From Erythrobacter sp. SD-21 (GTDB lineage Bacteria; Pseudomonadota; Alphaproteobacteria; Sphingomonadales; Sphingomonadaceae): DNA of 64,000 nt. The notes under the pieces are model-generated. The model was not told the DNA's origin, ran no database searches, and worked only from the letters and a program-made list of their open reading frames with translations. Made by a program: the position numbers and the translations under genes. This document shows positions 1 through 64,000 of this stretch, one piece after another (positions within the stretch are counted from its first letter, which is position 1; the number at the start of each line of letters is the position of its first letter). The stretch covers positions 186,001 to 250,000 of the forward strand of contig NZ_ABCG01000002.1 in assembly GCF_000181515.1 (NCBI RefSeq), given 5' to 3'.

Positions 1-461
1 ATGAAGTCCTCCAGCGCCAGCGCGCCGCGCTCGAGGTGCCAGCCATCGAAGAAACGGTGCATTGACACATAGGTCTCGTGCGGGTCGCGCAGCGTGACGA
101 TGTAGAGCGCGCCTTGCGGCAGCCGTTCGTATTCGCGGTGGCTCTTGAACCCGCGCGGGGCGGCGCGCTGGGGCGCGTTGACGTCGAGATCCACCATGGT
201 CGCCGTGTCTTCCCACGGCGTCATCCGGCTGATGTCGTCGAAGTCCATGTCGGGCTGCCCCGTGGCGGCGACCATGCGCAGCTGGTGGAACATCTGCTGG
301 GTCATGGTGGTGCCGCTCTTGGCCCAGCTGGTGATGAAGGTATCGCCCGGCTGCGGGTCGATCGTGTGGTGCGGCTTGGGCTCGCTCAGCGCGGCGAGCG
401 CGCCCATGTTGATCCCGAATTCCTCGATCGTCCGCGCGCGGCGGCCAAGCCCTACAGTCAT
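1..461 (-). CDS. Sulfotransferase family protein (5' part only)
   Basis: The gene runs off the left edge, so only about 153 N-terminal residues are visible, starting MTVGLGRR. The residues TFITSWAKSGTTMTQQMF form the PAPS 5'-phosphosulfate-binding loop of the sulfotransferase fold (PF00685). Further on, FKSHREYERLP and YIVTLRDPHETYVSMHRFF match the 3'-phosphate-binding region with its R-D-P. Such enzymes transfer sulfate from PAPS to hydroxyl or amino groups of small molecules or glycans; the substrate cannot be read from this part. The start was chosen as the ATG that opens the conserved reading frame; a second ATG four bases upstream is out of frame. It is divergent from the DUF4870 gene. 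Confidence 0.8.
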   Translation of the reverse strand, partial: MTVGLGRRARTIEEFGINMGALAALSEPKPHHTIDPQPGDTFITSWAKSGTTMTQQMFHQLRMVAATGQPDMDFDDISRMTPWEDTATMVDLDVNAPQRAAPRGFKSHREYERLPQGALYIVTLRDPHETYVSMHRFFDGWHLERGALALEDF

Positions 462-598
462 GCATCGCTCCCGGCAAAGGCGCGACCCGGCGCCGCGCAT
501 CCTAGCAAGTGGGGGCGAGGCGGCAAGATGGGCGGCGCATTTGGGCTTTTGCGCAAAGCGCGGTATCGTGGACGTCCTATCCACGGGAGGAGGGATGC

Positions 599-1051
599 AT
601 GATGGATGACAGGAACACCAACCTCGACGGCGATCGCGCGCAGATGGGCGAGGCCCCGCCCCGCAGCGACACGCCCAACCGGCCCACACGCAGCAGCCCG
701 CGCCGCGAGGTGCAATCGAGCGAGTTCGACGCCAATCGCCCCACGGTGATCGCGCTGCTCTACCTCGCCAGCTTCGTCACCGGGATCACCGGCCTTGTCG
801 GCGTGGTACTCGCCCACGTCTGGCAGGGCGAGCGGGCCGAGGGCTGGATGGCTTCGCATTACACCTATCTCATCCGCACCTTCTGGTTCGCCTTCCTCGC
901 CGGGATCGTGGCCTTCCTGCTGAGCATGGTGCTGATCGGCTTCCTGCTGTTCCCGGTGATCGCGATCTGGTTCGGCGTGCGCAGCGTGATGAGCCTGATG
1001 AAGGCCCAGAGGCGCGAACCCATGCCCGATCCGCAGACGCTCCTGTTCTGA
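599..1051 (+). CDS. DUF4870 family membrane protein
   Basis: A 150-residue protein with about 50 polar N-terminal residues, followed by hydrophobic segments around residues 48-70 and 84-120 separated by a short loop (WQGERAEGWMASHYTYLIRTFW). The second block looks like a hairpin of two helices. The H-Y-x-Y-x-I-R-T-FW pattern and layout resemble the DUF4870 (Tic20-like fold) group of small inner-membrane proteins of unknown function. Start: tandem ATGs at 599 and 602 lie behind a strong purine-rich ribosome-binding site (GGGAGGAGGG). An out-of-frame ATG at 595 was rejected because its frame closes at once. A GC-rich inverted repeat (about 1060-1085) follows the stop. Confidence 0.75.
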   Translation: MMDDRNTNLDGDRAQMGEAPPRSDTPNRPTRSSPRREVQSSEFDANRPTVIALLYLASFVTGITGLVGVVLAHVWQGERAEGWMASHYTYLIRTFWFAFLAGIVAFLLSMVLIGFLLFPVIAIWFGVRSVMSLMKAQRREPMPDPQTLLF

Positions 1052-1140
1052 CCTCGCTGTTGGAGCGGCCTGCGCGCCGCTCCGACAGGATGGAACAGAT
1101 GGAACACGGTCCTGGCGGAAAAATCCGCGCCGGACGCAAG

Positions 1141-1174
1141 ACGGCCCGCGTCCGGGGAGGATGCGGGCCGTTTT
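1141..1174 (+). terminator. Rho-independent terminator-like hairpin
   Basis: ACGGCCCGC (1141-1149) pairs perfectly with GCGGGCCGT (1163-1171), giving a 9-bp stem with a 13-base loop followed by a short run of T. It sits about 90 bases after the DUF4870 stop and before the convergent DUF1294 gene, where it can serve rightward transcription. Confidence 0.5.
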
Positions 1175-1256
1175 CGTGTGCGTCATGGCTGCGAGGATGG
1201 CGGAGCGGCGAAGGGTAGGAAAGTGGCTCCTGTGCCTCGCTACCGCTACGCCCCGT

Positions 1257-1577
1257 TCACACGCCCCGGTAAATTGTGAAAACCCAGAAACAAAGCAACG
1301 CGCCCTGACTGGCGAGGATCATCTTCAGATAGCTTGAGAACGGTTGCTTGCGGGTCTTGTGGCGAAACAGCGCGCGACCGGCGAAGGCCCCGGGTGTCCC
1401 GCCGACAGCCGCCCAGAACACCAGGGTATCTTCGCTGATCCGGCGCGAGCCCGTTTCGGCCAGGGCCTTGTCGATGCCGAAAATGGCGAAGGAGACGAGG
1501 TTCACGAGGATGAGGGCGTATGCGATTGTCTCGGGGGTAAGGGAGAACAGCCCCATGATCTCATAGGCGAGAAGCAT
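1257..1577 (-). CDS. DUF1294 family membrane protein
   Basis: A 106-residue protein with three hydrophobic segments (about residues 13-32, 52-68 and 82-103). The central F-G-I-D-K-x-x-A stretch, followed by R-R-I-S-E-x-T-L and G-G-x-P-G-A-x-x-G, is the signature of DUF1294, a small inner-membrane family of unknown function. Its first ATG directly follows a TGA that closes an open frame on the same strand; an internal ATG at residue 8 is an alternative start. It is convergent with the DUF4870 gene. Confidence 0.8.
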   Translation of the reverse strand: MLLAYEIMGLFSLTPETIAYALILVNLVSFAIFGIDKALAETGSRRISEDTLVFWAAVGGTPGAFAGRALFRHKTRKQPFSSYLKMILASQGALLCFWVFTIYRGV

Positions 1578-1757
1578 TCAGAAATATGTCCGGACAAGTG
1601 CGACGCTCACGCCGACAAGGGGCGAGAGGACAAGGATGATCCAGGGCCAGCGCCCTCCCGAAAGCGAGCCGGCATCACAAGCGGCAATTTCGTGCGGCTT
1701 CCGGTGAAGACGGTTTCCGAGTTTCCGCGCGGCCGTGGGCTCATCCGCACGGCCTAG
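1578..1757 (-). other. Open frame without start codon upstream of DUF1294
   Basis: The leftward frame that ends with TGA immediately before the DUF1294 ATG is open for about 60 codons and encodes a plausible C-terminal membrane helix (WPWIILVLSPLVGVSVALV). No ATG or GTG opens it. An ATG at 1744 begins a different frame (MSPRPRGNSETVF), and a single-base shift would join the two. This could be a frameshifted small gene or chance; I do not recognise it. Confidence 0.2.
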
Positions 1758-1867
1758 GCGCGAATTGTGCCGTAACGGTTAATTGTCCCGATGGCGCAGG
1801 CTGTTAGCGGCGGAAAATACCCCGACCCGAATTGCCTCCTTTGGGCATACCCCTATCGTCCCGCCCC

Positions 1868-2368
1868 ATGGTGAAACCCGCCCGTTTCCGAAAAGGCCGA
1901 TATCCTAGGACGAAGGTCTCGAGCGGGGCGAAATGGGTCGTCCTGCTTGCGCTGGTGCTGGCCGCATGGTTCGCGCTGCGCGAGCCCGTGGCCCCGCCCG
2001 AACGGGTGGACGAGGTGGCGATGACCTTCCGTCTCTGCGGCGAAGCGGGGCGCGGCCCTTGCGTGATCGACGGCGACACGCTCGCGATAGGCCAGCGCCG
2101 CGTGCGCCTGACCGGCTTCGACGCGCCCGAGATGGACGGCGCCTGCGAGGCCGAGCGCGCGAAAGCCGCCCGGGCCCGCGACGCGCTGCTAAGCTGGCTC
2201 GACCAGGGCCGCTTCCACTGGACCGGCGGGACGGAGCCTCCCTACGACCAATACGGCCGCGAACTGCGCGAAGCGCGGCGGGGGGATGACTTGCTGGCCG
2301 ACCACATGATCGCCGCCGGGCTGGCCGAGGGCATGGGCTGGGGCGCGGAGCGGGTGGAGTGGTGTTGA
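1868..2368 (+). CDS. Membrane-anchored thermonuclease-like (SNase) protein
   Basis: A 166-residue protein with a basic N-terminus, one hydrophobic anchor (about residues 23-36) and a staphylococcal-nuclease-like domain. The stretch CVIDGDTLAIGQRRVRLTGF followed by D-A-P-E carries the SNase-fold calcium and catalytic pattern (D-G-D-T, then R-L, then D-A-P-E). The downstream YDQYGR-E-L also fits the family. The domain is short compared with secreted Staphylococcus nuclease, so activity is likely but not certain. Start: the first ATG in the frame is at 1868; the frame extends upstream only to a TTG. The catalytic domain is predicted to face the periplasm. Confidence 0.75.
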   Translation: MVKPARFRKGRYPRTKVSSGAKWVVLLALVLAAWFALREPVAPPERVDEVAMTFRLCGEAGRGPCVIDGDTLAIGQRRVRLTGFDAPEMDGACEAERAKAARARDALLSWLDQGRFHWTGGTEPPYDQYGRELREARRGDDLLADHMIAAGLAEGMGWGAERVEWC

Positions 2369-2627
2369 GTGTTTGTTTTGCGAACCCGCCTCCGCGGGCC
2401 GGTGGCCTCTGGCCGTCTACGACTCCCTCGCTAGACGTGCGGCAAGCCGCACCCGCTGCGGGCGGGCGCTTGCCCTTGCGAACCTCGACTACGGCTCGCT
2501 CTATTTCTTCCCGACCTTATGGGCGGTCAATGTGCAGTGGGACGAAAAGCCGGAGCGGCGGGTGGATAGCTATGCGGTGCCGAAAGGGCGGTGGAGCCAA
2601 GATTTGGCTCCAAGCAAACCGTTGGAC
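2369..2627 (+). repeat. Palindrome-rich intergenic block, possible dispersed repeat
   Basis: This gap after the nuclease gene holds several small inverted repeats, for example GTGCGGC-AA-GCCGCAC at 2437-2452, and GC-rich near-repeats of GGCC and GCGGGC between 2385 and 2480. A frame of 86 codons crosses it (2373-2633), but its first half is the palindromic tract and I do not recognise the product. The texture resembles repetitive extragenic elements. Without the rest of the genome, copy number cannot be judged. Confidence 0.3.
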
Positions 2628-3323
2628 TTATAGTGGCCAGACAGTCGCTCTCCGCCTCTTAAACTGAAACTGAACTTCGCACCTCTCGTCCGCGACGGCT
2701 CTCTGTCCATCTGGTTGAGCGACGATGAAGCGATCACCTACCGGCATCAATACAACGCTCTCGCCGCAGGTTGGGTAGTGGCCAACGAGGTCTTCAAATT
2801 CATCATAGCGAAGCGAAAATCCATGGCTGAATCCAGTAGCCAGCAATATCCCAGTGAACATCATGAATGTCGCAACCGCATGGGTCACTCGAAGGTCGAG
2901 ATCATTCTTTTCCGCAACCGATCGAGCGGCCTTAGCGTAAAAGGGTATTCCCGCTAGCAGCAGGAAAACGAAAACCACTGTATCGCGACTGAAATAAGCG
3001 ATCACAAAGCCCAATAGGCATAGCCAAGGAAAGGCTTTGATCGGGAAGGATGCTATCGGGCCTTCCAAAGTCGGGTGTTGCTCGAATTCTTCACGACCTT
3101 TGATCTTAAGTGGATCATTGACCTGATAGAGATGCCCATAAACGTAGGCCCCGAACATCAAAAAATAGAAAGGGGCGACTTTCCCAAACGAGATCGAAAA
3201 GATGTCAGATGGAGAGGCGAATACGACGGATTGTCCGCCGAAGCCGAAGTGAACCAGATACAAATAGAGGTAGCAGACGCCGATGTATAATATCGGCGCT
3301 GCTACTAAGAGGCGGCCAATCAC
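2628..3323 (-). CDS. Unknown multi-pass membrane protein coupled to nrdB
   Basis: A 231-residue protein I do not recognise. Hydrophobic segments lie near residues 4-25, 46-66, 97-110, 113-128 and 149-167, and the last 60 residues look soluble and basic at the end (FQFKRRRATVWPL). The start is a GTG that overlaps the nrdB stop in a GTGA, so it is probably translated by coupling to nrdB. Base composition is clearly lower in GC than both neighbours (30 G/C of 60 at 2821-2880 by hand count), which hints at a different origin. It is unusual to find a membrane protein as the tail gene of a ribonucleotide reductase transcript. Confidence 0.7.
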   Translation of the reverse strand: MIGRLLVAAPILYIGVCYLYLYLVHFGFGGQSVVFASPSDIFSISFGKVAPFYFLMFGAYVYGHLYQVNDPLKIKGREEFEQHPTLEGPIASFPIKAFPWLCLLGFVIAYFSRDTVVFVFLLLAGIPFYAKAARSVAEKNDLDLRVTHAVATFMMFTGILLATGFSHGFSLRYDEFEDLVGHYPTCGESVVLMPVGDRFIVAQPDGQRAVADERCEVQFQFKRRRATVWPL

Positions 3324-4378
3324 TCCGCCGCCACAGCCCCTTCGCCGTCTTCGAACAGGCCCGGGCCGTCGTCCGCGATCTCTTCCTCGTTCGCGGCCTT
3401 GGCGCTCTGGCGCTTGTCGAAGCTCGACCACACCGTGTTCCAGTCGCCCTTGGTCGCGCCCTTGGAATATTCGGTGGCGCGCTGTTCGAAGAAGTTGGCG
3501 TGCTCCACGCCGTTGATCAGCGGGGCGAGCCAGGGCAGCGGGTGATCGTCGACCATGTAGATCGGGTCGAGGTTCAGCTGTCCCAGGCGCCAGTCGGCGA
3601 TGTAGCGGATGTACTTCTTGATGTCCTTGGGCGTCATGCCTGACACCGGACCCATCTCGAAGGCGAGGTCGATGAAGTTGTCCTCCAGCCGCACCGTCTT
3701 CTGGCAGATGTCGATGATGTCTTCCTTGACCGCCTTGGTCAGGCAATCCCGCTCGCGCACGAATTCGTGGAACATGCGGATGATGCCTTCGCAATGCAGG
3801 CTTTCGTCGCGGATCGACCAGCTGACGATCTGGCCCATGCCCTTCATCTTGTTGAAGCGCGGGAAGTTCATCAGCATGGCGAAGCTGGCGAACAGCTGCA
3901 TGCCTTCGGTAAACGCGCCGAACATGGCGAGCGTGCGGGCGATGTCCTCGTCGTTATCGACCCCGAACTGCTGCATGTAATTGTGCTTGTCGGCCATTTC
4001 CTCGTAATCGAGGAAGGCGGAATATTCGCTTTCCGGCATGCCGATGGTGTCGAGCAGATGGCTGTAGGCCGCGATGTGCACCGTCTCCATGTTCGAAAAC
4101 GCGGTGAGCATCATCTTCACTTCGGTTGGCTTGAACACGCGGCCGTATTTGTCGTGGTAGCAATCCTGCACCTCGACATCGGCCTGGGTGAAGAAGCGGA
4201 AAATCTGCGTGAGCAGGTTGCGCTCGTGCTCGGTCAGCTTCTGCGCCCAGTCGCGGCAGTCTTCGCCCAGCGGCACTTCTTCCGGCATCCAGTGGATCTG
4301 CTGCTGGCGTTTCCAGAATTCGTAGGCCCACGGGTATTCGAAGGGCTTGTAGGTCTTTCTGGCTTCGAGCAACGACAT
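3320..4378 (-). CDS. nrdB: Class Ia ribonucleotide reductase, beta subunit
   Basis: The 352-residue beta subunit houses the diiron-tyrosyl radical cofactor that NrdA needs to reduce ribonucleoside diphosphates. The metal ligands and radical site can be placed: D67, then E98-T-V-H101-I-A-A-Y105 (same H-to-Y spacing as the E. coli radical tyrosine), then the E-x-x-x-x-E and E-x-x-H ligands in FTEGMQLF and IRDESLHCEGI. Start is the ATG of MSLLEARKTY. nrdA lies on the same strand about 3.4 kb upstream with three other genes between, so the subunits are probably not co-transcribed. The stop overlaps the following membrane gene. Confidence 0.96.
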   Translation of the reverse strand: MSLLEARKTYKPFEYPWAYEFWKRQQQIHWMPEEVPLGEDCRDWAQKLTEHERNLLTQIFRFFTQADVEVQDCYHDKYGRVFKPTEVKMMLTAFSNMETVHIAAYSHLLDTIGMPESEYSAFLDYEEMADKHNYMQQFGVDNDEDIARTLAMFGAFTEGMQLFASFAMLMNFPRFNKMKGMGQIVSWSIRDESLHCEGIIRMFHEFVRERDCLTKAVKEDIIDICQKTVRLEDNFIDLAFEMGPVSGMTPKDIKKYIRYIADWRLGQLNLDPIYMVDDHPLPWLAPLINGVEHANFFEQRATEYSKGATKGDWNTVWSSFDKRQSAKAANEEEIADDGPGLFEDGEGAVAAE

Positions 4379-4518
4379 CTTGTGTCTCCGGCGTTTGTGT
4401 TCAGCGACTCATATAGGGAATCATGGAGCGGAATCGAAGGCAAGGGGGGATGATTCGGTGGGGATAAGAACTGGGTAACTTTTCCCGCGGGAAGCGCCCT
4501 TTGCATGCGACCAGTTGC

Positions 4519-4544
4519 GGAACGGCATCAGGTGGTAGTCCGTT
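4519..4544 (+). promoter_or_regulatory. EcfG-type general stress promoter
   Basis: GGAAC at 4519-4523 and CGTT at 4541-4544 are separated by 17 bases, the exact consensus (GGAAC-N16/17-CGTT) of the alphaproteobacterial general stress sigma factor EcfG. The predicted transcript starts near 4550, just ahead of the AAGGAG ribosome-binding site of the gene at 4567. Confidence 0.7.
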
Positions 4545-4566
4545 GAGTGGGTGAAGGAGATTTCCC

Positions 4567-4989
4567 ATGGGACAGTATGAACCGAACGACAGCCGCGATG
4601 TAACGCTTACCGACGGACACGAACCGGGCGGGATCAAGCGCACCGGCCCGCGCGAAGCAGAAACGCGCCAGCATGAAGAGCAGCAGCAAAACGAAGGCGC
4701 CCAGCCCGGCAACCAGCAACAGGCGCTCGACGCGCAGACCGGCGGCCCGCGTCCGGAATACGACCAGTACGAGGTCAACCAGGCCGGAAACATCAACAAG
4801 CAGGCCGAAGCGCAACAGGGCTATGGCAATGCGCGCGACGATGACGGCCAGATGGAGCAGGACGTCGCAACCGGCGATTTCGGCAGCGCTCCCATCGCAC
4901 AGAGCGACAGCGCGCAGCCGGGCGAGATATCCGACCGGCCCGACGAACGCGCTGCGGCCGACGCCAACCGGCCTCTCGGCGAGAGCTGA
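4567..4989 (+). CDS. Hydrophilic, probably disordered stress protein
   Basis: A 140-residue protein, almost entirely polar, rich in Q, E, D, G and N, with no hydrophobic segment and no domain I recognise. Low complexity and composition (HEEQQQNEGAQPGNQQQ) suggest an intrinsically disordered cytosolic protein of hydrophilin type. An AAGGAGA ribosome-binding site precedes the ATG. An EcfG-consensus promoter ends 22 bases upstream, predicting induction in general stress (starvation, desiccation, osmotic or oxidative). A terminator follows. A frame of similar length exists on the opposite strand, but its ribosome-binding site and composition are poor. The protective role is inference from composition and promoter. 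Confidence 0.72.
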   Translation: MGQYEPNDSRDVTLTDGHEPGGIKRTGPREAETRQHEEQQQNEGAQPGNQQQALDAQTGGPRPEYDQYEVNQAGNINKQAEAQQGYGNARDDDGQMEQDVATGDFGSAPIAQSDSAQPGEISDRPDERAAADANRPLGES

Positions 4990-5067
4990 CACGAGTTTCA
5001 CAGTACGGGGCTAAAGCGAACTTGTTCGGTTTTCCCCTTTTGCGGGCAAGTTCCGCAGAACCCCCGG

Positions 5068-5106
5068 CGCCCCGCCTTTCTTAGGCGGGGCGTCAACTTT
5101 TTTATG
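5068..5106 (+). terminator. Rho-independent terminator
   Basis: CGCCCCGCCT (5068-5077) pairs with AGGCGGGGCG (5083-5092), a perfect 10-bp GC-rich stem with a 5-base loop. Five bases later comes a run of six T. It terminates the gene at 4567. Confidence 0.8.
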
Positions 5107-5247
5107 CTTCCTGTCCTCTTGCAGACAGCGTTGCCAGCTTGCTCCGTTCGTTGCTCCTACCCGTGCATCAGGCTCGACGAAACGTGGACCCCATCGGCCG
5201 TCCTTCCGTTGATTAGGTGTAACCAACTTATAACAAAAGGATTTAAT

Positions 5248-5493
5248 ATGTTTGAGAAGCTCCGCATTAAGGAACACATGGAAGTCGCCAACTCGGAAGG
5301 TCTCCACGTCGGGACCGTGGATGAAGTGAAGGACGACGCCATTAAGCTGACGAAGTCGGACAGTTCCGACGATATGCACCACTTCCTCTCGCTGGATGTT
5401 GTCGACAAGATTGACGACAACCGCATCTATCTTAAGGAAGGCGCACGCATTCCCGAAGGCCTCGGCAACAAGGCCGCCGTGGTAGACGCCTAA
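5248..5493 (+). CDS. DUF2171 domain protein
   Basis: An 81-residue soluble protein (MFEKLRIKEHMEV) composed of a single small beta-rich domain. The pattern I-K-E-H-M-E-V, then G-x-x-V-G-T-V-D, then I-K-L-T-K-x-D, resembles DUF2171, a PRC-barrel-like family common in sphingomonads and often found near stress genes. Its function is unknown. An AAAAGGA ribosome-binding site lies 6 bases before the ATG. It stands alone between two terminators. The 5101-5247 leader is long and AT-richer; I see no clear promoter match there. Confidence 0.8.
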   Translation: MFEKLRIKEHMEVANSEGLHVGTVDEVKDDAIKLTKSDSSDDMHHFLSLDVVDKIDDNRIYLKEGARIPEGLGNKAAVVDA

Positions 5494-5528
5494 CCAAAAT
5501 TCGCCGGGCCTGTCCCGGTACGAACAAG

Positions 5529-5568
5529 ACCCCGCTTGCCCTTCTAAATAGGGCAAGCGGGGTTTTTG
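5529..5568 (+). terminator. Strong rho-independent terminator
   Basis: ACCCCGCTTGCCC (5529-5541) pairs with GGGCAAGCGGGGT (5551-5563), a perfect 13-bp stem with a 9-base loop followed by five T. It closes the DUF2171 gene. Confidence 0.9.
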
Positions 5569-5638
5569 CATGCGCAAATCTACGTAGTTCCCGACTGCTA
5601 CTGTTGAAATACTGCTATGATATTGCCCCGCTCAAACC

Positions 5639-6841
5639 ATGCGGATGCAATTAGCCAAGAGACCGGTCGAAGCCGGCATGATCGAATGGTGGCGGGGACG
5701 AAAAATCCACTGCCCGCCTCACTTGCGTGCGCCACTGGAGCGGGCGGTCGACGCAAGGCATCATAACGAATCGCGCTTTCTCTCGGTCGTGGCTCTCCTG
5801 TTTTCCGTCGCGTCTCTGATTCTCGATGTGGTTAGCATACCCGACCACGCAGCAGCGGTGGCCGCCTTACGCCTATCGTTCACGATTCCGGTATTTTGCT
5901 TCGTTCTTCTGACACCTTCGTCTCATCTGGCCCTTTCGAAGGTCCTGCTTGGAATGGGATTGTGCGGCCTGGCCGTTACGATGCTCTTGGCAAGCAGTTA
6001 TGCCCATCCTCCCGAAAACGCGTTCATGGCGATCGGAGTGCTGGTCATGTTCGGCCTTGCCATTCCTCTACTTCCTTTCAGACGACGGGGGATGCTGTTC
6101 TTTATCGGCGGCACCGTAATCACGACGGGATCGCTTGTCCTGCACACCCATGGAAGCGGAGAGTTTGCCCGCACTTACCTGGTAATCCTTGTTCTGGTTG
6201 CGGTAGCAGCGGGCATCTTGTCGCGGCGCATTCGCTGGCTCGAAAAACGAACGATTCTGCTCACCCTGCAGGCGGAAGACCGGGCGGGTGATCTGGAGCA
6301 GAGCAATCGCCGGCTTACCGAGCTTTCGATGCAGGATCCCCTTACGGATCTCGCAAATCGCCGCTGGGCCGAGAAAGCGTTCGAGCGGCATTACGCGTTG
6401 TCACCAGCGGAAGCGCCGGGCCAGACGGCGATCTTGCTCATCGATATCGATCGCTTCAAGGAGATCAACGATCGGTGGGGGCACGATGTCGGGGATCGCG
6501 GTCTGCAGGCCGTCGCGGAAGTTCTGCGTCACGCCGCCAGCGGCACTTCCGGGCTTGCCGCGCGCTTCGGGGGCGAGGAATTCGTAATATTGCTGCGCGT
6601 TGATGGGCCGGGCGAAGCGCGTCGATTTGCAGAAGAAGTCCGGGCAAGCATCGAACGGATCGAGATCGAGGTCGATAGCCCCCCGAGGAAATTGGGATGT
6701 ACGGTGAGCATCGGAGTGGTGGTGCACGCTGGCGAGGAAAAACCGAGCCTGTCAAAATTGCTAAAGCGCGCTGACAAGGTTCTTTATCAAGCAAAGAGCG
6801 ACGGGCGGAACCGCAGCGTGCTCTCCGGCATCGCGGCCTAG
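5639..6841 (+). CDS. Membrane-bound diguanylate cyclase (GGDEF)
   Basis: A 400-residue protein. Residues about 48-200 contain six hydrophobic segments of an uncharacterised membrane sensor. Then follows a short coiled linker (about 205-230) and a GGDEF domain. The active-site loop is RFGGEEF with GGEEF at residues 311-315, and the substrate and metal region LLIDIDRFKEIND is intact, so it should make cyclic-di-GMP from two GTP. The RxxD inhibitory site normally five residues before the loop is absent (SGTSGLAA there), so product inhibition through that site is not expected. Start is the first ATG of the frame at 5639; two later in-frame ATGs are possible. It likely feeds the PilZ and NfrB readers elsewhere in the window, but that link is inference. 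Confidence 0.9.
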   Translation: MRMQLAKRPVEAGMIEWWRGRKIHCPPHLRAPLERAVDARHHNESRFLSVVALLFSVASLILDVVSIPDHAAAVAALRLSFTIPVFCFVLLTPSSHLALSKVLLGMGLCGLAVTMLLASSYAHPPENAFMAIGVLVMFGLAIPLLPFRRRGMLFFIGGTVITTGSLVLHTHGSGEFARTYLVILVLVAVAAGILSRRIRWLEKRTILLTLQAEDRAGDLEQSNRRLTELSMQDPLTDLANRRWAEKAFERHYALSPAEAPGQTAILLIDIDRFKEINDRWGHDVGDRGLQAVAEVLRHAASGTSGLAARFGGEEFVILLRVDGPGEARRFAEEVRASIERIEIEVDSPPRKLGCTVSIGVVVHAGEEKPSLSKLLKRADKVLYQAKSDGRNRSVLSGIAA

Positions 6842-6850
6842 GTCAGGGCG

Positions 6851-7669
6851 TTAGTCCCCTTCGGGAATGAAGCCGACGATGCGCAAGGGGCCGCCGCTGC
6901 CGTCGCGTATCTTGACCGGCAGGGCGACGATATGCGCGCCCGCTGCCGGAAGCGCGCCGAGATTGGCGACATTCTCGAAACCCGGGATATTCTCGCCCAG
7001 CAGGATACGGTGCGCGATGAAATCCTGCGACTTGCCGTAGTCGAGGCTGGGCGTGTCGAGACCGACCGCGGCCACCTCGCGCTCTTCGGCAAGGAACCGC
7101 GCCGCGTCTTCGGATAAGCCCGGGAAGCTCAGTTCGGCCACGCCCTCGGCCCCGCGCTTCGCTGTCCCCATGTAGCGGGTGCGGTCGGGCCAGTATTGGT
7201 CGAAACCGGTCCGGAATAGGACGATCGCGCCTTCGGGAAGGCGTCCGTGTGCTTGCTCCCAGCGCTCGACATCGGCGACGGTGAAGCGATAATCGCGATT
7301 CTCCTCGCATTGCTGGCGGACATCGATCACCGCGGTGGGGCCGATCAGCCGGTCGAGCGGGATCCGGTCGGTGGTCTGGCGCCCTTCGGCAAAATGCTCC
7401 GGCGCGTCGAGATGAGTGCCGCCGTGTTCGGACAGGCGCAGGTCGTAGGAACTGTAGAACCAGCCGCCCTCGGTTTCGCCATGCACGACTTCGACATGGG
7501 CGTATTCACTGGCGGTGGGCCAGAAGACGTTGTCCTCGTCGAGCGCGTGGGTGAGATCGACCCAGGTGCCGGCGAAGGGATCGGCCGGGGCCGTGGTTTC
7601 CGATGCCTTCCCCTGCTGGCACGCGGCGAGCGCGAGGGCGGCGGAAAGGGCGAAGTTGGCGTGGCGCAT
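6851..7669 (-). CDS. Cyclase-family hydrolase, predicted lipoprotein
   Basis: A 272-residue protein starting MRHANFALSAALALAAC, a lipoprotein signal with the lipobox L-A-A-C. The mature part is a cyclase/kynurenine-formamidase-like domain (PF04199). WVDLTHALDEDNVFWP opens it, and the metal-binding H-G-G-T-H-L-D-A-P is intact. The later GLDTPSLDYG also matches. Family members hydrolyse amide or lactone bonds in small aromatic compounds using a metal; the substrate is unknown. The start at 7669 was preferred over an upstream ATG (7702) because it has an AGGAGA ribosome-binding site and gives the clean signal peptide. It lies downstream of nrdA behind a terminator. Confidence 0.85.
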   Translation of the reverse strand: MRHANFALSAALALAACQQGKASETTAPADPFAGTWVDLTHALDEDNVFWPTASEYAHVEVVHGETEGGWFYSSYDLRLSEHGGTHLDAPEHFAEGRQTTDRIPLDRLIGPTAVIDVRQQCEENRDYRFTVADVERWEQAHGRLPEGAIVLFRTGFDQYWPDRTRYMGTAKRGAEGVAELSFPGLSEDAARFLAEEREVAAVGLDTPSLDYGKSQDFIAHRILLGENIPGFENVANLGALPAAGAHIVALPVKIRDGSGGPLRIVGFIPEGD

Positions 7670-7723
7670 GGCAGGCTTCTCCTGCGCCCCAGCCTCGCAC
7701 ACCCCCGCGGCGGGAATGAGGCA

Positions 7724-7764
7724 CGAAAAGGCCCCGCCCTCACTACCGGAGGACGGGGCTTTTC
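7724..7764 (-). terminator. Terminator of nrdA
   Basis: Read leftward, GAAAAGCCCCGTCCTC pairs (one bulge, one G-T) with GAGGGCGGGGCCTTTTC across a 6-base loop, ending in TTTT. It lies 17-57 bases past the nrdA stop and is nearly symmetrical, but the only upstream gene it can serve is nrdA. Confidence 0.75.
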
Positions 7765-7780
7765 GAATTGCCGCCGCCGC

Positions 7781-9820
7781 TTACTGGCAGGCGAGGCATT
7801 CCTCGTAATCGGTCTGCTCGGCGCCTGCGGCGAGTTCGTATTTCGCTGCGTCGGCCGTGTTGTCGGCTTCAACGCCGCCGGCAAAGCCTGCGCGCTGCAC
7901 CGACTTCGAGCGGAGGTAGTAGAGCGACTTGATGCCTTTCTCCCAGGCCTGGAAGTGCAGCATCATCAGGTCCCACTTGTCGACATCGGCAGGGATGAAC
8001 AGGTTCAGCGACTGCGCCTGGTCGATATAGGGCGCGCGGTCGGCGGCGAATTCGAGCAGCCAGCGCTGGTCGATTTCGAAGCTGGTCTTGAAGGTCGCCT
8101 TTTCTTCCGGCGTCAGGAAGTCGAGGTGCTGGACGCTGCCGCCCTTCTCGAGGATCGAGTTCCAGATCGCCGTCGAGTTCTTGCTCTTCTTGTCGAGAAG
8201 TTTTTCCAGGTACGGGTTCTTCACGATGAAGCTGCCCGACAGGGTCTTGTGCGTGTAGATGTTCGCCGGGATCGGCTCGATGCAGGCGCTAGTCCCGCCG
8301 CAGATGATCGAGATCGACGCAGTAGGCGCGATCGCCATCTTGCAGCTGAATCGCTCCATCGCGCCCATGTCCTCGGCGTCGGGACAAGCGCCGCGTTCCT
8401 GCGCCAGGACCATGGACGCTTCCGAGGCCTTGCTCTGGATGTGCTTGAACATCTTCAGGTTCCAGACCTTGGCCATCGGACTTTCGAAGCCGATGCCCTT
8501 CTGCTGGAGGAAGGAGTGGAAGCCCATCACGCCGAGACCGACGCTCCGTTCGCGCATGGCGCTGTACTTGGCGCGGGCCATCTCGTCGGGCGCGCGGTCG
8601 ATATAGTTCTGCAGCACGTTGTCGAGGAAACGCATGATGTCCTCGATGAATTGCTTGTCGGTGTTCCACTCGTCCCACTTCTCGATGTTGAGCGAGGACA
8701 GGCAGCAGACCGCCGTGCGATCGTTGCCGAGGTGGTCGATACCGGTCGGCAGGGTGATTTCGGCGCACAGGTTCGAGGTCGAGACCTTAAGGCCGAGATC
8801 GCGGTGATGCTTGGGCATCATCCGGTTCACCGTGTCGGAGAAGACGATATAGGGCTCGCCCGTGGCAAGGCGCGTTTCAACCAGCTTCTGGAACAGCGAA
8901 CGCGCGTCCACCGTCTTGCGGACGCTGCCGTCCTTCGGACTGAGGAGGTCGAATTCCTCGCCGTTGCGGACCGCTTCCATGAAGGCATCGGTGACCAGCA
9001 CGCCGTGGTGCAGGTTCAGCGCCTTGCGGTTGAAGTCGCCCGAAGGTTTGCGGATTTCAAGGAATTCCTCGATTTCCGGGTGGGTGACGTCGATGTAGCA
9101 GGCGGCCGAACCACGACGCAGGGACCCCTGCGAAATCGCGAGCGTGAGGCTGTCCATCACGCGGACGAAGGGGATGATGCCGCTGGTCTTGCCGTTGAGG
9201 CCGACCGGCTCGCCAATCCCGCGCACATTGCCCCAATAGGTGCCGATGCCGCCGCCCTTCGAGGCGAGCCAGACATTTTCGTTCCAGGTGTTTACGATCC
9301 CGTCGAGGCTGTCGCTAACCGAATTGAGATAGCAGGAAATCGGCAGGCCGCGCTGCGTGCCGCCATTCGACAGGACAGGCGTTGCCGGCATGAACCACAG
9401 GCGCGAGATATAGTCGTAGAGACGCTGCGCGTGGTCCTGATCGTCGGCAAAGGCATCAGCGACGCGAGCGAACAGGTCCTGATAGCTTTCGCCCGGAAGC
9501 AGGTAGCGGTCCTCAAGCGTCTCCTTGCCGAATTCGGTCAGGAGATCGTCGCGGCTTTCGTCCGTTTTCACGTCGAAGCGGCGGTCGAGAATCTTGTGGC
9601 TGTCTTCCTTCACGGTCGCGGCCTTGGCTATTTCGGTCATGGCGCCAGCCATCGCTTCGCCCGCTTTCGCGGCGACGAGATCTTCGCTGCTCTTGTCCTG
9701 GCCACCCATGCTTACTGCCTTTTCCGCCTGCTTAGGCTTTGCCGAGGCGGTATCCTCGATCGTGCTATCGGTATCCAGGTCCAGTGCCATCGCCGTTTCG
9801 TCTCCGCCTTTGAAATCCAT
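7781..9820 (-). CDS. nrdA: Class Ia ribonucleotide reductase, alpha subunit
   Basis: The 679-residue catalytic subunit converts ribonucleoside diphosphates to deoxy forms with NrdB. Visible landmarks: SNGGTQRGLPISCY with the redox-active substrate-site cysteine, STSNLCAEITLP with the catalytic N-x-C-x-E, the partner CCLSSLNI, P-T-A-S-I-S in the phosphate-binding region, and the C-terminal C-L-A-C-Q tail that shuttles electrons from thioredoxin or glutaredoxin. About 70 N-terminal residues precede the conserved domain and look disordered; a short ATP-cone is not evident. Start ATG at 9820; an internal ATG at residue 11 is possible. A terminator follows, and possible NrdR-type sites lie about 200 bases upstream. 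Confidence 0.96.
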   Translation of the reverse strand: MDFKGGDETAMALDLDTDSTIEDTASAKPKQAEKAVSMGGQDKSSEDLVAAKAGEAMAGAMTEIAKAATVKEDSHKILDRRFDVKTDESRDDLLTEFGKETLEDRYLLPGESYQDLFARVADAFADDQDHAQRLYDYISRLWFMPATPVLSNGGTQRGLPISCYLNSVSDSLDGIVNTWNENVWLASKGGGIGTYWGNVRGIGEPVGLNGKTSGIIPFVRVMDSLTLAISQGSLRRGSAACYIDVTHPEIEEFLEIRKPSGDFNRKALNLHHGVLVTDAFMEAVRNGEEFDLLSPKDGSVRKTVDARSLFQKLVETRLATGEPYIVFSDTVNRMMPKHHRDLGLKVSTSNLCAEITLPTGIDHLGNDRTAVCCLSSLNIEKWDEWNTDKQFIEDIMRFLDNVLQNYIDRAPDEMARAKYSAMRERSVGLGVMGFHSFLQQKGIGFESPMAKVWNLKMFKHIQSKASEASMVLAQERGACPDAEDMGAMERFSCKMAIAPTASISIICGGTSACIEPIPANIYTHKTLSGSFIVKNPYLEKLLDKKSKNSTAIWNSILEKGGSVQHLDFLTPEEKATFKTSFEIDQRWLLEFAADRAPYIDQAQSLNLFIPADVDKWDLMMLHFQAWEKGIKSLYYLRSKSVQRAGFAGGVEADNTADAAKYELAAGAEQTDYEECLACQ

Positions 9821-10014
9821 GTTGCCCCACCGTCTGTGTCTATGCGGGCCGTGCGGGGCCTGCGCTTCCCCGTCGTGCCGCGTTCCTGTCGAGTCGACGG
9901 GAGCCCTCCCCGCCTATCATCGAATGCCTCTTCCGGGATGCGAAACTTCTCCCCGTTTTCTCCACAGACCAGGGCAAATTCGCCGTTTCCCCCATATGGG
10001 GAGCTTCGGACTAA

Positions 10015-10061
10015 TCGCTAGGTCTTGTGGGTACCCCCAGGCAACCGACCACTAGATAGTG
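10015..10061 (-). promoter_or_regulatory. Possible NrdR-like operator pair upstream of nrdA
   Basis: Two sites 33 bases apart centre to centre lie about 200 bases upstream of nrdA. One (10015-10030) keeps the core C-T-A-N4-T-T-G and GTG end of the NrdR box, matching 10 of 16 consensus positions. The other (10050-10061) is the near-palindrome CACTAGATAGTG, two bases too short in its centre. Class Ia nrd promoters commonly carry paired NrdR boxes at about this spacing; the match is imperfect. Confidence 0.35.
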
Positions 10062-10295
10062 AATCAGACGCGATTCCGGCGCAAGAGGGTCAACGCAAAT
10101 TTAACGCATCGCACGGGCTATCGGCGCAAGCCATCGGGATGATGCGACGCAGCGACGCGTGGACCAAGCTGGGTTTGCGAGATCGCAAGCCCAAAAATGC
10201 ATTGGTTGAAAAAATTTTGCGGGCAAAAATTGTGCTGCCGGCTTGTGAATCATTCGACTCGGGCCGGGACATTTTCTTGCGGGGGGGGTGGCAAA

Positions 10296-10321
10296 AACGA
10301 ACCCCGGCGGCACGCCGTTCC
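10296..10321 (-). promoter_or_regulatory. EcfG-type promoter, leftward, upstream of nrdA
   Basis: On the minus strand, GGAAC (10321-10317) and CGTT (10299-10296) are separated by 17 bases, an exact EcfG consensus. Transcription would start near 10289 and run toward nrdA, 470 bases away. No annotated gene starts directly after it, so the target is unclear. Confidence 0.45.
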
Positions 10322-10392
10322 CGCAGAACAAGACGTGACGCCGGGGCATTCCCGGCCGATCATTGGGGGTCGCCGGGAAACGGTAGCGCGGT

Positions 10393-10893
10393 TCAGGAGG
10401 ACGGACGGGCCGCTGCGCTACCGAGGGCAAGAACTTGCTTTTCTTCGCCCATTGCGAGTCTGACAGCCTCTTCTTGAGCCAGCTGGGCTGCCATCTTCGC
10501 GTGGCCGCGCACACTCGAAGCGAAGATAATGTTCGCTTGATAGACCTGATCCTGCCGAGCCCCGGCAGGGATACCTTCAGTCAGATCAAGCTTGTCGACA
10601 GCTCGCATAGCCGTACGGTCCAGATTATGTCCGCCCGACTTGCGGTAAAGCGAAATATTGTCCGGCCTACCTTCAGCAGTACGGGTGAAGCGGACTATCG
10701 CAATGCCGTCGCCATCGGCTTTCTCCCAGCGCGCCGCTCTTTCGAGCTGCCGATCCAGGTCTTTTGAGACCTTTTGAACGAAGGCCGTCCGGGATACCTC
10801 CGGCGTCACGGTAATGGGTTCGGCCAATACCGGTTCGGCAAGCAGAAGTGCCGAGCACACGGTCGCGAAAGTGAAAGAGTGCACCTTATTCAT
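10393..10893 (-). CDS. Exported TonB C-terminal-like protein
   Basis: A 166-residue protein with a signal peptide (MNKVHSFTFATVCSALLLAEPVLAEP, cleavage likely after A-L-A or the following A-E region). The mature part has the layout of a TonB C-terminal/energy-transducer domain: L-E-R-A-A-R-W, then G-I-A-I-V-R-F-T-R-T-A-E-G-R-P-D-N, then hydrophobic and LDRTAMRAVDKL. Many sphingomonads carry such short periplasmic TonB-C proteins without the usual membrane anchor; their partner is unknown. Start at 10893 was chosen over upstream in-frame starts because AAGGAT sits 8 bases ahead and the signal peptide begins there. Confidence 0.7.
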   Translation of the reverse strand: MNKVHSFTFATVCSALLLAEPVLAEPITVTPEVSRTAFVQKVSKDLDRQLERAARWEKADGDGIAIVRFTRTAEGRPDNISLYRKSGGHNLDRTAMRAVDKLDLTEGIPAGARQDQVYQANIIFASSVRGHAKMAAQLAQEEAVRLAMGEEKQVLALGSAAARPSS

Positions 10894-11258
10894 TTTGATC
10901 ATCCTTTTTCCATACAAAAGCGATGATCGGCCGCAGAGGGTTACGCAGGGATCGCGGCAGTCCTTTCTGATCTGATAGCGAACGGTCATTGGTCGATCTT
11001 ACAGGTCAGATTCAAAATCCAGCCTGGTAGAATTGATGCTACCACGAAATACAATTGTCAAACCACGCAGGAAAGCATGTCGCAAACCTGCTAATTCGCA
11101 CGATTGCTGCTTAAATTTGCAACAAAACTTTCTTTTCGGCTTGCGAGGTTTCGGCGGGTGCTCAAGAAAGTTTGACGTCACGCAACGGACTCGCCGCTCC
11201 GGCTCAAAGACACGCTAGTCGTTCGTCGAGAGGCTTTGCCGTTTGTCGAACGCTCTCG
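10894..11258. other. Intergenic, AT-rich, no gene seen
   Basis: About 365 bases between the leftward TonB-C-like gene and the 3' end of the hydrolase gene. The stretch 11000-11140 is noticeably AT-rich for this genome. It should hold the promoter of the TonB-C-like gene. I see no conserved coding frame, tRNA or strong hairpin. Confidence 0.5.
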
Positions 11259-12149
11259 CTACTTCGTCGCATCACCGGCATGCGCGGCGATCTCATCGGC
11301 GAGAGTCTCGACCAGTTCCACCGGAAGATCATGCCCCCAGCCAGGGATCGTCTTCAACCTTGCCTCCGGGATGCAGGACGCTGTGTCGCGCCCACCTTCG
11401 CAAGGTACGAGCGGATCGTCCTCGCCGTGAAGCACCAGGGTCGGCACGGTAATCTCGCGCAGCATGGCCCTGCGGTCACCATCCGCCACGATGGCGGAAA
11501 GATGCCGCGTGGGCCCCTCGGGATAGAAGCTGCGGCGTACGTTGGTAAGCGTGCGTTCGCGCAGCCTTTTATCGGGCGTGGGATAGCCGGGCGAGCCGAT
11601 GGTTCGTGCCAGCATGATGCCGTGTTCGACCAGCGCATCCTCCTCGTCGCTCGAAGGACGCGTCACCAAAGCCTGCAGCGCCTCCTTGCGCGCCGGCGGC
11701 AGTTTGGGATTGCCCGTGGTCGAGAAGATCTGCGTGAAGCTGAGGCAGCGCTCGGGATATTTCGCGGCCACGTGCTGGGCGATCATCCCGCCCATGCTCG
11801 CGCCGACGATATGCGCCTTCTCAATTCCCAGCGCGTCGAGCAGCCCGATGCCATCGGCCGCCATGTCCGCCAGACCATAGGGCACCTGCGGCGTGATCCC
11901 GATTTTGGAGAGCAGGGTTATCTTTACGAGGCCCGGTGCCTTCACCCCGTCGAACTTTTGGCTGAGTCCGATGTCGCGATTGTCGTAACGGATTACGCGG
12001 TAACCGCGCATCGCCAGCGCCTCGACCAACTCGTCGGGCCAGAGGGTGAGTTGCGCCCCGAATCCCATGATGAGCAGCATGGCTGGATCATCAGCCTTGC
12101 CATGCTCTTCGTAATGGATGTCGATCCCGTTGGCGGTCACTTGCGGCAC
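11259..12149 (-). CDS. Alpha/beta-fold hydrolase
   Basis: A 296-residue cytosolic hydrolase with all catalytic features: oxyanion region LLIMGFGAQLTLW, nucleophile elbow G-A-S-M-G-G-M, acidic residue in LVLHGEDDPLVP, and histidine in GWGHDLP. It resembles esterase/lactonase or aclacinomycin methylesterase-like enzymes; the substrate cannot be deduced. The start is taken as GTG at 12149 (PQVTANGIDIHYEEHG) because AGGGAAG precedes it and the family begins there; the frame extends upstream without homology. It is monocistronic. Confidence 0.85.
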   Translation of the reverse strand: MPQVTANGIDIHYEEHGKADDPAMLLIMGFGAQLTLWPDELVEALAMRGYRVIRYDNRDIGLSQKFDGVKAPGLVKITLLSKIGITPQVPYGLADMAADGIGLLDALGIEKAHIVGASMGGMIAQHVAAKYPERCLSFTQIFSTTGNPKLPPARKEALQALVTRPSSDEEDALVEHGIMLARTIGSPGYPTPDKRLRERTLTNVRRSFYPEGPTRHLSAIVADGDRRAMLREITVPTLVLHGEDDPLVPCEGGRDTASCIPEARLKTIPGWGHDLPVELVETLADEIAAHAGDATK

Positions 12150-12326
12150 TGGTGCTTCCCTTCCCTGATGGCTGGCCTTCCTTCTGGCCCTTGCGCCTAC
12201 ATCACCCCAATAGCGCGGCAATGTCCATCGCTGCGTTTCAAATCGGGATTTGTATAGTAAACAGAGAGTAAATCTGCGGCTTTTCTGTCGCCTTTCTACA
12301 ATTCAACATTCCCATATCTGATCTAT

Positions 12327-12336
12327 AGTACGTACT
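12327..12336. promoter_or_regulatory. Perfect palindrome AGTACGTACT before PilZ gene
   Basis: This 10-bp palindrome lies 16 bases upstream of the first PilZ gene, inside an AT-rich promoter region (12240-12340), so it could be an operator. I do not recognise the factor. Confidence 0.25.
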
Positions 12337-12351
12337 TGGGCGGAGGGTTAC

Positions 12352-12684
12352 ATGAATACTGATCGGAGGAGCAGGGAGCGGAGCGATACGTCCGAGACGG
12401 TGCGCGTCGAAATCGGCGGGCGCGATATCTTCGGCACGATGCGCAACCTCTCACAGATGGGCTGCATGGTCGAAACCCTGTACGGCGCTGCCGATCTGGG
12501 GGAGCGGTGTGAAGTGTCGCTGATCCCCGGATATTCGGTGAGCGGCCGGATTGCCTGGCAGCTGGGCCGTGCGATGGGCATCGCCTTTTCGCATCCCGTC
12601 CCGCTTGCCCTGGTGCAGGAAATCGCACTCGACGACTGGCCGATGCGGGTGCAGGCTCGGACGGTGGTCCCGATCCACCGCTAA
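12352..12684 (+). CDS. Single-domain PilZ protein
   Basis: A 110-residue protein made of one PilZ domain, the cyclic-di-GMP receptor fold. Both binding motifs are present: R-S-R-E-R at residues 6-10 (RxxxR) and N-L-S-Q-M-G around residue 32 ((D/N)xSxxG). The gap between them is normal. It has no effector domain, so it likely acts by protein-protein contact. GCGGAGGG precedes the ATG. A second PilZ gene follows after 136 bases on the same strand. Confidence 0.88.
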   Translation: MNTDRRSRERSDTSETVRVEIGGRDIFGTMRNLSQMGCMVETLYGAADLGERCEVSLIPGYSVSGRIAWQLGRAMGIAFSHPVPLALVQEIALDDWPMRVQARTVVPIHR

Positions 12685-12820
12685 AACTAGAGCGCGCCTA
12701 CAATTGCCGACGCGCCTCCTCTCCAAAAGTATTCTCTAATAAAGTATTCGCGAAAGCCTCCAGCATTTATAAAGCTTTTCCCGGCAGACCCCCCGTGTCG
12801 AGTGCGACGGGGAGGACATT

Positions 12821-13183
12821 ATGGACCAGCGCAATGCGGAAAGGGTTGGGGTTACGGGCGTCGTCCGAAGCGACGTGGTGGCCGGGCTCACCTACGAGCT
12901 CGGCGACATTTCGCGCCGGGGCTGCCGGCTGCGGCACATCGCGCATCCGCCGCGCAAAGGAGAGGCGCTGAGCCTTTCGCTGCTCGGCGATGTCATCGTG
13001 GCGGGCACGGTGCGCTGGACGGCGGCGGGCGATGTGGGAATCGAATTCGACGAACCGATCAGCCCGGCGGCGGTGCGCTATTTCGCGCTTGCCGACAGCG
13101 GGATGACGCGCGACTGGCCGCAGGATTGCTTCGGCCGCGTGCTTCCGCCCCTGTCACACTTCGGGCCGTTCGAAGCGCTGTAG
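12821..13183 (+). CDS. Single-domain PilZ protein, second copy
   Basis: A 120-residue PilZ protein with R-N-A-E-R at residues 4-8 and D-I-S-R-R-G near residue 29, so the c-di-GMP motif set looks complete. The rest (LRHIAHPPRKGEALSLSLLG, then VRWTAAGDVGIEF) forms the expected beta barrel. It differs enough from the preceding copy that recent duplication is unlikely. A GGGGAGGA ribosome-binding site sits 4-11 bases before the ATG. It converges on nadB with 5 bases between. Confidence 0.85.
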   Translation: MDQRNAERVGVTGVVRSDVVAGLTYELGDISRRGCRLRHIAHPPRKGEALSLSLLGDVIVAGTVRWTAAGDVGIEFDEPISPAAVRYFALADSGMTRDWPQDCFGRVLPPLSHFGPFEAL

Positions 13184-13188
13184 AGCGC

Positions 13189-14772
13189 TCAGGGGATCAG
13201 CACGGTGTCGCGCGCGAGGCTGTCGGTTTCCGGATAATCGAGGATGAAGTGCAGCCCGCGGCTCTCGTGCCGCCTGAGCGCGCTTTTCACGATCAGCGCC
13301 GCGCATTCGAGCAAATTGCGCAGTTCGATCAGATCGGTGGTGACGCGGAAGCTTCCGTAATAGTCCTCCACCTCCTGACGCAGCATCTCGATGCGGTTTC
13401 CCGCGCGTTCCAGCCGCTTGGTGGTGCGCACGATCCCGACATAGTTCCACATGAAGCGGCGGATCTCGGTCCAGTTCTGCTTGATGACCACTTCCTCGTC
13501 GGAATCGGTCACACGACTTTCGTCCCACGGCAGAATTTCGGGCGGATCGTCGAGCTTGTCCCAGCATTCGAGGATGTCCTTGGCCGCCGCCTCGCCGAAG
13601 ACAAAGCATTCGAGCAAGGAATTGGACGCAAGGCGATTGGCGCCGTGAAGCCCGCTTTCGGTGCACTCGCCCGCGGCCCAGAGGCCGGGAAGGTCGGTCT
13701 TGGCGTCGAGGCCGATCTTCACCCCGCCGCAGGTGTAATGCTGCGCCGGCACGACAGGGATCGGCCCCTTGGTCATGTCGATGCCGAGGCCGATCAGCTT
13801 TTCGTGGATGGTCGGGAAATGCTCCATCACGAATTCGGGCGGCTGGTGGCTGATGTCCAAATGGACGTAGTCGAGCCCGTAGCGCTTGATCTGGTCGTCA
13901 TTCGCGCGCGCCACGATGTCGCGCGGGGCCAGCTCCATGCGCTCGGGGTCGTATTTCTCCATGTAGCGTTCGCCCGTTACCGGGTTGAACAGCCGCCCGC
14001 CTTCGCCGCGCACCGCCTCGGTGATGAGGAAGTTCTTGACCTCGAGATTGTAGAGGCAGGTCGGGTGGAACTGCATCATCTCCATGTTGGAGACGCGCGC
14101 GCCCGCCCGCCAGGCCATGGCGATCCCGTCGCCGGTGGCCCCGCGCGGGGCCGTCGAGAAGAGGTAGACGCGGCCCGCACCGCCTGCCGCCAGCACGGTG
14201 GCGCGCGCGACATGGGTGACGACCTCGCCGCTCTCCTCGTCGAGCGCGTAGGCGCCCCAGACCCGGCCCGAACCGGAATATTCGGTCTGGTTGCGCCCCG
14301 TGATGAGGTCGATGCAGCTCTGGTGAGGGAGCAGGGTTATGTTCGGATTTTCCTCCGCCGCCTTGAGCAGTGCGGCCTGCACCGCCCAGCCGGTCGCGTC
14401 GTTCACATGGACGATCCGGCGATGCGAATGGCCGCCCTCGCGGGTAAGGTGGAGATCGCCCTCCGCGCGGTTGAAGGGCACGCCCAGTTCACACAAGCGG
14501 TCGATCGCCGCGGGCGCGCGTTCGATCACGAACTCGACGGTTTCGAGGTCGTTGAGGCCGGTGCCGGCCACCATCGTGTCGCGAATATGGTTCTCGAAAG
14601 TGTCGCCTGCGTCGAGCACGGCGGCGATACCGCCCTGCGCCCAGGCGGTGGAGCCGCTGGTCAGCTTGCCCTTGGCTAGCACCAGCACCTTCTTGGTCTG
14701 CGCAAGTTCGAGCGCGGCGGTAAGCCCTGCGGCGCCCGAGCCGATGACGAGGACATCATGCGTGTTGCTCAT
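13189..14772 (-). CDS. nadB: L-aspartate oxidase
   Basis: A 527-residue FAD enzyme that oxidises L-aspartate to iminoaspartate, the first step of de novo NAD synthesis. The FAD dinucleotide-binding G-S-G-A-A-G-L is at the N-terminus. GSTAWAQGGIAAVLDAGD is typical of NadB and related flavoproteins, and HQPPEFVMEHFPTIHEKL and HYTCGGVKIGLDAKTDLPGLWAAGE complete the fumarate-reductase-like fold. The C-terminal helical domain is complete. Start at 14772 (MSNTHDVLVIG) has GAGG six bases upstream; an ATG 12 bases further is an alternative. nadA and nadC are not in the window. Confidence 0.94.
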   Translation of the reverse strand: MSNTHDVLVIGSGAAGLTAALELAQTKKVLVLAKGKLTSGSTAWAQGGIAAVLDAGDTFENHIRDTMVAGTGLNDLETVEFVIERAPAAIDRLCELGVPFNRAEGDLHLTREGGHSHRRIVHVNDATGWAVQAALLKAAEENPNITLLPHQSCIDLITGRNQTEYSGSGRVWGAYALDEESGEVVTHVARATVLAAGGAGRVYLFSTAPRGATGDGIAMAWRAGARVSNMEMMQFHPTCLYNLEVKNFLITEAVRGEGGRLFNPVTGERYMEKYDPERMELAPRDIVARANDDQIKRYGLDYVHLDISHQPPEFVMEHFPTIHEKLIGLGIDMTKGPIPVVPAQHYTCGGVKIGLDAKTDLPGLWAAGECTESGLHGANRLASNSLLECFVFGEAAAKDILECWDKLDDPPEILPWDESRVTDSDEEVVIKQNWTEIRRFMWNYVGIVRTTKRLERAGNRIEMLRQEVEDYYGSFRVTTDLIELRNLLECAALIVKSALRRHESRGLHFILDYPETDSLARDTVLIP

Positions 14773-14918
14773 GCGCGTCCTCATGGCGAGGTAATCGGAA
14801 CGCGGCAAGCAGAGAACGACTCACCGAAATGGCAGTTAAATTTTAACCATGAGCCGATAGACAGCGAATCGACAGGGTCGTGTGGGGGCGCATGGGATCT
14901 GGGAAGGGTCGTAAAATA

Positions 14919-15107
14919 ATGAAGATGGGTTTGCTCTCGTGCGCCTTTGGGCGCCACTCGGTCGATTCTGCCAATATGCGCAAGACAGGCGGCATGCACG
15001 TCGGCAAATGCCGGTGCTGCCACACCCCCATGGAAGAAATCGAACCCCACGTCTGGGACGTCATGCGGGTCAAGGATGCCGGCCTGGGGCCGCGCAGCTT
15101 CAGCTAA
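14919..15107 (+). CDS. Small Cys-rich conserved protein
   Basis: A 62-residue protein. Its core G-K-C-R-C-C-H-T-P-M-E-E with an earlier cysteine (LLSCAFGRH) and histidine could bind a metal ion, but there are too few cysteines for a standard zinc ribbon. GGAAGGG lies 10 bases upstream of the ATG. Nothing else about the role can be read. The flanking genes (nadB, ABC ATPase) run the other way, so it is its own unit. Confidence 0.55.
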   Translation: MKMGLLSCAFGRHSVDSANMRKTGGMHVGKCRCCHTPMEEIEPHVWDVMRVKDAGLGPRSFS

Positions 15108-15129
15108 GTCTTGACAGTTTCGGCGCGGG

Positions 15130-16068
15130 TCAGCCTGCGCCTGTCAACTGTACGAAGACATCTTCCAGATCGGCTTCGCGGGTGGTGACATCCTCGATGC
15201 CGTAGCCATGCGACTGCACCAGCGCCAGGACCTGTCCGGCGCTGGCCTTGTCGCGATCATAGGTGATGTCGAGCCGGCGCGGGTCGACCACTTCGGCCTT
15301 GAGGAAGGCCTCCTCCATGATCGGGCCTCCGAGGTCCTTGTCGACGCTCACCGAGACGATCTTTTCGCGCGCCATGCCGATGAGGTCGCGGGTCGGCTTG
15401 TTGGCGATCAGCTCCCCATGATTGATGATGGCGATGCGGTCGCACAACTGCTCCGCCTCCTCGAGGTAATGCGTGGTCAGCACCACGGTCACCCCTTCGG
15501 CGTTCAATTCCTGCACCAGTTCCCACAGCTGGCGGCGTAGCTCCACATCCACGCCCGCGGTCGGTTCATCGAGGACGAGGATGGGCGGCGAATGCACCAT
15601 GGCCTTGGCGATCAGCAGGCGGCGCTTCATCCCACCCGAGAGCGTCCGGGCATAGGCGTTGCGCTTGTCGGAAAGGTGGACGGCCCCGAGCAGTTCCTCG
15701 CTACGCCGGTCCTTCTTCCCGATACCGTAAAAGCCGCCCTGGTTCTCCAGTACCTCGAAGGGCGTGAAGAAAGGATCGAAGACGATTTCCTGCGGCACGA
15801 TCCCGATCGAACGCTTGGCGTTGCGCGGATTATCGTCGATGTCGAAACCCCAGATCTCGGCATGGCCCGAGGTCTTGCGCACGAGCCCTGCCAGGATGTT
15901 GATGATCGTCGACTTGCCCGCGCCATTGGGGCCGAGCAGGCCGAACACCCCGCCTTGCGGAACGTCGAAGCTCACACCCTTCAGCGCCAGCTTACCCTCA
16001 TCCCCCGGTCCGCTCGGGGCATAGCGTTTGACGAGGTTGTCGATGCGGATCGCGGGAGGCGTGGTCAT
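15130..16068 (-). CDS. ABC transporter ATP-binding protein
   Basis: A 312-residue ATPase of the DrrA/YadG type that powers export by ABC-2 permeases. Walker A is GPNGAGKST, the Q-loop is in GIVPQEIVFDPFFTPFEVL, the signature is LSGGMKRR, and Walker B is ILVLDEPTAGVD with the switch histidine in LTTHYLEEAEQL. About 90 C-terminal residues follow the nucleotide-binding domain, as in this subfamily. No permease gene lies next to it, so its partner must be elsewhere. It is divergent from the zf-CHCC gene. Confidence 0.9.
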   Translation of the reverse strand: MTTPPAIRIDNLVKRYAPSGPGDEGKLALKGVSFDVPQGGVFGLLGPNGAGKSTIINILAGLVRKTSGHAEIWGFDIDDNPRNAKRSIGIVPQEIVFDPFFTPFEVLENQGGFYGIGKKDRRSEELLGAVHLSDKRNAYARTLSGGMKRRLLIAKAMVHSPPILVLDEPTAGVDVELRRQLWELVQELNAEGVTVVLTTHYLEEAEQLCDRIAIINHGELIANKPTRDLIGMAREKIVSVSVDKDLGGPIMEEAFLKAEVVDPRRLDITYDRDKASAGQVLALVQSHGYGIEDVTTREADLEDVFVQLTGAG

Positions 16069-16123
16069 GCCGCGTCACCTATCCTCTTGAGCACTTCAAT
16101 CAAACCCATTATCGGCCTCCCCC

Positions 16124-16384
16124 ATGAGTCTGCCTCCTCCCGAAGTCTCCAAGGTCACCACCCCCCGCGTGTGGTGCGATGGCGCAACCGACATTCGTAG
16201 CGGTGAGAACTACAAGCCCATCGCGCTCGGCCATCCCAAGGTCTATCTGCAGATCGACGAGCACGGCTATGTCGACTGCGGCTATTGCGACCGGCGCTTT
16301 GTGCTCGAAGGCGGCCCGGCGGACGGTGTCGACCAGTCGCAGCTGATGGACATTTCCGAAGGCGCCGACCCGGGCCATCCGTAA
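16124..16384 (+). CDS. zf-CHCC zinc-finger protein
   Basis: An 86-residue protein with the C-x..-H-x..-C-x2-C zinc site: a cysteine in VWCDG, a histidine in LGHPKVYLQI, then C-G-Y-C-D-R-R-F. This is PF10276, homologous to the NDUFS6/13-kDa accessory subunit of respiratory complex I. In alphaproteobacteria it is a free-standing small protein that may assist complex I. It is followed by tldD at 51 bases, so the two may be co-transcribed. Confidence 0.88.
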   Translation: MSLPPPEVSKVTTPRVWCDGATDIRSGENYKPIALGHPKVYLQIDEHGYVDCGYCDRRFVLEGGPADGVDQSQLMDISEGADPGHP

Positions 16385-16435
16385 GAGCGCGGGTAAGCTC
16401 TCGCCAAGCGGCGCGCCTCTTCCTACATAGGGCGC

Positions 16436-17866
16436 ATGACCGCACCGATTTCCGACCCGCTTTCCCTCGTCTACGGCAACAAGCTGACGCCCGATGAGGC
16501 GCAAGCGCTGACTGCCAAGCTGCTTGCGCCCTGCGACGATGGCGAGCTCTACCTACAGTTCATCGCGTCCGAAGCCTTCGGCTTCGACGACGGACGGTTG
16601 AAGACCGCCGATTACAGCCGCGATTCGGGCTTCGGCCTGCGCGGCGTCTCGGGCGAGACCACCGGTTTTGCGCACGCCAACGAGATCAGCGCCGCCGCCA
16701 TCTCTCGCGCGGGCGAGACGTTGAGACTGCTCGACGCGACCAGCCAGCCGCTTGCCGCACCGCCAGAGAGGACCAACCGCCACCTCTACACCGATCTGTG
16801 CCCGCTCGACCTCGTGCCGTTCGAGGAAAAGGTTGCGCTGCTCGAGAAGATCGACGCCGTGGCCCGCGCCAAGGACCCGCGCGTGGCGCAGGTATCCGCC
16901 AGCCTGCTCGCCAATTGGAGCGTGGTCGAGATCGTCCGGCCCGACGGCCACATCGCGCGCGACATCCGCCCGCTGGTACGGCTCAACATCCAGGTCGTCG
17001 CCGAACAGAACGGCCGCCGCGAAACCGGTTTTTACGGCATGGGCGGGCGCTATCTCTACGACCGCCTGTTCGATGAAGGCGCTTGGATGCGCGGGATCGA
17101 CGAAGCGGTGCGCCAGGCGCTGGTCAATCTCGACAGCGTGGCCGCGCCGGCTGGCGAACAGACCGTCCTGCTCGGCCCCGGCTGGCCCGGTGTGCTGCTG
17201 CACGAAGCGGTGGGCCACGGGCTCGAGGGCGATTTCAACCGCAAGGGTACCAGCGCGTTTTCGGGCCGCATCGGCGAGCGCGTGGCCGCGCCCGGTGTTA
17301 CCGTGGTCGACGACGGCAGCATGCCCGACCGCCGCGGCTCGCTCAGCATCGACGACGAAGGTACGCCGACGCGCGAAACGGTGCTGATCGAGGACGGGAT
17401 CCTCAAGGGCTACATGCAGGACCGGCTCAACGCGCGGCTGATGGGCGTGGCGGCGACCGGCAACGGGCGGCGCGAAAGCTACCAGCACGCACCCATGCCG
17501 CGCATGACCAACACCTTCATGCGCAGCGGTACCGACGATCCGGAGGAACTTCTCAGCCGCGTCGACGACGGCATCTACGCCACCAGCTTCGGCGGCGGGC
17601 AGGTCGACATCACCAGCGGCAAGTTCGTCTTCGCCTGCACCGAGGCCTACAAGGTCGAGAAGGGCAAGATCGTCCATCCGATCAAGGGCGCCACGCTGAT
17701 CGGCGACGGTCCCAGCGTGCTCACCCGCGTCACCGGCATCGGCAACGACATGGCCTTGGATGAGGGCGTCGGCATCTGCGGCAAGGGCGGCCAAAGCGTG
17801 CCTGCAGGGGTCGGACAGCCGACCTTGCTGATCGATGGCATCACCGTGGGCGGCACCGGCGCCTGA
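16436..17866 (+). CDS. tldD: Metalloprotease TldD
   Basis: A 476-residue TldD-type protease. The zinc site is the H-E-A-V-G-H motif in LLHEAVGHGLEGDF, followed by the expected downstream ligand region. TldD forms a heterodimer with TldE/PmbA to degrade unfolded peptides and mature ribosomal antibiotics such as microcins. TldE is not in the window. The C-terminus (ACTEAYKVEKGKI, then VGICGKGGQSVPAGVGQP) matches the family at full length. Start ATG at 16436 is the first of the frame. Confidence 0.95.
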   Translation: MTAPISDPLSLVYGNKLTPDEAQALTAKLLAPCDDGELYLQFIASEAFGFDDGRLKTADYSRDSGFGLRGVSGETTGFAHANEISAAAISRAGETLRLLDATSQPLAAPPERTNRHLYTDLCPLDLVPFEEKVALLEKIDAVARAKDPRVAQVSASLLANWSVVEIVRPDGHIARDIRPLVRLNIQVVAEQNGRRETGFYGMGGRYLYDRLFDEGAWMRGIDEAVRQALVNLDSVAAPAGEQTVLLGPGWPGVLLHEAVGHGLEGDFNRKGTSAFSGRIGERVAAPGVTVVDDGSMPDRRGSLSIDDEGTPTRETVLIEDGILKGYMQDRLNARLMGVAATGNGRRESYQHAPMPRMTNTFMRSGTDDPEELLSRVDDGIYATSFGGGQVDITSGKFVFACTEAYKVEKGKIVHPIKGATLIGDGPSVLTRVTGIGNDMALDEGVGICGKGGQSVPAGVGQPTLLIDGITVGGTGA

Positions 17867-17939
17867 ACGCCTCGGGGGGCCAGTCAGCGTGCATTCAGCG
17901 CGCGTTTGGTATATGTTCTAGCATCTTAGGAGACTCGCC

Positions 17940-18353
17940 ATGCTCAAACGCCTAGCCCTTGCCACTGCCGCCATCGCCATGCTCGGTGCACCCGCCTTGC
18001 AGGCACAGGAACACGCCGAGCTGACCAAGGGCGAGATGAAGCTCGCCAAGATGCTCGACGGACGCGTTGCGGGCGAACCGGAACGCTGCATCCGCACAAT
18101 CGGCTCACGCTCCATCACCAGCATCGACGACACCGCGCTGGTCTATCGCGACGGCGATACCATCTGGGTTAACTACACCCGCTCGCCAGGCGCCATCGAC
18201 GACAGCGACTACATGGTGATCGACCGCTTCAGCGCCACTTCGCTGTGCCGGACCGACCACATCACGACCTACAGCCGCGCGGGCAATTTTTTCTCCGGCG
18301 TCATCTTCCTCGACGACTTCGTGCCCTATCGGGCTGCCGACGCCGAAGGCTGA
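17940..18353 (+). CDS. Unknown exported protein
   Basis: A 137-residue protein with a signal peptide (MLKRLALATAAIAMLGAPALQAQ, cleavage after L-Q-A). The mature part of about 114 residues has two cysteines (ERCIRTIG and SLCRTDHI) that could form a periplasmic disulfide; the domain is short, with beta-strand-like stretches. I do not recognise a named family, though similar proteins appear common in sphingomonads. AGGAG lies 7 bases before the ATG. Confidence 0.75.
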   Translation: MLKRLALATAAIAMLGAPALQAQEHAELTKGEMKLAKMLDGRVAGEPERCIRTIGSRSITSIDDTALVYRDGDTIWVNYTRSPGAIDDSDYMVIDRFSATSLCRTDHITTYSRAGNFFSGVIFLDDFVPYRAADAEG

Positions 18354-18400
18354 CCGCGAGAGTGAGACAGGCGGCCTGGCCGCGCGAACCTAGCCATGCT

Positions 18401-19048
18401 TCACGAGCGAGCCGGATAGGCCTCGCACAGGGAGCCCACCGGGCACGTCTGGCATTTGGGCGCGCGTGCAGTGCAGATGCGCTTGCCGAACTGGACCAGC
18501 CAGAAATGCCCGTCGCCTAGCGCCCATTCCGGCGAGCGCTCGTCCAGTTGGGCCGCGGTCTTTTCGGCCGTCTTCGCAGCCGTCAGCCCGATGCGGTTGC
18601 AGACGCGGTGGACATGGGTGTCGACCGCGATGACGTCCTTCCCGAAGGTGAAACTGAGCACGATATCGGCGCATTTGCGACCGATGCCGGGCAGGCGCAT
18701 CAACCCTTCGCGCGTGTCAGGCACGACCCCGCCATGCTCGGCCAGCAGGGCCTCGCAGAAGCGCCGGATCGAACGGGTCTTGGTGTTGTAGAGCCCGCAT
18801 GGCTTGATGGCTGCGGCAATCGCGCTGTCGTCGAGCTCCAGCATCGCCTCGGGCGTCGTTGCCAAGGCAAAAAGGGCGCGCGCAGCCCTGGCTGTGTTGC
18901 GGTCGAGCGACTGGGCCGAAAGTATGCAGGAAATGCAGGAGCGGAACGCGTCGGGCTGGCCCTTGGGTCCCTTCGCCCCGCGCGTGCGCCCCGGCATTTC
19001 GCGCGCCAATGTGCGGTAGACCTCCTCGACTTCGTCTGCGCTCAACAT
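18401..19048 (-). CDS. nth: Endonuclease III
   Basis: A 215-residue bifunctional DNA glycosylase/AP lyase that removes oxidised pyrimidines. The helix-hairpin-helix L-P-G-I-G-R-K carries the catalytic lysine, the Asp is in AVDTHVHRVCNRIGL, and the [4Fe-4S] site C-x6-C-x2-C-x5-C is intact at the C-terminus (CTARAPKCQTCPVGSLC). It is the last gene of a leftward operon, 6 bases after a second family member. The window thus has two endonuclease III-type genes in tandem. Confidence 0.94.
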   Translation of the reverse strand: MLSADEVEEVYRTLAREMPGRTRGAKGPKGQPDAFRSCISCILSAQSLDRNTARAARALFALATTPEAMLELDDSAIAAAIKPCGLYNTKTRSIRRFCEALLAEHGGVVPDTREGLMRLPGIGRKCADIVLSFTFGKDVIAVDTHVHRVCNRIGLTAAKTAEKTAAQLDERSPEWALGDGHFWLVQFGKRICTARAPKCQTCPVGSLCEAYPARS

Positions 19049-19054
19049 GATCTT

Positions 19055-19774
19055 TCAGCGGTCGCCGACCCGCGCAGTTCCGGACTTGCACAGCGGCAGG
19101 GCGAGGCACGCGGCGCAATCGGGTGCAGCGGGGCGGCAAGTGGTCTGGCCGAGCTTTTTCATCAGCAGGTGATGCTCGTCGAAATCTGCGCCATGCCACT
19201 CCTTGGGCATCACCGGCATGATCACCTCAAACGCACGGTCGGTGGACGCCTTGGGCGGCACCAGCCCCATGCGCTGCAGGATGCGCGTATGATGACCATC
19301 TAGGACGATCGCGGGCCGGTCCAGCGTAGAGGCGTTCATTACGCCTGCCGCGATCTTGCGCCCGATGCCCGGCAATTGCTCGAGCCAGCGCATGGCGGGC
19401 AGCGTTTCCATCTCGGCCAAGTGCGACAGATCGACCAAACCGCGCAGCTCGATGAGCGCGGTGAGGCTGGCCTTCAGCCGTTCCGCCGCGATGTTGGGAT
19501 AGGTCTGGGTGGCAAGTTCCGCCTGCAATTCCTCTAGCGGCGCTTTGGCCACCCCCTCCCACGAACCGTAGCGCTTGAGCAACCGGTCGGTCGCCGCGTT
19601 CGACACTTCCGACTTGGTCCGCGCGCCGATGACGCCCTGCACCAGCACCCATTCGGGCCGCCGCCACTCCGCCGCCGCGCGCTCGACCCTTCCGAACCGC
19701 TGGACGAGCAGCGCCTGCAACCGGCGCAGCGTCTCGGTGCGCGGATCGGGACCGAGCGGGAGCTGGTCGGTCAT
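19055..19774 (-). CDS. HhH-GPD base-excision glycosylase, endonuclease III-like
   Basis: A 239-residue paralogue-like relative of endonuclease III. It has the L-P-G-I-G-R-K hairpin, an Asp in VLDGHHTRILQRMGL, and the same C-x6-C-x2-C-x5-C cluster (CRPAAPDCAACLALPLC), so it should bind [4Fe-4S] and act on damaged bases. Its sequence is quite diverged from the next gene, suggesting a different lesion spectrum. Start is ATG at 19774 (MTDQLPLGPD); the open frame upstream is only a shadow of the CHRD gene. It begins 16 bases after the CHRD stop and ends 6 bases before nth. Confidence 0.88.
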   Translation of the reverse strand: MTDQLPLGPDPRTETLRRLQALLVQRFGRVERAAAEWRRPEWVLVQGVIGARTKSEVSNAATDRLLKRYGSWEGVAKAPLEELQAELATQTYPNIAAERLKASLTALIELRGLVDLSHLAEMETLPAMRWLEQLPGIGRKIAAGVMNASTLDRPAIVLDGHHTRILQRMGLVPPKASTDRAFEVIMPVMPKEWHGADFDEHHLLMKKLGQTTCRPAAPDCAACLALPLCKSGTARVGDR

Positions 19775-19790
19775 GGGTTCGTAGAACGGG

Positions 19791-20237
19791 TTACTGGCGC
19801 AACTGGCCGCGGATCGCGCCCTTCGGATATTCGGCCGTGTGCACGTTGACGTAATAGTTCTGGAGCCCTTCGTCGAAAGCCTGCTGCACCCAGCTGGTGT
19901 CGGACGAGCAACCGCGCCAGCCGCCTTCGGTCGCCTGCTTGAGCGCGAGCACGACCGGACCATCCACACCGGCCCCGCCGCGGTGGATATGCGCGCCAGT
20001 GACGGGGCCAAGGCCTTCAAGGTCGTTGAGGTCCCAGCACACGCGGGTGAGTTCGTCGGCGAAGCTGATGTCGGCGGTTCCGGAGCCATCGGGGTCGCCC
20101 GGATGCACCTCGTTCGCGCCCGACAATTCTGCGGTGTAAGTCGAGGAGATCGCTTCGGTATAAGTCTGCTGAACGGTCTCGCAGCCAGTCAGGGCGAGAG
20201 CGGCGGTGGCGGTGAAGGCGGCAGTCGAGAGTTTCAT
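19791..20237 (-). CDS. CHRD-domain lipoprotein
   Basis: A 148-residue lipoprotein (lipobox L-T-G-C after MKLSTAAFTATAALA) with one CHRD domain: T-Y-T-A-E-L-S-G-A-N-E-V, then GAHIHRG and NYYVNVHTAEYPKGAIRGQL are hallmark strands. CHRD domains form immunoglobulin-like beta sandwiches; in bacteria they occur on exported proteins of unknown role. An AAGGGATT ribosome-binding site precedes the ATG. It is the first gene of the operon with two DNA glycosylases, under an exact EcfG promoter. Why an envelope lipoprotein leads a repair operon is not clear. Confidence 0.88.
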   Translation of the reverse strand: MKLSTAAFTATAALALTGCETVQQTYTEAISSTYTAELSGANEVHPGDPDGSGTADISFADELTRVCWDLNDLEGLGPVTGAHIHRGGAGVDGPVVLALKQATEGGWRGCSSDTSWVQQAFDEGLQNYYVNVHTAEYPKGAIRGQLRQ

Positions 20238-20270
20238 GGCAATCCCTTCCGTATCGGGTGACACCTGCCG

Positions 20271-20295
20271 AACGGACCGCCTGCGCCGACGTTCC
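20271..20295 (-). promoter_or_regulatory. EcfG-type promoter of the CHRD-glycosylase operon
   Basis: On the minus strand, GGAAC (20295-20291) and CGTT (20274-20271) are 16 bases apart, the exact general-stress consensus. Transcription would start near 20264, 27 bases before the CHRD ATG, with the AAGGGATT ribosome-binding site in between. Confidence 0.7.
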
Positions 20296-20470
20296 TAGTC
20301 GTTCGCGGCGTCACACGGAGCGATTGTTACATCCGTTTTCGCGATAGGCTGAATTCCTGGGCGAGCAATCCTCTACAGAACCCGGTGACGAAAAGGCCGG
20401 GTAGATTCACACGTCGGACGGAAGGTTAGCCCGCTCCGCCGATGTGCAGGCCGCACGGTGAACCGGACAC

Positions 20471-22045
20471 TCACTCCCACTCGATGGTACCGGGCGGTTT
20501 CGACGTATAGTCGTAGACCACGCGGTTGATGCCCTTCACCTCGTTGATGATGCGCGTCGCCACGCGGCTGAGGAAGGCGGCGTCGAAGGGATAGATGTCG
20601 GCCGTCATGCCATCGGTGCTGGTCACGGCGCGCAGGCCGCAGACGCTGTCATAGGTCCGCCCGTCGCCCATAACCCCAACGGTCTTGACCGGCAGCAGCA
20701 CGGCGAAGGCTTGCCAGATCGCGTCGTACAGTCCCGCGTTGCGGATCTCCTCGAGATAAATGGCGTCGGCCTTGCGCAGGATGTCGCAGCGCTCCTTGGT
20801 CACTTCGCCCGGGATGCGAATCGCGAGGCCGGGGCCGGGGAAAGGATGGCGACCGACGAAGACTTCGGGCAGGCCAAGTTCGCGGCCCAGGTCGCGCACT
20901 TCGTCCTTGAACAGTTCGCGCAAGGGCTCGACCAGTTCCATGTTCATGCGTTCGGGCAGGCCGCCGACATTGTGGTGGCTCTTGATCGTGACGCTCGGCC
21001 CGCCGGTGAAGCTGACGCTTTCGATCACGTCGGGATAGAGCGTGCCCTGCGCGAGGAAATCCGCGCCGCCGATTTTCTTCGCCTCGGCCTCGAACAGGTC
21101 GATGAAGGCGCCGCCGATGAACTTGCGCTTTTTCTCCGGGTCGGTCTGACCCTCGAGACCGCCGAGGAACATTTCCTCCGCGTTCACATGGACCAGCGGG
21201 ATATTGTAATGGTCGCGGAACAGGGTGACGACCTGCTCGGCCTCGTTCATGCGCATCAGCCCGTGGTCGACGAAGACGCAGGTCAGCTGGTCGCCAATCG
21301 CCTCGTGGATGAGGACTGCGGCAACCGCGCTGTCGACGCCGCCCGACAGGCCGCAGATGACCTTGCCGTCACCCACCTGAGCGCGGATTTCCTCGATCTT
21401 GGTCTTGCGGAATTCGGCCATCGTCCAGTCGCTCGTGAGGCCACAGACATGGCGCACGAAATTGGCGAGCAGCTTGCCGCCGTCGGGCGTGTGGACGACC
21501 TCGGGGTGGAACTGCGTACCGTAATAGCGGCGCTCGTCGTCGGCGATGAGCGCGAAGGGCGCGCCGGGGCTGGTGGCGACGATGCGGAAACCCTCGGCGA
21601 TGCGGGTGACCTTGTCGCCGTGGCTCATCCACACCTGGTGCGTTTCGCCCGGCTTCCAGAGGCCGTCGAACAGCACGCATTTCTCGGTCACTTCGCAGAA
21701 CGCACGGCCGAATTCGCCGCCTTCACCGGTTTCGTGACCGGGACGGACTTCGCCGCCAAGCTGGTCGGTCATCACCTGCTGGCCGTAGCAAATGCCGAGG
21801 ATCGGGACCTTGCTGTCGAAGATCACTTCGGGCGCGCGCGGGCTATCCGCATCGGGCACGCTCGCCGGGCTGCCAGAAAGGATCACGCCCCTGGGTTTCA
21901 GGCGATGGAACGCCTCCTCGGCCTGTGTGAAAGGCGCGATCTCGGAATAGACCCCCGCCTCGCGCACTCGGCGTGCGATCAGCTGGGTAACCTGGCTGCC
22001 GAAATCGACGATGAGGATGGAATCGGGGAGGTGCGCTTGGTCCAT
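20471..22045 (-). CDS. guaA: GMP synthase (glutamine-hydrolysing)
   Basis: A 524-residue enzyme that aminates XMP to GMP with glutamine and ATP. The N-terminal class I amidotransferase has the nucleophile in GICYGQQVM and its His-Glu in [15 protein letters not shown]. The ATP pyrophosphatase domain has S-G-G-V-D-S, and the C-terminal dimerisation domain ends in [15 protein letters not shown] as in other GuaA. Start ATG at 22045 gives the usual short lead before [15 protein letters not shown]; the upstream ATG at 22081 adds an atypical stretch. Confidence 0.96.
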
Positions 22046-22156
22046 GCGCCGCGCGTTAAGGATGCACGAGCCGAAGGGCAAGAAGCACCGGCGAATTGCC
22101 GCCGGGAACCCAACCGAAAGGTACGTCAGGAAAGCCTGGTCGTCGCTCCGGGAATT

Positions 22157-22672
22157 CTAGCGCACCACCCGGTTGTTCCCGCGATTGGTGATCTTGGGAT
22201 CGTCGACGAAGAATTCCCCTTCGCTTTTGTCCGGCTCCTCCTGTTCGGCGTAAAAAAGGCGTACAGCAATCGCGTATGTGTAGTGTTTCGTGTCGTCGTT
22301 TTTGTCGGTGACCTTCAGTTTGGTGGGGGACAATCGCTCGACGACGAATTGGCCTGTCCCCGGGGCCTTATCCGATAGTTTGGGTTTGCCGTTCCCCTTC
22401 ACGACCCAGAAGTTGTCGTCAGGCTCCTTCCAAAACTCCGCTTTGAAAAGTTTTCCGCCATTCGCGACCCATGGCGACACCCAGTTGTAGATGATCTCCA
22501 CCTCGTCGGTGATCTCAAGACTTTCGAGATTGAGGTTGCCCTTGGTGTCCATAAACTGCTGATCCTCCGGGCAAATCTGCTGGTAGACGAACTTGCCCGT
22601 AAAGTAATTGTGCGGACCCCCGTCTTTCCACTTGGGGTCGTAGCCGAACACATTGACTTCGATCTTCGTCAT
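22157..22672 (-). CDS. Unknown soluble protein paired with the TIR-TPR gene
   Basis: A 171-residue protein with no signal peptide or membrane segment, rich in aromatic and charged residues (KWKDGGPHNYFTGKF, IYNWVSPWVANGGKLF, FWKEPDDNFWVV), probably an all-beta domain. I do not recognise it. GAGGAGAAA sits 6 bases before the ATG, so it is well translated, and 26 bases separate it from the end of the TIR gene; co-transcription is very likely. Its GC content is lower than the surroundings (28 of 60 at 22261-22320 by hand count). It could be a ligand, substrate or regulator of the TIR-TPR protein, but that is inference from position. Confidence 0.75.
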   Translation of the reverse strand: MTKIEVNVFGYDPKWKDGGPHNYFTGKFVYQQICPEDQQFMDTKGNLNLESLEITDEVEIIYNWVSPWVANGGKLFKAEFWKEPDDNFWVVKGNGKPKLSDKAPGTGQFVVERLSPTKLKVTDKNDDTKHYTYAIAVRLFYAEQEEPDKSEGEFFVDDPKITNRGNNRVVR

Positions 22673-22698
22673 CGTTTTCTCCTCGTCGTTATCGGGGT

Positions 22699-24735
22699 TC
22701 AAATTGCGATCCTCCGGTCAAGCAGTGCGTTTATTCCCCGTGATGAAAGCCGCTGTCGCAATTCGCGTGCGAGCGCGGTCTGGCCGAGGCGGTCGGCAGC
22801 CACGGCCCGCAAGGCGATCATGTTTACATTGATACCCTCAGCCTCGTTCTCGAGCGCGATGGCTCTGGCATAGGCGGCGGCGGAAGCGGCGCGATCGCCC
22901 TTGCGGCGAAGGGCTGAACCCTCGACTAGATGCGCGGCGACCAGTTGCCAGGAGGGCGGTTGCCCCGATTGACCGAGCGCGGCGATCCACTTGCGCGCCA
23001 AGGCGAGCTGCGTGTCGATCGGCAGCGAAGCTTCGTCTGTCAGCGAACGCGAGAGCTGAAGCGACGAAAGCCGGTCGACGCTCCATTTGACGTTCTTGGG
23101 GTCCCGTTTGCGCAGGTCCGCAAGCAGGCTTTCCGCGCGATCGAAATCCCGCGTCGCTTCGGCATCGCGGCCCTCGGACCAGTTGAGGATGGCGCGCGTC
23201 GCGAGAGCGGAGATCGCCATCTCGATGCTCCAGGTGTGATCTTCATCCTGTTTCAACAGCCGGTCAGCGAGGCCTGTCGCCGCATCAAGCACCTTGCGAG
23301 CCTCGCGCGGCTCGCCGCTTGCCGCGAGTAGCCAGCCCTGCTGCTGGCGCGCGAACATCAGCGGGCGCGTCGCATCCGCATTGGCCGGATCGCTTTGCAG
23401 GACTTCTTCGTAGAGAGAGATTTCCCGATCGAGTGCGGTAGCGGCCTTGGCAAAATTTCCCATGCGATCATGCGTGTTGGCGATCCACGATATGCCTTCA
23501 CCCCACTCGATCAGACGCGCGGCGGACCGGTCCTCCGCGCGTGCTACGCGCTCCACGATGGCGACGCTTTTCTCGAACAGGGGGAGCGCCTTGCCATAGT
23601 CTCCGTCATCCGAGGCGAGAGTGCCCAGATTCGAGAGCGCGTAGCTTTCCTCCATCTGCCAATCGCGGTTCGACGGATCCATCGCCGCCAGGCGCGTGGA
23701 AATGACTGCATAGCCTTCGAGCGATGTGCGCGCTTCGCCCATATCGCCGCGCTGCCAGGCGATATACCCGACCCAATAAAGGCTCTGGCCATGCGCAAAC
23801 AACGCATCGGTATCGTCAGGATCGCGCTCCACGAGCTCTGCAGTCGTTCGGGCCACTTGCTGGAAGGCGGGCAGCGCTTTCTCGTTGTCCCCACGTAGGT
23901 TGTGCATCTCCGCGACAAGCTGCACCGCCCGGGCGCGGCGGGCCAGTTCCTCGGCGGTGAGATCGGCGACCTCCTGCGAGGCGTAATATTCCATCGCGCG
24001 CGCACCCACTCCGTCGAGGAGGTCGAGCCGGCCGACCGGCTCGAGTTCCTCCCGCAGGTCGGTCAGCATATATTCGATCAGCCCGTTGGCTTCGGCCCGC
24101 TCGGCCCGGGCGGTATCGCGTTGGTTGGTGGCGTATAGCGCCAGACCGAGCGCGAGGAGCATGCCGACGAACGATATTCCCGCCACCATTACCATGTGGC
24201 GATTGCGCTGGCGGGCCTGCCGATCGACCAGGTCATCGAGCGGGATTCCCGTGAGCCCTGCAACCAACTTCTGGACACCGAGCTTGCGGCCGTCGGCCTC
24301 GGGCCTCAGGTCGGCGGCGATCGGTTCGGCCAGCTGGTCGGTCGGGGTGCCGTCCTCGTAATGGACCAGCAGCGGAGGAGGCATGTTGTAAGGGGCCTCC
24401 CCGTCGATCACGGCCGGGAAGACCCGCGCATCGCCGTTGACCCGCTTGAACAGGTCGATCTCGCGCGCGATCCAGGGGGATATGGCCGCGTGCGGCGAGC
24501 ACAGGACGATGAGGGCGTCGCTGTTCGTTATGGCGCTTTCCAGCGCGGCGCCGAGATCTTCGGAGGCAGGCAGTTCTTCGCGATCCTTGAAGATGGGTCG
24601 CAAGCCATCCTGAAGGCCGGGCGCTTCTATTCCGTCGGGGATCTTGAAGCGTTCCAGCTGCCCATGCAGCCAGTTCGCCACCCGCCTGTCGCGGTGCGAG
24701 TAGCTGATGAATGCCTTGTAGCGTCCTTTCGCCAA
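22699..24735 (-). CDS. TIR-transmembrane-TPR protein
   Basis: A 678-residue protein in three parts. Residues 1-110 are a TIR domain (PF13676 type): Y-K-A-F-I-S-Y-S-H-R-D at the start, and S-P-W-I-A-R-E-I with Glu92, the position that is catalytic in NAD-cleaving TIR domains. One membrane helix lies near 181-203 (MVAGISFVGMLLALGLAL). The rest, about 460 residues, is a long array of TPR-like helical pairs predicted outside. The start is a TTG at 24735, chosen because GGAGGAGC lies 3-10 bases before it and no ATG opens the frame. Such receptors may signal or deplete NAD in response to an external or periplasmic cue; this one's role is unknown. It heads a two-gene unit. Confidence 0.85.
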   Translation of the reverse strand: MAKGRYKAFISYSHRDRRVANWLHGQLERFKIPDGIEAPGLQDGLRPIFKDREELPASEDLGAALESAITNSDALIVLCSPHAAISPWIAREIDLFKRVNGDARVFPAVIDGEAPYNMPPPLLVHYEDGTPTDQLAEPIAADLRPEADGRKLGVQKLVAGLTGIPLDDLVDRQARQRNRHMVMVAGISFVGMLLALGLALYATNQRDTARAERAEANGLIEYMLTDLREELEPVGRLDLLDGVGARAMEYYASQEVADLTAEELARRARAVQLVAEMHNLRGDNEKALPAFQQVARTTAELVERDPDDTDALFAHGQSLYWVGYIAWQRGDMGEARTSLEGYAVISTRLAAMDPSNRDWQMEESYALSNLGTLASDDGDYGKALPLFEKSVAIVERVARAEDRSAARLIEWGEGISWIANTHDRMGNFAKAATALDREISLYEEVLQSDPANADATRPLMFARQQQGWLLAASGEPREARKVLDAATGLADRLLKQDEDHTWSIEMAISALATRAILNWSEGRDAEATRDFDRAESLLADLRKRDPKNVKWSVDRLSSLQLSRSLTDEASLPIDTQLALARKWIAALGQSGQPPSWQLVAAHLVEGSALRRKGDRAASAAAYARAIALENEAEGINVNMIALRAVAADRLGQTALARELRQRLSSRGINALLDRRIAI

Positions 24736-25180
24736 GCTGCTCCTCCGGAAGCGACCCCGGATACGACTCGGCAACCCACTGTTTTGCCGGAAGGATGTCG
24801 TAATCTTGCATTCAATGCAAACATGAGAGGCCAGGGCCCACGGACGCGGGCGGCGGATCGCCCTTGCGCAAAACGCAACATACCCTGACCTTTTCTCACT
24901 TTTGTTCGCGTGTCGGCAACATTATTTCGCGCCTCACACCCGGCCACGGACGTCCCTCCCAAGCAGTCCCGGCCGGTCCAGAGATGGCGGCAGTCCCTTC
25001 CCCAAGAGAAGCTGTCGTCGCCTTCCTCTCGGCCAGCGAGCCGGTTCGAAAGACCCTTGCGACTCCTAGCGCAAGTGCCGCTTTCCCGAGAGGCGATATG
25101 GCAGCGAGTAGAGACGCGGCCGCCCACACACTCCTCTCCCCCTCCCCCCGTGTCGGCGCCGCGTCTCGAACGCGCTGCGC
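24736..25180. other. Intergenic, no confident gene
   Basis: About 445 bases between the acyl-CoA synthetase 3' end and the TIR gene. Short frames exist on both strands (for example 25129 to 24896 leftward and 24864 to 25184 rightward), but composition and lack of ribosome-binding sites argue against them. A purine-rich leftward tract at 25135-25155 is notable. It should contain the promoter of the TIR operon. Confidence 0.45.
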
Positions 25181-26728
25181 CTAGTCCGGCAGGCCCCGGC
25201 GTTCCGCTTCTGCGCGCAGCTCCGTCTTGAGCAGTTTGCCGATATGGCTGCGGGGCATCTCGTCGATCGCATGCAGCTGCGCGAGCCGCTGGGTCTTGCC
25301 GAGCCGCGCGTTCACCGACTCCCGCACTGCTTCCGCTTCGCGCGCGTCTTCGGCGAGCCGGACAAAGCCGACGGGCGTCTCGCCCCATCGGCGCGACGGC
25401 ACGCCGATTACCGCCGCTTCGAGGACGGTATCATCCTCGAGCAGCGCATTCTCAAGGTCGACGGGATAGATGTTGAACCCGCCCGAAATGATCATGTCCT
25501 TGGCGCGGCCGACGAGTTCGACGAAGCCTTGCGCATCGACGCGGCCGATATCGCCCATCCGCTGCCAGACCTCGCCCGTTTCGGGGTCGGTCCAGTAGCC
25601 TTCCTGCGTCTGCTCGGGCCGGTTCTTGTAGCCGCTCATCATGGTCTGGCTGCGGCCGACGAGGTTACCCGGCGTGCCGGGAGCGACCTCGCGATCCTGG
25701 TCGTCGAGCACTTTCAGCTCGCTGCCCGGCGCAGGCCGGCCGACGGTGTGGAGCTTGTCGGGAAACTTGTGCGCTTCGAGCAGGCAGACGACCCCGCCCT
25801 CGGTCATCGAATAGATTTCGATCAGCGCGCCCGGCATGCGCTCCAGCACCTCGCGCTTGAGTTGGGGCGAGAATGGCGCGGAAGTGCAGTATTTGAGCTG
25901 GAGCGACGAAAGGTCGAAATCGCCAAATCGCGGCTCATCCATCATGCGCTGGTATTGCACCGGGACCAGCATCGTGATCGTGGTGCGATCGGCCTCTGCA
26001 TGGGCGAGCCACCGCTCGGTTGCGAACTTGCCCATGACCCGGACGGTTCCCCCCGCTAGCAGCGCGGGCAGGAAGGCGACCATGGTGGTGTTCGAATAGA
26101 GCGGCGTCGTAGCCAGGCTGCGCACATCGAAGCCGTTCTCCAGCCAGCTTGCCGCCGTCGCCGCGAACTGCCGCCAGCGCATCTGATGCGAGTGGACGAT
26201 CCCCTTGGGGGTGCCCGTGGTGCCGCTTGAATAGATGATGTTGAACGGGTCCGAGGACTGGTGGTCGACCGGCGGGGCAACGGTGCCTTCGGGCGCCATC
26301 CACTCGTCCAACTCCTCGTCGAGCACGATGCATCGCATCCTGCGGGAGAACATGCTCCCCAACTCGCTCATCTTCGCGCGGTCGATGAAGATGTGGGTCG
26401 CGCCCGAATCGCTCGCCATGCCTTCGAGCTGCTCCGCGCTGGCGCTGGTGGTGAGCGGCGCCGCGACGCCGCCCGCCCGTACGGCAGCGAGGAAAACGAG
26501 CGCGTAGTTCACACTCGAAAGCCCGAGGATGGCGACCGACTGGCCGCGCTGCAGCCCCTCCTCGAGGAGCCTCGCCGCGATGCGCTCGACCCGGTCGCCA
26601 AGCTCTGCCCAGCTGAGGTCGCCCTTTTCGTCCTTCAGCGCGACCGTGTCGCCCAGCGCCTGCGCATTGGCGGAAATGATGTCGCTGAAATTGCCGAAGG
26701 GCTCGGCCAGTGGCTGATTCTCTCCCAT
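25181..26728 (-). CDS. Acyl-CoA synthetase / AMP-dependent ligase
   Basis: A 515-residue member of the adenylate-forming family (AMP-binding PF00501 plus C-terminal PF13193). The P-loop is Y-S-S-G-T-T-G-T-P-K-G, the aromatic A5 region is IYSMTEGG, the ribose-binding Asp is in MGDIGRVDAQGFV, and the C-terminal hinge and catalytic lysine region (G-R-A-K-D-M-I-I-S-G-G, then SHIGKLLK) is complete. It should activate a carboxylate, probably a fatty or aryl acid, as a CoA thioester via acyl-AMP. It follows sdaA by 35 bases, but no functional tie is evident. Confidence 0.88.
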   Translation of the reverse strand: MGENQPLAEPFGNFSDIISANAQALGDTVALKDEKGDLSWAELGDRVERIAARLLEEGLQRGQSVAILGLSSVNYALVFLAAVRAGGVAAPLTTSASAEQLEGMASDSGATHIFIDRAKMSELGSMFSRRMRCIVLDEELDEWMAPEGTVAPPVDHQSSDPFNIIYSSGTTGTPKGIVHSHQMRWRQFAATAASWLENGFDVRSLATTPLYSNTTMVAFLPALLAGGTVRVMGKFATERWLAHAEADRTTITMLVPVQYQRMMDEPRFGDFDLSSLQLKYCTSAPFSPQLKREVLERMPGALIEIYSMTEGGVVCLLEAHKFPDKLHTVGRPAPGSELKVLDDQDREVAPGTPGNLVGRSQTMMSGYKNRPEQTQEGYWTDPETGEVWQRMGDIGRVDAQGFVELVGRAKDMIISGGFNIYPVDLENALLEDDTVLEAAVIGVPSRRWGETPVGFVRLAEDAREAEAVRESVNARLGKTQRLAQLHAIDEMPRSHIGKLLKTELRAEAERRGLPD

Positions 26729-26763
26729 GCGTTTACCCTAGGGGGACGGCGGCATGTGTCGAG

Positions 26764-28149
26764 TCAGCATTCGATGACGTTCACCGCGAGCCCGCCCTGG
26801 CTGGTTTCCTTGTACTTGTTGCTCATGTCGAGACCGGTCTGGCGCATAGTCTCGATCACCTGGTCGAGGCTGACTAACGTTTCCGCGCCCGTGCGGTGGA
26901 GCGCGAGGCGTGCGGCGTTGACCGCTTTCACCGCCCCGATCGCGTTGCGCTCGATACAGGGCACCTGCACCAGCCCGCCGACCGGATCGCAGGTGAGTCC
27001 GAGGTTGTGCTCCATGCCGATCTCGGCGGCGCTGGCGATCTGCACGGGTGAGGCACCCCATAGCGCGGCGAGGCCGCCCGCTGCCATGGAGCAGGCAACC
27101 CCTACCTCGCCCTGGCAGCCCATCTCCGCACCCGAGATGCTGGCGCGCTGCTTGTAAAGGAGGCCGATTGCGCCCGCCGTCAGCAGGAAGGTCCGGCGGC
27201 TGTCGCGGCACGGGTCCTCGCCTGCGGTCACGCAATAAAAGCGGATCACGGCGGGGATGATGCCCGCCGCGCCATTGGTGGGCGCGGTCACGACACGGCC
27301 TCCCGCCGCGTTCTCCTCGTTCACCGCCATGGCGTAACAATTAAGCCAGTCGAACAGTTGCTCGCGCTCGTTCGATTGCGGATTGGCGGAGAGATTGTCC
27401 CACAGGTCCGGCGCGCGGCGTTCGACCTTGAGGCCGCCCGGCAGGATGCCGCGCTGGGTCAGCCCGCGCTCGATACATTGATCCATCGCGCGCGTCACGC
27501 GGTCGATCCCCTCCAGCGTCTGCTCGCGAGGCCGGAAGACGTCCTCATTGGCCAGCACGAGGTCCGCAATCGTCATGCCGGTCGCCTTGCAGCTGGCGAG
27601 CAGTTCGGCGGCGCTGGTGAAGTCGAAGGGCGCCAAGGTGCCGGTGTTGATCCGGTCGTCCTTGGGCTTACGCTTCAATTGCGCCTCGGAAGCCACGAAG
27701 CCGCCACCAGTCGAATAATAGGTCCGCTCCATCAGCACCGCGCCCGATGCATCTTCGGCGCGGATCGTCATGCCGTTAGGATGGAGGTCGGGGATGATGT
27801 GGCCGGCCAGCTCGATATCGGCCTTGGGATCGAACGCGATCTCGCGCTTGCCACCCAGCGAAAGGCGCCCTGCCTCGCGCATACGGGCGAGCGCGGCAGC
27901 CGCCTCGTCGGGGCAGGTGCGATCGGGGGCGAAGCCCATCAGGCCGAGGATCGAGGCATCGAGGGTCCCATGACCCACGCCGGTCAGCGCCAGCGAGCCC
28001 TGCAACTGGGTGTGCACCCGAGCCGTCCGCTCCAGCTTTTCCGCCTTGGCCAGCGCCTTCACGAAGGTCCGCGCGATCCGCATCGGACCCACGGTGTGCG
28101 AGGAGGAAGGACCGATCCCGATCCGGAAGATGTCGAGCACCGAAAGCAT
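26764..28149 (-). CDS. sdaA: L-serine ammonia-lyase, iron-sulfur-dependent
   Basis: A 461-residue single-chain serine deaminase forming pyruvate and ammonia. The N-terminal SDH-beta domain opens with [17 protein letters not shown], and the C-terminal SDH-alpha domain holds the cysteines for the [4Fe-4S] cluster ([38 protein letters not shown]). The start at 28149 (MLSVLDIF) matches the family's N-terminus; the frame upstream overlaps the gyrB promoter and is not coding. It is divergent from gyrB. Confidence 0.95.
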
Positions 28150-28226
28150 GAGCCATGGATGCGCCCTGACGCGACTTAAATCAACCGGTTTCAGTTGAAA
28201 CTTGTCCGCCTTTTGCCTGTGGGTAA

Positions 28227-30803
<2,577 letters not shown>

Positions 30804-30825
30804 TCGCGGCTCGAAGGGGGCAGGG

Positions 30826-31899
30826 ATGAGCGAAGGCGCGGCAACGAACCGTCTCGAACAGGGGGGCTTCCTCCTGTTCCTCGCCGCGATCTCGCTGGCC
30901 TTGCTGGCGGTGGTCCTGCCCTTCTTCCAGCCGCTGCTCTGGGCGGTGCTGGCGGCGATCCTGTTCCAGCCGCTCTACCGCTGGTTCCTCACCCGAAGGA
31001 AGGGGCGCGAGACGCAGGCCGCGCTGCTCACGCTCTTGGTGATCCTACTTGCGGTGGTCCTGCCTGCGCTGTGGATCGGCTCGGCGGTCGTCGCCGAGGC
31101 AACCCGGCTCTTCCTCGCCTTCCGCGACGGGCAGATCGATGTCGCCATGTATTTCGAGCAGGTGTTCTCCGCCCTCCCCGCCAATATCCAGGCCTCGCTC
31201 GACAGGGCAGGCCTCGGCGATCTGGGCGAGGTTCAGGCGCAGGCGACCGAATTCGTGCAGGCCAGCCTTGGCCTCATCGCGCAGCAGGCGCTTGCCATCG
31301 GCGGGAGCGTCTTCGGCTTCGTTCTTGGCTTTGCCATCGCGCTCTATGTCGGCTTCTTCCTCCTGCGCGATGGCCGCGCAATCAGTGAACAGATGCTGGC
31401 CGCCCTGCCCTTCGAACGCGGCATTGCCGACCGGCTGGCCGAGCGCTTCCTCGTCCTCGTGCGCGCGACGATCAAGGGCTCGGTGGTGGTCGGCCTCGTG
31501 CAGGGCGCGCTCGGCGCGTTCACTTTCTGGATCGTCGGCATCCCATCGGTCCTGCTCTTGGGCGTGATTATGGCCATCGCCTCGCTGTTGCCTGCTGTCG
31601 GCCCCGCCATCGTCTGGGTACCCGCCGCGATCTATCTGCTGGCGACCGGCGCCATCTGGCAAGGCGTCGTGGTGATCGTCTCGGGAGTGGCCGTAATCGG
31701 CATGATCGACAACGTCTTGCGCCCGATCCTCGTCGGCCGCGACACCGGCATCCCTGACTGGTTGATCCTTATCACGACCTTGGGCGGCATCGCGCTGTTC
31801 GGCCTGTCGGGCATCGTCATCGGCCCGCTGGTCGCCGGCCTCTTCCTTGCCGGCTGGAGCATCCTCGGCGAGCAGCGCGCGAGGCCCGCCGCCACCTAG
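30826..31899 (+). CDS. AI-2E family transporter (PerM-like)
   Basis: A 357-residue integral membrane protein with the usual eight hydrophobic segments: a pair at the N-terminus (about residues 14-48), one around 65-85, a central soluble loop (90-150), and the rest in the C-terminal half. P-x-V-G-P-A-I-V-W-V-P-A-A and the ending glycine-rich helices (GLSGIVIGPLVAGLFLAGW) are typical of PF01594. These permeases are named for autoinducer-2 export but most have unproven substrates. It starts 22 bases after gyrB and may be read through from it. Its stop overlaps the convergent gene by 4 bases. Confidence 0.9.
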   Translation: MSEGAATNRLEQGGFLLFLAAISLALLAVVLPFFQPLLWAVLAAILFQPLYRWFLTRRKGRETQAALLTLLVILLAVVLPALWIGSAVVAEATRLFLAFRDGQIDVAMYFEQVFSALPANIQASLDRAGLGDLGEVQAQATEFVQASLGLIAQQALAIGGSVFGFVLGFAIALYVGFFLLRDGRAISEQMLAALPFERGIADRLAERFLVLVRATIKGSVVVGLVQGALGAFTFWIVGIPSVLLLGVIMAIASLLPAVGPAIVWVPAAIYLLATGAIWQGVVVIVSGVAVIGMIDNVLRPILVGRDTGIPDWLILITTLGGIALFGLSGIVIGPLVAGLFLAGWSILGEQRARPAAT

Positions 31900-32423
31900 T
31901 CGATCGGCGAGGGCCCCAGCGCAGGGTTGAGCATCATAATGTGATTGAGCCAGCTCTTGGGCTTGCGCAGCAGCTTCCTGGGATATTCTATTTCGAGCCC
32001 CATGATCCGCCCGATCTCGCCCACAAAATGGATGCAGTTGCGCGTGTCGAGATCGTAATACTTGCCGGGAGCGTTCCGCCAGGCTTCTACCATCGCGCGG
32101 ACCTCGCGATATTGCGCATCGGTCATGGCGAGCGTGAAGTGGCGATTGGTCCGCGTCAGCCACTTTTCCTTTTCGGTCATTACGATGTGCTTCACCGGGC
32201 CGGCAAGCACCGCAGGGCCGGCGCTTTTGGCCGAAAAGCCGAAGTTCTGCTTCACCGGGGTGCCGTCCTCCAGCGTTCCTTCCATCGACACGAAAGTGTG
32301 CGGGTATCGACCGGCAAGGATCGAACCGTTGAAGGAATGGAAGGTGATATCGACCGCCGCAGCCGCCATGGACGACCAGGCGAAAGCCAGCAGCAACAAG
32401 GCAGAGCGGAGAATGCGAACCAT
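31896..32423 (-). CDS. Unknown exported protein
   Basis: A 175-residue protein with a signal peptide (MVRILRSALLLLAFAWSSMAAAA). The mature part includes TRTNRHFTLAMTDAQYREVR and KYYDLDTRNCIHFVGEIGR; the N-C-I-H-F-V element recalls cysteine-peptidase-like folds but no full catalytic set is visible, so function is left open. It overlaps the 3' end of the AI-2E gene (convergent). putA ends 49 bases upstream on the same strand. Confidence 0.75.
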   Translation of the reverse strand: MVRILRSALLLLAFAWSSMAAAAVDITFHSFNGSILAGRYPHTFVSMEGTLEDGTPVKQNFGFSAKSAGPAVLAGPVKHIVMTEKEKWLTRTNRHFTLAMTDAQYREVRAMVEAWRNAPGKYYDLDTRNCIHFVGEIGRIMGLEIEYPRKLLRKPKSWLNHIMMLNPALGPSPID

Positions 32424-32472
32424 GAGGCGGACTTAAAGCACCCACCCCATGGATTCGCAATGACTTACCCGG

Positions 32473-35400
32473 TCAGCTCGCCAGCAGGGTCGCGTTACCG
32501 CCCGCCGCCGTGGTGTCGATGCACACAACCCGTTCGGTGGCAAAGCGCGCGACGTAATGCGGGCCGCCGGCCTTGGGCCCGGTGCCCGACAGGCCCTCTC
32601 CGCCGAAGGGCTGGCTTTCCACCACCGCCCCGATCTGGTTGCGGTTGACGTAGAAATTGCCGACCCGGGCGCGCGCTTCGATGAAGGCGCGCATGTCGTC
32701 GTTACGCGAATGCAGGCCCAGCGTGAGGCCGTATCCGGTGGCGTTGATCTCCTCCATCACGCGCGCGATATCGGCCGCCTTGTATTTCACAACGTGGAGC
32801 ACCGGCCCGAAGTTCTCGCGCTTGAGGTCGAGGATGGAATCGAGCTCGATGATCGTCGGCGCAACGTAGCAGCCTTTGGACGACCCGCGGTGCAGTTTGC
32901 GGCGCCAGACCTGTGATCCCCCGGTCTTCCGGCGGGCGATATGGCGTTCGAGCGAGGTCTTCGCATCGGGGTCGATCACAGGGCCGACATCAGTGGCGAG
33001 GTTCTCGGGATTGCCGATTACCAGCGCCTCGAACGCCCCGCGGATCATCGCCAGCATCTCGTCGTAGACATCCTCCTGAATATGGAGGACGCGCAGCGCC
33101 GAGCAGCGCTGGCCTGCGCTCTGGAAGGCCGAAGCGACCACGTCGCGCGTCACCTGTTCGGGCAGCGCGGTGGAATCGACGATCATCGCGTTCTGGCCGC
33201 CGGTCTCGGCGATGAAGGTGGCGATCGGACCGTCGCGCCCGGCAAGGCTGCGGTTGATCGCCTGCGCGGTCTGAGTCGAACCGGTAAAGGCCACGCCGGC
33301 AATGCGCGGGTCGGAGGTGATCATCTCGCCGACGTCGCCCGCGCCCGGCAGCAGCTGGAAGGCTTCTTCGGGAATGCCCGCCTCATGGCACAGCTCGACC
33401 GCGAGCGCGGCGATCAGCGGAGTCTGCTCGGCCGGCTTGGCAACGACCGTGTTGCCCGACGCCAACGCAGCAGCGGGAGGACCGATGAAGATGGCTAGCG
33501 GGAAGTTCCACGGGGAGATGCAGGCGAAGACGCCGCGGCCCGCCATGGACAGGCGGTTTTCCTCACCCGTGGGTCCGGGCAGCGGGATGGGTCCGGCGAA
33601 CAGGCGCCGCGCCTCGGTGGCGTAGTAGCGCAGGAAGTCGACCGCCTCGCGCAGTTCGAGCACAGCGTCCTGAAGCGTCTTGCCCGCCTCGCGCTGGCAC
33701 AGCGAAAGGAACTCGTCGGTGTGGTCTTCGAAGAGATCGGCCGCCGCTTCCAGCAGCAGGGCGCGTTTTTCGCCGCCAAGCGCGTTCCAGCCGGGCTGGA
33801 TCGCCTCGGCGCGCGCAATCGCTTCCTCGACCTCGAAATCGAGCGCATCGCGGCGCGTGCCGACCTGCGCGGTGAGATCGTGCGGCTTGTTGATCGGCGC
33901 CATCTCGCCTTCCGCCGAAGACATGAAGGTGGGCTCGGCCACCCACTGCTTCGCGTCCAGCTTTTCGAGCCGCGCCAGTAGCGGGTCGCGCACCAGCGGA
34001 TCCGACAGGTCGATCCCGGCGGAGTTCGGCCGGTTCGGGAAAATGTCGGCCGGAAGCGGGATCGACGGATTGCGGTAGGGTTCGAGCGCGCGCATGTCCG
34101 CCACCGGGCAGGTGACGAGGTCCGCCACCGGTACTTCGGCATCGGCCATTCGGTTGACGAAGCTGGAGTTGGCGCCGTTTTCCAGCAGGCGGCGCACGAG
34201 ATAGGCGAGCAGGTCCTTGTGCGTTCCGGTCGGTGCGTAGATGCGCACGTTGGTCTTCCGGTTTCCTTCGGCCTGCGCAAGCGCGCCATAGACGTCTTCG
34301 CCCATGCCGTGCAGGCGCTGGAACTCGAACTCCTTACCGTTCGCCAGCGCCTTCACCGCGCCGATCGTATAGGCGTTATGCGTCGCAAAGGCGGCGTAGA
34401 TCACGTCGTCGCACGCGAGCAGCTTTTCCGCGCAGGCAAGGTAGCTGACATCGGTGCCGAGCTTGCGGGTGAAGACGGGGAAATCGGTGAACCCGCCCAC
34501 CTGGCTGAGCTTGATTTCGGTATCCCAATAGGCACCCTTTACCAGCCGTACGAAGAATTTGCGGTCGTATTTGCGTCCCAGCCGCGCGATCCAGTCGCAC
34601 ATTGGCAACCCGCGCTTCTGATAGGCCTGGATGGCAAGGCCGAAGCCCTCCCACCGGCTGCCGTCAGGGCGGATGAAGAGGCTGTCATCGCGGGCCAGCG
34701 CCTCGATGATGTCCATCGACAGCTCCAGCCGGTCGGCCTCCTCGGCGTCGATGGTGAAGTGGATATTCGCATCGCGCGCCTTGGTCATCAGGTGGCGGAC
34801 GATGGGCAAGAGATCACCCACGGCCTTGTCGGCGTGAAGGAATGTGTATTTCGGACTCAGGGCGGAGAGCTTCACTGAAATGCCGGGGCTGGTCGAGACC
34901 TTGCCCGATGCCTCGCGCACCAGCCGGTCGATCGCGCGCTCGTATGCGGTGGCGTAGCGTTCGGCATCGGCATAGGTCATTGCCGCTTCGCCGAGCATGT
35001 CGAAGCTATGCGTCAGCCCCTTGGCGCGTTCGGGCGCGGCGCGCTTGAGGCTTTCGTTGATGGTTCGCCCATAGACGAATTGGCCGCCGAGGATGCGCAT
35101 GGCGGTGTGCGTGGCCTTGCGGATGACCGGCTCGCCCAGCCGGTTCATGGCGCGCTTCAGCGTCGTACCCATGCCCTTTTGCGCCTCTTCGGGCTTTTCG
35201 AGCACTTCGCCGGTCAACATCAGCGAGAAAGTCGCCGCGTTAACGAAGGTGGAGGAGCTTTCGCCGACATGTTCGGACCAGTCGATATCGCCGATCTTGT
35301 CGCGGATCAGCGCGTCGGCGCTCGCCGCATCGGGCACGCGCAGCAGCGCCTCGGCGAGGCACATGAGCGCAACGCCTTCTTCGGTCGCGAGGCCGTATTG

Positions 35401-35610
35401 GTGGAGGAAAGCGTCGATGCCGGAGGCTTTGCGGCGGCGTGCGCCTTCGATCAGCTTCCCAGCCAGCGCTGCCGCTTCCTCATGCTTCGCCTCGGCGCCT
35501 GCCGCCTGCGCCATGCGCTGGGCGACACAGGCGTTCTCTTCCGCGCGATAGGCCTCGCGCAGATCCTGGCGAGAGATAGGGGTAAGGCGAACGGGATCGT
35601 GCAGGGCCAT
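32473..35610 (-). CDS. putA: Bifunctional proline dehydrogenase / P5C dehydrogenase
   Basis: A 1045-residue PutA that oxidises proline to glutamate in two steps. The FAD-dependent proline dehydrogenase barrel spans about 180-480 (VSTSPGISVKLSALSPKY, then KGAYWDTEIK). The NAD-dependent aldehyde dehydrogenase spans about 540-1010, with the catalytic glutamate in FIAETGGQNA and the cysteine in SAGQRCSALR. The N-terminus begins directly with the arm domain and lacks the ribbon-helix-helix DNA-binding domain of E. coli PutA, so it is not a self-repressor. Start ATG at 35610 has GGAG ahead; an ATG 24 bases upstream is possible. Confidence 0.95.
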   Translation of the reverse strand: MALHDPVRLTPISRQDLREAYRAEENACVAQRMAQAAGAEAKHEEAAALAGKLIEGARRRKASGIDAFLHQYGLATEEGVALMCLAEALLRVPDAASADALIRDKIGDIDWSEHVGESSSTFVNAATFSLMLTGEVLEKPEEAQKGMGTTLKRAMNRLGEPVIRKATHTAMRILGGQFVYGRTINESLKRAAPERAKGLTHSFDMLGEAAMTYADAERYATAYERAIDRLVREASGKVSTSPGISVKLSALSPKYTFLHADKAVGDLLPIVRHLMTKARDANIHFTIDAEEADRLELSMDIIEALARDDSLFIRPDGSRWEGFGLAIQAYQKRGLPMCDWIARLGRKYDRKFFVRLVKGAYWDTEIKLSQVGGFTDFPVFTRKLGTDVSYLACAEKLLACDDVIYAAFATHNAYTIGAVKALANGKEFEFQRLHGMGEDVYGALAQAEGNRKTNVRIYAPTGTHKDLLAYLVRRLLENGANSSFVNRMADAEVPVADLVTCPVADMRALEPYRNPSIPLPADIFPNRPNSAGIDLSDPLVRDPLLARLEKLDAKQWVAEPTFMSSAEGEMAPINKPHDLTAQVGTRRDALDFEVEEAIARAEAIQPGWNALGGEKRALLLEAAADLFEDHTDEFLSLCQREAGKTLQDAVLELREAVDFLRYYATEARRLFAGPIPLPGPTGEENRLSMAGRGVFACISPWNFPLAIFIGPPAAALASGNTVVAKPAEQTPLIAALAVELCHEAGIPEEAFQLLPGAGDVGEMITSDPRIAGVAFTGSTQTAQAINRSLAGRDGPIATFIAETGGQNAMIVDSTALPEQVTRDVVASAFQSAGQRCSALRVLHIQEDVYDEMLAMIRGAFEALVIGNPENLATDVGPVIDPDAKTSLERHIARRKTGGSQVWRRKLHRGSSKGCYVAPTIIELDSILDLKRENFGPVLHVVKYKAADIARVMEEINATGYGLTLGLHSRNDDMRAFIEARARVGNFYVNRNQIGAVVESQPFGGEGLSGTGPKAGGPHYVARFATERVVCIDTTAAGGNATLLAS

Positions 35611-35694
35611 GCGACTCCAAGGCTTGGGGTTCAATCAGGGGCACTTGGACCCGACCCCACCTGCTTTCAAGCTTTGTGAGCGGGCGCGTGCCTA

Positions 35695-37182
35695 TCACCC
35701 GCGCTCTTCGAACCAGCGCGTCACAGCCTCTTGCGCCTCTTGCGAGAGGTGCAGCGCGAGTTTGCTGCGTCGCCACAGCACGTCCTCAGCCGTGCGAGTG
35801 AATTCGTGGGCGACGAGATAGGCAAGTTCCGCCTCGTAGAGATCGCCACCGAAATGCGTGCCGAGATTGTCCAGCGAGGCGGCGTCCCCGATCAGCGTGT
35901 CGATCCGCGTGCCATAGGCGCGGGCGAGGCGCAGCAGCATTTCGGGCGGTATCCAGTCCAGCCGCTCGCTCGCTTCCCAGAGGAAATTGGCGAAGTCGGC
36001 GTCTTTCATCTCGCCGCCGGGAAGCGGGGCGCCGCGGGTCCAGGCCTCGCCCGGGATCTCCATATGGCGCGACAGCTTGGCGAGCGCGTGTTCGGCGAGC
36101 TTGCGATAGGTGGTGATCTTGCCACCATAGACCGAGAGGATGGGCGCTCCGCCACTTGCCTCGACTTCGAAAACGTAGTCGCGCGTGACCGTGCTGTTGC
36201 TGGCCGCCTTGTCTTCGTAGAGCGGGCGCACGCCAGCGTAGGTATGGACGATGTCCTCCTCGGTCACCCCGCTCTTGAAATAATGCGTCACCGCCTCGCG
36301 CAGGTAGCGGCGCTCTTCCGCGCTGATCTCCACATGGTCGAGATCGCCGTCATAGAGCATGTCGGTCGTCCCGATCAGTGTGTAGTCGCGCTCGTAGGGA
36401 ATGGCGAAGACGATACGCTTGTCGGCATGCTGGAAGATATAGGCGTGTTCACCCGGATAGGCGCGGGGGACCACGATATGACTGCCCTTCACCAGCCTGA
36501 GATGCGCCGGCGTGCCCTGCCCCAATGCAGCCTTGGCAATGCGGTCAACGAAAGGGCCTCCGGCGTTGACCACCGCCTTTGCCCGCGCCACGCGCTCGCC
36601 CTTCGCGTCATGCAGGGTGGCAAGCCAGTGATCTTCGTGCCGCGCGAGGGCGGTGCAGCGGGTGCGCGTGGCGATGGTTGCGCCGCGCGCTTCGGCATCC
36701 ATGGCGCTGAGCACGACAAGGCGCGAATCCTCCACCCAGCAGTCGGAATATTCGAAACCGGCGGTCAGCCGGTCCTGCAGGATGGCGCGGTGCGGCGCGG
36801 TCTTGAGGCTGACCTTCTTCGATCGCGGCAAGCGCCCGCGCCCGCCAAGCCGGTCGTAGAGCGCGAGACCCGCGAGCAGCATCCATTTGGGGCGCATTTT
36901 CGGCTCGTGCGGCAGGACGAAACGCAGCGGCCAGATGATATGCGGTGCGGCCTCCAGCAGCACTTCGCGCTCGCGCAGGGATTCCGCCACCAGCCGGAAT
37001 TCGAAATGTTCGAGATAGCGTAAGCCCCCATGGACCAGCTTGGTGCTGGCCGAGGACGTGTGCGAGGCAAGGTCGTCCTTCTCCACCAGCAGCACGGACA
37101 GTCCCCGGCCCGCGGCATCGCGCGCGATGCCGGCGCCGTTGATACCGCCGCCGATGACGAGCAGATCGACCGTTTCGCTCAT
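35695..37182 (-). CDS. glpD: Glycerol-3-phosphate dehydrogenase (aerobic type)
   Basis: A 495-residue FAD enzyme that oxidises glycerol-3-phosphate to DHAP, feeding electrons to quinone at the inner membrane. The N-terminal dinucleotide motif is VIGGGINGAGIARDAAGRG, followed by HTSSASTKLVHGGLRYLE, and the C-terminal domain is complete (DAF family). The start is the ATG at 37182, which overlaps the stop of mtnP in an ATGA; an upstream in-frame start was rejected because it lies inside mtnP. glpF and glpK are not adjacent. Confidence 0.95.
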   Translation of the reverse strand: MSETVDLLVIGGGINGAGIARDAAGRGLSVLLVEKDDLASHTSSASTKLVHGGLRYLEHFEFRLVAESLREREVLLEAAPHIIWPLRFVLPHEPKMRPKWMLLAGLALYDRLGGRGRLPRSKKVSLKTAPHRAILQDRLTAGFEYSDCWVEDSRLVVLSAMDAEARGATIATRTRCTALARHEDHWLATLHDAKGERVARAKAVVNAGGPFVDRIAKAALGQGTPAHLRLVKGSHIVVPRAYPGEHAYIFQHADKRIVFAIPYERDYTLIGTTDMLYDGDLDHVEISAEERRYLREAVTHYFKSGVTEEDIVHTYAGVRPLYEDKAASNSTVTRDYVFEVEASGGAPILSVYGGKITTYRKLAEHALAKLSRHMEIPGEAWTRGAPLPGGEMKDADFANFLWEASERLDWIPPEMLLRLARAYGTRIDTLIGDAASLDNLGTHFGGDLYEAELAYLVAHEFTRTAEDVLWRRSKLALHLSQEAQEAVTRWFEERG

Positions 37183-38051
37183 CCTGCGCGGAAGAGACGC
37201 CCGGCCACCGCGTCGAGCTTGGTCATCAGCTCGCGGTCGTGCTTTTCGGGCGCGGTGATGACGCAATCGTCGAGCGCGCGGTCGATCGGCGAGGGCGTGC
37301 GCTTCTTGGGCAGGCCCTTGCAGAATTTCTCGACCGTCTTGACCGCGAGCTCGGCGTTCTTGCCCATCTGTTCGATGATCTCGGTGATGTCGACCGAGGC
37401 TTCGCCCTCGCGCCAGCTATCCCAGTCGGTGACCATGGCGAGCATGGCGTAAGGCAGCTCCGCCTCGCGGGCGAGCTTGGCCTCGGGCATGCCGGTCATG
37501 CCGATCACCTCGGCGCCCCAGTGGCGGTAGAGGCGGCTTTCGGCGCGGGTGGAGAATTGCGGGCCTTCCATGGCGAGATAGGTCGCGCCCATGGTCACCT
37601 CGCCGCCCGCCTTTTCGACCGCCTTGGCCGCGTGCTTGAACAGGCGCTCGCACACCGGTTCGGCCATGGAGACATGGGCGACGAAGCCGTTGTCGAAGAA
37701 GGTCGACGGGCGCCCCCTGGTGTTGTCGATGAATTGGTCGACTGCGACGAAGCGGCCCGGCGGCAGCTCTTCCGACAGCGATCCCACCGCGCTGATGGCG
37801 AGGATGTCGGTGCAGCCCGCGCGTTTCAGCGCATCGATATTGGCCCGCGCATCGACCCCGCTCGGGATATGACCATGCCCGCGGCCGTGGCGCGGCAGGA
37901 AGCGCACGCGAACATGGCCGATCGTCCCGCACAGGATCTTGTCCGAAGGCTTGCCCCAGGGAGAGGAGACCTCGATCCACTGGCGATCTTCGAGCGCCTC
38001 CATCGCATAGAGGCCCGAGCCCCCGATAATACCGATGGTCCATTCGCTCAT
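37179..38051 (-). CDS. mtnP: S-methyl-5'-thioadenosine phosphorylase
   Basis: A 290-residue PNP-family enzyme that cleaves methylthioadenosine to adenine and methylthioribose-1-phosphate in methionine salvage. IGIIGGSGLY at the N-terminus, phosphate-binding RHGRGHGHIP, NIDALKRAGC, and TYLAMEGPQFSTRAESRLYR with the family Met and Glu are all present. It is the first gene of a leftward unit mtnP-glpD with a 4-base overlap. Other salvage genes (mtnA-D) are not in the window. Confidence 0.95.
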   Translation of the reverse strand: MSEWTIGIIGGSGLYAMEALEDRQWIEVSSPWGKPSDKILCGTIGHVRVRFLPRHGRGHGHIPSGVDARANIDALKRAGCTDILAISAVGSLSEELPPGRFVAVDQFIDNTRGRPSTFFDNGFVAHVSMAEPVCERLFKHAAKAVEKAGGEVTMGATYLAMEGPQFSTRAESRLYRHWGAEVIGMTGMPEAKLAREAELPYAMLAMVTDWDSWREGEASVDITEIIEQMGKNAELAVKTVEKFCKGLPKKRTPSPIDRALDDCVITAPEKHDRELMTKLDAVAGRLFRAG

Positions 38052-38222
38052 GTAGTCTTGTTCCCTGTTGTCCCACGCGCCTTGCCTAAAAAGGCGTCAC
38101 CGCGCGGTTGTCGCTTTGGGTTAACGAGCCTGAAGGGGTGGAGAAAGCGCAAGCGCAAGTAAAGCCTGCATTTGGCCCGCCACCCCGCAAACCTATTCAT
38201 GCTGCAACGCAACAGGTTTCCT

Positions 38223-38228
38223 TGACAG
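38223..38228 (+). promoter_or_regulatory. Possible -35 box of the PEPC-like gene
   Basis: A perfect TTGACA lies 57 bases upstream of the ATG. No good -10 box is found at 17-18 bases (GCATTC there), so this is a weak candidate. Confidence 0.25.
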
Positions 38229-38285
38229 TCCCGGCACAATTGCGCGCATTCTTGCGTATTGGAGAGACAAGAGGATTATTCGAGC

Positions 38286-41060
38286 ATGCCGAGCCTGCAA
38301 CCGCTGACCTTCGCCACACTGACGCACGAATTGCGCGAACTGCACAAGCGAACGCAGGAGACGCCGCTCTTCAATCCCGTCTTCCAGCTCGCCCACGACC
38401 TTTCGCGCAAACTGGAGGCGAGAGAGGTTTCGCTGGAGGATTTCTCGGACCTGATCGCGGAGCTCGAAACCCGCTCCCTGCAAGCGCGCGCCGACCGGTT
38501 GTGCAATCTGGTAACCCCGAAGAACACGTCTGCACGCATGACCGGCTTCTGCAGCGACAAAGGCGGCTTCGAGGCGTTTCGCGAACACTGGTCACACCCG
38601 CAGCTCCACGTCGTCTTCACCGCGCATCCCACCTTCCTGCTCACACCCCAGCAGACCGATGTCGTGGCCGAGGCCGCTGGTGGTGGCAAATCCGTCTCAC
38701 CCGTCGCGCTCGAGCGGCCCGAGATCACGCTCCAATACGAACATTCGCGCGCCATGGCCGCCATGGCCAACGCGCAGGACGCGCGCGACGCGATCAACAC
38801 CAGCCTGCTCCGATGCGCGGCGGGCGAGTGGCCCGACCGCTGGCGCGAACTCGAACCGCTGCCCTTCCGTTTTGCAAGCTGGGTCGGTTACGACATGGAC
38901 GGGCGCACCGACATCAAGTGGTACACCTCCATCGCCTTCCGGCTTTCGGAAAAGGCGCAGCGGCTGAGCCGTTATGCCGACCGGCTCGAAGCGATCGACG
39001 CGGGCCACGCCGTGCTGGACGCCATGCGCAAGGCGCAGGCCCGCACCGAGGCGAGCGCTAAGGAATTCGCCAGCGACCTGTCCGATCACGCCGACCTTTC
39101 GGCCGCAGCCAACCGGCTGACCGAAGACAACGAGGACAAGCTGCTCAGCCTCGCACCCGTGATCTCGCAACTGGAAGAACAGGCGCTGGGCTGCGAGCAG
39201 GACAAGGCCGTCGCGCTGAAAGCGCTGGCCGCGGCCATGCGCGCCGATGGGCTCGGCATGGGCCTCATCCATTTCCGCGTGAACGCCAAACAGCTCCACA
39301 ACGCCATCCGTTCGCGCATTCCGGGCGGCGCCGATCTTGATCTCGGCAGCCAGGGCGCGCTGAACGCGCTCCGGGTCCTGGTCAGCACCGCCGAACCGCT
39401 GACCGCCAATTTCGCCTCGCTCGCGGTCGAGAGCAGCACCGCCGTGCGCCAGTTCCTCGCCATGGCGCAGATCCTCAAGCACGTGGACGCCGACGCGCCG
39501 ATCCGCATGCTGGTGGCCGAATGCGAACAGCCCGCCACCGTGCTCGCCGCGCTCTATTTCGCCAAGCTCTTCGGGATCGAGGACAAGGTCGATGTCTCGC
39601 CGCTGTTCGAGACCGAGACCGCGCTCGAACATGGGGGGCGCTTCCTCGACGCGCTGCTGAAGGAAGAGGCTTTCCAGAGCTACGCAAGGAAGCGCGGCCG
39701 CATCGCGATCCAGACCGGTTTTTCTGATGCGGGCCGTTTCGTCGGCCAGATCCCGGCCAGCCTCGCGATCGAGCGCCTGCAAGGCCGCCTGGCAAACGCC
39801 ATGAGCGCCAATGGCCTTACCGATGTCGCCGCGCTGGTCTTCAACACGCATGGCGAAGGCATGGGCCGCGGCGCGCATCCGGGCAGCTTCAAGGATCGCC
39901 TCGAATGGCCGATGAGCCCCTGGGCCCGCCGCCGCTTTGCCCGCGCCGGTATCCGCCTCGAGCCCGAGGCCAGCTTCCAGGGCGGCGACGGCTACCTCTT
40001 CTTCGCCACGCCCGATCTGGCGCGCGCCACGCTCTCGACCATCGCCGAACTCGCGCCTGCCGACACAGATCCCGATGCGCCGACCGATCCCTTCTACCGC
40101 CGGACGGACCTGAGCCTCGATTTCTACCGCGCGATCAAGGACGAGCAGCAGGACCACCTCGAAAGCCGGACCTACAGCCGCGCGGTGACCGCCTTCGGGC
40201 TTGGCCTCCTCAACTCCACGGGCAGCCGTGTCTCGCGCCGCCAGTCGGACCTGTCCGCCGAGCGCGAGATGAGCCTGCGCCAGATCCGTGCCATCCCGCA
40301 CAACGCCATCCTCCAGCAGCTAGGCTATCCGGTGAACATCATCGCCGGCGTCGGCAGCGCGGCGGAGGGCAATTACGAGGATATCGCAGAGCTGCTGCGC
40401 GAAAGCCCGCGCGGGCGGCAGATCATGCGGCTGGTGCGCGCCTCCAACGCGCTCGCCAGCATCAAGACGGTCGCCGCTTATGGCGAGCTATTCAATTCCG
40501 CCTATTGGGCCAGCCGCCCCTATCGCGGCACCGAGGAGCATCTGGCGCGCGCGTGCGAGAACCTGGCCGAATACCTCATCACGGATGATCGCAACGGCGT
40601 CTTCCGCCGCCTTGCCTCGCGGCTGCGGGTCGATGCGCTGAAGCTTCACCGCCTCTTCGACCTCGTGCCCGACGAAGCGCCGCACCCGCAGCGCGAGGAA
40701 GCGCGCCGTACCATCGGCGTGCTCCAGTCGCTCCGCCTCGCGCTGTTGCAGCACATGTTCCTCAAGGCGGTCTCGGTCCCGGCCTTCAGCCGCGCCAACG
40801 ACATCAGCCGCCGCGACGTGCTGGAGATGGTCTTCACCCTGCGCGTCGACGAGGCGCTCTCCCAGATGCGCCGTGCCTTCCCGGCCAGCTATCCCGTGAC
40901 CGACGATTTCGCGATGGCCGAGACCAGCCAGTATCCGCGCGAAGGCGGCGAGGGCTATGACGCGATCCGGCGCGACTTCATCGATCCGATCGAGGAAGCG
41001 CACGGCCTCAACCTGCGCATCTCCACGGCCATCGCCAACATGTTCGGCGCGCACGGCTGA
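38286..41060 (+). CDS. Divergent PEP carboxylase-superfamily protein
   Basis: A 924-residue protein with the overall length and layout of phosphoenolpyruvate carboxylase. The His motif is present as TAHPTF (112-117; PEPC has TAHPTE). Other signature loops are changed: GFSDAGRFVG near 478 in place of YSDSxKDAG, THGEGMGRGAHP near 520 in place of the arginine-rich HGRGG-GRGG loop, and QGGDGYLFF near 564 in place of QGE-x-I-R-x-K. The RAIPHN near 668 and the C-terminal helices (LNLRISTAIANMFGAHG; PEPC ends in a similar helix and glycine) still align. It may be a PEPC homologue with another activity. Start is ATG 38286; upstream only a TTG opens the frame. Confidence 0.75.
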   Translation: MPSLQPLTFATLTHELRELHKRTQETPLFNPVFQLAHDLSRKLEAREVSLEDFSDLIAELETRSLQARADRLCNLVTPKNTSARMTGFCSDKGGFEAFREHWSHPQLHVVFTAHPTFLLTPQQTDVVAEAAGGGKSVSPVALERPEITLQYEHSRAMAAMANAQDARDAINTSLLRCAAGEWPDRWRELEPLPFRFASWVGYDMDGRTDIKWYTSIAFRLSEKAQRLSRYADRLEAIDAGHAVLDAMRKAQARTEASAKEFASDLSDHADLSAAANRLTEDNEDKLLSLAPVISQLEEQALGCEQDKAVALKALAAAMRADGLGMGLIHFRVNAKQLHNAIRSRIPGGADLDLGSQGALNALRVLVSTAEPLTANFASLAVESSTAVRQFLAMAQILKHVDADAPIRMLVAECEQPATVLAALYFAKLFGIEDKVDVSPLFETETALEHGGRFLDALLKEEAFQSYARKRGRIAIQTGFSDAGRFVGQIPASLAIERLQGRLANAMSANGLTDVAALVFNTHGEGMGRGAHPGSFKDRLEWPMSPWARRRFARAGIRLEPEASFQGGDGYLFFATPDLARATLSTIAELAPADTDPDAPTDPFYRRTDLSLDFYRAIKDEQQDHLESRTYSRAVTAFGLGLLNSTGSRVSRRQSDLSAEREMSLRQIRAIPHNAILQQLGYPVNIIAGVGSAAEGNYEDIAELLRESPRGRQIMRLVRASNALASIKTVAAYGELFNSAYWASRPYRGTEEHLARACENLAEYLITDDRNGVFRRLASRLRVDALKLHRLFDLVPDEAPHPQREEARRTIGVLQSLRLALLQHMFLKAVSVPAFSRANDISRRDVLEMVFTLRVDEALSQMRRAFPASYPVTDDFAMAETSQYPREGGEGYDAIRRDFIDPIEEAHGLNLRISTAIANMFGAHG

Positions 41061-41076
41061 GGGGCGCGCGGGGGCG

Positions 41077-42759
41077 CTATTCGCTCTGCAGGCCCCAGTG
41101 TTCGAGCGCGGGCGAGATAAAGGTCTTCGTGTTCGCGCCAAGGATTGCCTTGCGCGCGGCGCGATAGGCCTCGACCGCCGCATCGCCATATTGCCGGCGG
41201 ATCGCGGCAGCGTTCACCTGCGCGTCCTTGCCCCAGTGCATCGCAAAGGAAATGCCCGCCTTGTCGAGCAAATGCTGCAAATGCGCGGCGGCTGCCGGAG
41301 CATCGCTGCCGAGCAGGAAGTTGGCAGGTAGCCCGTCGATATTGATAATGGCGTTGTCGTCGAAGCGCAGGAAGCCCATCCCCGCCTCGCTTTTCTTGGC
41401 AAAGCGCACGGTGTAGACGAAATCCTTGGCGAACATGCGGATGTTGTTCTCGCCGCAGGCCATTGTTTGCGCGATCTGCATCACCTCGGCCAGCCGCTCG
41501 CGCGGGACGGCGAAGGCGGCGTTGTAGACATCGACCCGGAACCCCATCAGCACATGCGGCTTCCACACGGCGGTCAGCTGAGAGAGCGTGCGCGGCACAT
41601 CGGCATCGTCGCACACGGCGTTTTCGCGGAAGTCTTCCAGGATCCGCTCGGGCACATCGATGAGATCGCGAATGCGCCCTTCGAAATCCTCGGCAGGCAG
41701 CGGATTGTCGGTCACCAGCTCGGACTGCGGTACCTCGTGCAGGCCCTTGGCGCCGACCTTCGCGATGGCGTCGAGCGTATGGTGCTCGACTTGCGGTCCA
41801 AGATCGTGCCGCTTGCCCGCGCTGTCGATGTCGAGCCAGATGGTCTCGCAGACCTCCTGCCCCTCGCCGCCGAAGGGGTCGAAGGTCAGCTCATAGTAAC
41901 GCGGAGTGCGTCCGGCGGCGACTTCGCCCAACGCACCTGCGAAATCGCCGGTCGTTATACGATCGTACCAGTCCGATGGCAGGACGCGCACACGTTTGAC
42001 GAGGCCGCAATAGAACTCGTCGACAACCTCGATGAGGTAGGCGGAGACGAAGCCCATTCCTCCAAGATGCACCCGCACCGAGTGGAAATGCTGAGGGTCG
42101 CCGATGCTGGCGAACTGGGCCACCCATTCCTCGCGCAGCACCGGCTTTTCCGGATCGGCGAGCCAGACCGCTTCCTCGCGCCCGGTCGAAAGGACCATGC
42201 CGCGTACATGCGTTTCCGCCCCGCTTTCCGCCATGGTCGAGCCATGCGATCCGGTGCCCACCAGCCCGGCGAGCGACTGTCCCTTGTGCGAGCCCGCCGT
42301 GCGCAGCGACAGGTCACGGCCCGCCTCGTGAAGATGCTCCATCAGCCGGTGGATCTTGGTTCCGCCGCTCACCAGCAGGTAGCGATGGCGGCCCTCCACA
42401 CCGGGCAGGAAAGCCTCCTCCGGCAGTTCCCAGATGCCTTCGTCCCGGTCCGTTTTGAGATGCGTGGAAAGGTTGTGATAGAGATCGCTCTGCGACCAGC
42501 CCGAACCGGTCACGCACAGCTCGCGGTCCTTCGCCGCCTCGTCGCCGATCAGCGCGCCCAGCACCGTGCGGCGGGCGCGCAATGCCTCGACGACATCCTC
42601 CCCGCCTCCCTCGACGATTGCGGCCTCGCGCCGGTGAAACTTCATCAGCGAGCGGTGTTCGTTGCGCCACATCCCGCCGAATTCGCGCTCGATCGTCGTC
42701 ATGCCTTCCCCCAACCTGGCGGCCACCCCTTGCCGCAGCTCGACAATATCGCTGTCCAT
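41077..42759 (-). CDS. FAD-linked oxidase (PCMH-type)
   Basis: A 560-residue flavoprotein with a PCMH/FAD_binding_4 domain. Its FAD pyrophosphate-binding stretch contains V-S-G-G-T-K-I-H-R-L-M-E and AGSHKGQSLAGLVGTGSHGS, in the manner of aldonolactone oxidases and glycolate oxidases. The C-terminal half (about 300-560) contains DFVYTVRF and INIDGLPANFLLGSD and matches no substrate domain I know. It may oxidise a sugar acid, hydroxy acid or similar; this is open. Start ATG at 42759 is preferred over a TTG two codons upstream. It is divergent from the patatin gene. Confidence 0.8.
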   Translation of the reverse strand: MDSDIVELRQGVAARLGEGMTTIEREFGGMWRNEHRSLMKFHRREAAIVEGGGEDVVEALRARRTVLGALIGDEAAKDRELCVTGSGWSQSDLYHNLSTHLKTDRDEGIWELPEEAFLPGVEGRHRYLLVSGGTKIHRLMEHLHEAGRDLSLRTAGSHKGQSLAGLVGTGSHGSTMAESGAETHVRGMVLSTGREEAVWLADPEKPVLREEWVAQFASIGDPQHFHSVRVHLGGMGFVSAYLIEVVDEFYCGLVKRVRVLPSDWYDRITTGDFAGALGEVAAGRTPRYYELTFDPFGGEGQEVCETIWLDIDSAGKRHDLGPQVEHHTLDAIAKVGAKGLHEVPQSELVTDNPLPAEDFEGRIRDLIDVPERILEDFRENAVCDDADVPRTLSQLTAVWKPHVLMGFRVDVYNAAFAVPRERLAEVMQIAQTMACGENNIRMFAKDFVYTVRFAKKSEAGMGFLRFDDNAIINIDGLPANFLLGSDAPAAAAHLQHLLDKAGISFAMHWGKDAQVNAAAIRRQYGDAAVEAYRAARKAILGANTKTFISPALEHWGLQSE

Positions 42760-42812
42760 CGGCAATGCTATAGGCCAGAACCGTCACAGGCGATTTTTCG
42801 GGGGGAGGATCG

Positions 42813-44174
42813 ATGTTCAAGGGAATACTGATCGCGATTGCGATCCTGTTCGCAGCCGGACTGCTGGTCTGGTGGCTGCGCAAGAAGCTCAACTGGGGTC
42901 CGCAGGCGATCCATTCGCCGCATTTTGCCGACCATGTCCATGTCGCGCCGGCCAGCAAGTTCATCGCCGACATCCAGCGCGACGCGAAGGTCAGCCAGCT
43001 CGGCCCGCATCGCAACCCGATGGCGTGGGAACTGCGCAAGATGGTCGCCCGCGCCGCCGCGCCCGGCGGGCACGCGGTGCTCAAGAGCAGCGCGCCCCGA
43101 GCGGCGGTCTCGGACAACGAGAAAGTGCTGATGCTTTCGGGCGGCGGTCAATGGGGCGCTTACGGCGCAGGACTGTTCCGGGCGCTCCACGATGCCAGCG
43201 GCAACGGCCTTGCCATGAAGAACGTGAAGGTCATTACCGGCATTTCGACCGGCTCCTTGCAGACGCTGCTGCTGATGGTCGCGCTCGACGGGAACGCGAA
43301 GCGGCAGACGCGCGACTACGCCATGCGCCAGCTCGAATGGGGCTATTCCCCGGAGGACGAGGGCGAGGTGGTCGACAACAAGGGCATGTTCCAGATGTTG
43401 CTGCGCGGCGCGCAAGCCGGCACCGCGCCGCTGCGCAAACGCATCCGCCACGCGATCTACGAGAACGGCAGCGCCGAGTTCCTCGACGCTATCCGTAACA
43501 GCTCCATCGAGGGCTATGTCGGCTTCGTCGAGGCCAATTGCGGCCATTTCCATTACGCCGACGTGCGCGAGCTGGTGCGCAAGGCACCCAACAACGAATC
43601 CGCCGTCGAAGCGCTTACCGCGGCGGCCATGGCCTCTTCCGCCATGCCGGTGTTCCACCAGCAATTGCGCGTGACCGGCCTCGCGAGTGGGGACCGCTCG
43701 CTTTACGATGGCGGCGTGCGGCGTTCGGTCTTTTTCGAACGCGCGATCGAGGAAATGCAGGAGGAGATCAAGCAGCGCGCCGGGGATCCCGCCGATCCCG
43801 AGCCGCCGGGGGCCGACCAAGCTCTGGTGACCCCCGATTTCTTCGTGGTCCGCAACGGGCCGACCGTGCGCGATCTTGCCCCGCATCTCGACGCCAGCGA
43901 CGATCCGCTGGGCAACGGGAGGCGGGGGTACGACTTGCTGGTGAACGAAAGCGAGATCGGCGCGATCGCGAGCCTGCGCCTGCTCAACCCGCACGGCACG
44001 ATCTGGGTCACAACCGCCGATGGGTGGGAGGACATGATCTGCCCGGCCACCGGACAAAAGTGCAAGAAGGGCGACAAAATGTTCGACCCCGACTTCATGA
44101 CCTGCCTGCGTGACCTGGGACGCCACAAGGTCATGCGCAACGACGGCCCCTGGTGGGAAATGCGCCGGCTCTAG
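42813..44174 (+). CDS. Membrane-anchored patatin-like phospholipase
   Basis: A 453-residue protein with one N-terminal membrane helix (residues 4-22) and a patatin domain. The oxyanion loop is S-G-G-G-Q-W-G-A-Y-G-A-G, the nucleophile serine is in G-I-S-T-G-S, and the catalytic aspartate is in Y-D-G-G, so all parts of the Ser-Asp dyad are intact. It should hydrolyse lipids or lysophospholipids at the membrane. About 100 residues between the helix and the domain are of unknown role. GGGGGAGG precedes the ATG. It converges on the nfrA gene with 9 bases between. Confidence 0.88.
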   Translation: MFKGILIAIAILFAAGLLVWWLRKKLNWGPQAIHSPHFADHVHVAPASKFIADIQRDAKVSQLGPHRNPMAWELRKMVARAAAPGGHAVLKSSAPRAAVSDNEKVLMLSGGGQWGAYGAGLFRALHDASGNGLAMKNVKVITGISTGSLQTLLLMVALDGNAKRQTRDYAMRQLEWGYSPEDEGEVVDNKGMFQMLLRGAQAGTAPLRKRIRHAIYENGSAEFLDAIRNSSIEGYVGFVEANCGHFHYADVRELVRKAPNNESAVEALTAAAMASSAMPVFHQQLRVTGLASGDRSLYDGGVRRSVFFERAIEEMQEEIKQRAGDPADPEPPGADQALVTPDFFVVRNGPTVRDLAPHLDASDDPLGNGRRGYDLLVNESEIGAIASLRLLNPHGTIWVTTADGWEDMICPATGQKCKKGDKMFDPDFMTCLRDLGRHKVMRNDGPWWEMRRL

Positions 44175-44183
44175 GGTGGCCGC

Positions 44184-45530
44184 TCAGCGCCCGATGGTGA
44201 GGGTGGCCAGCACGCCCGAGGCCCGCCTGTCGCCCGCGATCCTTTGCCGTGCCTGCACGTCGAAATCGATGAAGCCGCGATAGGCGGTCGTCTCGGTCTC
44301 GTCGAACCAGTGGCGCAGCGACAGGCCGACGCCTGCACCCAGCGCCTCTTCGTCCAGACGCCCGGTGTCGAGACCCAGACGCGCGACCGCATAAGGCGTC
44401 AGGATGGTGGCGCGCTGGTCGAGCAGGACGGAGTAGCCGACCCGCCCTTCGGCGAGTCCGAACACGACATCTGCCTCGGTCAGGTAGGAGATATCGCCGT
44501 AATAGTGCGCATAGATCCAGTTGCGCTTGCCGACTTCGGGTTCGAGGCCCTGCCCGCCCGAAATGGCGCTGCGCAGTGACCAGTCGTCGATCCCGTCGCT
44601 GTCGAGGGCAATCAAGCGGCTCGCCTCCAGGTTGAGGTTCACCTGCGACAGCGGCTTGTAGCGCACGCCGACCCAGCCTTGGGTCGCGTTGCCGGTTACG
44701 GCGTCGTCGGACAGGAATTCCGAATGGTAGACGCGCGCGAAGAGGTTGAAGGGTTGTCCGTTGCGCCAGCCGCCGATCCGGCGCGAAACCTCGGCGCCGA
44801 ATTGCGGGGCGCGCTCGACGCCGAGCGGGGTGTTGGCGGGGCCGATGGGGCGGCCCGCGCTTGAAAAGCTACCCTGCGCGATGAAGGACCAATCGCGCGT
44901 CAGTTCGCGGTTCTCGCGCCGGAAGGCCTCGCGCTGGGCAGGAGAGAGCTTCTCGTCCTCCTCGGCGTCCAGCCTGAGGCCGGTTTCGAAGAACCGCACC
45001 GCGCGCCGGTCCAGCCCGCGGCGCTTGGCGCTGTAGCCCGCATCGAGCGCGCTCTGGCGGGAGAACCCGGCATAAAGCGCCACGTTATCGAGAATATCCT
45101 GAGCCGAAGCGTCGTCGCGCGCGGCAATCGCCACCATCGCCCAGTCGAGCGACTGGCGGGTCTCAAGTGCCGGATCGTCCATCGCGGCGCGAACCACCTC
45201 GCGTGCCTCGGCGTAGCGCTCGGCATAGGCTAGCTGCAGCGCCTGCGCGCGGTGGAAATAGCTGCGCTGGGCCGGATCGCCCTCTTCCTCGGCCGCGCGC
45301 GCAAAGGCCCCGGCGGCCGACTGGTGCTGTCCCATCTGCGAGCGCGCCTCGGCGAGCAGCGCCCACCAGACCGGATTGTCGGGATCCTGCGCCAGCGCGG
45401 CTTCCGCGCCCTTCGCGGCATCGAAATAGCGTCCTTGGTCGTAATGCCCGAAGGGCGTCGCTTCCGACTGTGCCGCGACGGCAACGGGCATGGTCGTAAG
45501 GAACGCGGCGAGGATTATGGCACTACGCAT
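44184..45530 (-). CDS. NfrA-like TPR outer-membrane protein
   Basis: A 448-residue protein with a signal peptide (MRSAIILAAFLTTMPVAVAAQ), TPR-like helices (about 30-190) and a beta-rich C-terminal half resembling the NfrA C-terminal domain (PF13283): FIAQGSFSSAGRPIG, then WVGVRYKPLSQVNLNLEASR and GLSLRHWFDETETTAYRG. E. coli NfrA is the outer-membrane partner of NfrB, serves as the phage N4 receptor, and exports a c-di-GMP-dependent polysaccharide. This copy is far shorter than E. coli NfrA, with fewer TPRs. It overlaps nfrB by 8 bases and follows it, so they form one transcript. GC content is high, unlike nfrB. Confidence 0.75.
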   Translation of the reverse strand: MRSAIILAAFLTTMPVAVAAQSEATPFGHYDQGRYFDAAKGAEAALAQDPDNPVWWALLAEARSQMGQHQSAAGAFARAAEEEGDPAQRSYFHRAQALQLAYAERYAEAREVVRAAMDDPALETRQSLDWAMVAIAARDDASAQDILDNVALYAGFSRQSALDAGYSAKRRGLDRRAVRFFETGLRLDAEEDEKLSPAQREAFRRENRELTRDWSFIAQGSFSSAGRPIGPANTPLGVERAPQFGAEVSRRIGGWRNGQPFNLFARVYHSEFLSDDAVTGNATQGWVGVRYKPLSQVNLNLEASRLIALDSDGIDDWSLRSAISGGQGLEPEVGKRNWIYAHYYGDISYLTEADVVFGLAEGRVGYSVLLDQRATILTPYAVARLGLDTGRLDEEALGAGVGLSLRHWFDETETTAYRGFIDFDVQARQRIAGDRRASGVLATLTIGR

Positions 45531-47616
45531 GAACCCGCTCCTGCCTGCGGCTCTCGATCAACGATGTGCGCAATTCCAGCGTTTTATCCAGCGTAGCCTG
45601 CGTAATAGTGCCTTTGGCGACAAGGAACTGCCCGATGGTGCCGTGCCGAGCGACGTTGTAATCCTTTAGTAGATTCTGCAGTTCCTTTTTCTTCAGTTGC
45701 TTTTGACTTAGCAGCAATTCGTGGACGCGCGGAACTGACGGGACAGGAAAGTTCCTTTCAGGGATGTTCGTCAACGCCGCGAGAATTTCCTTTATCCTGC
45801 TTTGCGGGACGATGTGCTCACGATAGCCCTTGCTCATCCTCGACCAAATTAATCTCGTTTGTTCGCAGGCGAGTGGCTTGGCGACGGCGAGCAGCGCTTC
45901 GCCTTTGCTGGAAATTCCAAAAGGCAAGATCTGCAGTTGCGTCATTGTCGCCCTATCGAGCAGATCGAGGTGCTCGCAGACCATATCAAGGTTCAACTCG
46001 GCCCGCGGAAGCTGGTTTTGCGTCGAGATGGCTTCCGTCAAAACGTCTTCGTCGATCACGCCGTCACGGACAAGCAGATCACCCAGCATACCCCCCTCGC
46101 GCTTCTGGTAGAGAAGCGCTTTTTCGAGCATGGGCGAGGATACGACATCCCACCCACGAAGAATCTCGCCCAAGCGACGCTTCTCCTTTCCAAGAGCCTC
46201 ATCCGACGGAAACCGGTGGTTCGTTTTGTCCCAGGCTATAGGATTGCCACTGAACTTGCTGCCGACGAAAATGCGAATTGCTCGCACCGAAGCGGCAAAG
46301 TTGATGAAGCTCAACACGACCATGCGGGGGACAGCCAAAAATGCGTGCGTCCAGCAATAGATTTTCGCGACGAAATAAACACGCTGCACGACCCGAGCGG
46401 CAAGCGCGAAGAGGTTGAATGAAAAGAGATAAGACGCGATCGGATGATTAGAGAAGATTGGTATGGCAGCCCCACCGCTGGCGAATGACCAGATGGTTGC
46501 GCCAAGATACATCGCGGTCAGCACGTAAGCCAAAACCGCTAACGTAGGCGTGATCAGGGCTTTTCGATCACGACATAGAAAGTAATTCGAGACTATCGAG
46601 CGGTCCCACCCCAATTGCGCCCAGCCCTGTAGGGCGATCCCGAGTATCCATCGCGCCTTCTGACGATAGCTGGCCCGAAATGTATTGGGAAAGTGCTCGC
46701 GCACGCACAGCGGCTTGGAAGTGGTTCCGACCCGCTCCGGCCCCCTACCGAAATGTCCAAACTGGCGAGACCTGAACTCGACCGGATAAAGTTCGATTGA
46801 GGCGTTCAAACCCCGCTTCGCCAGACGGCTGCCAACGTCGTAGTCCTCGGTCAGGGTTTGGGTGTTGAAGGGTTCACCCGCCTCGAGCATTACCTCGATG
46901 GCTCGTCGCGAGAAACAGGTCCCTACCCCTGCCGACGGCACCGATTTGGCCAGCATCTGTCTAACCACGAGGTCTTTTGCGTGGGATTCGGCGAAATCGT
47001 CCATATATGTGCCAGCAACAAAATCAGTGAACCTTTGCTCAAGGCTCACGACCGGAAGCTGGATCATATCTCTGGACGGCAAGAGGTAATTGAAGAGGTG
47101 CAATTCGAGCGGGTGCAACACATCTTCGCTGTCGTGGAGCACCAATCCGGCGAACTCTATATCCACCTCCTTCTCCAGACGGAGGATATCGGCGACGATG
47201 TGGTTTAGGCAGTCGGCTTTGCAGGTTGGCCCATAGTGAGGAACTCGCACATGACGCACCCTGCCATACCGTGCGGCAAGTTTCTCTACTTCGAGTATCG
47301 TTTCAGGGTCATTGGCGTAACTGCCAATGAATATGAAGTAATTGCGATAGACAAGAGTGTGTATGGCATTCTCGACCATGCTCGCAATTACATCGGCCTC
47401 CTGCCAAGCCGGCAGCATGATAGCGATAGGAGCTTCGGGTCTCTCGATCAGCGTCTCGGGCGAGACAGTCCTAGGTTCGCCTTTGCCAAGAAATCTTCGC
47501 TTAGCCATCGCGATCCAGAAAACCGAATCGACGAAAAGGTCATCTAGCGAAGATATTGCGATCAGAGTCGCGACGACAAGCGCTGCACACTCAAAGGCTA
47601 CGATGTAACTTTCCAC
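45523..47616 (-). CDS. NfrB-like glycosyltransferase with MshEN c-di-GMP motifs
   Basis: A 697-residue inner-membrane protein. N-terminal helices (about 4-40) lead to a family-2 glycosyltransferase with the D-x-x-D type L-H-D-S-E-D (about 162), the T-E-D (about 256) and Q-x-x-R-W (about 319), all needed for processive polymerases. Four or so helices follow (355-450). Residues about 480-534 contain two tandem MshEN-type motifs (R-L-G-E-I-L-x8-L-x-x-A-L-x-x-Q and LGDLLVRDGVIDEDVLTEA), and a third similar one lies near 660-685 (GTIGQFLVAKGTITQATLDK). In E. coli NfrB the matching region binds c-di-GMP and switches the enzyme on. The start is a GTG next to a TTG; GGGGGG precedes. GC is clearly low: 22 of 60 at 45661-45720. 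Confidence 0.85.
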   Translation of the reverse strand: MESYIVAFECAALVVATLIAISSLDDLFVDSVFWIAMAKRRFLGKGEPRTVSPETLIERPEAPIAIMLPAWQEADVIASMVENAIHTLVYRNYFIFIGSYANDPETILEVEKLAARYGRVRHVRVPHYGPTCKADCLNHIVADILRLEKEVDIEFAGLVLHDSEDVLHPLELHLFNYLLPSRDMIQLPVVSLEQRFTDFVAGTYMDDFAESHAKDLVVRQMLAKSVPSAGVGTCFSRRAIEVMLEAGEPFNTQTLTEDYDVGSRLAKRGLNASIELYPVEFRSRQFGHFGRGPERVGTTSKPLCVREHFPNTFRASYRQKARWILGIALQGWAQLGWDRSIVSNYFLCRDRKALITPTLAVLAYVLTAMYLGATIWSFASGGAAIPIFSNHPIASYLFSFNLFALAARVVQRVYFVAKIYCWTHAFLAVPRMVVLSFINFAASVRAIRIFVGSKFSGNPIAWDKTNHRFPSDEALGKEKRRLGEILRGWDVVSSPMLEKALLYQKREGGMLGDLLVRDGVIDEDVLTEAISTQNQLPRAELNLDMVCEHLDLLDRATMTQLQILPFGISSKGEALLAVAKPLACEQTRLIWSRMSKGYREHIVPQSRIKEILAALTNIPERNFPVPSVPRVHELLLSQKQLKKKELQNLLKDYNVARHGTIGQFLVAKGTITQATLDKTLELRTSLIESRRQERVHA

Positions 47617-47750
47617 CAACAGACCCCCCGAAAAGCTGCTTGCTTTCCAGCCTGTTAAAGACGAAAATTATTAAGGAAAGTACGTCTCGAGCAGCCAACG
47701 CGACCCAATTGGCTTATGCTCCATTTTGGGACAACCTGAGTAGGGACTGT

Positions 47751-47837
47751 TGGTGCGGTCGAGAAGACTCGAACTTCCACGGCCTTGCGGCCACAACGAC
47801 CTCAACGTTGCGCGTCTACCAGTTCCGCCACGACCGC
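47751..47837 (-). tRNA. tRNA-Leu (GAG)
   Basis: An 87-base cloverleaf with encoded CCA. The acceptor stem is GCGGTCG/CGACCGC, the D-loop region TGGCGGAACTGGTAGACGCG is intact, the anticodon stem CAACG/CGTTG encloses TTGAGGT with anticodon GAG, a class II variable arm (GGCCGCAAGGCC) follows, and the T-arm has GTTCGAGTC. It reads CUC/CUU leucine codons. It stands alone between nfrB and a zinc-ribbon gene. Confidence 0.95.
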
Positions 47838-47953
47838 ACACAGTCTGCATCGGAAGCGAATCTCACGTGTGAGACCACCTGCTCCCGCCGGTAGGAGCGC
47901 GCCACTAGCAGCGGCCCGCAGAACCGGCAAGCACCTATTTCGCGAATTACGAA

Positions 47954-48910
47954 CTAGATGGGGGCCCAGCCGACATCGGCATAGACGGCGCCGCGCGGAA
48001 CATCGGTGCGCGCCTCGTCGATGGTGACGGTTTCGCCTGGCGCAAGCGTGGGCTGCGGGGGCGAGACGATCCAGCTGTAGATCTGATCCTCGCGCTCGTT
48101 CAGCATGACGATCAGCACCGGCGGCAGGCGGCGCGGTTCGCGCGCGGTGTTGGTCACCTCGATCTTGGCGGTGAACATCCAGGTCTTGTTTTCTAGCTCG
48201 CGCCAGCGCTGCTCGTCGGGCGGGAAGGACAAGGTAAGGTCGGGCTGCGCCTCGCCGAAGAGCGGCTTTTCGACCGGCCACCAGTCGGGCGTGCCGTAGC
48301 GCGACATGGCGAAGATCGCGCCCGCCGCCAGCAGGGCGAAGATCGCCGCCGCCCAGGTCCACAGCTTCAGCGTGTTGCGTCGCGGGCCGAAGGGCGGCGA
48401 GCGGTCGAAGCGCGAGACGAGGTCGTCCTCGTACACCGGCTCGTGTGCGGGCGCATCGAAATCGGGTTCGGTTTCCTCGTTGCGCCCCTCGCCGAAGGAC
48501 GGGGGCGGGGTCTCGTCGAAATCGGCGGCCCGCGCGCGGCGGGGAGCCTGTGGCTCGGCCTCCGCCTCGGGCTCCAACGAACGGAGGAAAGAGCGGCGGC
48601 GAGAGGTAGGCGCATCCTCGACAGGTGCAGCCTCGGCTTCGGGTTCAGGATCCGGTTCGCTCGACGCGACCGGCTCGCGCGCTTCGTGTTCCGGAGCAGG
48701 GGGAGGAGGAGGGGGAGGCGGTGTTTCGCGCGCGGCCGGAGCAACGGGAGCAGCGGCCGCATCGTCGCTCGCCGTCACGGCCTCGGCGCTTGCGCCTTCC
48801 TGAAACCAGGAGTGCTTGCACTTCGCGCAGCGCACGGTCCGCCCATCGACGCCGATGGCGTTGTCGGGCACGACATAGCGGGTGCTGCAGGCCGGACAGG
48901 CAATAATCAT
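47954..48910 (-). CDS. Zinc-ribbon membrane protein (MJ0042/DUF3426-like)
   Basis: A 318-residue protein. The N-terminus M-I-I-A-C-P-A-C-x..-C-A-K-C-K-H-S-W is the MJ0042 zinc ribbon. A long acidic, proline-rich disordered region (about 45-180, with eight prolines in a row) follows, then one membrane helix (near 195-215) and a periplasmic C-terminal domain with E-V-T-N-T-A-R-E-P-R-R-L-P and L-A-P-G-E-T. The layout is typical of a conserved sphingomonad protein found next to ftsE; function unknown, perhaps envelope stress or division. It is divergent from ftsE with 159 bases between. Confidence 0.85.
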   Translation of the reverse strand: MIIACPACSTRYVVPDNAIGVDGRTVRCAKCKHSWFQEGASAEAVTASDDAAAAPVAPAARETPPPPPPPPAPEHEAREPVASSEPDPEPEAEAAPVEDAPTSRRRSFLRSLEPEAEAEPQAPRRARAADFDETPPPSFGEGRNEETEPDFDAPAHEPVYEDDLVSRFDRSPPFGPRRNTLKLWTWAAAIFALLAAGAIFAMSRYGTPDWWPVEKPLFGEAQPDLTLSFPPDEQRWRELENKTWMFTAKIEVTNTAREPRRLPPVLIVMLNEREDQIYSWIVSPPQPTLAPGETVTIDEARTDVPRGAVYADVGWAPI

Positions 48911-49069
48911 GGTGAAGAAGGCTCTATAGAGCACGGCGAATCGCGACAAGCCGCGTAGCTGTGCGCGAAAGCCCCAGAACACTTTTTTCCCCAGCGAAGG
49001 CCCGTTATAGGCTCCGAATTGTACAATGGCGGCATTAATCCCCTTCCAGACTGGCCCGGAATTCTTCCG

Positions 49070-49804
49070 ATGAGCGCGCGTGAAAGCGAAATCGTGCAGT
49101 TCGACAACGTCGGTTTGCGCTACGGCACCGAGCGCGAGGTGCTGTCGAATATTTCCTTCACCCTGTTTTCCAGCCGCTTCTATTTCCTCACCGGGGCAAG
49201 CGGCGCGGGCAAGACTTCGCTCCTGAAGCTGCTTTATCTCGCGCAGCGCCCCTCGCGCGGCGGCATCCGCATGTTCGGGCGCGATGTGATCACCCTGCCG
49301 CGGGACAGGCTCCCGGCCTTCCGCCGCCGCATGGGTGTGGTGTTCCAGGACTTCCGCCTCGTCGATCATCTGTCGGCCTTCGACAATGTCGCGCTCCCCT
49401 TGCGCGTTTCCGGCGTGCGCGAGGCGGACTTGCGCGAACCGGTCGCCGATATGCTCGAATGGGTCGGCCTCGCCCACCGCGCCGAGGCGCGCCCCGCCAC
49501 GCTGTCGGGCGGCGAACAGCAGCGTGTAGCCATCGCCCGCGCGGTGATCGGACGGCCCGAAATCCTCATCGCCGACGAACCGACCGGCAATGTCGATCCC
49601 GAAATGGCGGTGAAGCTGCTGCGCCTGTTCGAAGCGCTCAACCGCCTTGGCACGACCGTGGTGGTCGCCACGCATGATGTGCAATTGCTGCGCAAGGTGC
49701 CCGACAGCATGATCATGCGGCTGTCCAAGGGCACGCTGTCGGATCCCACCGGTGCGCTGCGCTATCCCCCGCGCCGCGAGAACGCCGTCGGAGCGCCCAC
49801 GTGA
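49070..49804 (+). CDS. ftsE: Cell division ATP-binding protein FtsE
   Basis: A 244-residue ABC ATPase of the FtsEX complex, which drives peptidoglycan hydrolases during division. Walker A is [10 protein letters not shown], the signature is TLSGGEQQR, and Walker B is [14 protein letters not shown]. The start is ATG at 49070 ([11 protein letters not shown]); the upstream part of the frame is not conserved. It overlaps ftsX by 4 bases and heads an operon ftsE-ftsX-ydcF-like-plsC. Confidence 0.93.
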
Positions 49805-50733
49805 AGCGCCCTCCCGCCATCGACAAGGCGGTCGAGAGCGGCCTCGCCCCGTTCCGCGGGCGGCGGGCTTCGGGCCTTCTGCCGCAGGCACGCCTTGGCG
49901 GACCGATGCCCTGGGTCATCGCGATCATGGTCGCGCTGACCGTTGTTGCGGCAAGCGGGGCGCTCGCGCTGTCCAACATGGTGTCGACTGCCAGCGGCGA
50001 TGTCGCGGGGCGTGCCACGGTGCAGGTAATCGAACCCGACCCGGCACGCCGCGCCGCGCAGGTCGAACGGATCGAGACCGTGCTGGCCCAGGACCCCGCC
50101 GTCGCCGGTTTCCGCGTCATCCCCGACGCCGACATCGCCGAATTGCTCGAACCATGGCTGGGTACGGATGAGGAGATGGAAGCCGTCCCGCTACCCGCGC
50201 TGATCGACCTCGAATTGCGGGGACGCAGCGACCGGCGGGTCTACGAACGTCTCGAGGCCGCTCTTCAAGAAGTTGCGCCGCAAGCGCGGATCGATGCGCA
50301 GGCCGACTGGCTCGCCCCGGTTCTCTCGGCGCTGTCGGCGCTCAAATGGATGGCGCTCGCGCTCATCGCCATGCTCGGCTTCGTTGCCGCCGCCGCCGTC
50401 TGGCTCGCCGCGCGCAACGCGCTGGGCGGCAATCGCGACACGATCGAGATCGTCCACCTCCTGGGCGGCAGCGACGACCAGATTGCGCGCATCTTCCAGC
50501 GCTCCATCCTGCTCGACGCGATCGCGGGCGGCACACTGGGCCTGATTGCCGGCGGAGCCGCAGTCCTGCTGCTGGGTCGGCAGTTTTCGGCGCTGCAATC
50601 GGGAATGGTTGCAGGAGGGTCACTCTCCACGCTGGATTGGATAGCGATTGCCTTCGTCCCGCTTTTCGCCATCGCAATTGCGGTCTACACGGCACGCATG
50701 ACCGTGCTTTCATCCTTACGGAAAACGCTGTGA
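49801..50733 (+). CDS. ftsX: Cell division membrane protein FtsX
   Basis: A 310-residue permease-like partner of FtsE. A first membrane helix at about 35-57 is followed by a periplasmic loop of about 120 residues (57-175) that contacts hydrolase activators, then three helices in the C-terminal FtsX domain with DTIEIVHLLGGSDDQIARIF. The start is a GTG overlapping the ftsE stop (GTGA), so translation is coupled. The loop's limits and hydrolase partner are not visible here. Confidence 0.9.
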   Translation: MKRPPAIDKAVESGLAPFRGRRASGLLPQARLGGPMPWVIAIMVALTVVAASGALALSNMVSTASGDVAGRATVQVIEPDPARRAAQVERIETVLAQDPAVAGFRVIPDADIAELLEPWLGTDEEMEAVPLPALIDLELRGRSDRRVYERLEAALQEVAPQARIDAQADWLAPVLSALSALKWMALALIAMLGFVAAAAVWLAARNALGGNRDTIEIVHLLGGSDDQIARIFQRSILLDAIAGGTLGLIAGGAAVLLLGRQFSALQSGMVAGGSLSTLDWIAIAFVPLFAIAIAVYTARMTVLSSLRKTL

Positions 50734-51335
50734 TCCTGCGCTTGCTTGCCGCCATTTTCCTCGTTTACGCCTTCGGCTTCCTCGGCTTTGCGATGACCTT
50801 GCCGGCACCCGCTGCCAAGACCGAGACCGATGCCGTGATCGTCCTCACCGGCGGCCCGGGCCGGATCGCGCGTGGCCTCGAAGTCGTGGAGCAGAACATG
50901 GCGAAGGAAATGTTTGTCTCCGGCGTCGATCCCGAAGTGAAGCCGAACGAATTTGCCGAGCAGTTCGAAGTGTCCTCGCGCCTGATGGATTGCTGTGTGA
51001 CGCTGGGTTACCTCGCTGTCGACACGCGCAGCAATGCGGGCGAAGTGGCGCAGTGGATGAAGGAGAAGGAGTTCACCTCCGCCCGCCTCGTCACGACGAA
51101 CTGGCACATGGCGCGCGCCTATTCCGAAGTAGCCGGTACGCTTCCGGCAGGGATCAGCATCGTGAAGGACGCGGTGGTCTCGCACCCCGACCTTGCGACA
51201 CTGTTCCTCGAATACAACAAGCTGCTCGCCTCCGAAGTCTCGCAGGGCCTGCCCGAAGGCGATGCGGAGGAAGAGGCCGGAGCAGACGAAGCCAGCGAAG
51301 GGGAGCCGGACGCGAGCGATGCTCCTGCTTCGTAA
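50730..51335 (+). CDS. YdcF/DUF218-family membrane protein
   Basis: A 201-residue protein with one N-terminal helix and a DUF218 domain: D-A-V-I-V-L-T-G-G-P-G-R-I-A-R-G-L, T-R-S-N-A-G-E-V, and VTTNWHMARAYSEV. Members (YdcF, SanA, ElyC) sit at the envelope; some affect peptidoglycan or vancomycin tolerance, and their reaction is mostly unknown. The start is a GTG overlapping the ftsX stop by GTGA. An acidic tail (EEEAGADEASEGEPDA) ends it. It overlaps plsC by 17 bases, extending the translational chain. Confidence 0.85.
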   Translation: MILRLLAAIFLVYAFGFLGFAMTLPAPAAKTETDAVIVLTGGPGRIARGLEVVEQNMAKEMFVSGVDPEVKPNEFAEQFEVSSRLMDCCVTLGYLAVDTRSNAGEVAQWMKEKEFTSARLVTTNWHMARAYSEVAGTLPAGISIVKDAVVSHPDLATLFLEYNKLLASEVSQGLPEGDAEEEAGADEASEGEPDASDAPAS

Positions 51336-51999
51336 CCTCTTCTTCTACCCTCTTTTCTACCTCGGCAGCTTCCTCGTAACGGCGGCCTCGCTGGCGAGCG
51401 CGCCCTTCTCGCTGGCAGCGTTCCGGCGGCGGGTGCGGAATTGGGGCCAGTGGCAGCGCTGGTGCCTCAAGCACATCATCGGCGCCGAAGTGGTGATCGA
51501 GGGAACACCGGCGGACAAGCCGGTGCTCTACGCCATCAAGCACGAAAGTTTTTTCGAGGCGATCGACGCGCCCAATTTGCTCGAATGCCCTTCGGTCTTC
51601 GCCAAGCAGGAGCTGTTCGCGATTCCCGGCTGGGGCCGCGCAGCGCTTGCCTACGGCCTCATTCCCGTGGCGCGAGACAAGGGCGCGAAGATGCTGATGG
51701 GCATGATCCGAAGCGCGAAGAAAATGGTCGCCGACGGTCGCCCGCTGGTGATCTTTCCCGAGGGCACACGCATACCGCACGGCGAACGCCGGCAGCTTCA
51801 GGCGGGCTTTGCCGGCCTCTACAAGATGCTCGGTCTCGAAGTCGTGCCGGTCGCGGTGAGCAGCGGCGAGGTCTATCACCGCTGGCTGAAAAAGCCGGGC
51901 ACCATCACTTACCGCTTCGGCGAACCGATCCCGCCGGGCCTCCCCCGCGAAGAAATCGAAGCGCGCGTGCTGGACGCGATCAACGCGCTCAACGACTAG
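51319..51999 (+). CDS. plsC: 1-acyl-sn-glycerol-3-phosphate acyltransferase
   Basis: A 226-residue membrane enzyme that acylates lysophosphatidate to phosphatidate in phospholipid synthesis. The catalytic H-x4-E is in K-H-E-S-F-F-E, and the substrate-binding F-P-E-G-T-R is intact. An N-terminal hydrophobic segment (about 5-33) anchors it. The start is ATG 51319, inside the 3' end of the DUF218 gene. Its stop overlaps the convergent hisC by 4 bases. It is the last gene of the ftsEX operon; the E. coli enzyme is not linked to ftsEX. Confidence 0.92.
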
Positions 52000-53093
52000 G
52001 CCGCTTCGGCAGCGTTCCTCAGGATTGCCGCGATATCGTCCATCTGATGCGGCGTGCCTATGGTGATGCGCAGCCCATGCGGCAGGCCTTGGCCCGGCAA
52101 GTGGCGCACGGCGTAACCGCCTCCGGCCAACGCAGCGAGCGCGGCCTCGGCGGTGAGCTTGCCTTCGAACAGGACGAGCAAGAAATTCGCCTTGCTCGGC
52201 ACGGCGCGCAAGCCATGGTTACCCAGCCGATCAATCGCGTCCGAGAAGCGCGCAAGCTCCCGGTTGTTTGCCTCCCGCGAGGCGGCAACGAATTGCTGAT
52301 CGCCCAGCCCGGCGATAGCCGCCTTCTGGCCCGAATTGGTAACATTGAACGGCCCACGGATGCGGTTGAGAGCGTCGACGAGATGCGGCGCGCCGGTGGC
52401 CCAGCCGATCCGCTCGCCTGCTAGCCCGTAGATCTTGGAGAAGGTGCGCGTGACCAGCACGTTGTTATGTTCGGCGGCCAACTCCATTCCGCCATCGTCC
52501 TCGCCGGCTTCGAGATATTCGCCATAGGCCTGGTCGACCACCAGCAGCACGTCCTTGGGCAACCCTGCGTGCAATCGTTCGATCTCGGCGCGGGGCAGGA
52601 AAGTACCGGTGGGATTGTTCGGATTTGCTAGGAATACCACGCGTGTCGCGTCGGTCACCGCGCCAAGCAGCTGATCGACATCGGTCGCGTAATCGACATC
52701 GGGCGCTTCGACCGGCGTAGCCCCGCACCGCCGCGCCGCGATCTCGTAGACCACGAAGGAAAACCGCGCGTAGAGCACCTCGTCGCCCGGCCCTGCGAAC
52801 CCTTGCGCAGCAAGGTTGAGCAGTTCGTCCGAACCGGTGCCGCAGACGATCCGCGCCGGATCGATCCCGTGCAACTCCCCGATCCCTGCGCGAAGGGCGT
52901 TGGCATCGGGATCCGGATAGCGCGCGGGCCCGGCGGGCTCTGCCAGCGCCGCAAGCGCCTTCTCGCTACATCCCAGCGGGTTCTCATTTGCCGAGAGCTT
53001 GACCAGCTCGCGCCCGTCCGCCCCCTTGCTCTTGCCGGGAACATAGGCATGGATCTTTTCGATCCAGGGTTTCATCTGCGGTTTGTCTGTCAT
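51996..53093 (-). CDS. hisC: Histidinol-phosphate aminotransferase
   Basis: A 365-residue PLP enzyme of the class I/II aminotransferase fold that makes L-histidinol-phosphate. The PLP lysine is in [10 protein letters not shown], with the substrate-binding arginine in G-L-R-I-T-I-G, and SANENPLG and NPNNPTG are typical of HisC. Close relatives also transaminate aromatic amino acids, so that dual role is possible. The start is ATG 53093; a second in-frame ATG lies 6 codons on. It is divergent from metX. Confidence 0.93.
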
Positions 53094-53162
53094 TGCGGCT
53101 TCGGCGCATGAAAGAAAATCCGCCCTTCGACAAGCCGCTTCGCTGCGGTTACAGGCGGTCCC

Positions 53163-54251
53163 ATGGCCGGGGCATCCCAATCGCTGCGTTTGAACGATCC
53201 ACTGCCGCTCGATGGCGGCGGAGAGCTGGTGAACGCGTGCATCGCTTACGAGACCTACGGCGCGCCGAACGAGGACCGATCCAACGCCATCCTCCTGTGC
53301 CACGCGCTCACCGGCGACCAGTATGTCGCGAGCGAGCATCCGGTTACAGGCAAGCCCGGCTGGTGGGAGCGCATGGTCGGCCCCGGCAAGCCGATCGACA
53401 CCAACCGTTACCACGTCATCTGCGCCAACGTCATCGGCAGCTGCATGGGCTCATCCGGACCCGCGAGCGAGGCGAGCGATGGCAAGCCCTATGCGATGCG
53501 CTTTCCGGTCATCACTATTCGCGACATGGTTCGCGCACTGGTCGCGCTGCTCGACGAGCTGGGCATCGACCAGCTTCACGCCGTAGTGGGCGGATCGATG
53601 GGCGGGATGCAGGCGCTGAGCCTCGCCGCCAACTGGCCGGAGCGGGCGGCGCGCGTGCTGGTGATCGCCTCGACCAGCCGCCATTCGGCGCAGAACATCG
53701 CCTTTCACGAACTGGGCCGGCAGGCGGTGATGGCCGATCCGCGGTGGAATGGCGGCGACTATTACCAGGGCGAAGCACCCGACGCCGGCCTCGCGGTGGC
53801 GCGCATGGCGGCGCATATCACCTACCTTTCCGAAGAGGCGCTGACCGAGAAGTTCGGGCGCAACCTTCAGGACCGGGACGCGAAGAGCTTCGGCTTCGAC
53901 GCCGATTTCCAGGTCGAAAGCTATCTGCGCTACCAGGGCAGCGGCTTCACCCGCCGATTCGATGCGAACAGCTATCTCTACATCACTCGCGCGATGGATT
54001 ATTTCGACTTGGCCGAAGAGCATGGCGGCAAGTTGGCCAACGCCTTTGCGGGAACAGCTGCGCGCTTCTGCCTCGTCAGCTTCGACAGCGACTGGCTATA
54101 CCCGACCAGCGAAAGCCGCCACGTCGTCCGGGCGCTCAACGCGGCGGGCGCGGCGGTGAGCTTCGTCGAACTGTCCGCCCCGCACGGGCACGACAGCTTC
54201 CTGCTCGACGTGCCTGCGCTCGACCGCGTGGTGAAGGGGTTCATCGGATGA
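53163..54251 (+). CDS. metX: Homoserine O-acetyltransferase
   Basis: A 362-residue alpha/beta-hydrolase enzyme that acetylates homoserine (or, in some members, succinylates it) for methionine synthesis. The nucleophile is G-G-S-M-G-G, the acidic residue is in FDSDWLYP, and the histidine is in PHGHDSFLL. It overlaps metW (ATGA), a conserved pairing in proteobacteria. In such MetX-MetW pairs the two proteins can act as a complex and the acyl donor may be succinyl-CoA, so the exact donor is not settled. Confidence 0.92.
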
Positions 54252-54835
54252 ACCTGCGCCCGGACCTTGCGGCGATTGCCGACGCTATTTCAGAGAATGC
54301 GCGCGTGCTCGATATCGGCTGCGGCGATGGCGCGCTGCTCGCCAATCTGCGCCACACGAAACAGGTCGATGCGCGCGGCATGGAGATCGACGGAGCCTGC
54401 GTCGAACGCTGCGTGGCGCAAGGACTTTCGGTGGTGCAGGGCGACGCCAATCGCGACCTTGCCGACTATCCCGAAAAGGGGTTCGACTACACGGTCCTCA
54501 GCCAGACCTTGCAGACCGCCACGCGGCCCGATCGCATGCTCGACCAGCTCCTGCGTGTCGGGCGGCAGGCCTTCGTGTCCTTCCCGAACTTCGCGCATTG
54601 GCGCACCCGTTCGGCGCTCATGCTCGGGGGCCGGATGCCAGTCACGCGCGCCATTCCGGTGAGCTGGTACGAAACGCCCAACATCCACCACGTCACGGTG
54701 AAGGATTTCCGCGAGCTTGCGGATGAGAAGAACGCCAAGGTCGAACGGGAGTGGTTCTTTGCCGACGGAAAGCCGGTCACCAGCGGCACAAACTGGCGTG
54801 CGGAATTTGCAGTCTTCCAGCTCAGCCGCGACTAG
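54248..54835 (+). CDS. metW: Methionine biosynthesis protein MetW
   Basis: A 195-residue SAM-dependent methyltransferase-fold protein (PF07021): L-D-I-G-C-G-D-G binds the cofactor, and E-T-P-N-I-H-H-V-T is the family hallmark. It activates MetX; methyl transfer itself is unproven. The ATG overlaps the metX stop. It ends 4 bases before the convergent DUF4126 gene. Confidence 0.93.
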
Positions 54836-54838
54836 GCG

Positions 54839-55444
54839 CTAGGTCGGCGGCGGATCGGCAGGCTTGCGCCGGAAGAGGCTACGAACGATCTTGCGCGCCA
54901 TCCAGATCAGCCAGACCACCAGCACCAGCAGCACCAGCGCGATCCCGCCGGCAAGATAGGGATATTCATAGGCGAGATAGAGCAGCCCGACGGTTGCCAC
55001 GTCCTCGACGGTCGAGACCGCCATATTGCTCACCGGTTCGGGGCTGGCGTTCACGACCCCGCGCACGCCCGCCTTGCCCGCATGCGCCGTCAGCGCCGCC
55101 CCGCCGCCGAGAAGGAAAGCCACCACCTGTGTCGCCGGGTCCGAAGGATCGACGATGGCCAGCGCCAGCAGCGCACCGCCGACCGGCCGCACGAAGGTGT
55201 GAATCGCGTCCCACGCGCTGTCGAGCCACATGACCTTGTCAGCGAAAAATTCGGCAATCGCAGCAATCGCGGCCACGCCCATCACCCAGGGGTTTGCCAG
55301 CGCGTCGAGGCTTTGCAGGTGCTCGGGCAGTGGTATCGCGTCGAGCCGCATGGCGAGACCGGTTGCGAAGATGCTCAAGTACAGCCGCCAGCCCGCAAGC
55401 AGGCTGACGCTTCCGGCGATGCCGATGATTTCCATGATGCCCAT
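54839..55444 (-). CDS. DUF4126 membrane protein
   Basis: A 201-residue protein with four or five hydrophobic segments. S-V-S-L-L-A-G-W-R-L-Y-L-S-I-F-A-T-G at the N-terminus and ALTAHAGKAGVRGVVNASPEP in the middle are the DUF4126 pattern. The basic C-terminus (ARKIVRSLFRRKP) faces the cytosol. Function unknown. The ATG at 55444 is preferred; one three codons on is possible. Confidence 0.8.
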   Translation of the reverse strand: MGIMEIIGIAGSVSLLAGWRLYLSIFATGLAMRLDAIPLPEHLQSLDALANPWVMGVAAIAAIAEFFADKVMWLDSAWDAIHTFVRPVGGALLALAIVDPSDPATQVVAFLLGGGAALTAHAGKAGVRGVVNASPEPVSNMAVSTVEDVATVGLLYLAYEYPYLAGGIALVLLVLVVWLIWMARKIVRSLFRRKPADPPPT

Positions 55445-55568
55445 GGGCCTGACTATGCGCCTCTTTCTCAGGCTCGTCCAACCGCTTGCCAGTTTCGGCA
55501 AAAGCCGATTGCTCGATGGGGCGATCACTGGCTATGAGGTGTGTGAGGCAACTAATACGGAGAGGCAG

Positions 55569-56306
55569 ATGCCGTTTTCTTTCAAACCCCTGCTTGCCGC
55601 CTGCGCCGCGAGCATCGCCTTGGCGGGCTGCAGCCACACCTACAACTCGCACGATGTCAATTGGGTGGGCGAGCGCACGGTCGGCTCCGGCACCTTCGCG
55701 CAGGAGAAACGCGAGGTGGGTGCGGCCGATACGCTCGTGCTCTCCGCGCCGGTGAATGTGGTGTTCACGATGGGCGAGCCCTCTTTGACGGTCGAGGCCG
55801 ATGACAATTTGCTCGATTCCATCGTGGTCGAACAGGACGGCGGCAGGCTGACGATCCAAGCAGAAGGCACCTACACCACCCGCAATCCCTTCAACGTCTA
55901 TCTCTCGCTGCCGTCCCTTGCCCGGATCGAGAGCCCTTCTGCGGGCGATATCGCCATTCAGGGCTGGGCTGCCGAAGGGCTCGATGTCGAAAGCAGCGGC
56001 TCGGGTGACATCACCTTCGAAGGCGCGCTCGGCACGCTTAAAGCGCTCGCCCGCGGTTCGGGAGATATCGACTTCTCGAATTCCGCCATCGGCAGCGTCG
56101 ATGCCGATGCGAACGGATCGGGCGACATTGCCTTAGGTCCGGTGGGAAATCTCGATGCGCGCGTGAGCGGCTCGGGTGACATCATCGTATCCGAGGTCGG
56201 CAATCTCATCGCGTGGAACAACGGTTCGGGAGACATTCTCTATCTCTCGGCCAAGAACGTCGAGATAGTGAACCACACAGGCTCGGGCGAAATCAAGGAG
56301 CGCTAG
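55569..56306 (+). CDS. GIN-domain (DUF2807) lipoprotein
   Basis: A 245-residue predicted lipoprotein (lipobox L-A-G-C after MPFSFKPLLAACAASIA). The mature part is a right-handed beta-helix of the head-GIN family: regular turns repeat S-G-S-G-D-I or similar about every 20 residues (SSGSGDITFEG, RGSGDIDFS, NGSGDIALG, SGSGDIIVS, NGSGDILYL). Such proteins bind surfaces or partners in the envelope; the role is unknown. It faces the convergent DUF5996 gene with 3 bases between. Confidence 0.88.
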   Translation: MPFSFKPLLAACAASIALAGCSHTYNSHDVNWVGERTVGSGTFAQEKREVGAADTLVLSAPVNVVFTMGEPSLTVEADDNLLDSIVVEQDGGRLTIQAEGTYTTRNPFNVYLSLPSLARIESPSAGDIAIQGWAAEGLDVESSGSGDITFEGALGTLKALARGSGDIDFSNSAIGSVDADANGSGDIALGPVGNLDARVSGSGDIIVSEVGNLIAWNNGSGDILYLSAKNVEIVNHTGSGEIKER

Positions 56307-56309
56307 GCC

Positions 56310-57263
56310 TCAACCCTCTCGCAGGGACTCGACATCATACGGATGGCCGAATGCGCCGCGCGGGATTTCGAGTGTCTCGCGCGGCCAGTCGCCAGTGTCG
56401 GCGACAGCGGCGTAAGTGGTTTCGAGAAATGCCGTGAGCATCCCTCCGGGCTCCTCGCAACTGCGGACTTCCTCGTAGGGGAGAACGAATTCACCCAGCT
56501 CTTGATGCCAGTAGGCTGCATCCGGCTTGATCGCGCTATCGCCCAAACCGTCCGGCGTAGGGTAGCCATAGGCATAGAAAGCCGCCTCGTCGACGCCTCC
56601 GCCGCCTAGCCAGAATCCCGCGCTGGCGACTTCATGGCTATAGGCCTCGCGTGTCACCCGATCGGGCAGGTTGGGAAAGCCGCCGGGATGAAGCGGCGCC
56701 TCGCGGCCCGAGAAACGCGTTACGGCAAGGTCGAAACTGCCCCAGAAGAGGTGGCTGGGCGAAGACTTGCCGACGAAGCCGGTGCGGAAGGCCTCGAAGA
56801 CACGGTTCGCATCGGAAAAGGCGCGGTGGATGCGAGCGAGCGTGGCCACGTCCCATTCTCGCTCGCGGTGGTCGCGGGCGAAAGGCACGGCCTCCTCCAC
56901 CTCGTTCGGCGCGCCGTCGATCGAGGTTTCGACCCCGGCGAGCGAGAGGAGCTCGCCTAGCTGCTCGTGGAATTTCGCGACCGTCTGGCCCTCGACCTTG
57001 AAACCATCGGCAAAGCCGGTCGAGGTCTCGACCGCCACCGCGCTCGACAGGCAGTCGAAGGTGATCTCCGCTTCGCCGCCGGGTGTTTCGACCGGATAGC
57101 TGCGAAAGCCGCGTGGCACCACGCGCAGGGCGAGGTGCCAGCTGTGGTTGCACCAGCGAATGCCGCGCGTGGGCAGCTTGCCCACGACTTGGAGATAGGC
57201 GTGGAGGCTTTCGATGACCGGGCGGTCGCCCTCGTAATCGAGTTTGGGCCACCGCTCGGTCAT
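56310..57263 (-). CDS. DUF5996 family protein
   Basis: A 317-residue soluble protein. W-P-K-L-D-Y near the start, L-H-A-Y-L-Q-V-V-G-K, H-S-W-H-L-A-L-R-V, and later F-W-G-S-F-D-L-A, then GGGGVDEAAFYAYGYPTP, are the DUF5996 motifs. It has many conserved aromatic and His/Asp residues, and may be an enzyme, but function is unknown. It follows the thiolase by 17 bases and is probably the third gene of the MaoC-thiolase unit. Confidence 0.82.
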   Translation of the reverse strand: MTERWPKLDYEGDRPVIESLHAYLQVVGKLPTRGIRWCNHSWHLALRVVPRGFRSYPVETPGGEAEITFDCLSSAVAVETSTGFADGFKVEGQTVAKFHEQLGELLSLAGVETSIDGAPNEVEEAVPFARDHREREWDVATLARIHRAFSDANRVFEAFRTGFVGKSSPSHLFWGSFDLAVTRFSGREAPLHPGGFPNLPDRVTREAYSHEVASAGFWLGGGGVDEAAFYAYGYPTPDGLGDSAIKPDAAYWHQELGEFVLPYEEVRSCEEPGGMLTAFLETTYAAVADTGDWPRETLEIPRGAFGHPYDVESLREG

Positions 57264-57280
57264 CGTGTCACCTCGTTTGC

Positions 57281-58459
57281 TTAGAAAATTTCAAACAATC
57301 CCGCTGCGCCCATGCCGCCGCCCACGCACATGGTGACGACGCCGTACTTCGCCTTGCGGCGCTGGCCTTCGCGCAGGATGTGGCCGACGCAGCGGGCGCC
57401 GGTCATGCCGTAGGGGTGGCCGATGGAGATCGAGCCGCCGTTGACGTTGAGCTTGTCGTTATCGATGCCCAGCTTGTCGCGGCAGTAGAGGACCTGCACA
57501 GCGAAGGCTTCGTTCAGCTCCCACAGGTCGATGTCCTCGACCTTCATGTCGAAGCGTTCGAGCAGCTTGGGGATGGCGAAGATCGGGCCGATGCCCATTT
57601 CGTCGGGCTCTGTGCCGGCAACCGCCATGCCGATGTACCGGCCGAGCGGACTGAGGCCGCGCTTCTCGGCTTCCTTGGCTTCCATGACGACGACCGCGGC
57701 CGAACCGTCCGACAGCTGGCTGGCGTTACCTGCCGTGATCGTCGTGCCCGGGCCCATGACCGGCTGGAGCGAGGAAAGACCTTCCAGCGTGGTCGAAGGG
57801 CGGTTGCCCTCGTCCTTGGCGATAGTCACGTCCTCGTCGGTGATCTCGCCCGTCTCCTTGTTCTGCACCTTGTGCTTGGTGCTGACCGAAACGATTTCGT
57901 CGTCGAAAATACCGGCTTCCTGAGCGGCGGCCGTGCGCTGCTGGCTCTGAAGCGCGTATTCGTCCTGCGCTTCGCGGCTGATGCCATAGCGCTGGGCAAC
58001 CGTTTCGGCGGTCTGCAGCATCGGCATGTAGATCGCGCCGTGCATACCCATCAATTCGGGATCGGGCATCACGCGCATTTCCTTGGTTTGGACCAGCGAA
58101 ATGCTTTCCTGCCCGCCTGCGCCGACGATCTGCATGCGGTCGGTGATGACCTGCTTGGCTGCCGTGGCGATGGTCATCAGGCCCGAGGAGCACTGGCGGT
58201 CGATGGTCATGCCCGACACGCCGATCGGGCAACCGGCGCGCAGCGCGACCTGGCGACCGAGATTGCCGGCCTGCGCACCCTGCTGGAGCGCGGCGCCCCA
58301 CAGCACGTCGTCAAGCTCGCCGGCGTCGATACCGGCACGCTCGATCGCGGGCTTCAGCGCATAGGCGCCGAGCGTCGCGCCGGGGGTGGAGTTGAAGGCG
58401 CCCTTGTAGGCCTTGCCCATACCGGTACGGGCGGTGGAAACGATGACTGCGTCACGCAT
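57281..58459 (-). CDS. Acetyl-CoA C-acyltransferase (thiolase)
   Basis: A 392-residue thiolase. The nucleophilic cysteine is in DRQCSSG, the His in G-H-P-Y-G-M-T-G, and the second cysteine in [10 protein letters not shown], so the triad is complete. It could serve fatty acid degradation or polyhydroxyalkanoate synthesis; no beta-oxidation partner besides MaoC adjoins. AGGAAT is upstream of the start. Gap of 57 bases to the MaoC gene. Confidence 0.93.
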
Positions 58460-58516
58460 GGGATATTCCTTGGCTTAATTTGAATGTCTGGTTTCTTCCG
58501 GGGAGGAGAGGGGAAA

Positions 58517-58966
58517 TCAGACGAAATACATGGTCATCCATTCGCAGATCAGCGCAGGCTTGTCCTCGCCTTCGATCTCGATGGTGATTTCCATGATCTG
58601 CTGCCACTGGCCGGGACGCTTTTCGGTCATTTCGAGCATCTTCCAGTGGCCGCGAATACGCTTGCCCGAACGAACCGGGTTGATGAAACGCGTCTTGTTG
58701 CCGCCATAGTTCACGGCCATCTTGATCCCGTCGACCCGCGGCACGTCGCTGTTCGCGGTGAGGTAGGGGATCATCGAAAGCGTCAGGAAGCCGTGCGCGA
58801 TGGTGCCGCCGAAGGGCGTCATCTTGGCCGCTTCCTCGTTCACATGGATAAACTGGTGGTCGCCGGTCGCTTCAGCGAACTGGTTGATGCGCTCCTGCGT
58901 CATCTCGACCCAATCACTGGTGCCGACCTGTTCACCGACCTTGGCTGCTACGTCCTGGGGGCTCAT
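58517..58966 (-). CDS. MaoC-like (R)-enoyl-CoA hydratase
   Basis: A 149-residue hot-dog-fold hydratase. The hydratase-2 motif is A-T-G-D-H-Q-F-I-H with the catalytic Asp and His, followed by A-H-G-F-L-T-L-S. It hydrates trans-enoyl-CoA to (R)-3-hydroxyacyl-CoA. AAGGAGAG lies ahead of the ATG. It is the first gene in the leftward unit with the thiolase. Confidence 0.9.
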   Translation of the reverse strand: MSPQDVAAKVGEQVGTSDWVEMTQERINQFAEATGDHQFIHVNEEAAKMTPFGGTIAHGFLTLSMIPYLTANSDVPRVDGIKMAVNYGGNKTRFINPVRSGKRIRGHWKMLEMTEKRPGQWQQIMEITIEIEGEDKPALICEWMTMYFV

Positions 58967-59137
58967 TCATCGCTCTCCTTGGCAAACTTGTGCGGTGTCG
59001 CGCGACTCTGGATCGCGCGGTGTGCGGGAACCTCATGGCGGAAGGATCAAAGGGGTGCAACTGCCCGAAATCTGCCGTTACGGCATTGCGGAGCAGAGCG
59101 TTTCGCCGATTGCACAAGCTGCCGGGAACAGGCATCG

Positions 59138-59154
59138 TTAGGTCAAAGTTAACC
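59138..59154 (+). promoter_or_regulatory. CtrA-like half-consensus site
   Basis: TTAG-N7-TTAACC matches the CtrA box TTAA-N7-TTAA(C) with one mismatch. It lies 58 bases upstream of the acidic membrane gene at 59213 and in the divergent promoter region of the MaoC gene. Confidence 0.3.
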
Positions 59155-59212
59155 AAGCGAGCCTAGCGCGAAGGGCGAAGACAGGCATGACCAAGCGCCA
59201 GACAGGAACCGA

Positions 59213-60412
59213 ATGAGCGACAGCTTCGACAACACCGGTCTCATGGGCCGGACATGGTTCAAACCGGCTATCGGGGCGTGGTTCGCGCTGCTCCTGGGCG
59301 GCGGGCTGTGGCTCATGCCGCCCCATGTCCACGCGCTGATTGCCCAGAGCACCGGCCTTGCCGGCCTCGACCCGATGTTCGCGCCGCCGGTCAGCCCGGC
59401 GGGCGTCGCGGTGATCTGCGGCGTGGTCGCGCTTTTTGGCCTGTTCCTCGGCATAGCGGTTGCCGCGCGCGTCGCGGCCGCCACCGCACCGCGCGCCTTT
59501 GCGCCCGGTTTCGAAGTGCATGACGAAAGCGCCTGGAGCGACGAGCCGGACGTCGAGGACCTCGAACAGCCGCGACGTCGCCGCGTCTTCTCCGCACGCG
59601 AGGATATCGGCGAGGAAGGCATCGCCATCAGCGCTCCGCCCCGCGAGGCCCGGGATAGCGACGAGGAAGGCGACGGCTACGAGCAGGAGTTCACTGTCGA
59701 ATACGAACCCGTCGCAACGCCCGAAGAGGATTTCGACGCAGTCTATGCCGGGATGAACGGCGACTACGTACCGGCCGAGGACATGCCCGAGGAGGGTGCG
59801 CCCGTTTCCCAGACGATCGAAACCGCAGTCGAGGACGACAGCGAGGACGAAGCCGAAACCGGTTATGAATTCGCCGAGTTCGAGGAGCTCCCCGAAGAGG
59901 CAGCCGAATACGTTAGCGTCGCGGACCCCGGCGAAACCAAACCCGATGCCACGCAAGCGCCGCTCGACGACGAGGTCGTGGCCGAAGCCGAGGTCGCTCC
60001 GGCGATGGGCGACATGAGCCTCGAGGCCCTGCTCGGCCGTCTCGAGGGTGCGCTCGACGCGCATAAGGCCATGGTCGCCGAGAGCGAGGAGGCGGCGCGC
60101 CGCCCCGCGCCCCAGCCAATCCCCATGACACGCGAAACCGCCCCGGAGGGCGAGTGGGACGGGGACGAGCCGGGTGGCGACGACAACCTGCCCGAAGCCT
60201 CCGACGACGATCCCGTGATTGCCTTCCTGCGCCGCGAAGCCAGCCGCCGGATGCCGCAGCCGCCCGGCGCCGCTATTGCCGCCGCCGACGACGATGAAGA
60301 GGTTTCGGACGAGGAGGCTGAAAATGAAGGCCCCGCCTCCTCCCAAACCGACGCGCAGGCCGCCTTGCGGAGCGCGCTCGACCGCTTGGGCCAGGTCAAC
60401 CGCCGCGACTAG
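59213..60412 (+). CDS. Unknown acidic membrane-anchored protein
   Basis: A 399-residue protein with two N-terminal membrane helices (about 19-38 and 63-85) and about 310 highly acidic, low-complexity residues that are likely disordered, with a short predicted helix near 270 (DMSLEALLGRLEGALDAHKAM) and a C-terminal helix (AQAALRSALDRLGQVNRR). No enzyme motif is visible. It may be a scaffold; I do not recognise a family. The start is the first ATG after the TAACC element. Confidence 0.75.
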   Translation: MSDSFDNTGLMGRTWFKPAIGAWFALLLGGGLWLMPPHVHALIAQSTGLAGLDPMFAPPVSPAGVAVICGVVALFGLFLGIAVAARVAAATAPRAFAPGFEVHDESAWSDEPDVEDLEQPRRRRVFSAREDIGEEGIAISAPPREARDSDEEGDGYEQEFTVEYEPVATPEEDFDAVYAGMNGDYVPAEDMPEEGAPVSQTIETAVEDDSEDEAETGYEFAEFEELPEEAAEYVSVADPGETKPDATQAPLDDEVVAEAEVAPAMGDMSLEALLGRLEGALDAHKAMVAESEEAARRPAPQPIPMTRETAPEGEWDGDEPGGDDNLPEASDDDPVIAFLRREASRRMPQPPGAAIAAADDDEEVSDEEAENEGPASSQTDAQAALRSALDRLGQVNRRD

Positions 60413-60665
60413 GTCACGCTCCGCCGCAGCGGATACCTATTCGCCATGCTGCCCAATGCTGCAATGCGGCAGGAATCGGCAATTCTTGGGCCTCGTGAAA
60501 TTTTCCTAAACCTTCCGCCGGTTGCAAAACCGCTTTGTTACCTCCAATAGGAAGCCTCGCGACATTTTGGCGGGCGCCGTCGTGCGGCGTTGCACAATTT
60601 CCGCGTTCCTTCCGGACCGCCAAGGTTCGTACGGGGAACGCCGGTCAGGAGGACGCTTTAAGCGA

Positions 60666-64000
<3,335 letters not shown>

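What the first reader, a model, noticed from the sequence alone, without database searches (positions are those of the whole stretch)
22157..24735. TIR-transmembrane-TPR receptor with an unknown co-transcribed partner
The TIR domain keeps the Glu position used for NAD cleavage, joined by one helix to about 460 residues of TPR-like repeats, from a TTG start with strong ribosome-binding site. A beta-rich unknown protein of lower GC follows after 26 bases. Similar TIR-TPR architectures take part in immune or stress signalling in bacteria; this pairing looks undescribed to me and is the best candidate for a new system here.
Basis: partly seen in the sequence, partly recalled or inferred. Interest (0 to 1): 0.62.

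Follow-up and report, generated by a model that had tools for sequence, protein, structure and literature searches.

The report
Membrane TIR receptor with fast-evolving partner
Two neighbouring bacterial genes, a membrane protein with an immune-type TIR enzyme domain and a small fast-evolving beta-sandwich protein, turn out to travel together in many bacteria and probably form one signalling or defence unit whose trigger is unknown.

Summary
On the minus strand, 22699-24735 encodes a 678-residue TIR / transmembrane / TPR protein, and 22157-22672 a 171-residue beta-rich protein 26 bases downstream. The pairing is real and wide. All 13 same-genus (Qipengyuania) homologues examined at the guaA locus have the small gene beside them. 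Of 80 named loci picked by TIR-TPR similarity, I judge 74 to have a counterpart beside the TIR gene. The counterparts share little beyond a near-invariant Asp-Pro close to the C-terminus. In 17 genus genomes without a TIR match, neither gene was found beside guaA. The modelled partner is a beta-sandwich whose nearest solved structures are SO1698 (DP-EP), PixA and MakC/MakD, at modest scores. Its divergence tracks the TPR domain more than the TIR domain. Elsewhere a third gene lies nearby: a TPR-S/cyclase protein (37 of 80) or another protein I label SLOG-like (8 of 80); here none. Most likely this is a TIR signalling module whose TPR domain reads, or is restrained by, its rapidly evolving partner. 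NADase activity, trigger and anti-phage function are untested. It is probably a variant of TIR conflict systems already predicted in print, since some counterparts match Pfam pNTSase1; the fold argues against that name for this partner.

The parts
22699..24735 (-). TIR-TM-TPR protein, 678 aa, TTG start
24250..24714 (-). TIR domain, about residues 8-162
   Evidence: Pfam TIR_2 E 2.5e-15 over residues 9-115; model elements
24460..24462 (-). Glu92 codon, putative catalytic residue of the S-x-W-x-x-x-E stretch
   Evidence: E in 81 of 81 aligned homologues; catalytic role recalled
24124..24192 (-). single transmembrane segment, about residues 182-204
   Evidence: hydropathy 2.43, one segment; more Lys/Arg before than after it in 70 of 80 proteins, fewer in 1, equal in the rest
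22705..24027 (-). TPR-type alpha solenoid, residues 237-677, predicted outside the cytoplasm
22157..22672 (-). partner, 171 aa beta-sandwich, ATG start, 26 bases after the TIR stop
22196..22201 (-). Asp158-Pro159 of the partner, by alignment of related partners at the D116-P117 place of SO1698
   Evidence: invariant in the 13 rows of alignment A1; profile A7 against SO1698
24740..24746 (-). GGAGGAG ribosome-binding site of the TIR gene
22679..22684 (-). GAGGAG ribosome-binding site of the partner
20471..22045 (-). guaA (GMP synthase; named by reading the sequence, no family scan), downstream flank, not part of the module
25181..26728 (-). acyl-CoA synthetase-like AMP ligase (named by reading the sequence, no family scan), upstream flank, not part of the module

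Best explanation
A two-gene membrane signalling module. SHOWN by computation: the TIR-TM-TPR gene and the small Asp-Pro gene are a conserved pair; the TIR keeps its Glu in every homologue aligned; the window partner is modelled as a beta-sandwich nearest to DP-EP/PixA proteins; partner divergence follows that of the TPR domain. INFERRED: the TPR solenoid is the sensor and the partner is its cognate, acting as ligand, plug or bait. Binding or loss of the partner when a trigger (phage infection or envelope stress) appears lets the TIR domains cluster and cleave NAD+. In many relatives the product is passed to a nearby TPR-S cyclase or another effector. Here neither is linked, so the output would be NAD+ loss itself or a signal to an unlinked receptor.
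For: 13 of 13 genus homologues fetched at the guaA locus carry the small gene. In 80 named loci given by a scan with the TIR-TPR alignment, 71 have a downstream small ORF matching a loose DP motif, against 37 of 320 other small genes in the same loci. Strict motif beside the TIR gene on either side: 58 of 80 against 7 of 320, Fisher p 2.6e-43. Read by eye, 74 of 80 have a counterpart: 72 downstream, 2 upstream. In 17 genus genomes without a TIR match neither gene matches in the flanks of guaA; in 14 of them the AMP ligase lies beside guaA. Partner against TPR distance r 0.79, partial r given TIR 0.69, 0 of 2000 permutations as high; partial r with TIR given TPR 0.24. Glu92 81 of 81. Third genes.
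Against: No experiment exists. Charge counts put the TPR domain outside the cytoplasm, yet the window partner and most of 78 counterparts lack an export signal (7 look exported, 5 of these with a lipobox), so the meeting place is unclear. The pair sits between housekeeping-type genes, not in a defence island; PADLOC gives only a SAVED-TIR model at E 5.5e-6. Partner and TPR are adjacent in the DNA, so linked inheritance could inflate the correlation. 6 of 80 loci lack a clear counterpart. The 80 loci include near-duplicates and overlap the genus set, and 467 more distant relatives were not seen.
Confidence: 0.5

Rival explanations
1. Toxin-antitoxin-like pair: the TIR protein is a constitutively dangerous NADase and the partner is a neutraliser that must be present.
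For: Small gene directly downstream, with the TIR gene in 13 of 13 genus loci and found in none of 17 genus genomes without it.
Against: Partner divergence follows the TPR rather than the TIR; some loci carry two counterparts in a row (L062, L072, L133) and a few look exported. Antitoxin action through the TPR is not excluded.
Confidence: 0.2
2. The partner is an enzyme, the 'predicted novel nucleotide synthetase' (pNTSase1) of Pfam, making a signal nucleotide for the TIR protein or the cyclase.
For: PF20301 matches 11 of 69 counterparts at E 0.05 or better, best 1.5e-12; of those I scanned one by one, 7 are over its cut-off.
Against: The window partner does not match it. Only M1, V8, Y133, D158 and P159 are invariant in alignment A1, little for a shared nucleotide site. 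The modelled fold is nearest to DP-EP/PixA. But no PF20301-type counterpart was modelled, and their profile meets the window set only over 33 C-terminal columns at 34.9%.
Confidence: 0.1
3. Stress or envelope signalling rather than immunity: the module reports on periplasmic conditions and adjusts NAD+ or cyclic nucleotide levels.
For: Same chromosomal site in the genus; no phage record and only partial, divergent matches in 15 plasmid records; cyclase neighbours in other families and genera.
Against: Patchy presence within the genus (a TIR match in 16 of the 36 other genomes) and very fast partner evolution (mean distance 0.70 against 0.28 for TIR) look like conflict.
Confidence: 0.25

Closest known systems
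TIR / TPR-S / cyclase and pNTSase1 systems (Burroughs and Aravind 2020; recalled, paper not held)
   Same: Relatives have a nearby protein matching PF20308 TPR-S (5 of 5 scanned) and Guanylate_cyc (4 of 5); 11 of 69 counterparts match PF20301.
   Different: No such third gene beside the window pair, no TPR-S match in the own genome, and the window partner does not match PF20301.
SO1698 / DP-EP (PF08985, DUF1888), Shewanella
   Same: First by VIA: Z 10.3, 117 residues, 3.2 A. A profile of 12 counterparts (A7) has SO1698 mutant chains as its best two PDB matches, E 0.0072 and 0.017, with Asp-Pro aligned.
   Different: The window set's own profile A1 and the Caulobacter-type profile A6 do not find it. 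Pfam DP-EP: 1 of 13 members of A1 at E 0.02, the best of them, and none of 69 at E 0.05. Of D37, S114, D116 and P117 only D116 and P117 are kept; the D37 place reads Asn46, the S114 place Val156 (inferred).
PixA (PF12306) and MakC/MakD
   Same: Fold: 4lzk Foldseek E 1.7e-5 (TM only 0.36) and VIA Z 8.7; 8rqy Z 8.3; 6tct Z 8.2.
   Different: No PixA match by sequence, none in the own genome; gene context differs.
Thoeris (ThsB TIR with ThsA)
   Same: TIR domain with the Glu; PF08937 ThsB_TIR E 8.8e-8, over its cut-off.
   Different: Here the TIR is fused to TM and TPR, no ThsA gene lies beside it, and there is a DP partner. ThsA composition recalled.

Membership tests
TIR domain NADase | TIR fold/profile | tested here: met
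   PF13676 E 2.5e-15, over the curated cut-off
TIR domain NADase | catalytic Glu | tested here: met
   E92 in 81 of 81; that this position is catalytic is recalled
TIR domain NADase | NAD+ cleavage | not testable with these tools
   needs an assay
DP-EP (PF08985) | Pfam match over the cut-off | tested here: not met
   no match for the window partner; no match in the own genome, though that search rang nowhere, controls included
DP-EP (PF08985) | beta-sandwich fold with C-terminal Asp-Pro | tested here: met
   scores are modest
DP-EP (PF08985) | residues D37, S114, D116, P117 of SO1698 (mutants of these keep residues after 116 in the solved chains, my inference) | tested here: not met
   D116 and P117 kept; D37 place N46, S114 place V156 (alignment indirect)
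pNTSase1 (PF20301) | Pfam match | tested here: not met
   window partner no match; 11 of 69 counterparts match
TPR-S / cyclase conflict system | linked TPR-S protein | tested here: not met
   no such gene beside it; no TPR-S match in the own genome at E 0.001
Thoeris | ThsA gene beside the TIR gene | tested here: not met
   neighbours are the partner, guaA and the AMP ligase
PixA (PF12306) | Pfam match | tested here: not met

The most novel reading that the evidence does not exclude
A bacterial counterpart of a Toll-type receptor with a processed protein ligand: the partner is cut at its invariant Asp-Pro, as SO1698 cuts itself, and the freed C-terminal peptide (or the altered sandwich) is read by the TPR solenoid of a membrane TIR receptor, with ligand and sensor diversifying together.
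Probability: 0.1. Interest if true: 0.9.

Novelty: new variant of a known kind. Interest (0 to 1): 0.6.

Why it matters
It turns an unknown neighbour into a general, testable unit: a membrane TIR protein whose fast-evolving partner is nearest in fold to families of little known function (DP-EP, PixA, MakC/D). It suggests a role for that fold as the cognate of a sensor domain, casts some doubt on the 'nucleotide synthetase' label of related counterparts, and offers a minimal two-gene version for the bench.

Tried and rejected
Partner is rare: a single-sequence search matched 2 of 298 family genomes and a profile 2 of 289 class genomes, the own genome counted in both. Rejected, because gene calling beside TIR genes showed fast divergence instead.

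Self-cleavage of the partner as the main reading: kept only as the novel case, because two of the four SO1698 residues that seem to matter are not kept.

Sequence link to SO1698: profile A5 found it at E 0.094, behind chance antibody matches. A7 was then put together from A5 members and a few other short counterparts and gave E 0.0072, so A7 is a chosen subset. A1 and A6 did not find it. Only mutant chains that hold the C-terminal tail are listed (E 0.0072 to 0.4).

Selection: the 9 proteins of A2, used for the scan, came from loci in most of which I had already seen a DP gene; the scan patterns themselves lie in the TIR domain only.

Mirror-tree caveat: 14 taxa, p-distances, some rows nearly alike (L034-L036, L031/L033), three TIR rows cut short at the N-terminus.

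Empty-site caveat: the two DP-like ORFs found by the loose motif in the 14 gaps (81 aa in L147, 188 aa in L149) do not look like partners by eye; tblastn at E 0.1 can miss a very divergent one.

Not helpful: PADLOC, phages (none), DP-EP in 274 genomes of the class of G838, which I took for Gammaproteobacteria (nothing rang, controls included, so uninformative), PDB search of the single partner (cadherins at E 0.19 and worse). In the fold search of the whole TIR-TPR model the 50 rows shown are TPR and other helical-repeat proteins or their complexes. Papers: searches showed me no paper joining a TIR-TPR protein with a PixA, DP-EP or pNTSase partner; I saw listings, plus passages of PMC8195603, PMC11484084, PMC11655445, PMC9503650 and PMC7159879. 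The library lacks most subscription papers.

Loci without a clear counterpart: L066 (contig ends 460 bases on), L076, L097 (Glu-Pro instead), L100, L122 (doubtful upstream ORF), L129 (C-terminal membrane segment). Rows dropped: A3 holds 69 proteins: the window, 64 of the 79 refs (15 near-duplicates left out by eye; L097, L100, L122 and L129 kept in), and 4 loci. The gene caller found no TIR gene in 3 of 80 loci (L088, L089, L109); these were recovered. L088 counts as 'none' for a third gene, though one search shows a cyclase-type frame there. 'SLOG' is my own label for a group found by similarity; no SLOG family matched. DUF4231 is over its cut-off in 2 of 4 scanned, SLATT_3 below its cut-off in those 2.

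Full report
WHAT IS THERE. The two genes are as described. The TIR-TM-TPR gene (22699-24735, minus) starts at a TTG behind GGAGGAG; the partner (22157-22672, minus) starts at an ATG behind GAGGAG, 26 bases further on. The TIR domain scores E 2.5e-15 to Pfam TIR_2. A model from 9 homologues (mean pLDDT 81.4, pTM 0.63) shows TIR elements to residue 162, a long helix 166-231 that holds the hydrophobic segment and is of low confidence at 178-207, and a helical solenoid from 237 to 677. Lys/Arg before the membrane segment exceed those after it in 70 of 80 proteins and are fewer in 1, so the TPR part is predicted outside the cytoplasm; 15 of the 80 show more than one hydrophobic segment by the same crude count.

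THE PAIR IS CONSERVED. A plain sequence search made the partner look rare: 2 of 298 genomes of the family, the own one included. That was misleading. The TIR-TPR protein has a match in 22 of 61 genomes, among them 16 of the 36 other genomes of the genus. I fetched the surroundings of the 13 genus homologues with long matches at this site. The AMP ligase lies on one side; guaA lies on the other in 12, and in L026 the contig ends there. The three other genus genomes with a match (G306, G312, G319) have theirs elsewhere. All 13 have a small lower-GC ORF directly after the TIR gene. These align with the window partner (A1: window plus 12, the near-duplicate L036 left out; 18-49% identity to the window; invariant M1, V8, Y133, D158, P159). 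The genus is Qipengyuania by record titles of the same contigs.

A wider set came from a genome scan with the TIR-TPR alignment A2: 547 relatives, of which the best 80 were returned; 467 more distant ones were not seen. By title they are mainly Alpha- and Gammaproteobacteria. They include 9 Qipengyuania/Erythrobacter loci that overlap the set above, and several near-duplicates. Small ORFs next to the TIR gene were tested for a DP motif near the C-terminus. With a loose motif 71 of 80 loci have one downstream, against 37 of 320 small genes elsewhere in the same loci. With a strict motif it is 58 of 80 beside the TIR gene against 7 of 320; at least two of the 7 (in L058 and L103) look like further partner copies. 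By eye I count 74 of 80: 72 downstream, including L059 whose motif lies further from its end, and 2 upstream (L105, L112). This last count is a judgement.

GAIN AND LOSS TOGETHER. Of 20 genus genomes with no TIR match, 17 were examined at guaA (G310, G321 and G325 were not). The AMP ligase lies within 1.5 kb of guaA in 14 of 17, with gaps of 333 to 977 bases. No TIR match (tblastn E 1e-5) and no partner match (E 0.1) was found in any of the 17 loci. For the other 3 the flank holds other genes and says little. The pair behaves as one unit at this site, though shared descent makes the counts non-independent.

WHAT THE PARTNER IS. The model of the partner (13 sequences, mean pLDDT 86.8, pTM 0.85) is nearly all beta. 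Foldseek puts PixA first (4lzk, E 1.7e-5) with SO1698 mutants close behind, at TM-scores of only 0.36-0.49 to the query. VIA ranks SO1698 first (Z 10.3, 117 residues, 3.2 A), then PixA (8.7), MakC/MakD (8.3, 8.2), with unrelated Ig-like rows at 6.8 and below. By the tool's own note a best Z of 7-8 is common for models without a clear match, so sequence support matters, and it is mixed. A profile of 12 chosen counterparts (A7, 11 of them from outside Qipengyuania) has two SO1698 mutant chains as the best of 177,635 PDB sequences, E 0.0072 and 0.017, with the C-terminal DP aligned. A larger group (A5) has them at E 0.094 and 0.13 behind chance matches, and the window set A1 and the Caulobacter-type set A6 do not find them. 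The window set and A5 match each other with 99.2% probability; A1 to A6 60.9%, A5 to A6 67.2%, A4 to A6 89.4%, and A1 to the PF20301-type set A4 34.9% over 33 C-terminal columns. One superfamily is well supported for part of the counterparts and likely, not proven, for all.

SO1698. A held paper uses and cites Osipiuk et al. [quoted passage not shown] the original was not held, and the cut between D116 and P117 is my recall. The solved chains agree: wild type, Y26F, K98A, P115A and Q118A end at 116, while D37A, S114A, D116A and P117A run to 123-124 (my inference from chain ranges). The window partner keeps the DP pair but has Asn46 at the D37 place and Val156 at the S114 place (inferred). Self-cleavage is therefore open and not expected by simple transfer. 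The MakC/MakD paper (PMC11484084, passages) reports beta-sandwich proteins that are not secreted, with PixA-type neighbours of no described function.

EVOLUTION. Identity to the window falls from TIR domain (0.88 with L026) to TPR (0.73) to partner (0.51); with L028 it is 0.88, 0.54 and 0.29. Over 14 genus members partner distance correlates with TPR distance at 0.79 (partial 0.69 given TIR, 0 of 2000 permutations as high) and less with TIR (partial 0.24). This suggests that partner and TPR fit each other. Linkage or local recombination could add to it.

THE LARGER SYSTEM. In 37 of 80 loci a TPR-S/cyclase-type protein lies within 4.5 kb, in 8 a protein of the group I label SLOG-like (in some on the other strand or upstream), in 28 neither, and in 7 the contig is too short. 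Pfam gives TPR-S in 5 of 5 proteins of the first kind that were scanned and Guanylate_cyc in 4 of 5. Of 4 scanned of the second kind, 2 match DUF4231 over its cut-off and SLATT_3 below it, and 2 have no match worth naming. A held review states that SLATT domains are predicted ADPr-derivative-regulated membrane effectors (PMC9503650, passages). The window genome has no TPR-S match and one partial match to a SLOG-like protein elsewhere, E 1.3e-7. In the 12 genus loci where the next gene can be seen, no third gene of these kinds stands between the partner and guaA.

MECHANISM AND DOUBT. I favour a membrane receptor whose TPR solenoid recognises its partner and whose TIR domain then acts on NAD+. 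The main tension is place: TPR predicted outside, partner without export signal here, although 7 of 78 counterparts look exported (L086, L099, L108, L113, L120, L121, L126; 5 with a lipobox, which also lists L133, discounted, and L129 for its C-terminal segment). L107 has a lipobox-like start seen. Defence is plausible from patchiness and fast evolution but nothing here shows it.

KNOWN OR NEW. Family names (PF20301, PF20308) show that parts of such systems were recognised before; I recall Burroughs and Aravind 2020 as the source but could not read it. What my searches did not show in print is the general pairing of TIR-TM-TPR with a diversifying DP beta-sandwich, its fold kinship with SO1698/PixA, and the two-gene form.

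Noticed in passing
L058:6001-11237: Qipengyuania vesicularis carries two TIR-TPR plus partner pairs in tandem before guaA, with partners of 184 and 111 aa.
   Followed up: no
L062, L072, L133: Two different DP counterparts in a row after one TIR-TPR gene.
   Followed up: no
L086, L108, L113, L120, L121: Counterparts with lipoprotein-like N-termini, unlike the window partner; suggests periplasmic action in some lineages.
   Followed up: partly
L051, L052 (same genus): Another TIR protein near a protein of my SLOG-like group, with no DP partner called beside it; it matches the window TIR protein only over its first 224 residues.
   Followed up: partly
G000:C17:206930-207274 and G000:C19:62297-62554: Two further TIR proteins in the same genome (542 and 653 aa as called), neither with a DP gene called beside it.
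   Followed up: partly
G000:C19:72342-72728: A 772-residue open frame similar to residues 27-171 of a SLOG-like protein, about 10 kb from a TIR gene.
   Followed up: no
L140 (G014): The only PF20301 match in 249 genomes drawn from the phylum lies right after a TIR-TPR homologue (36% identity over residues 5-453) and before a 491 aa protein.
   Followed up: yes
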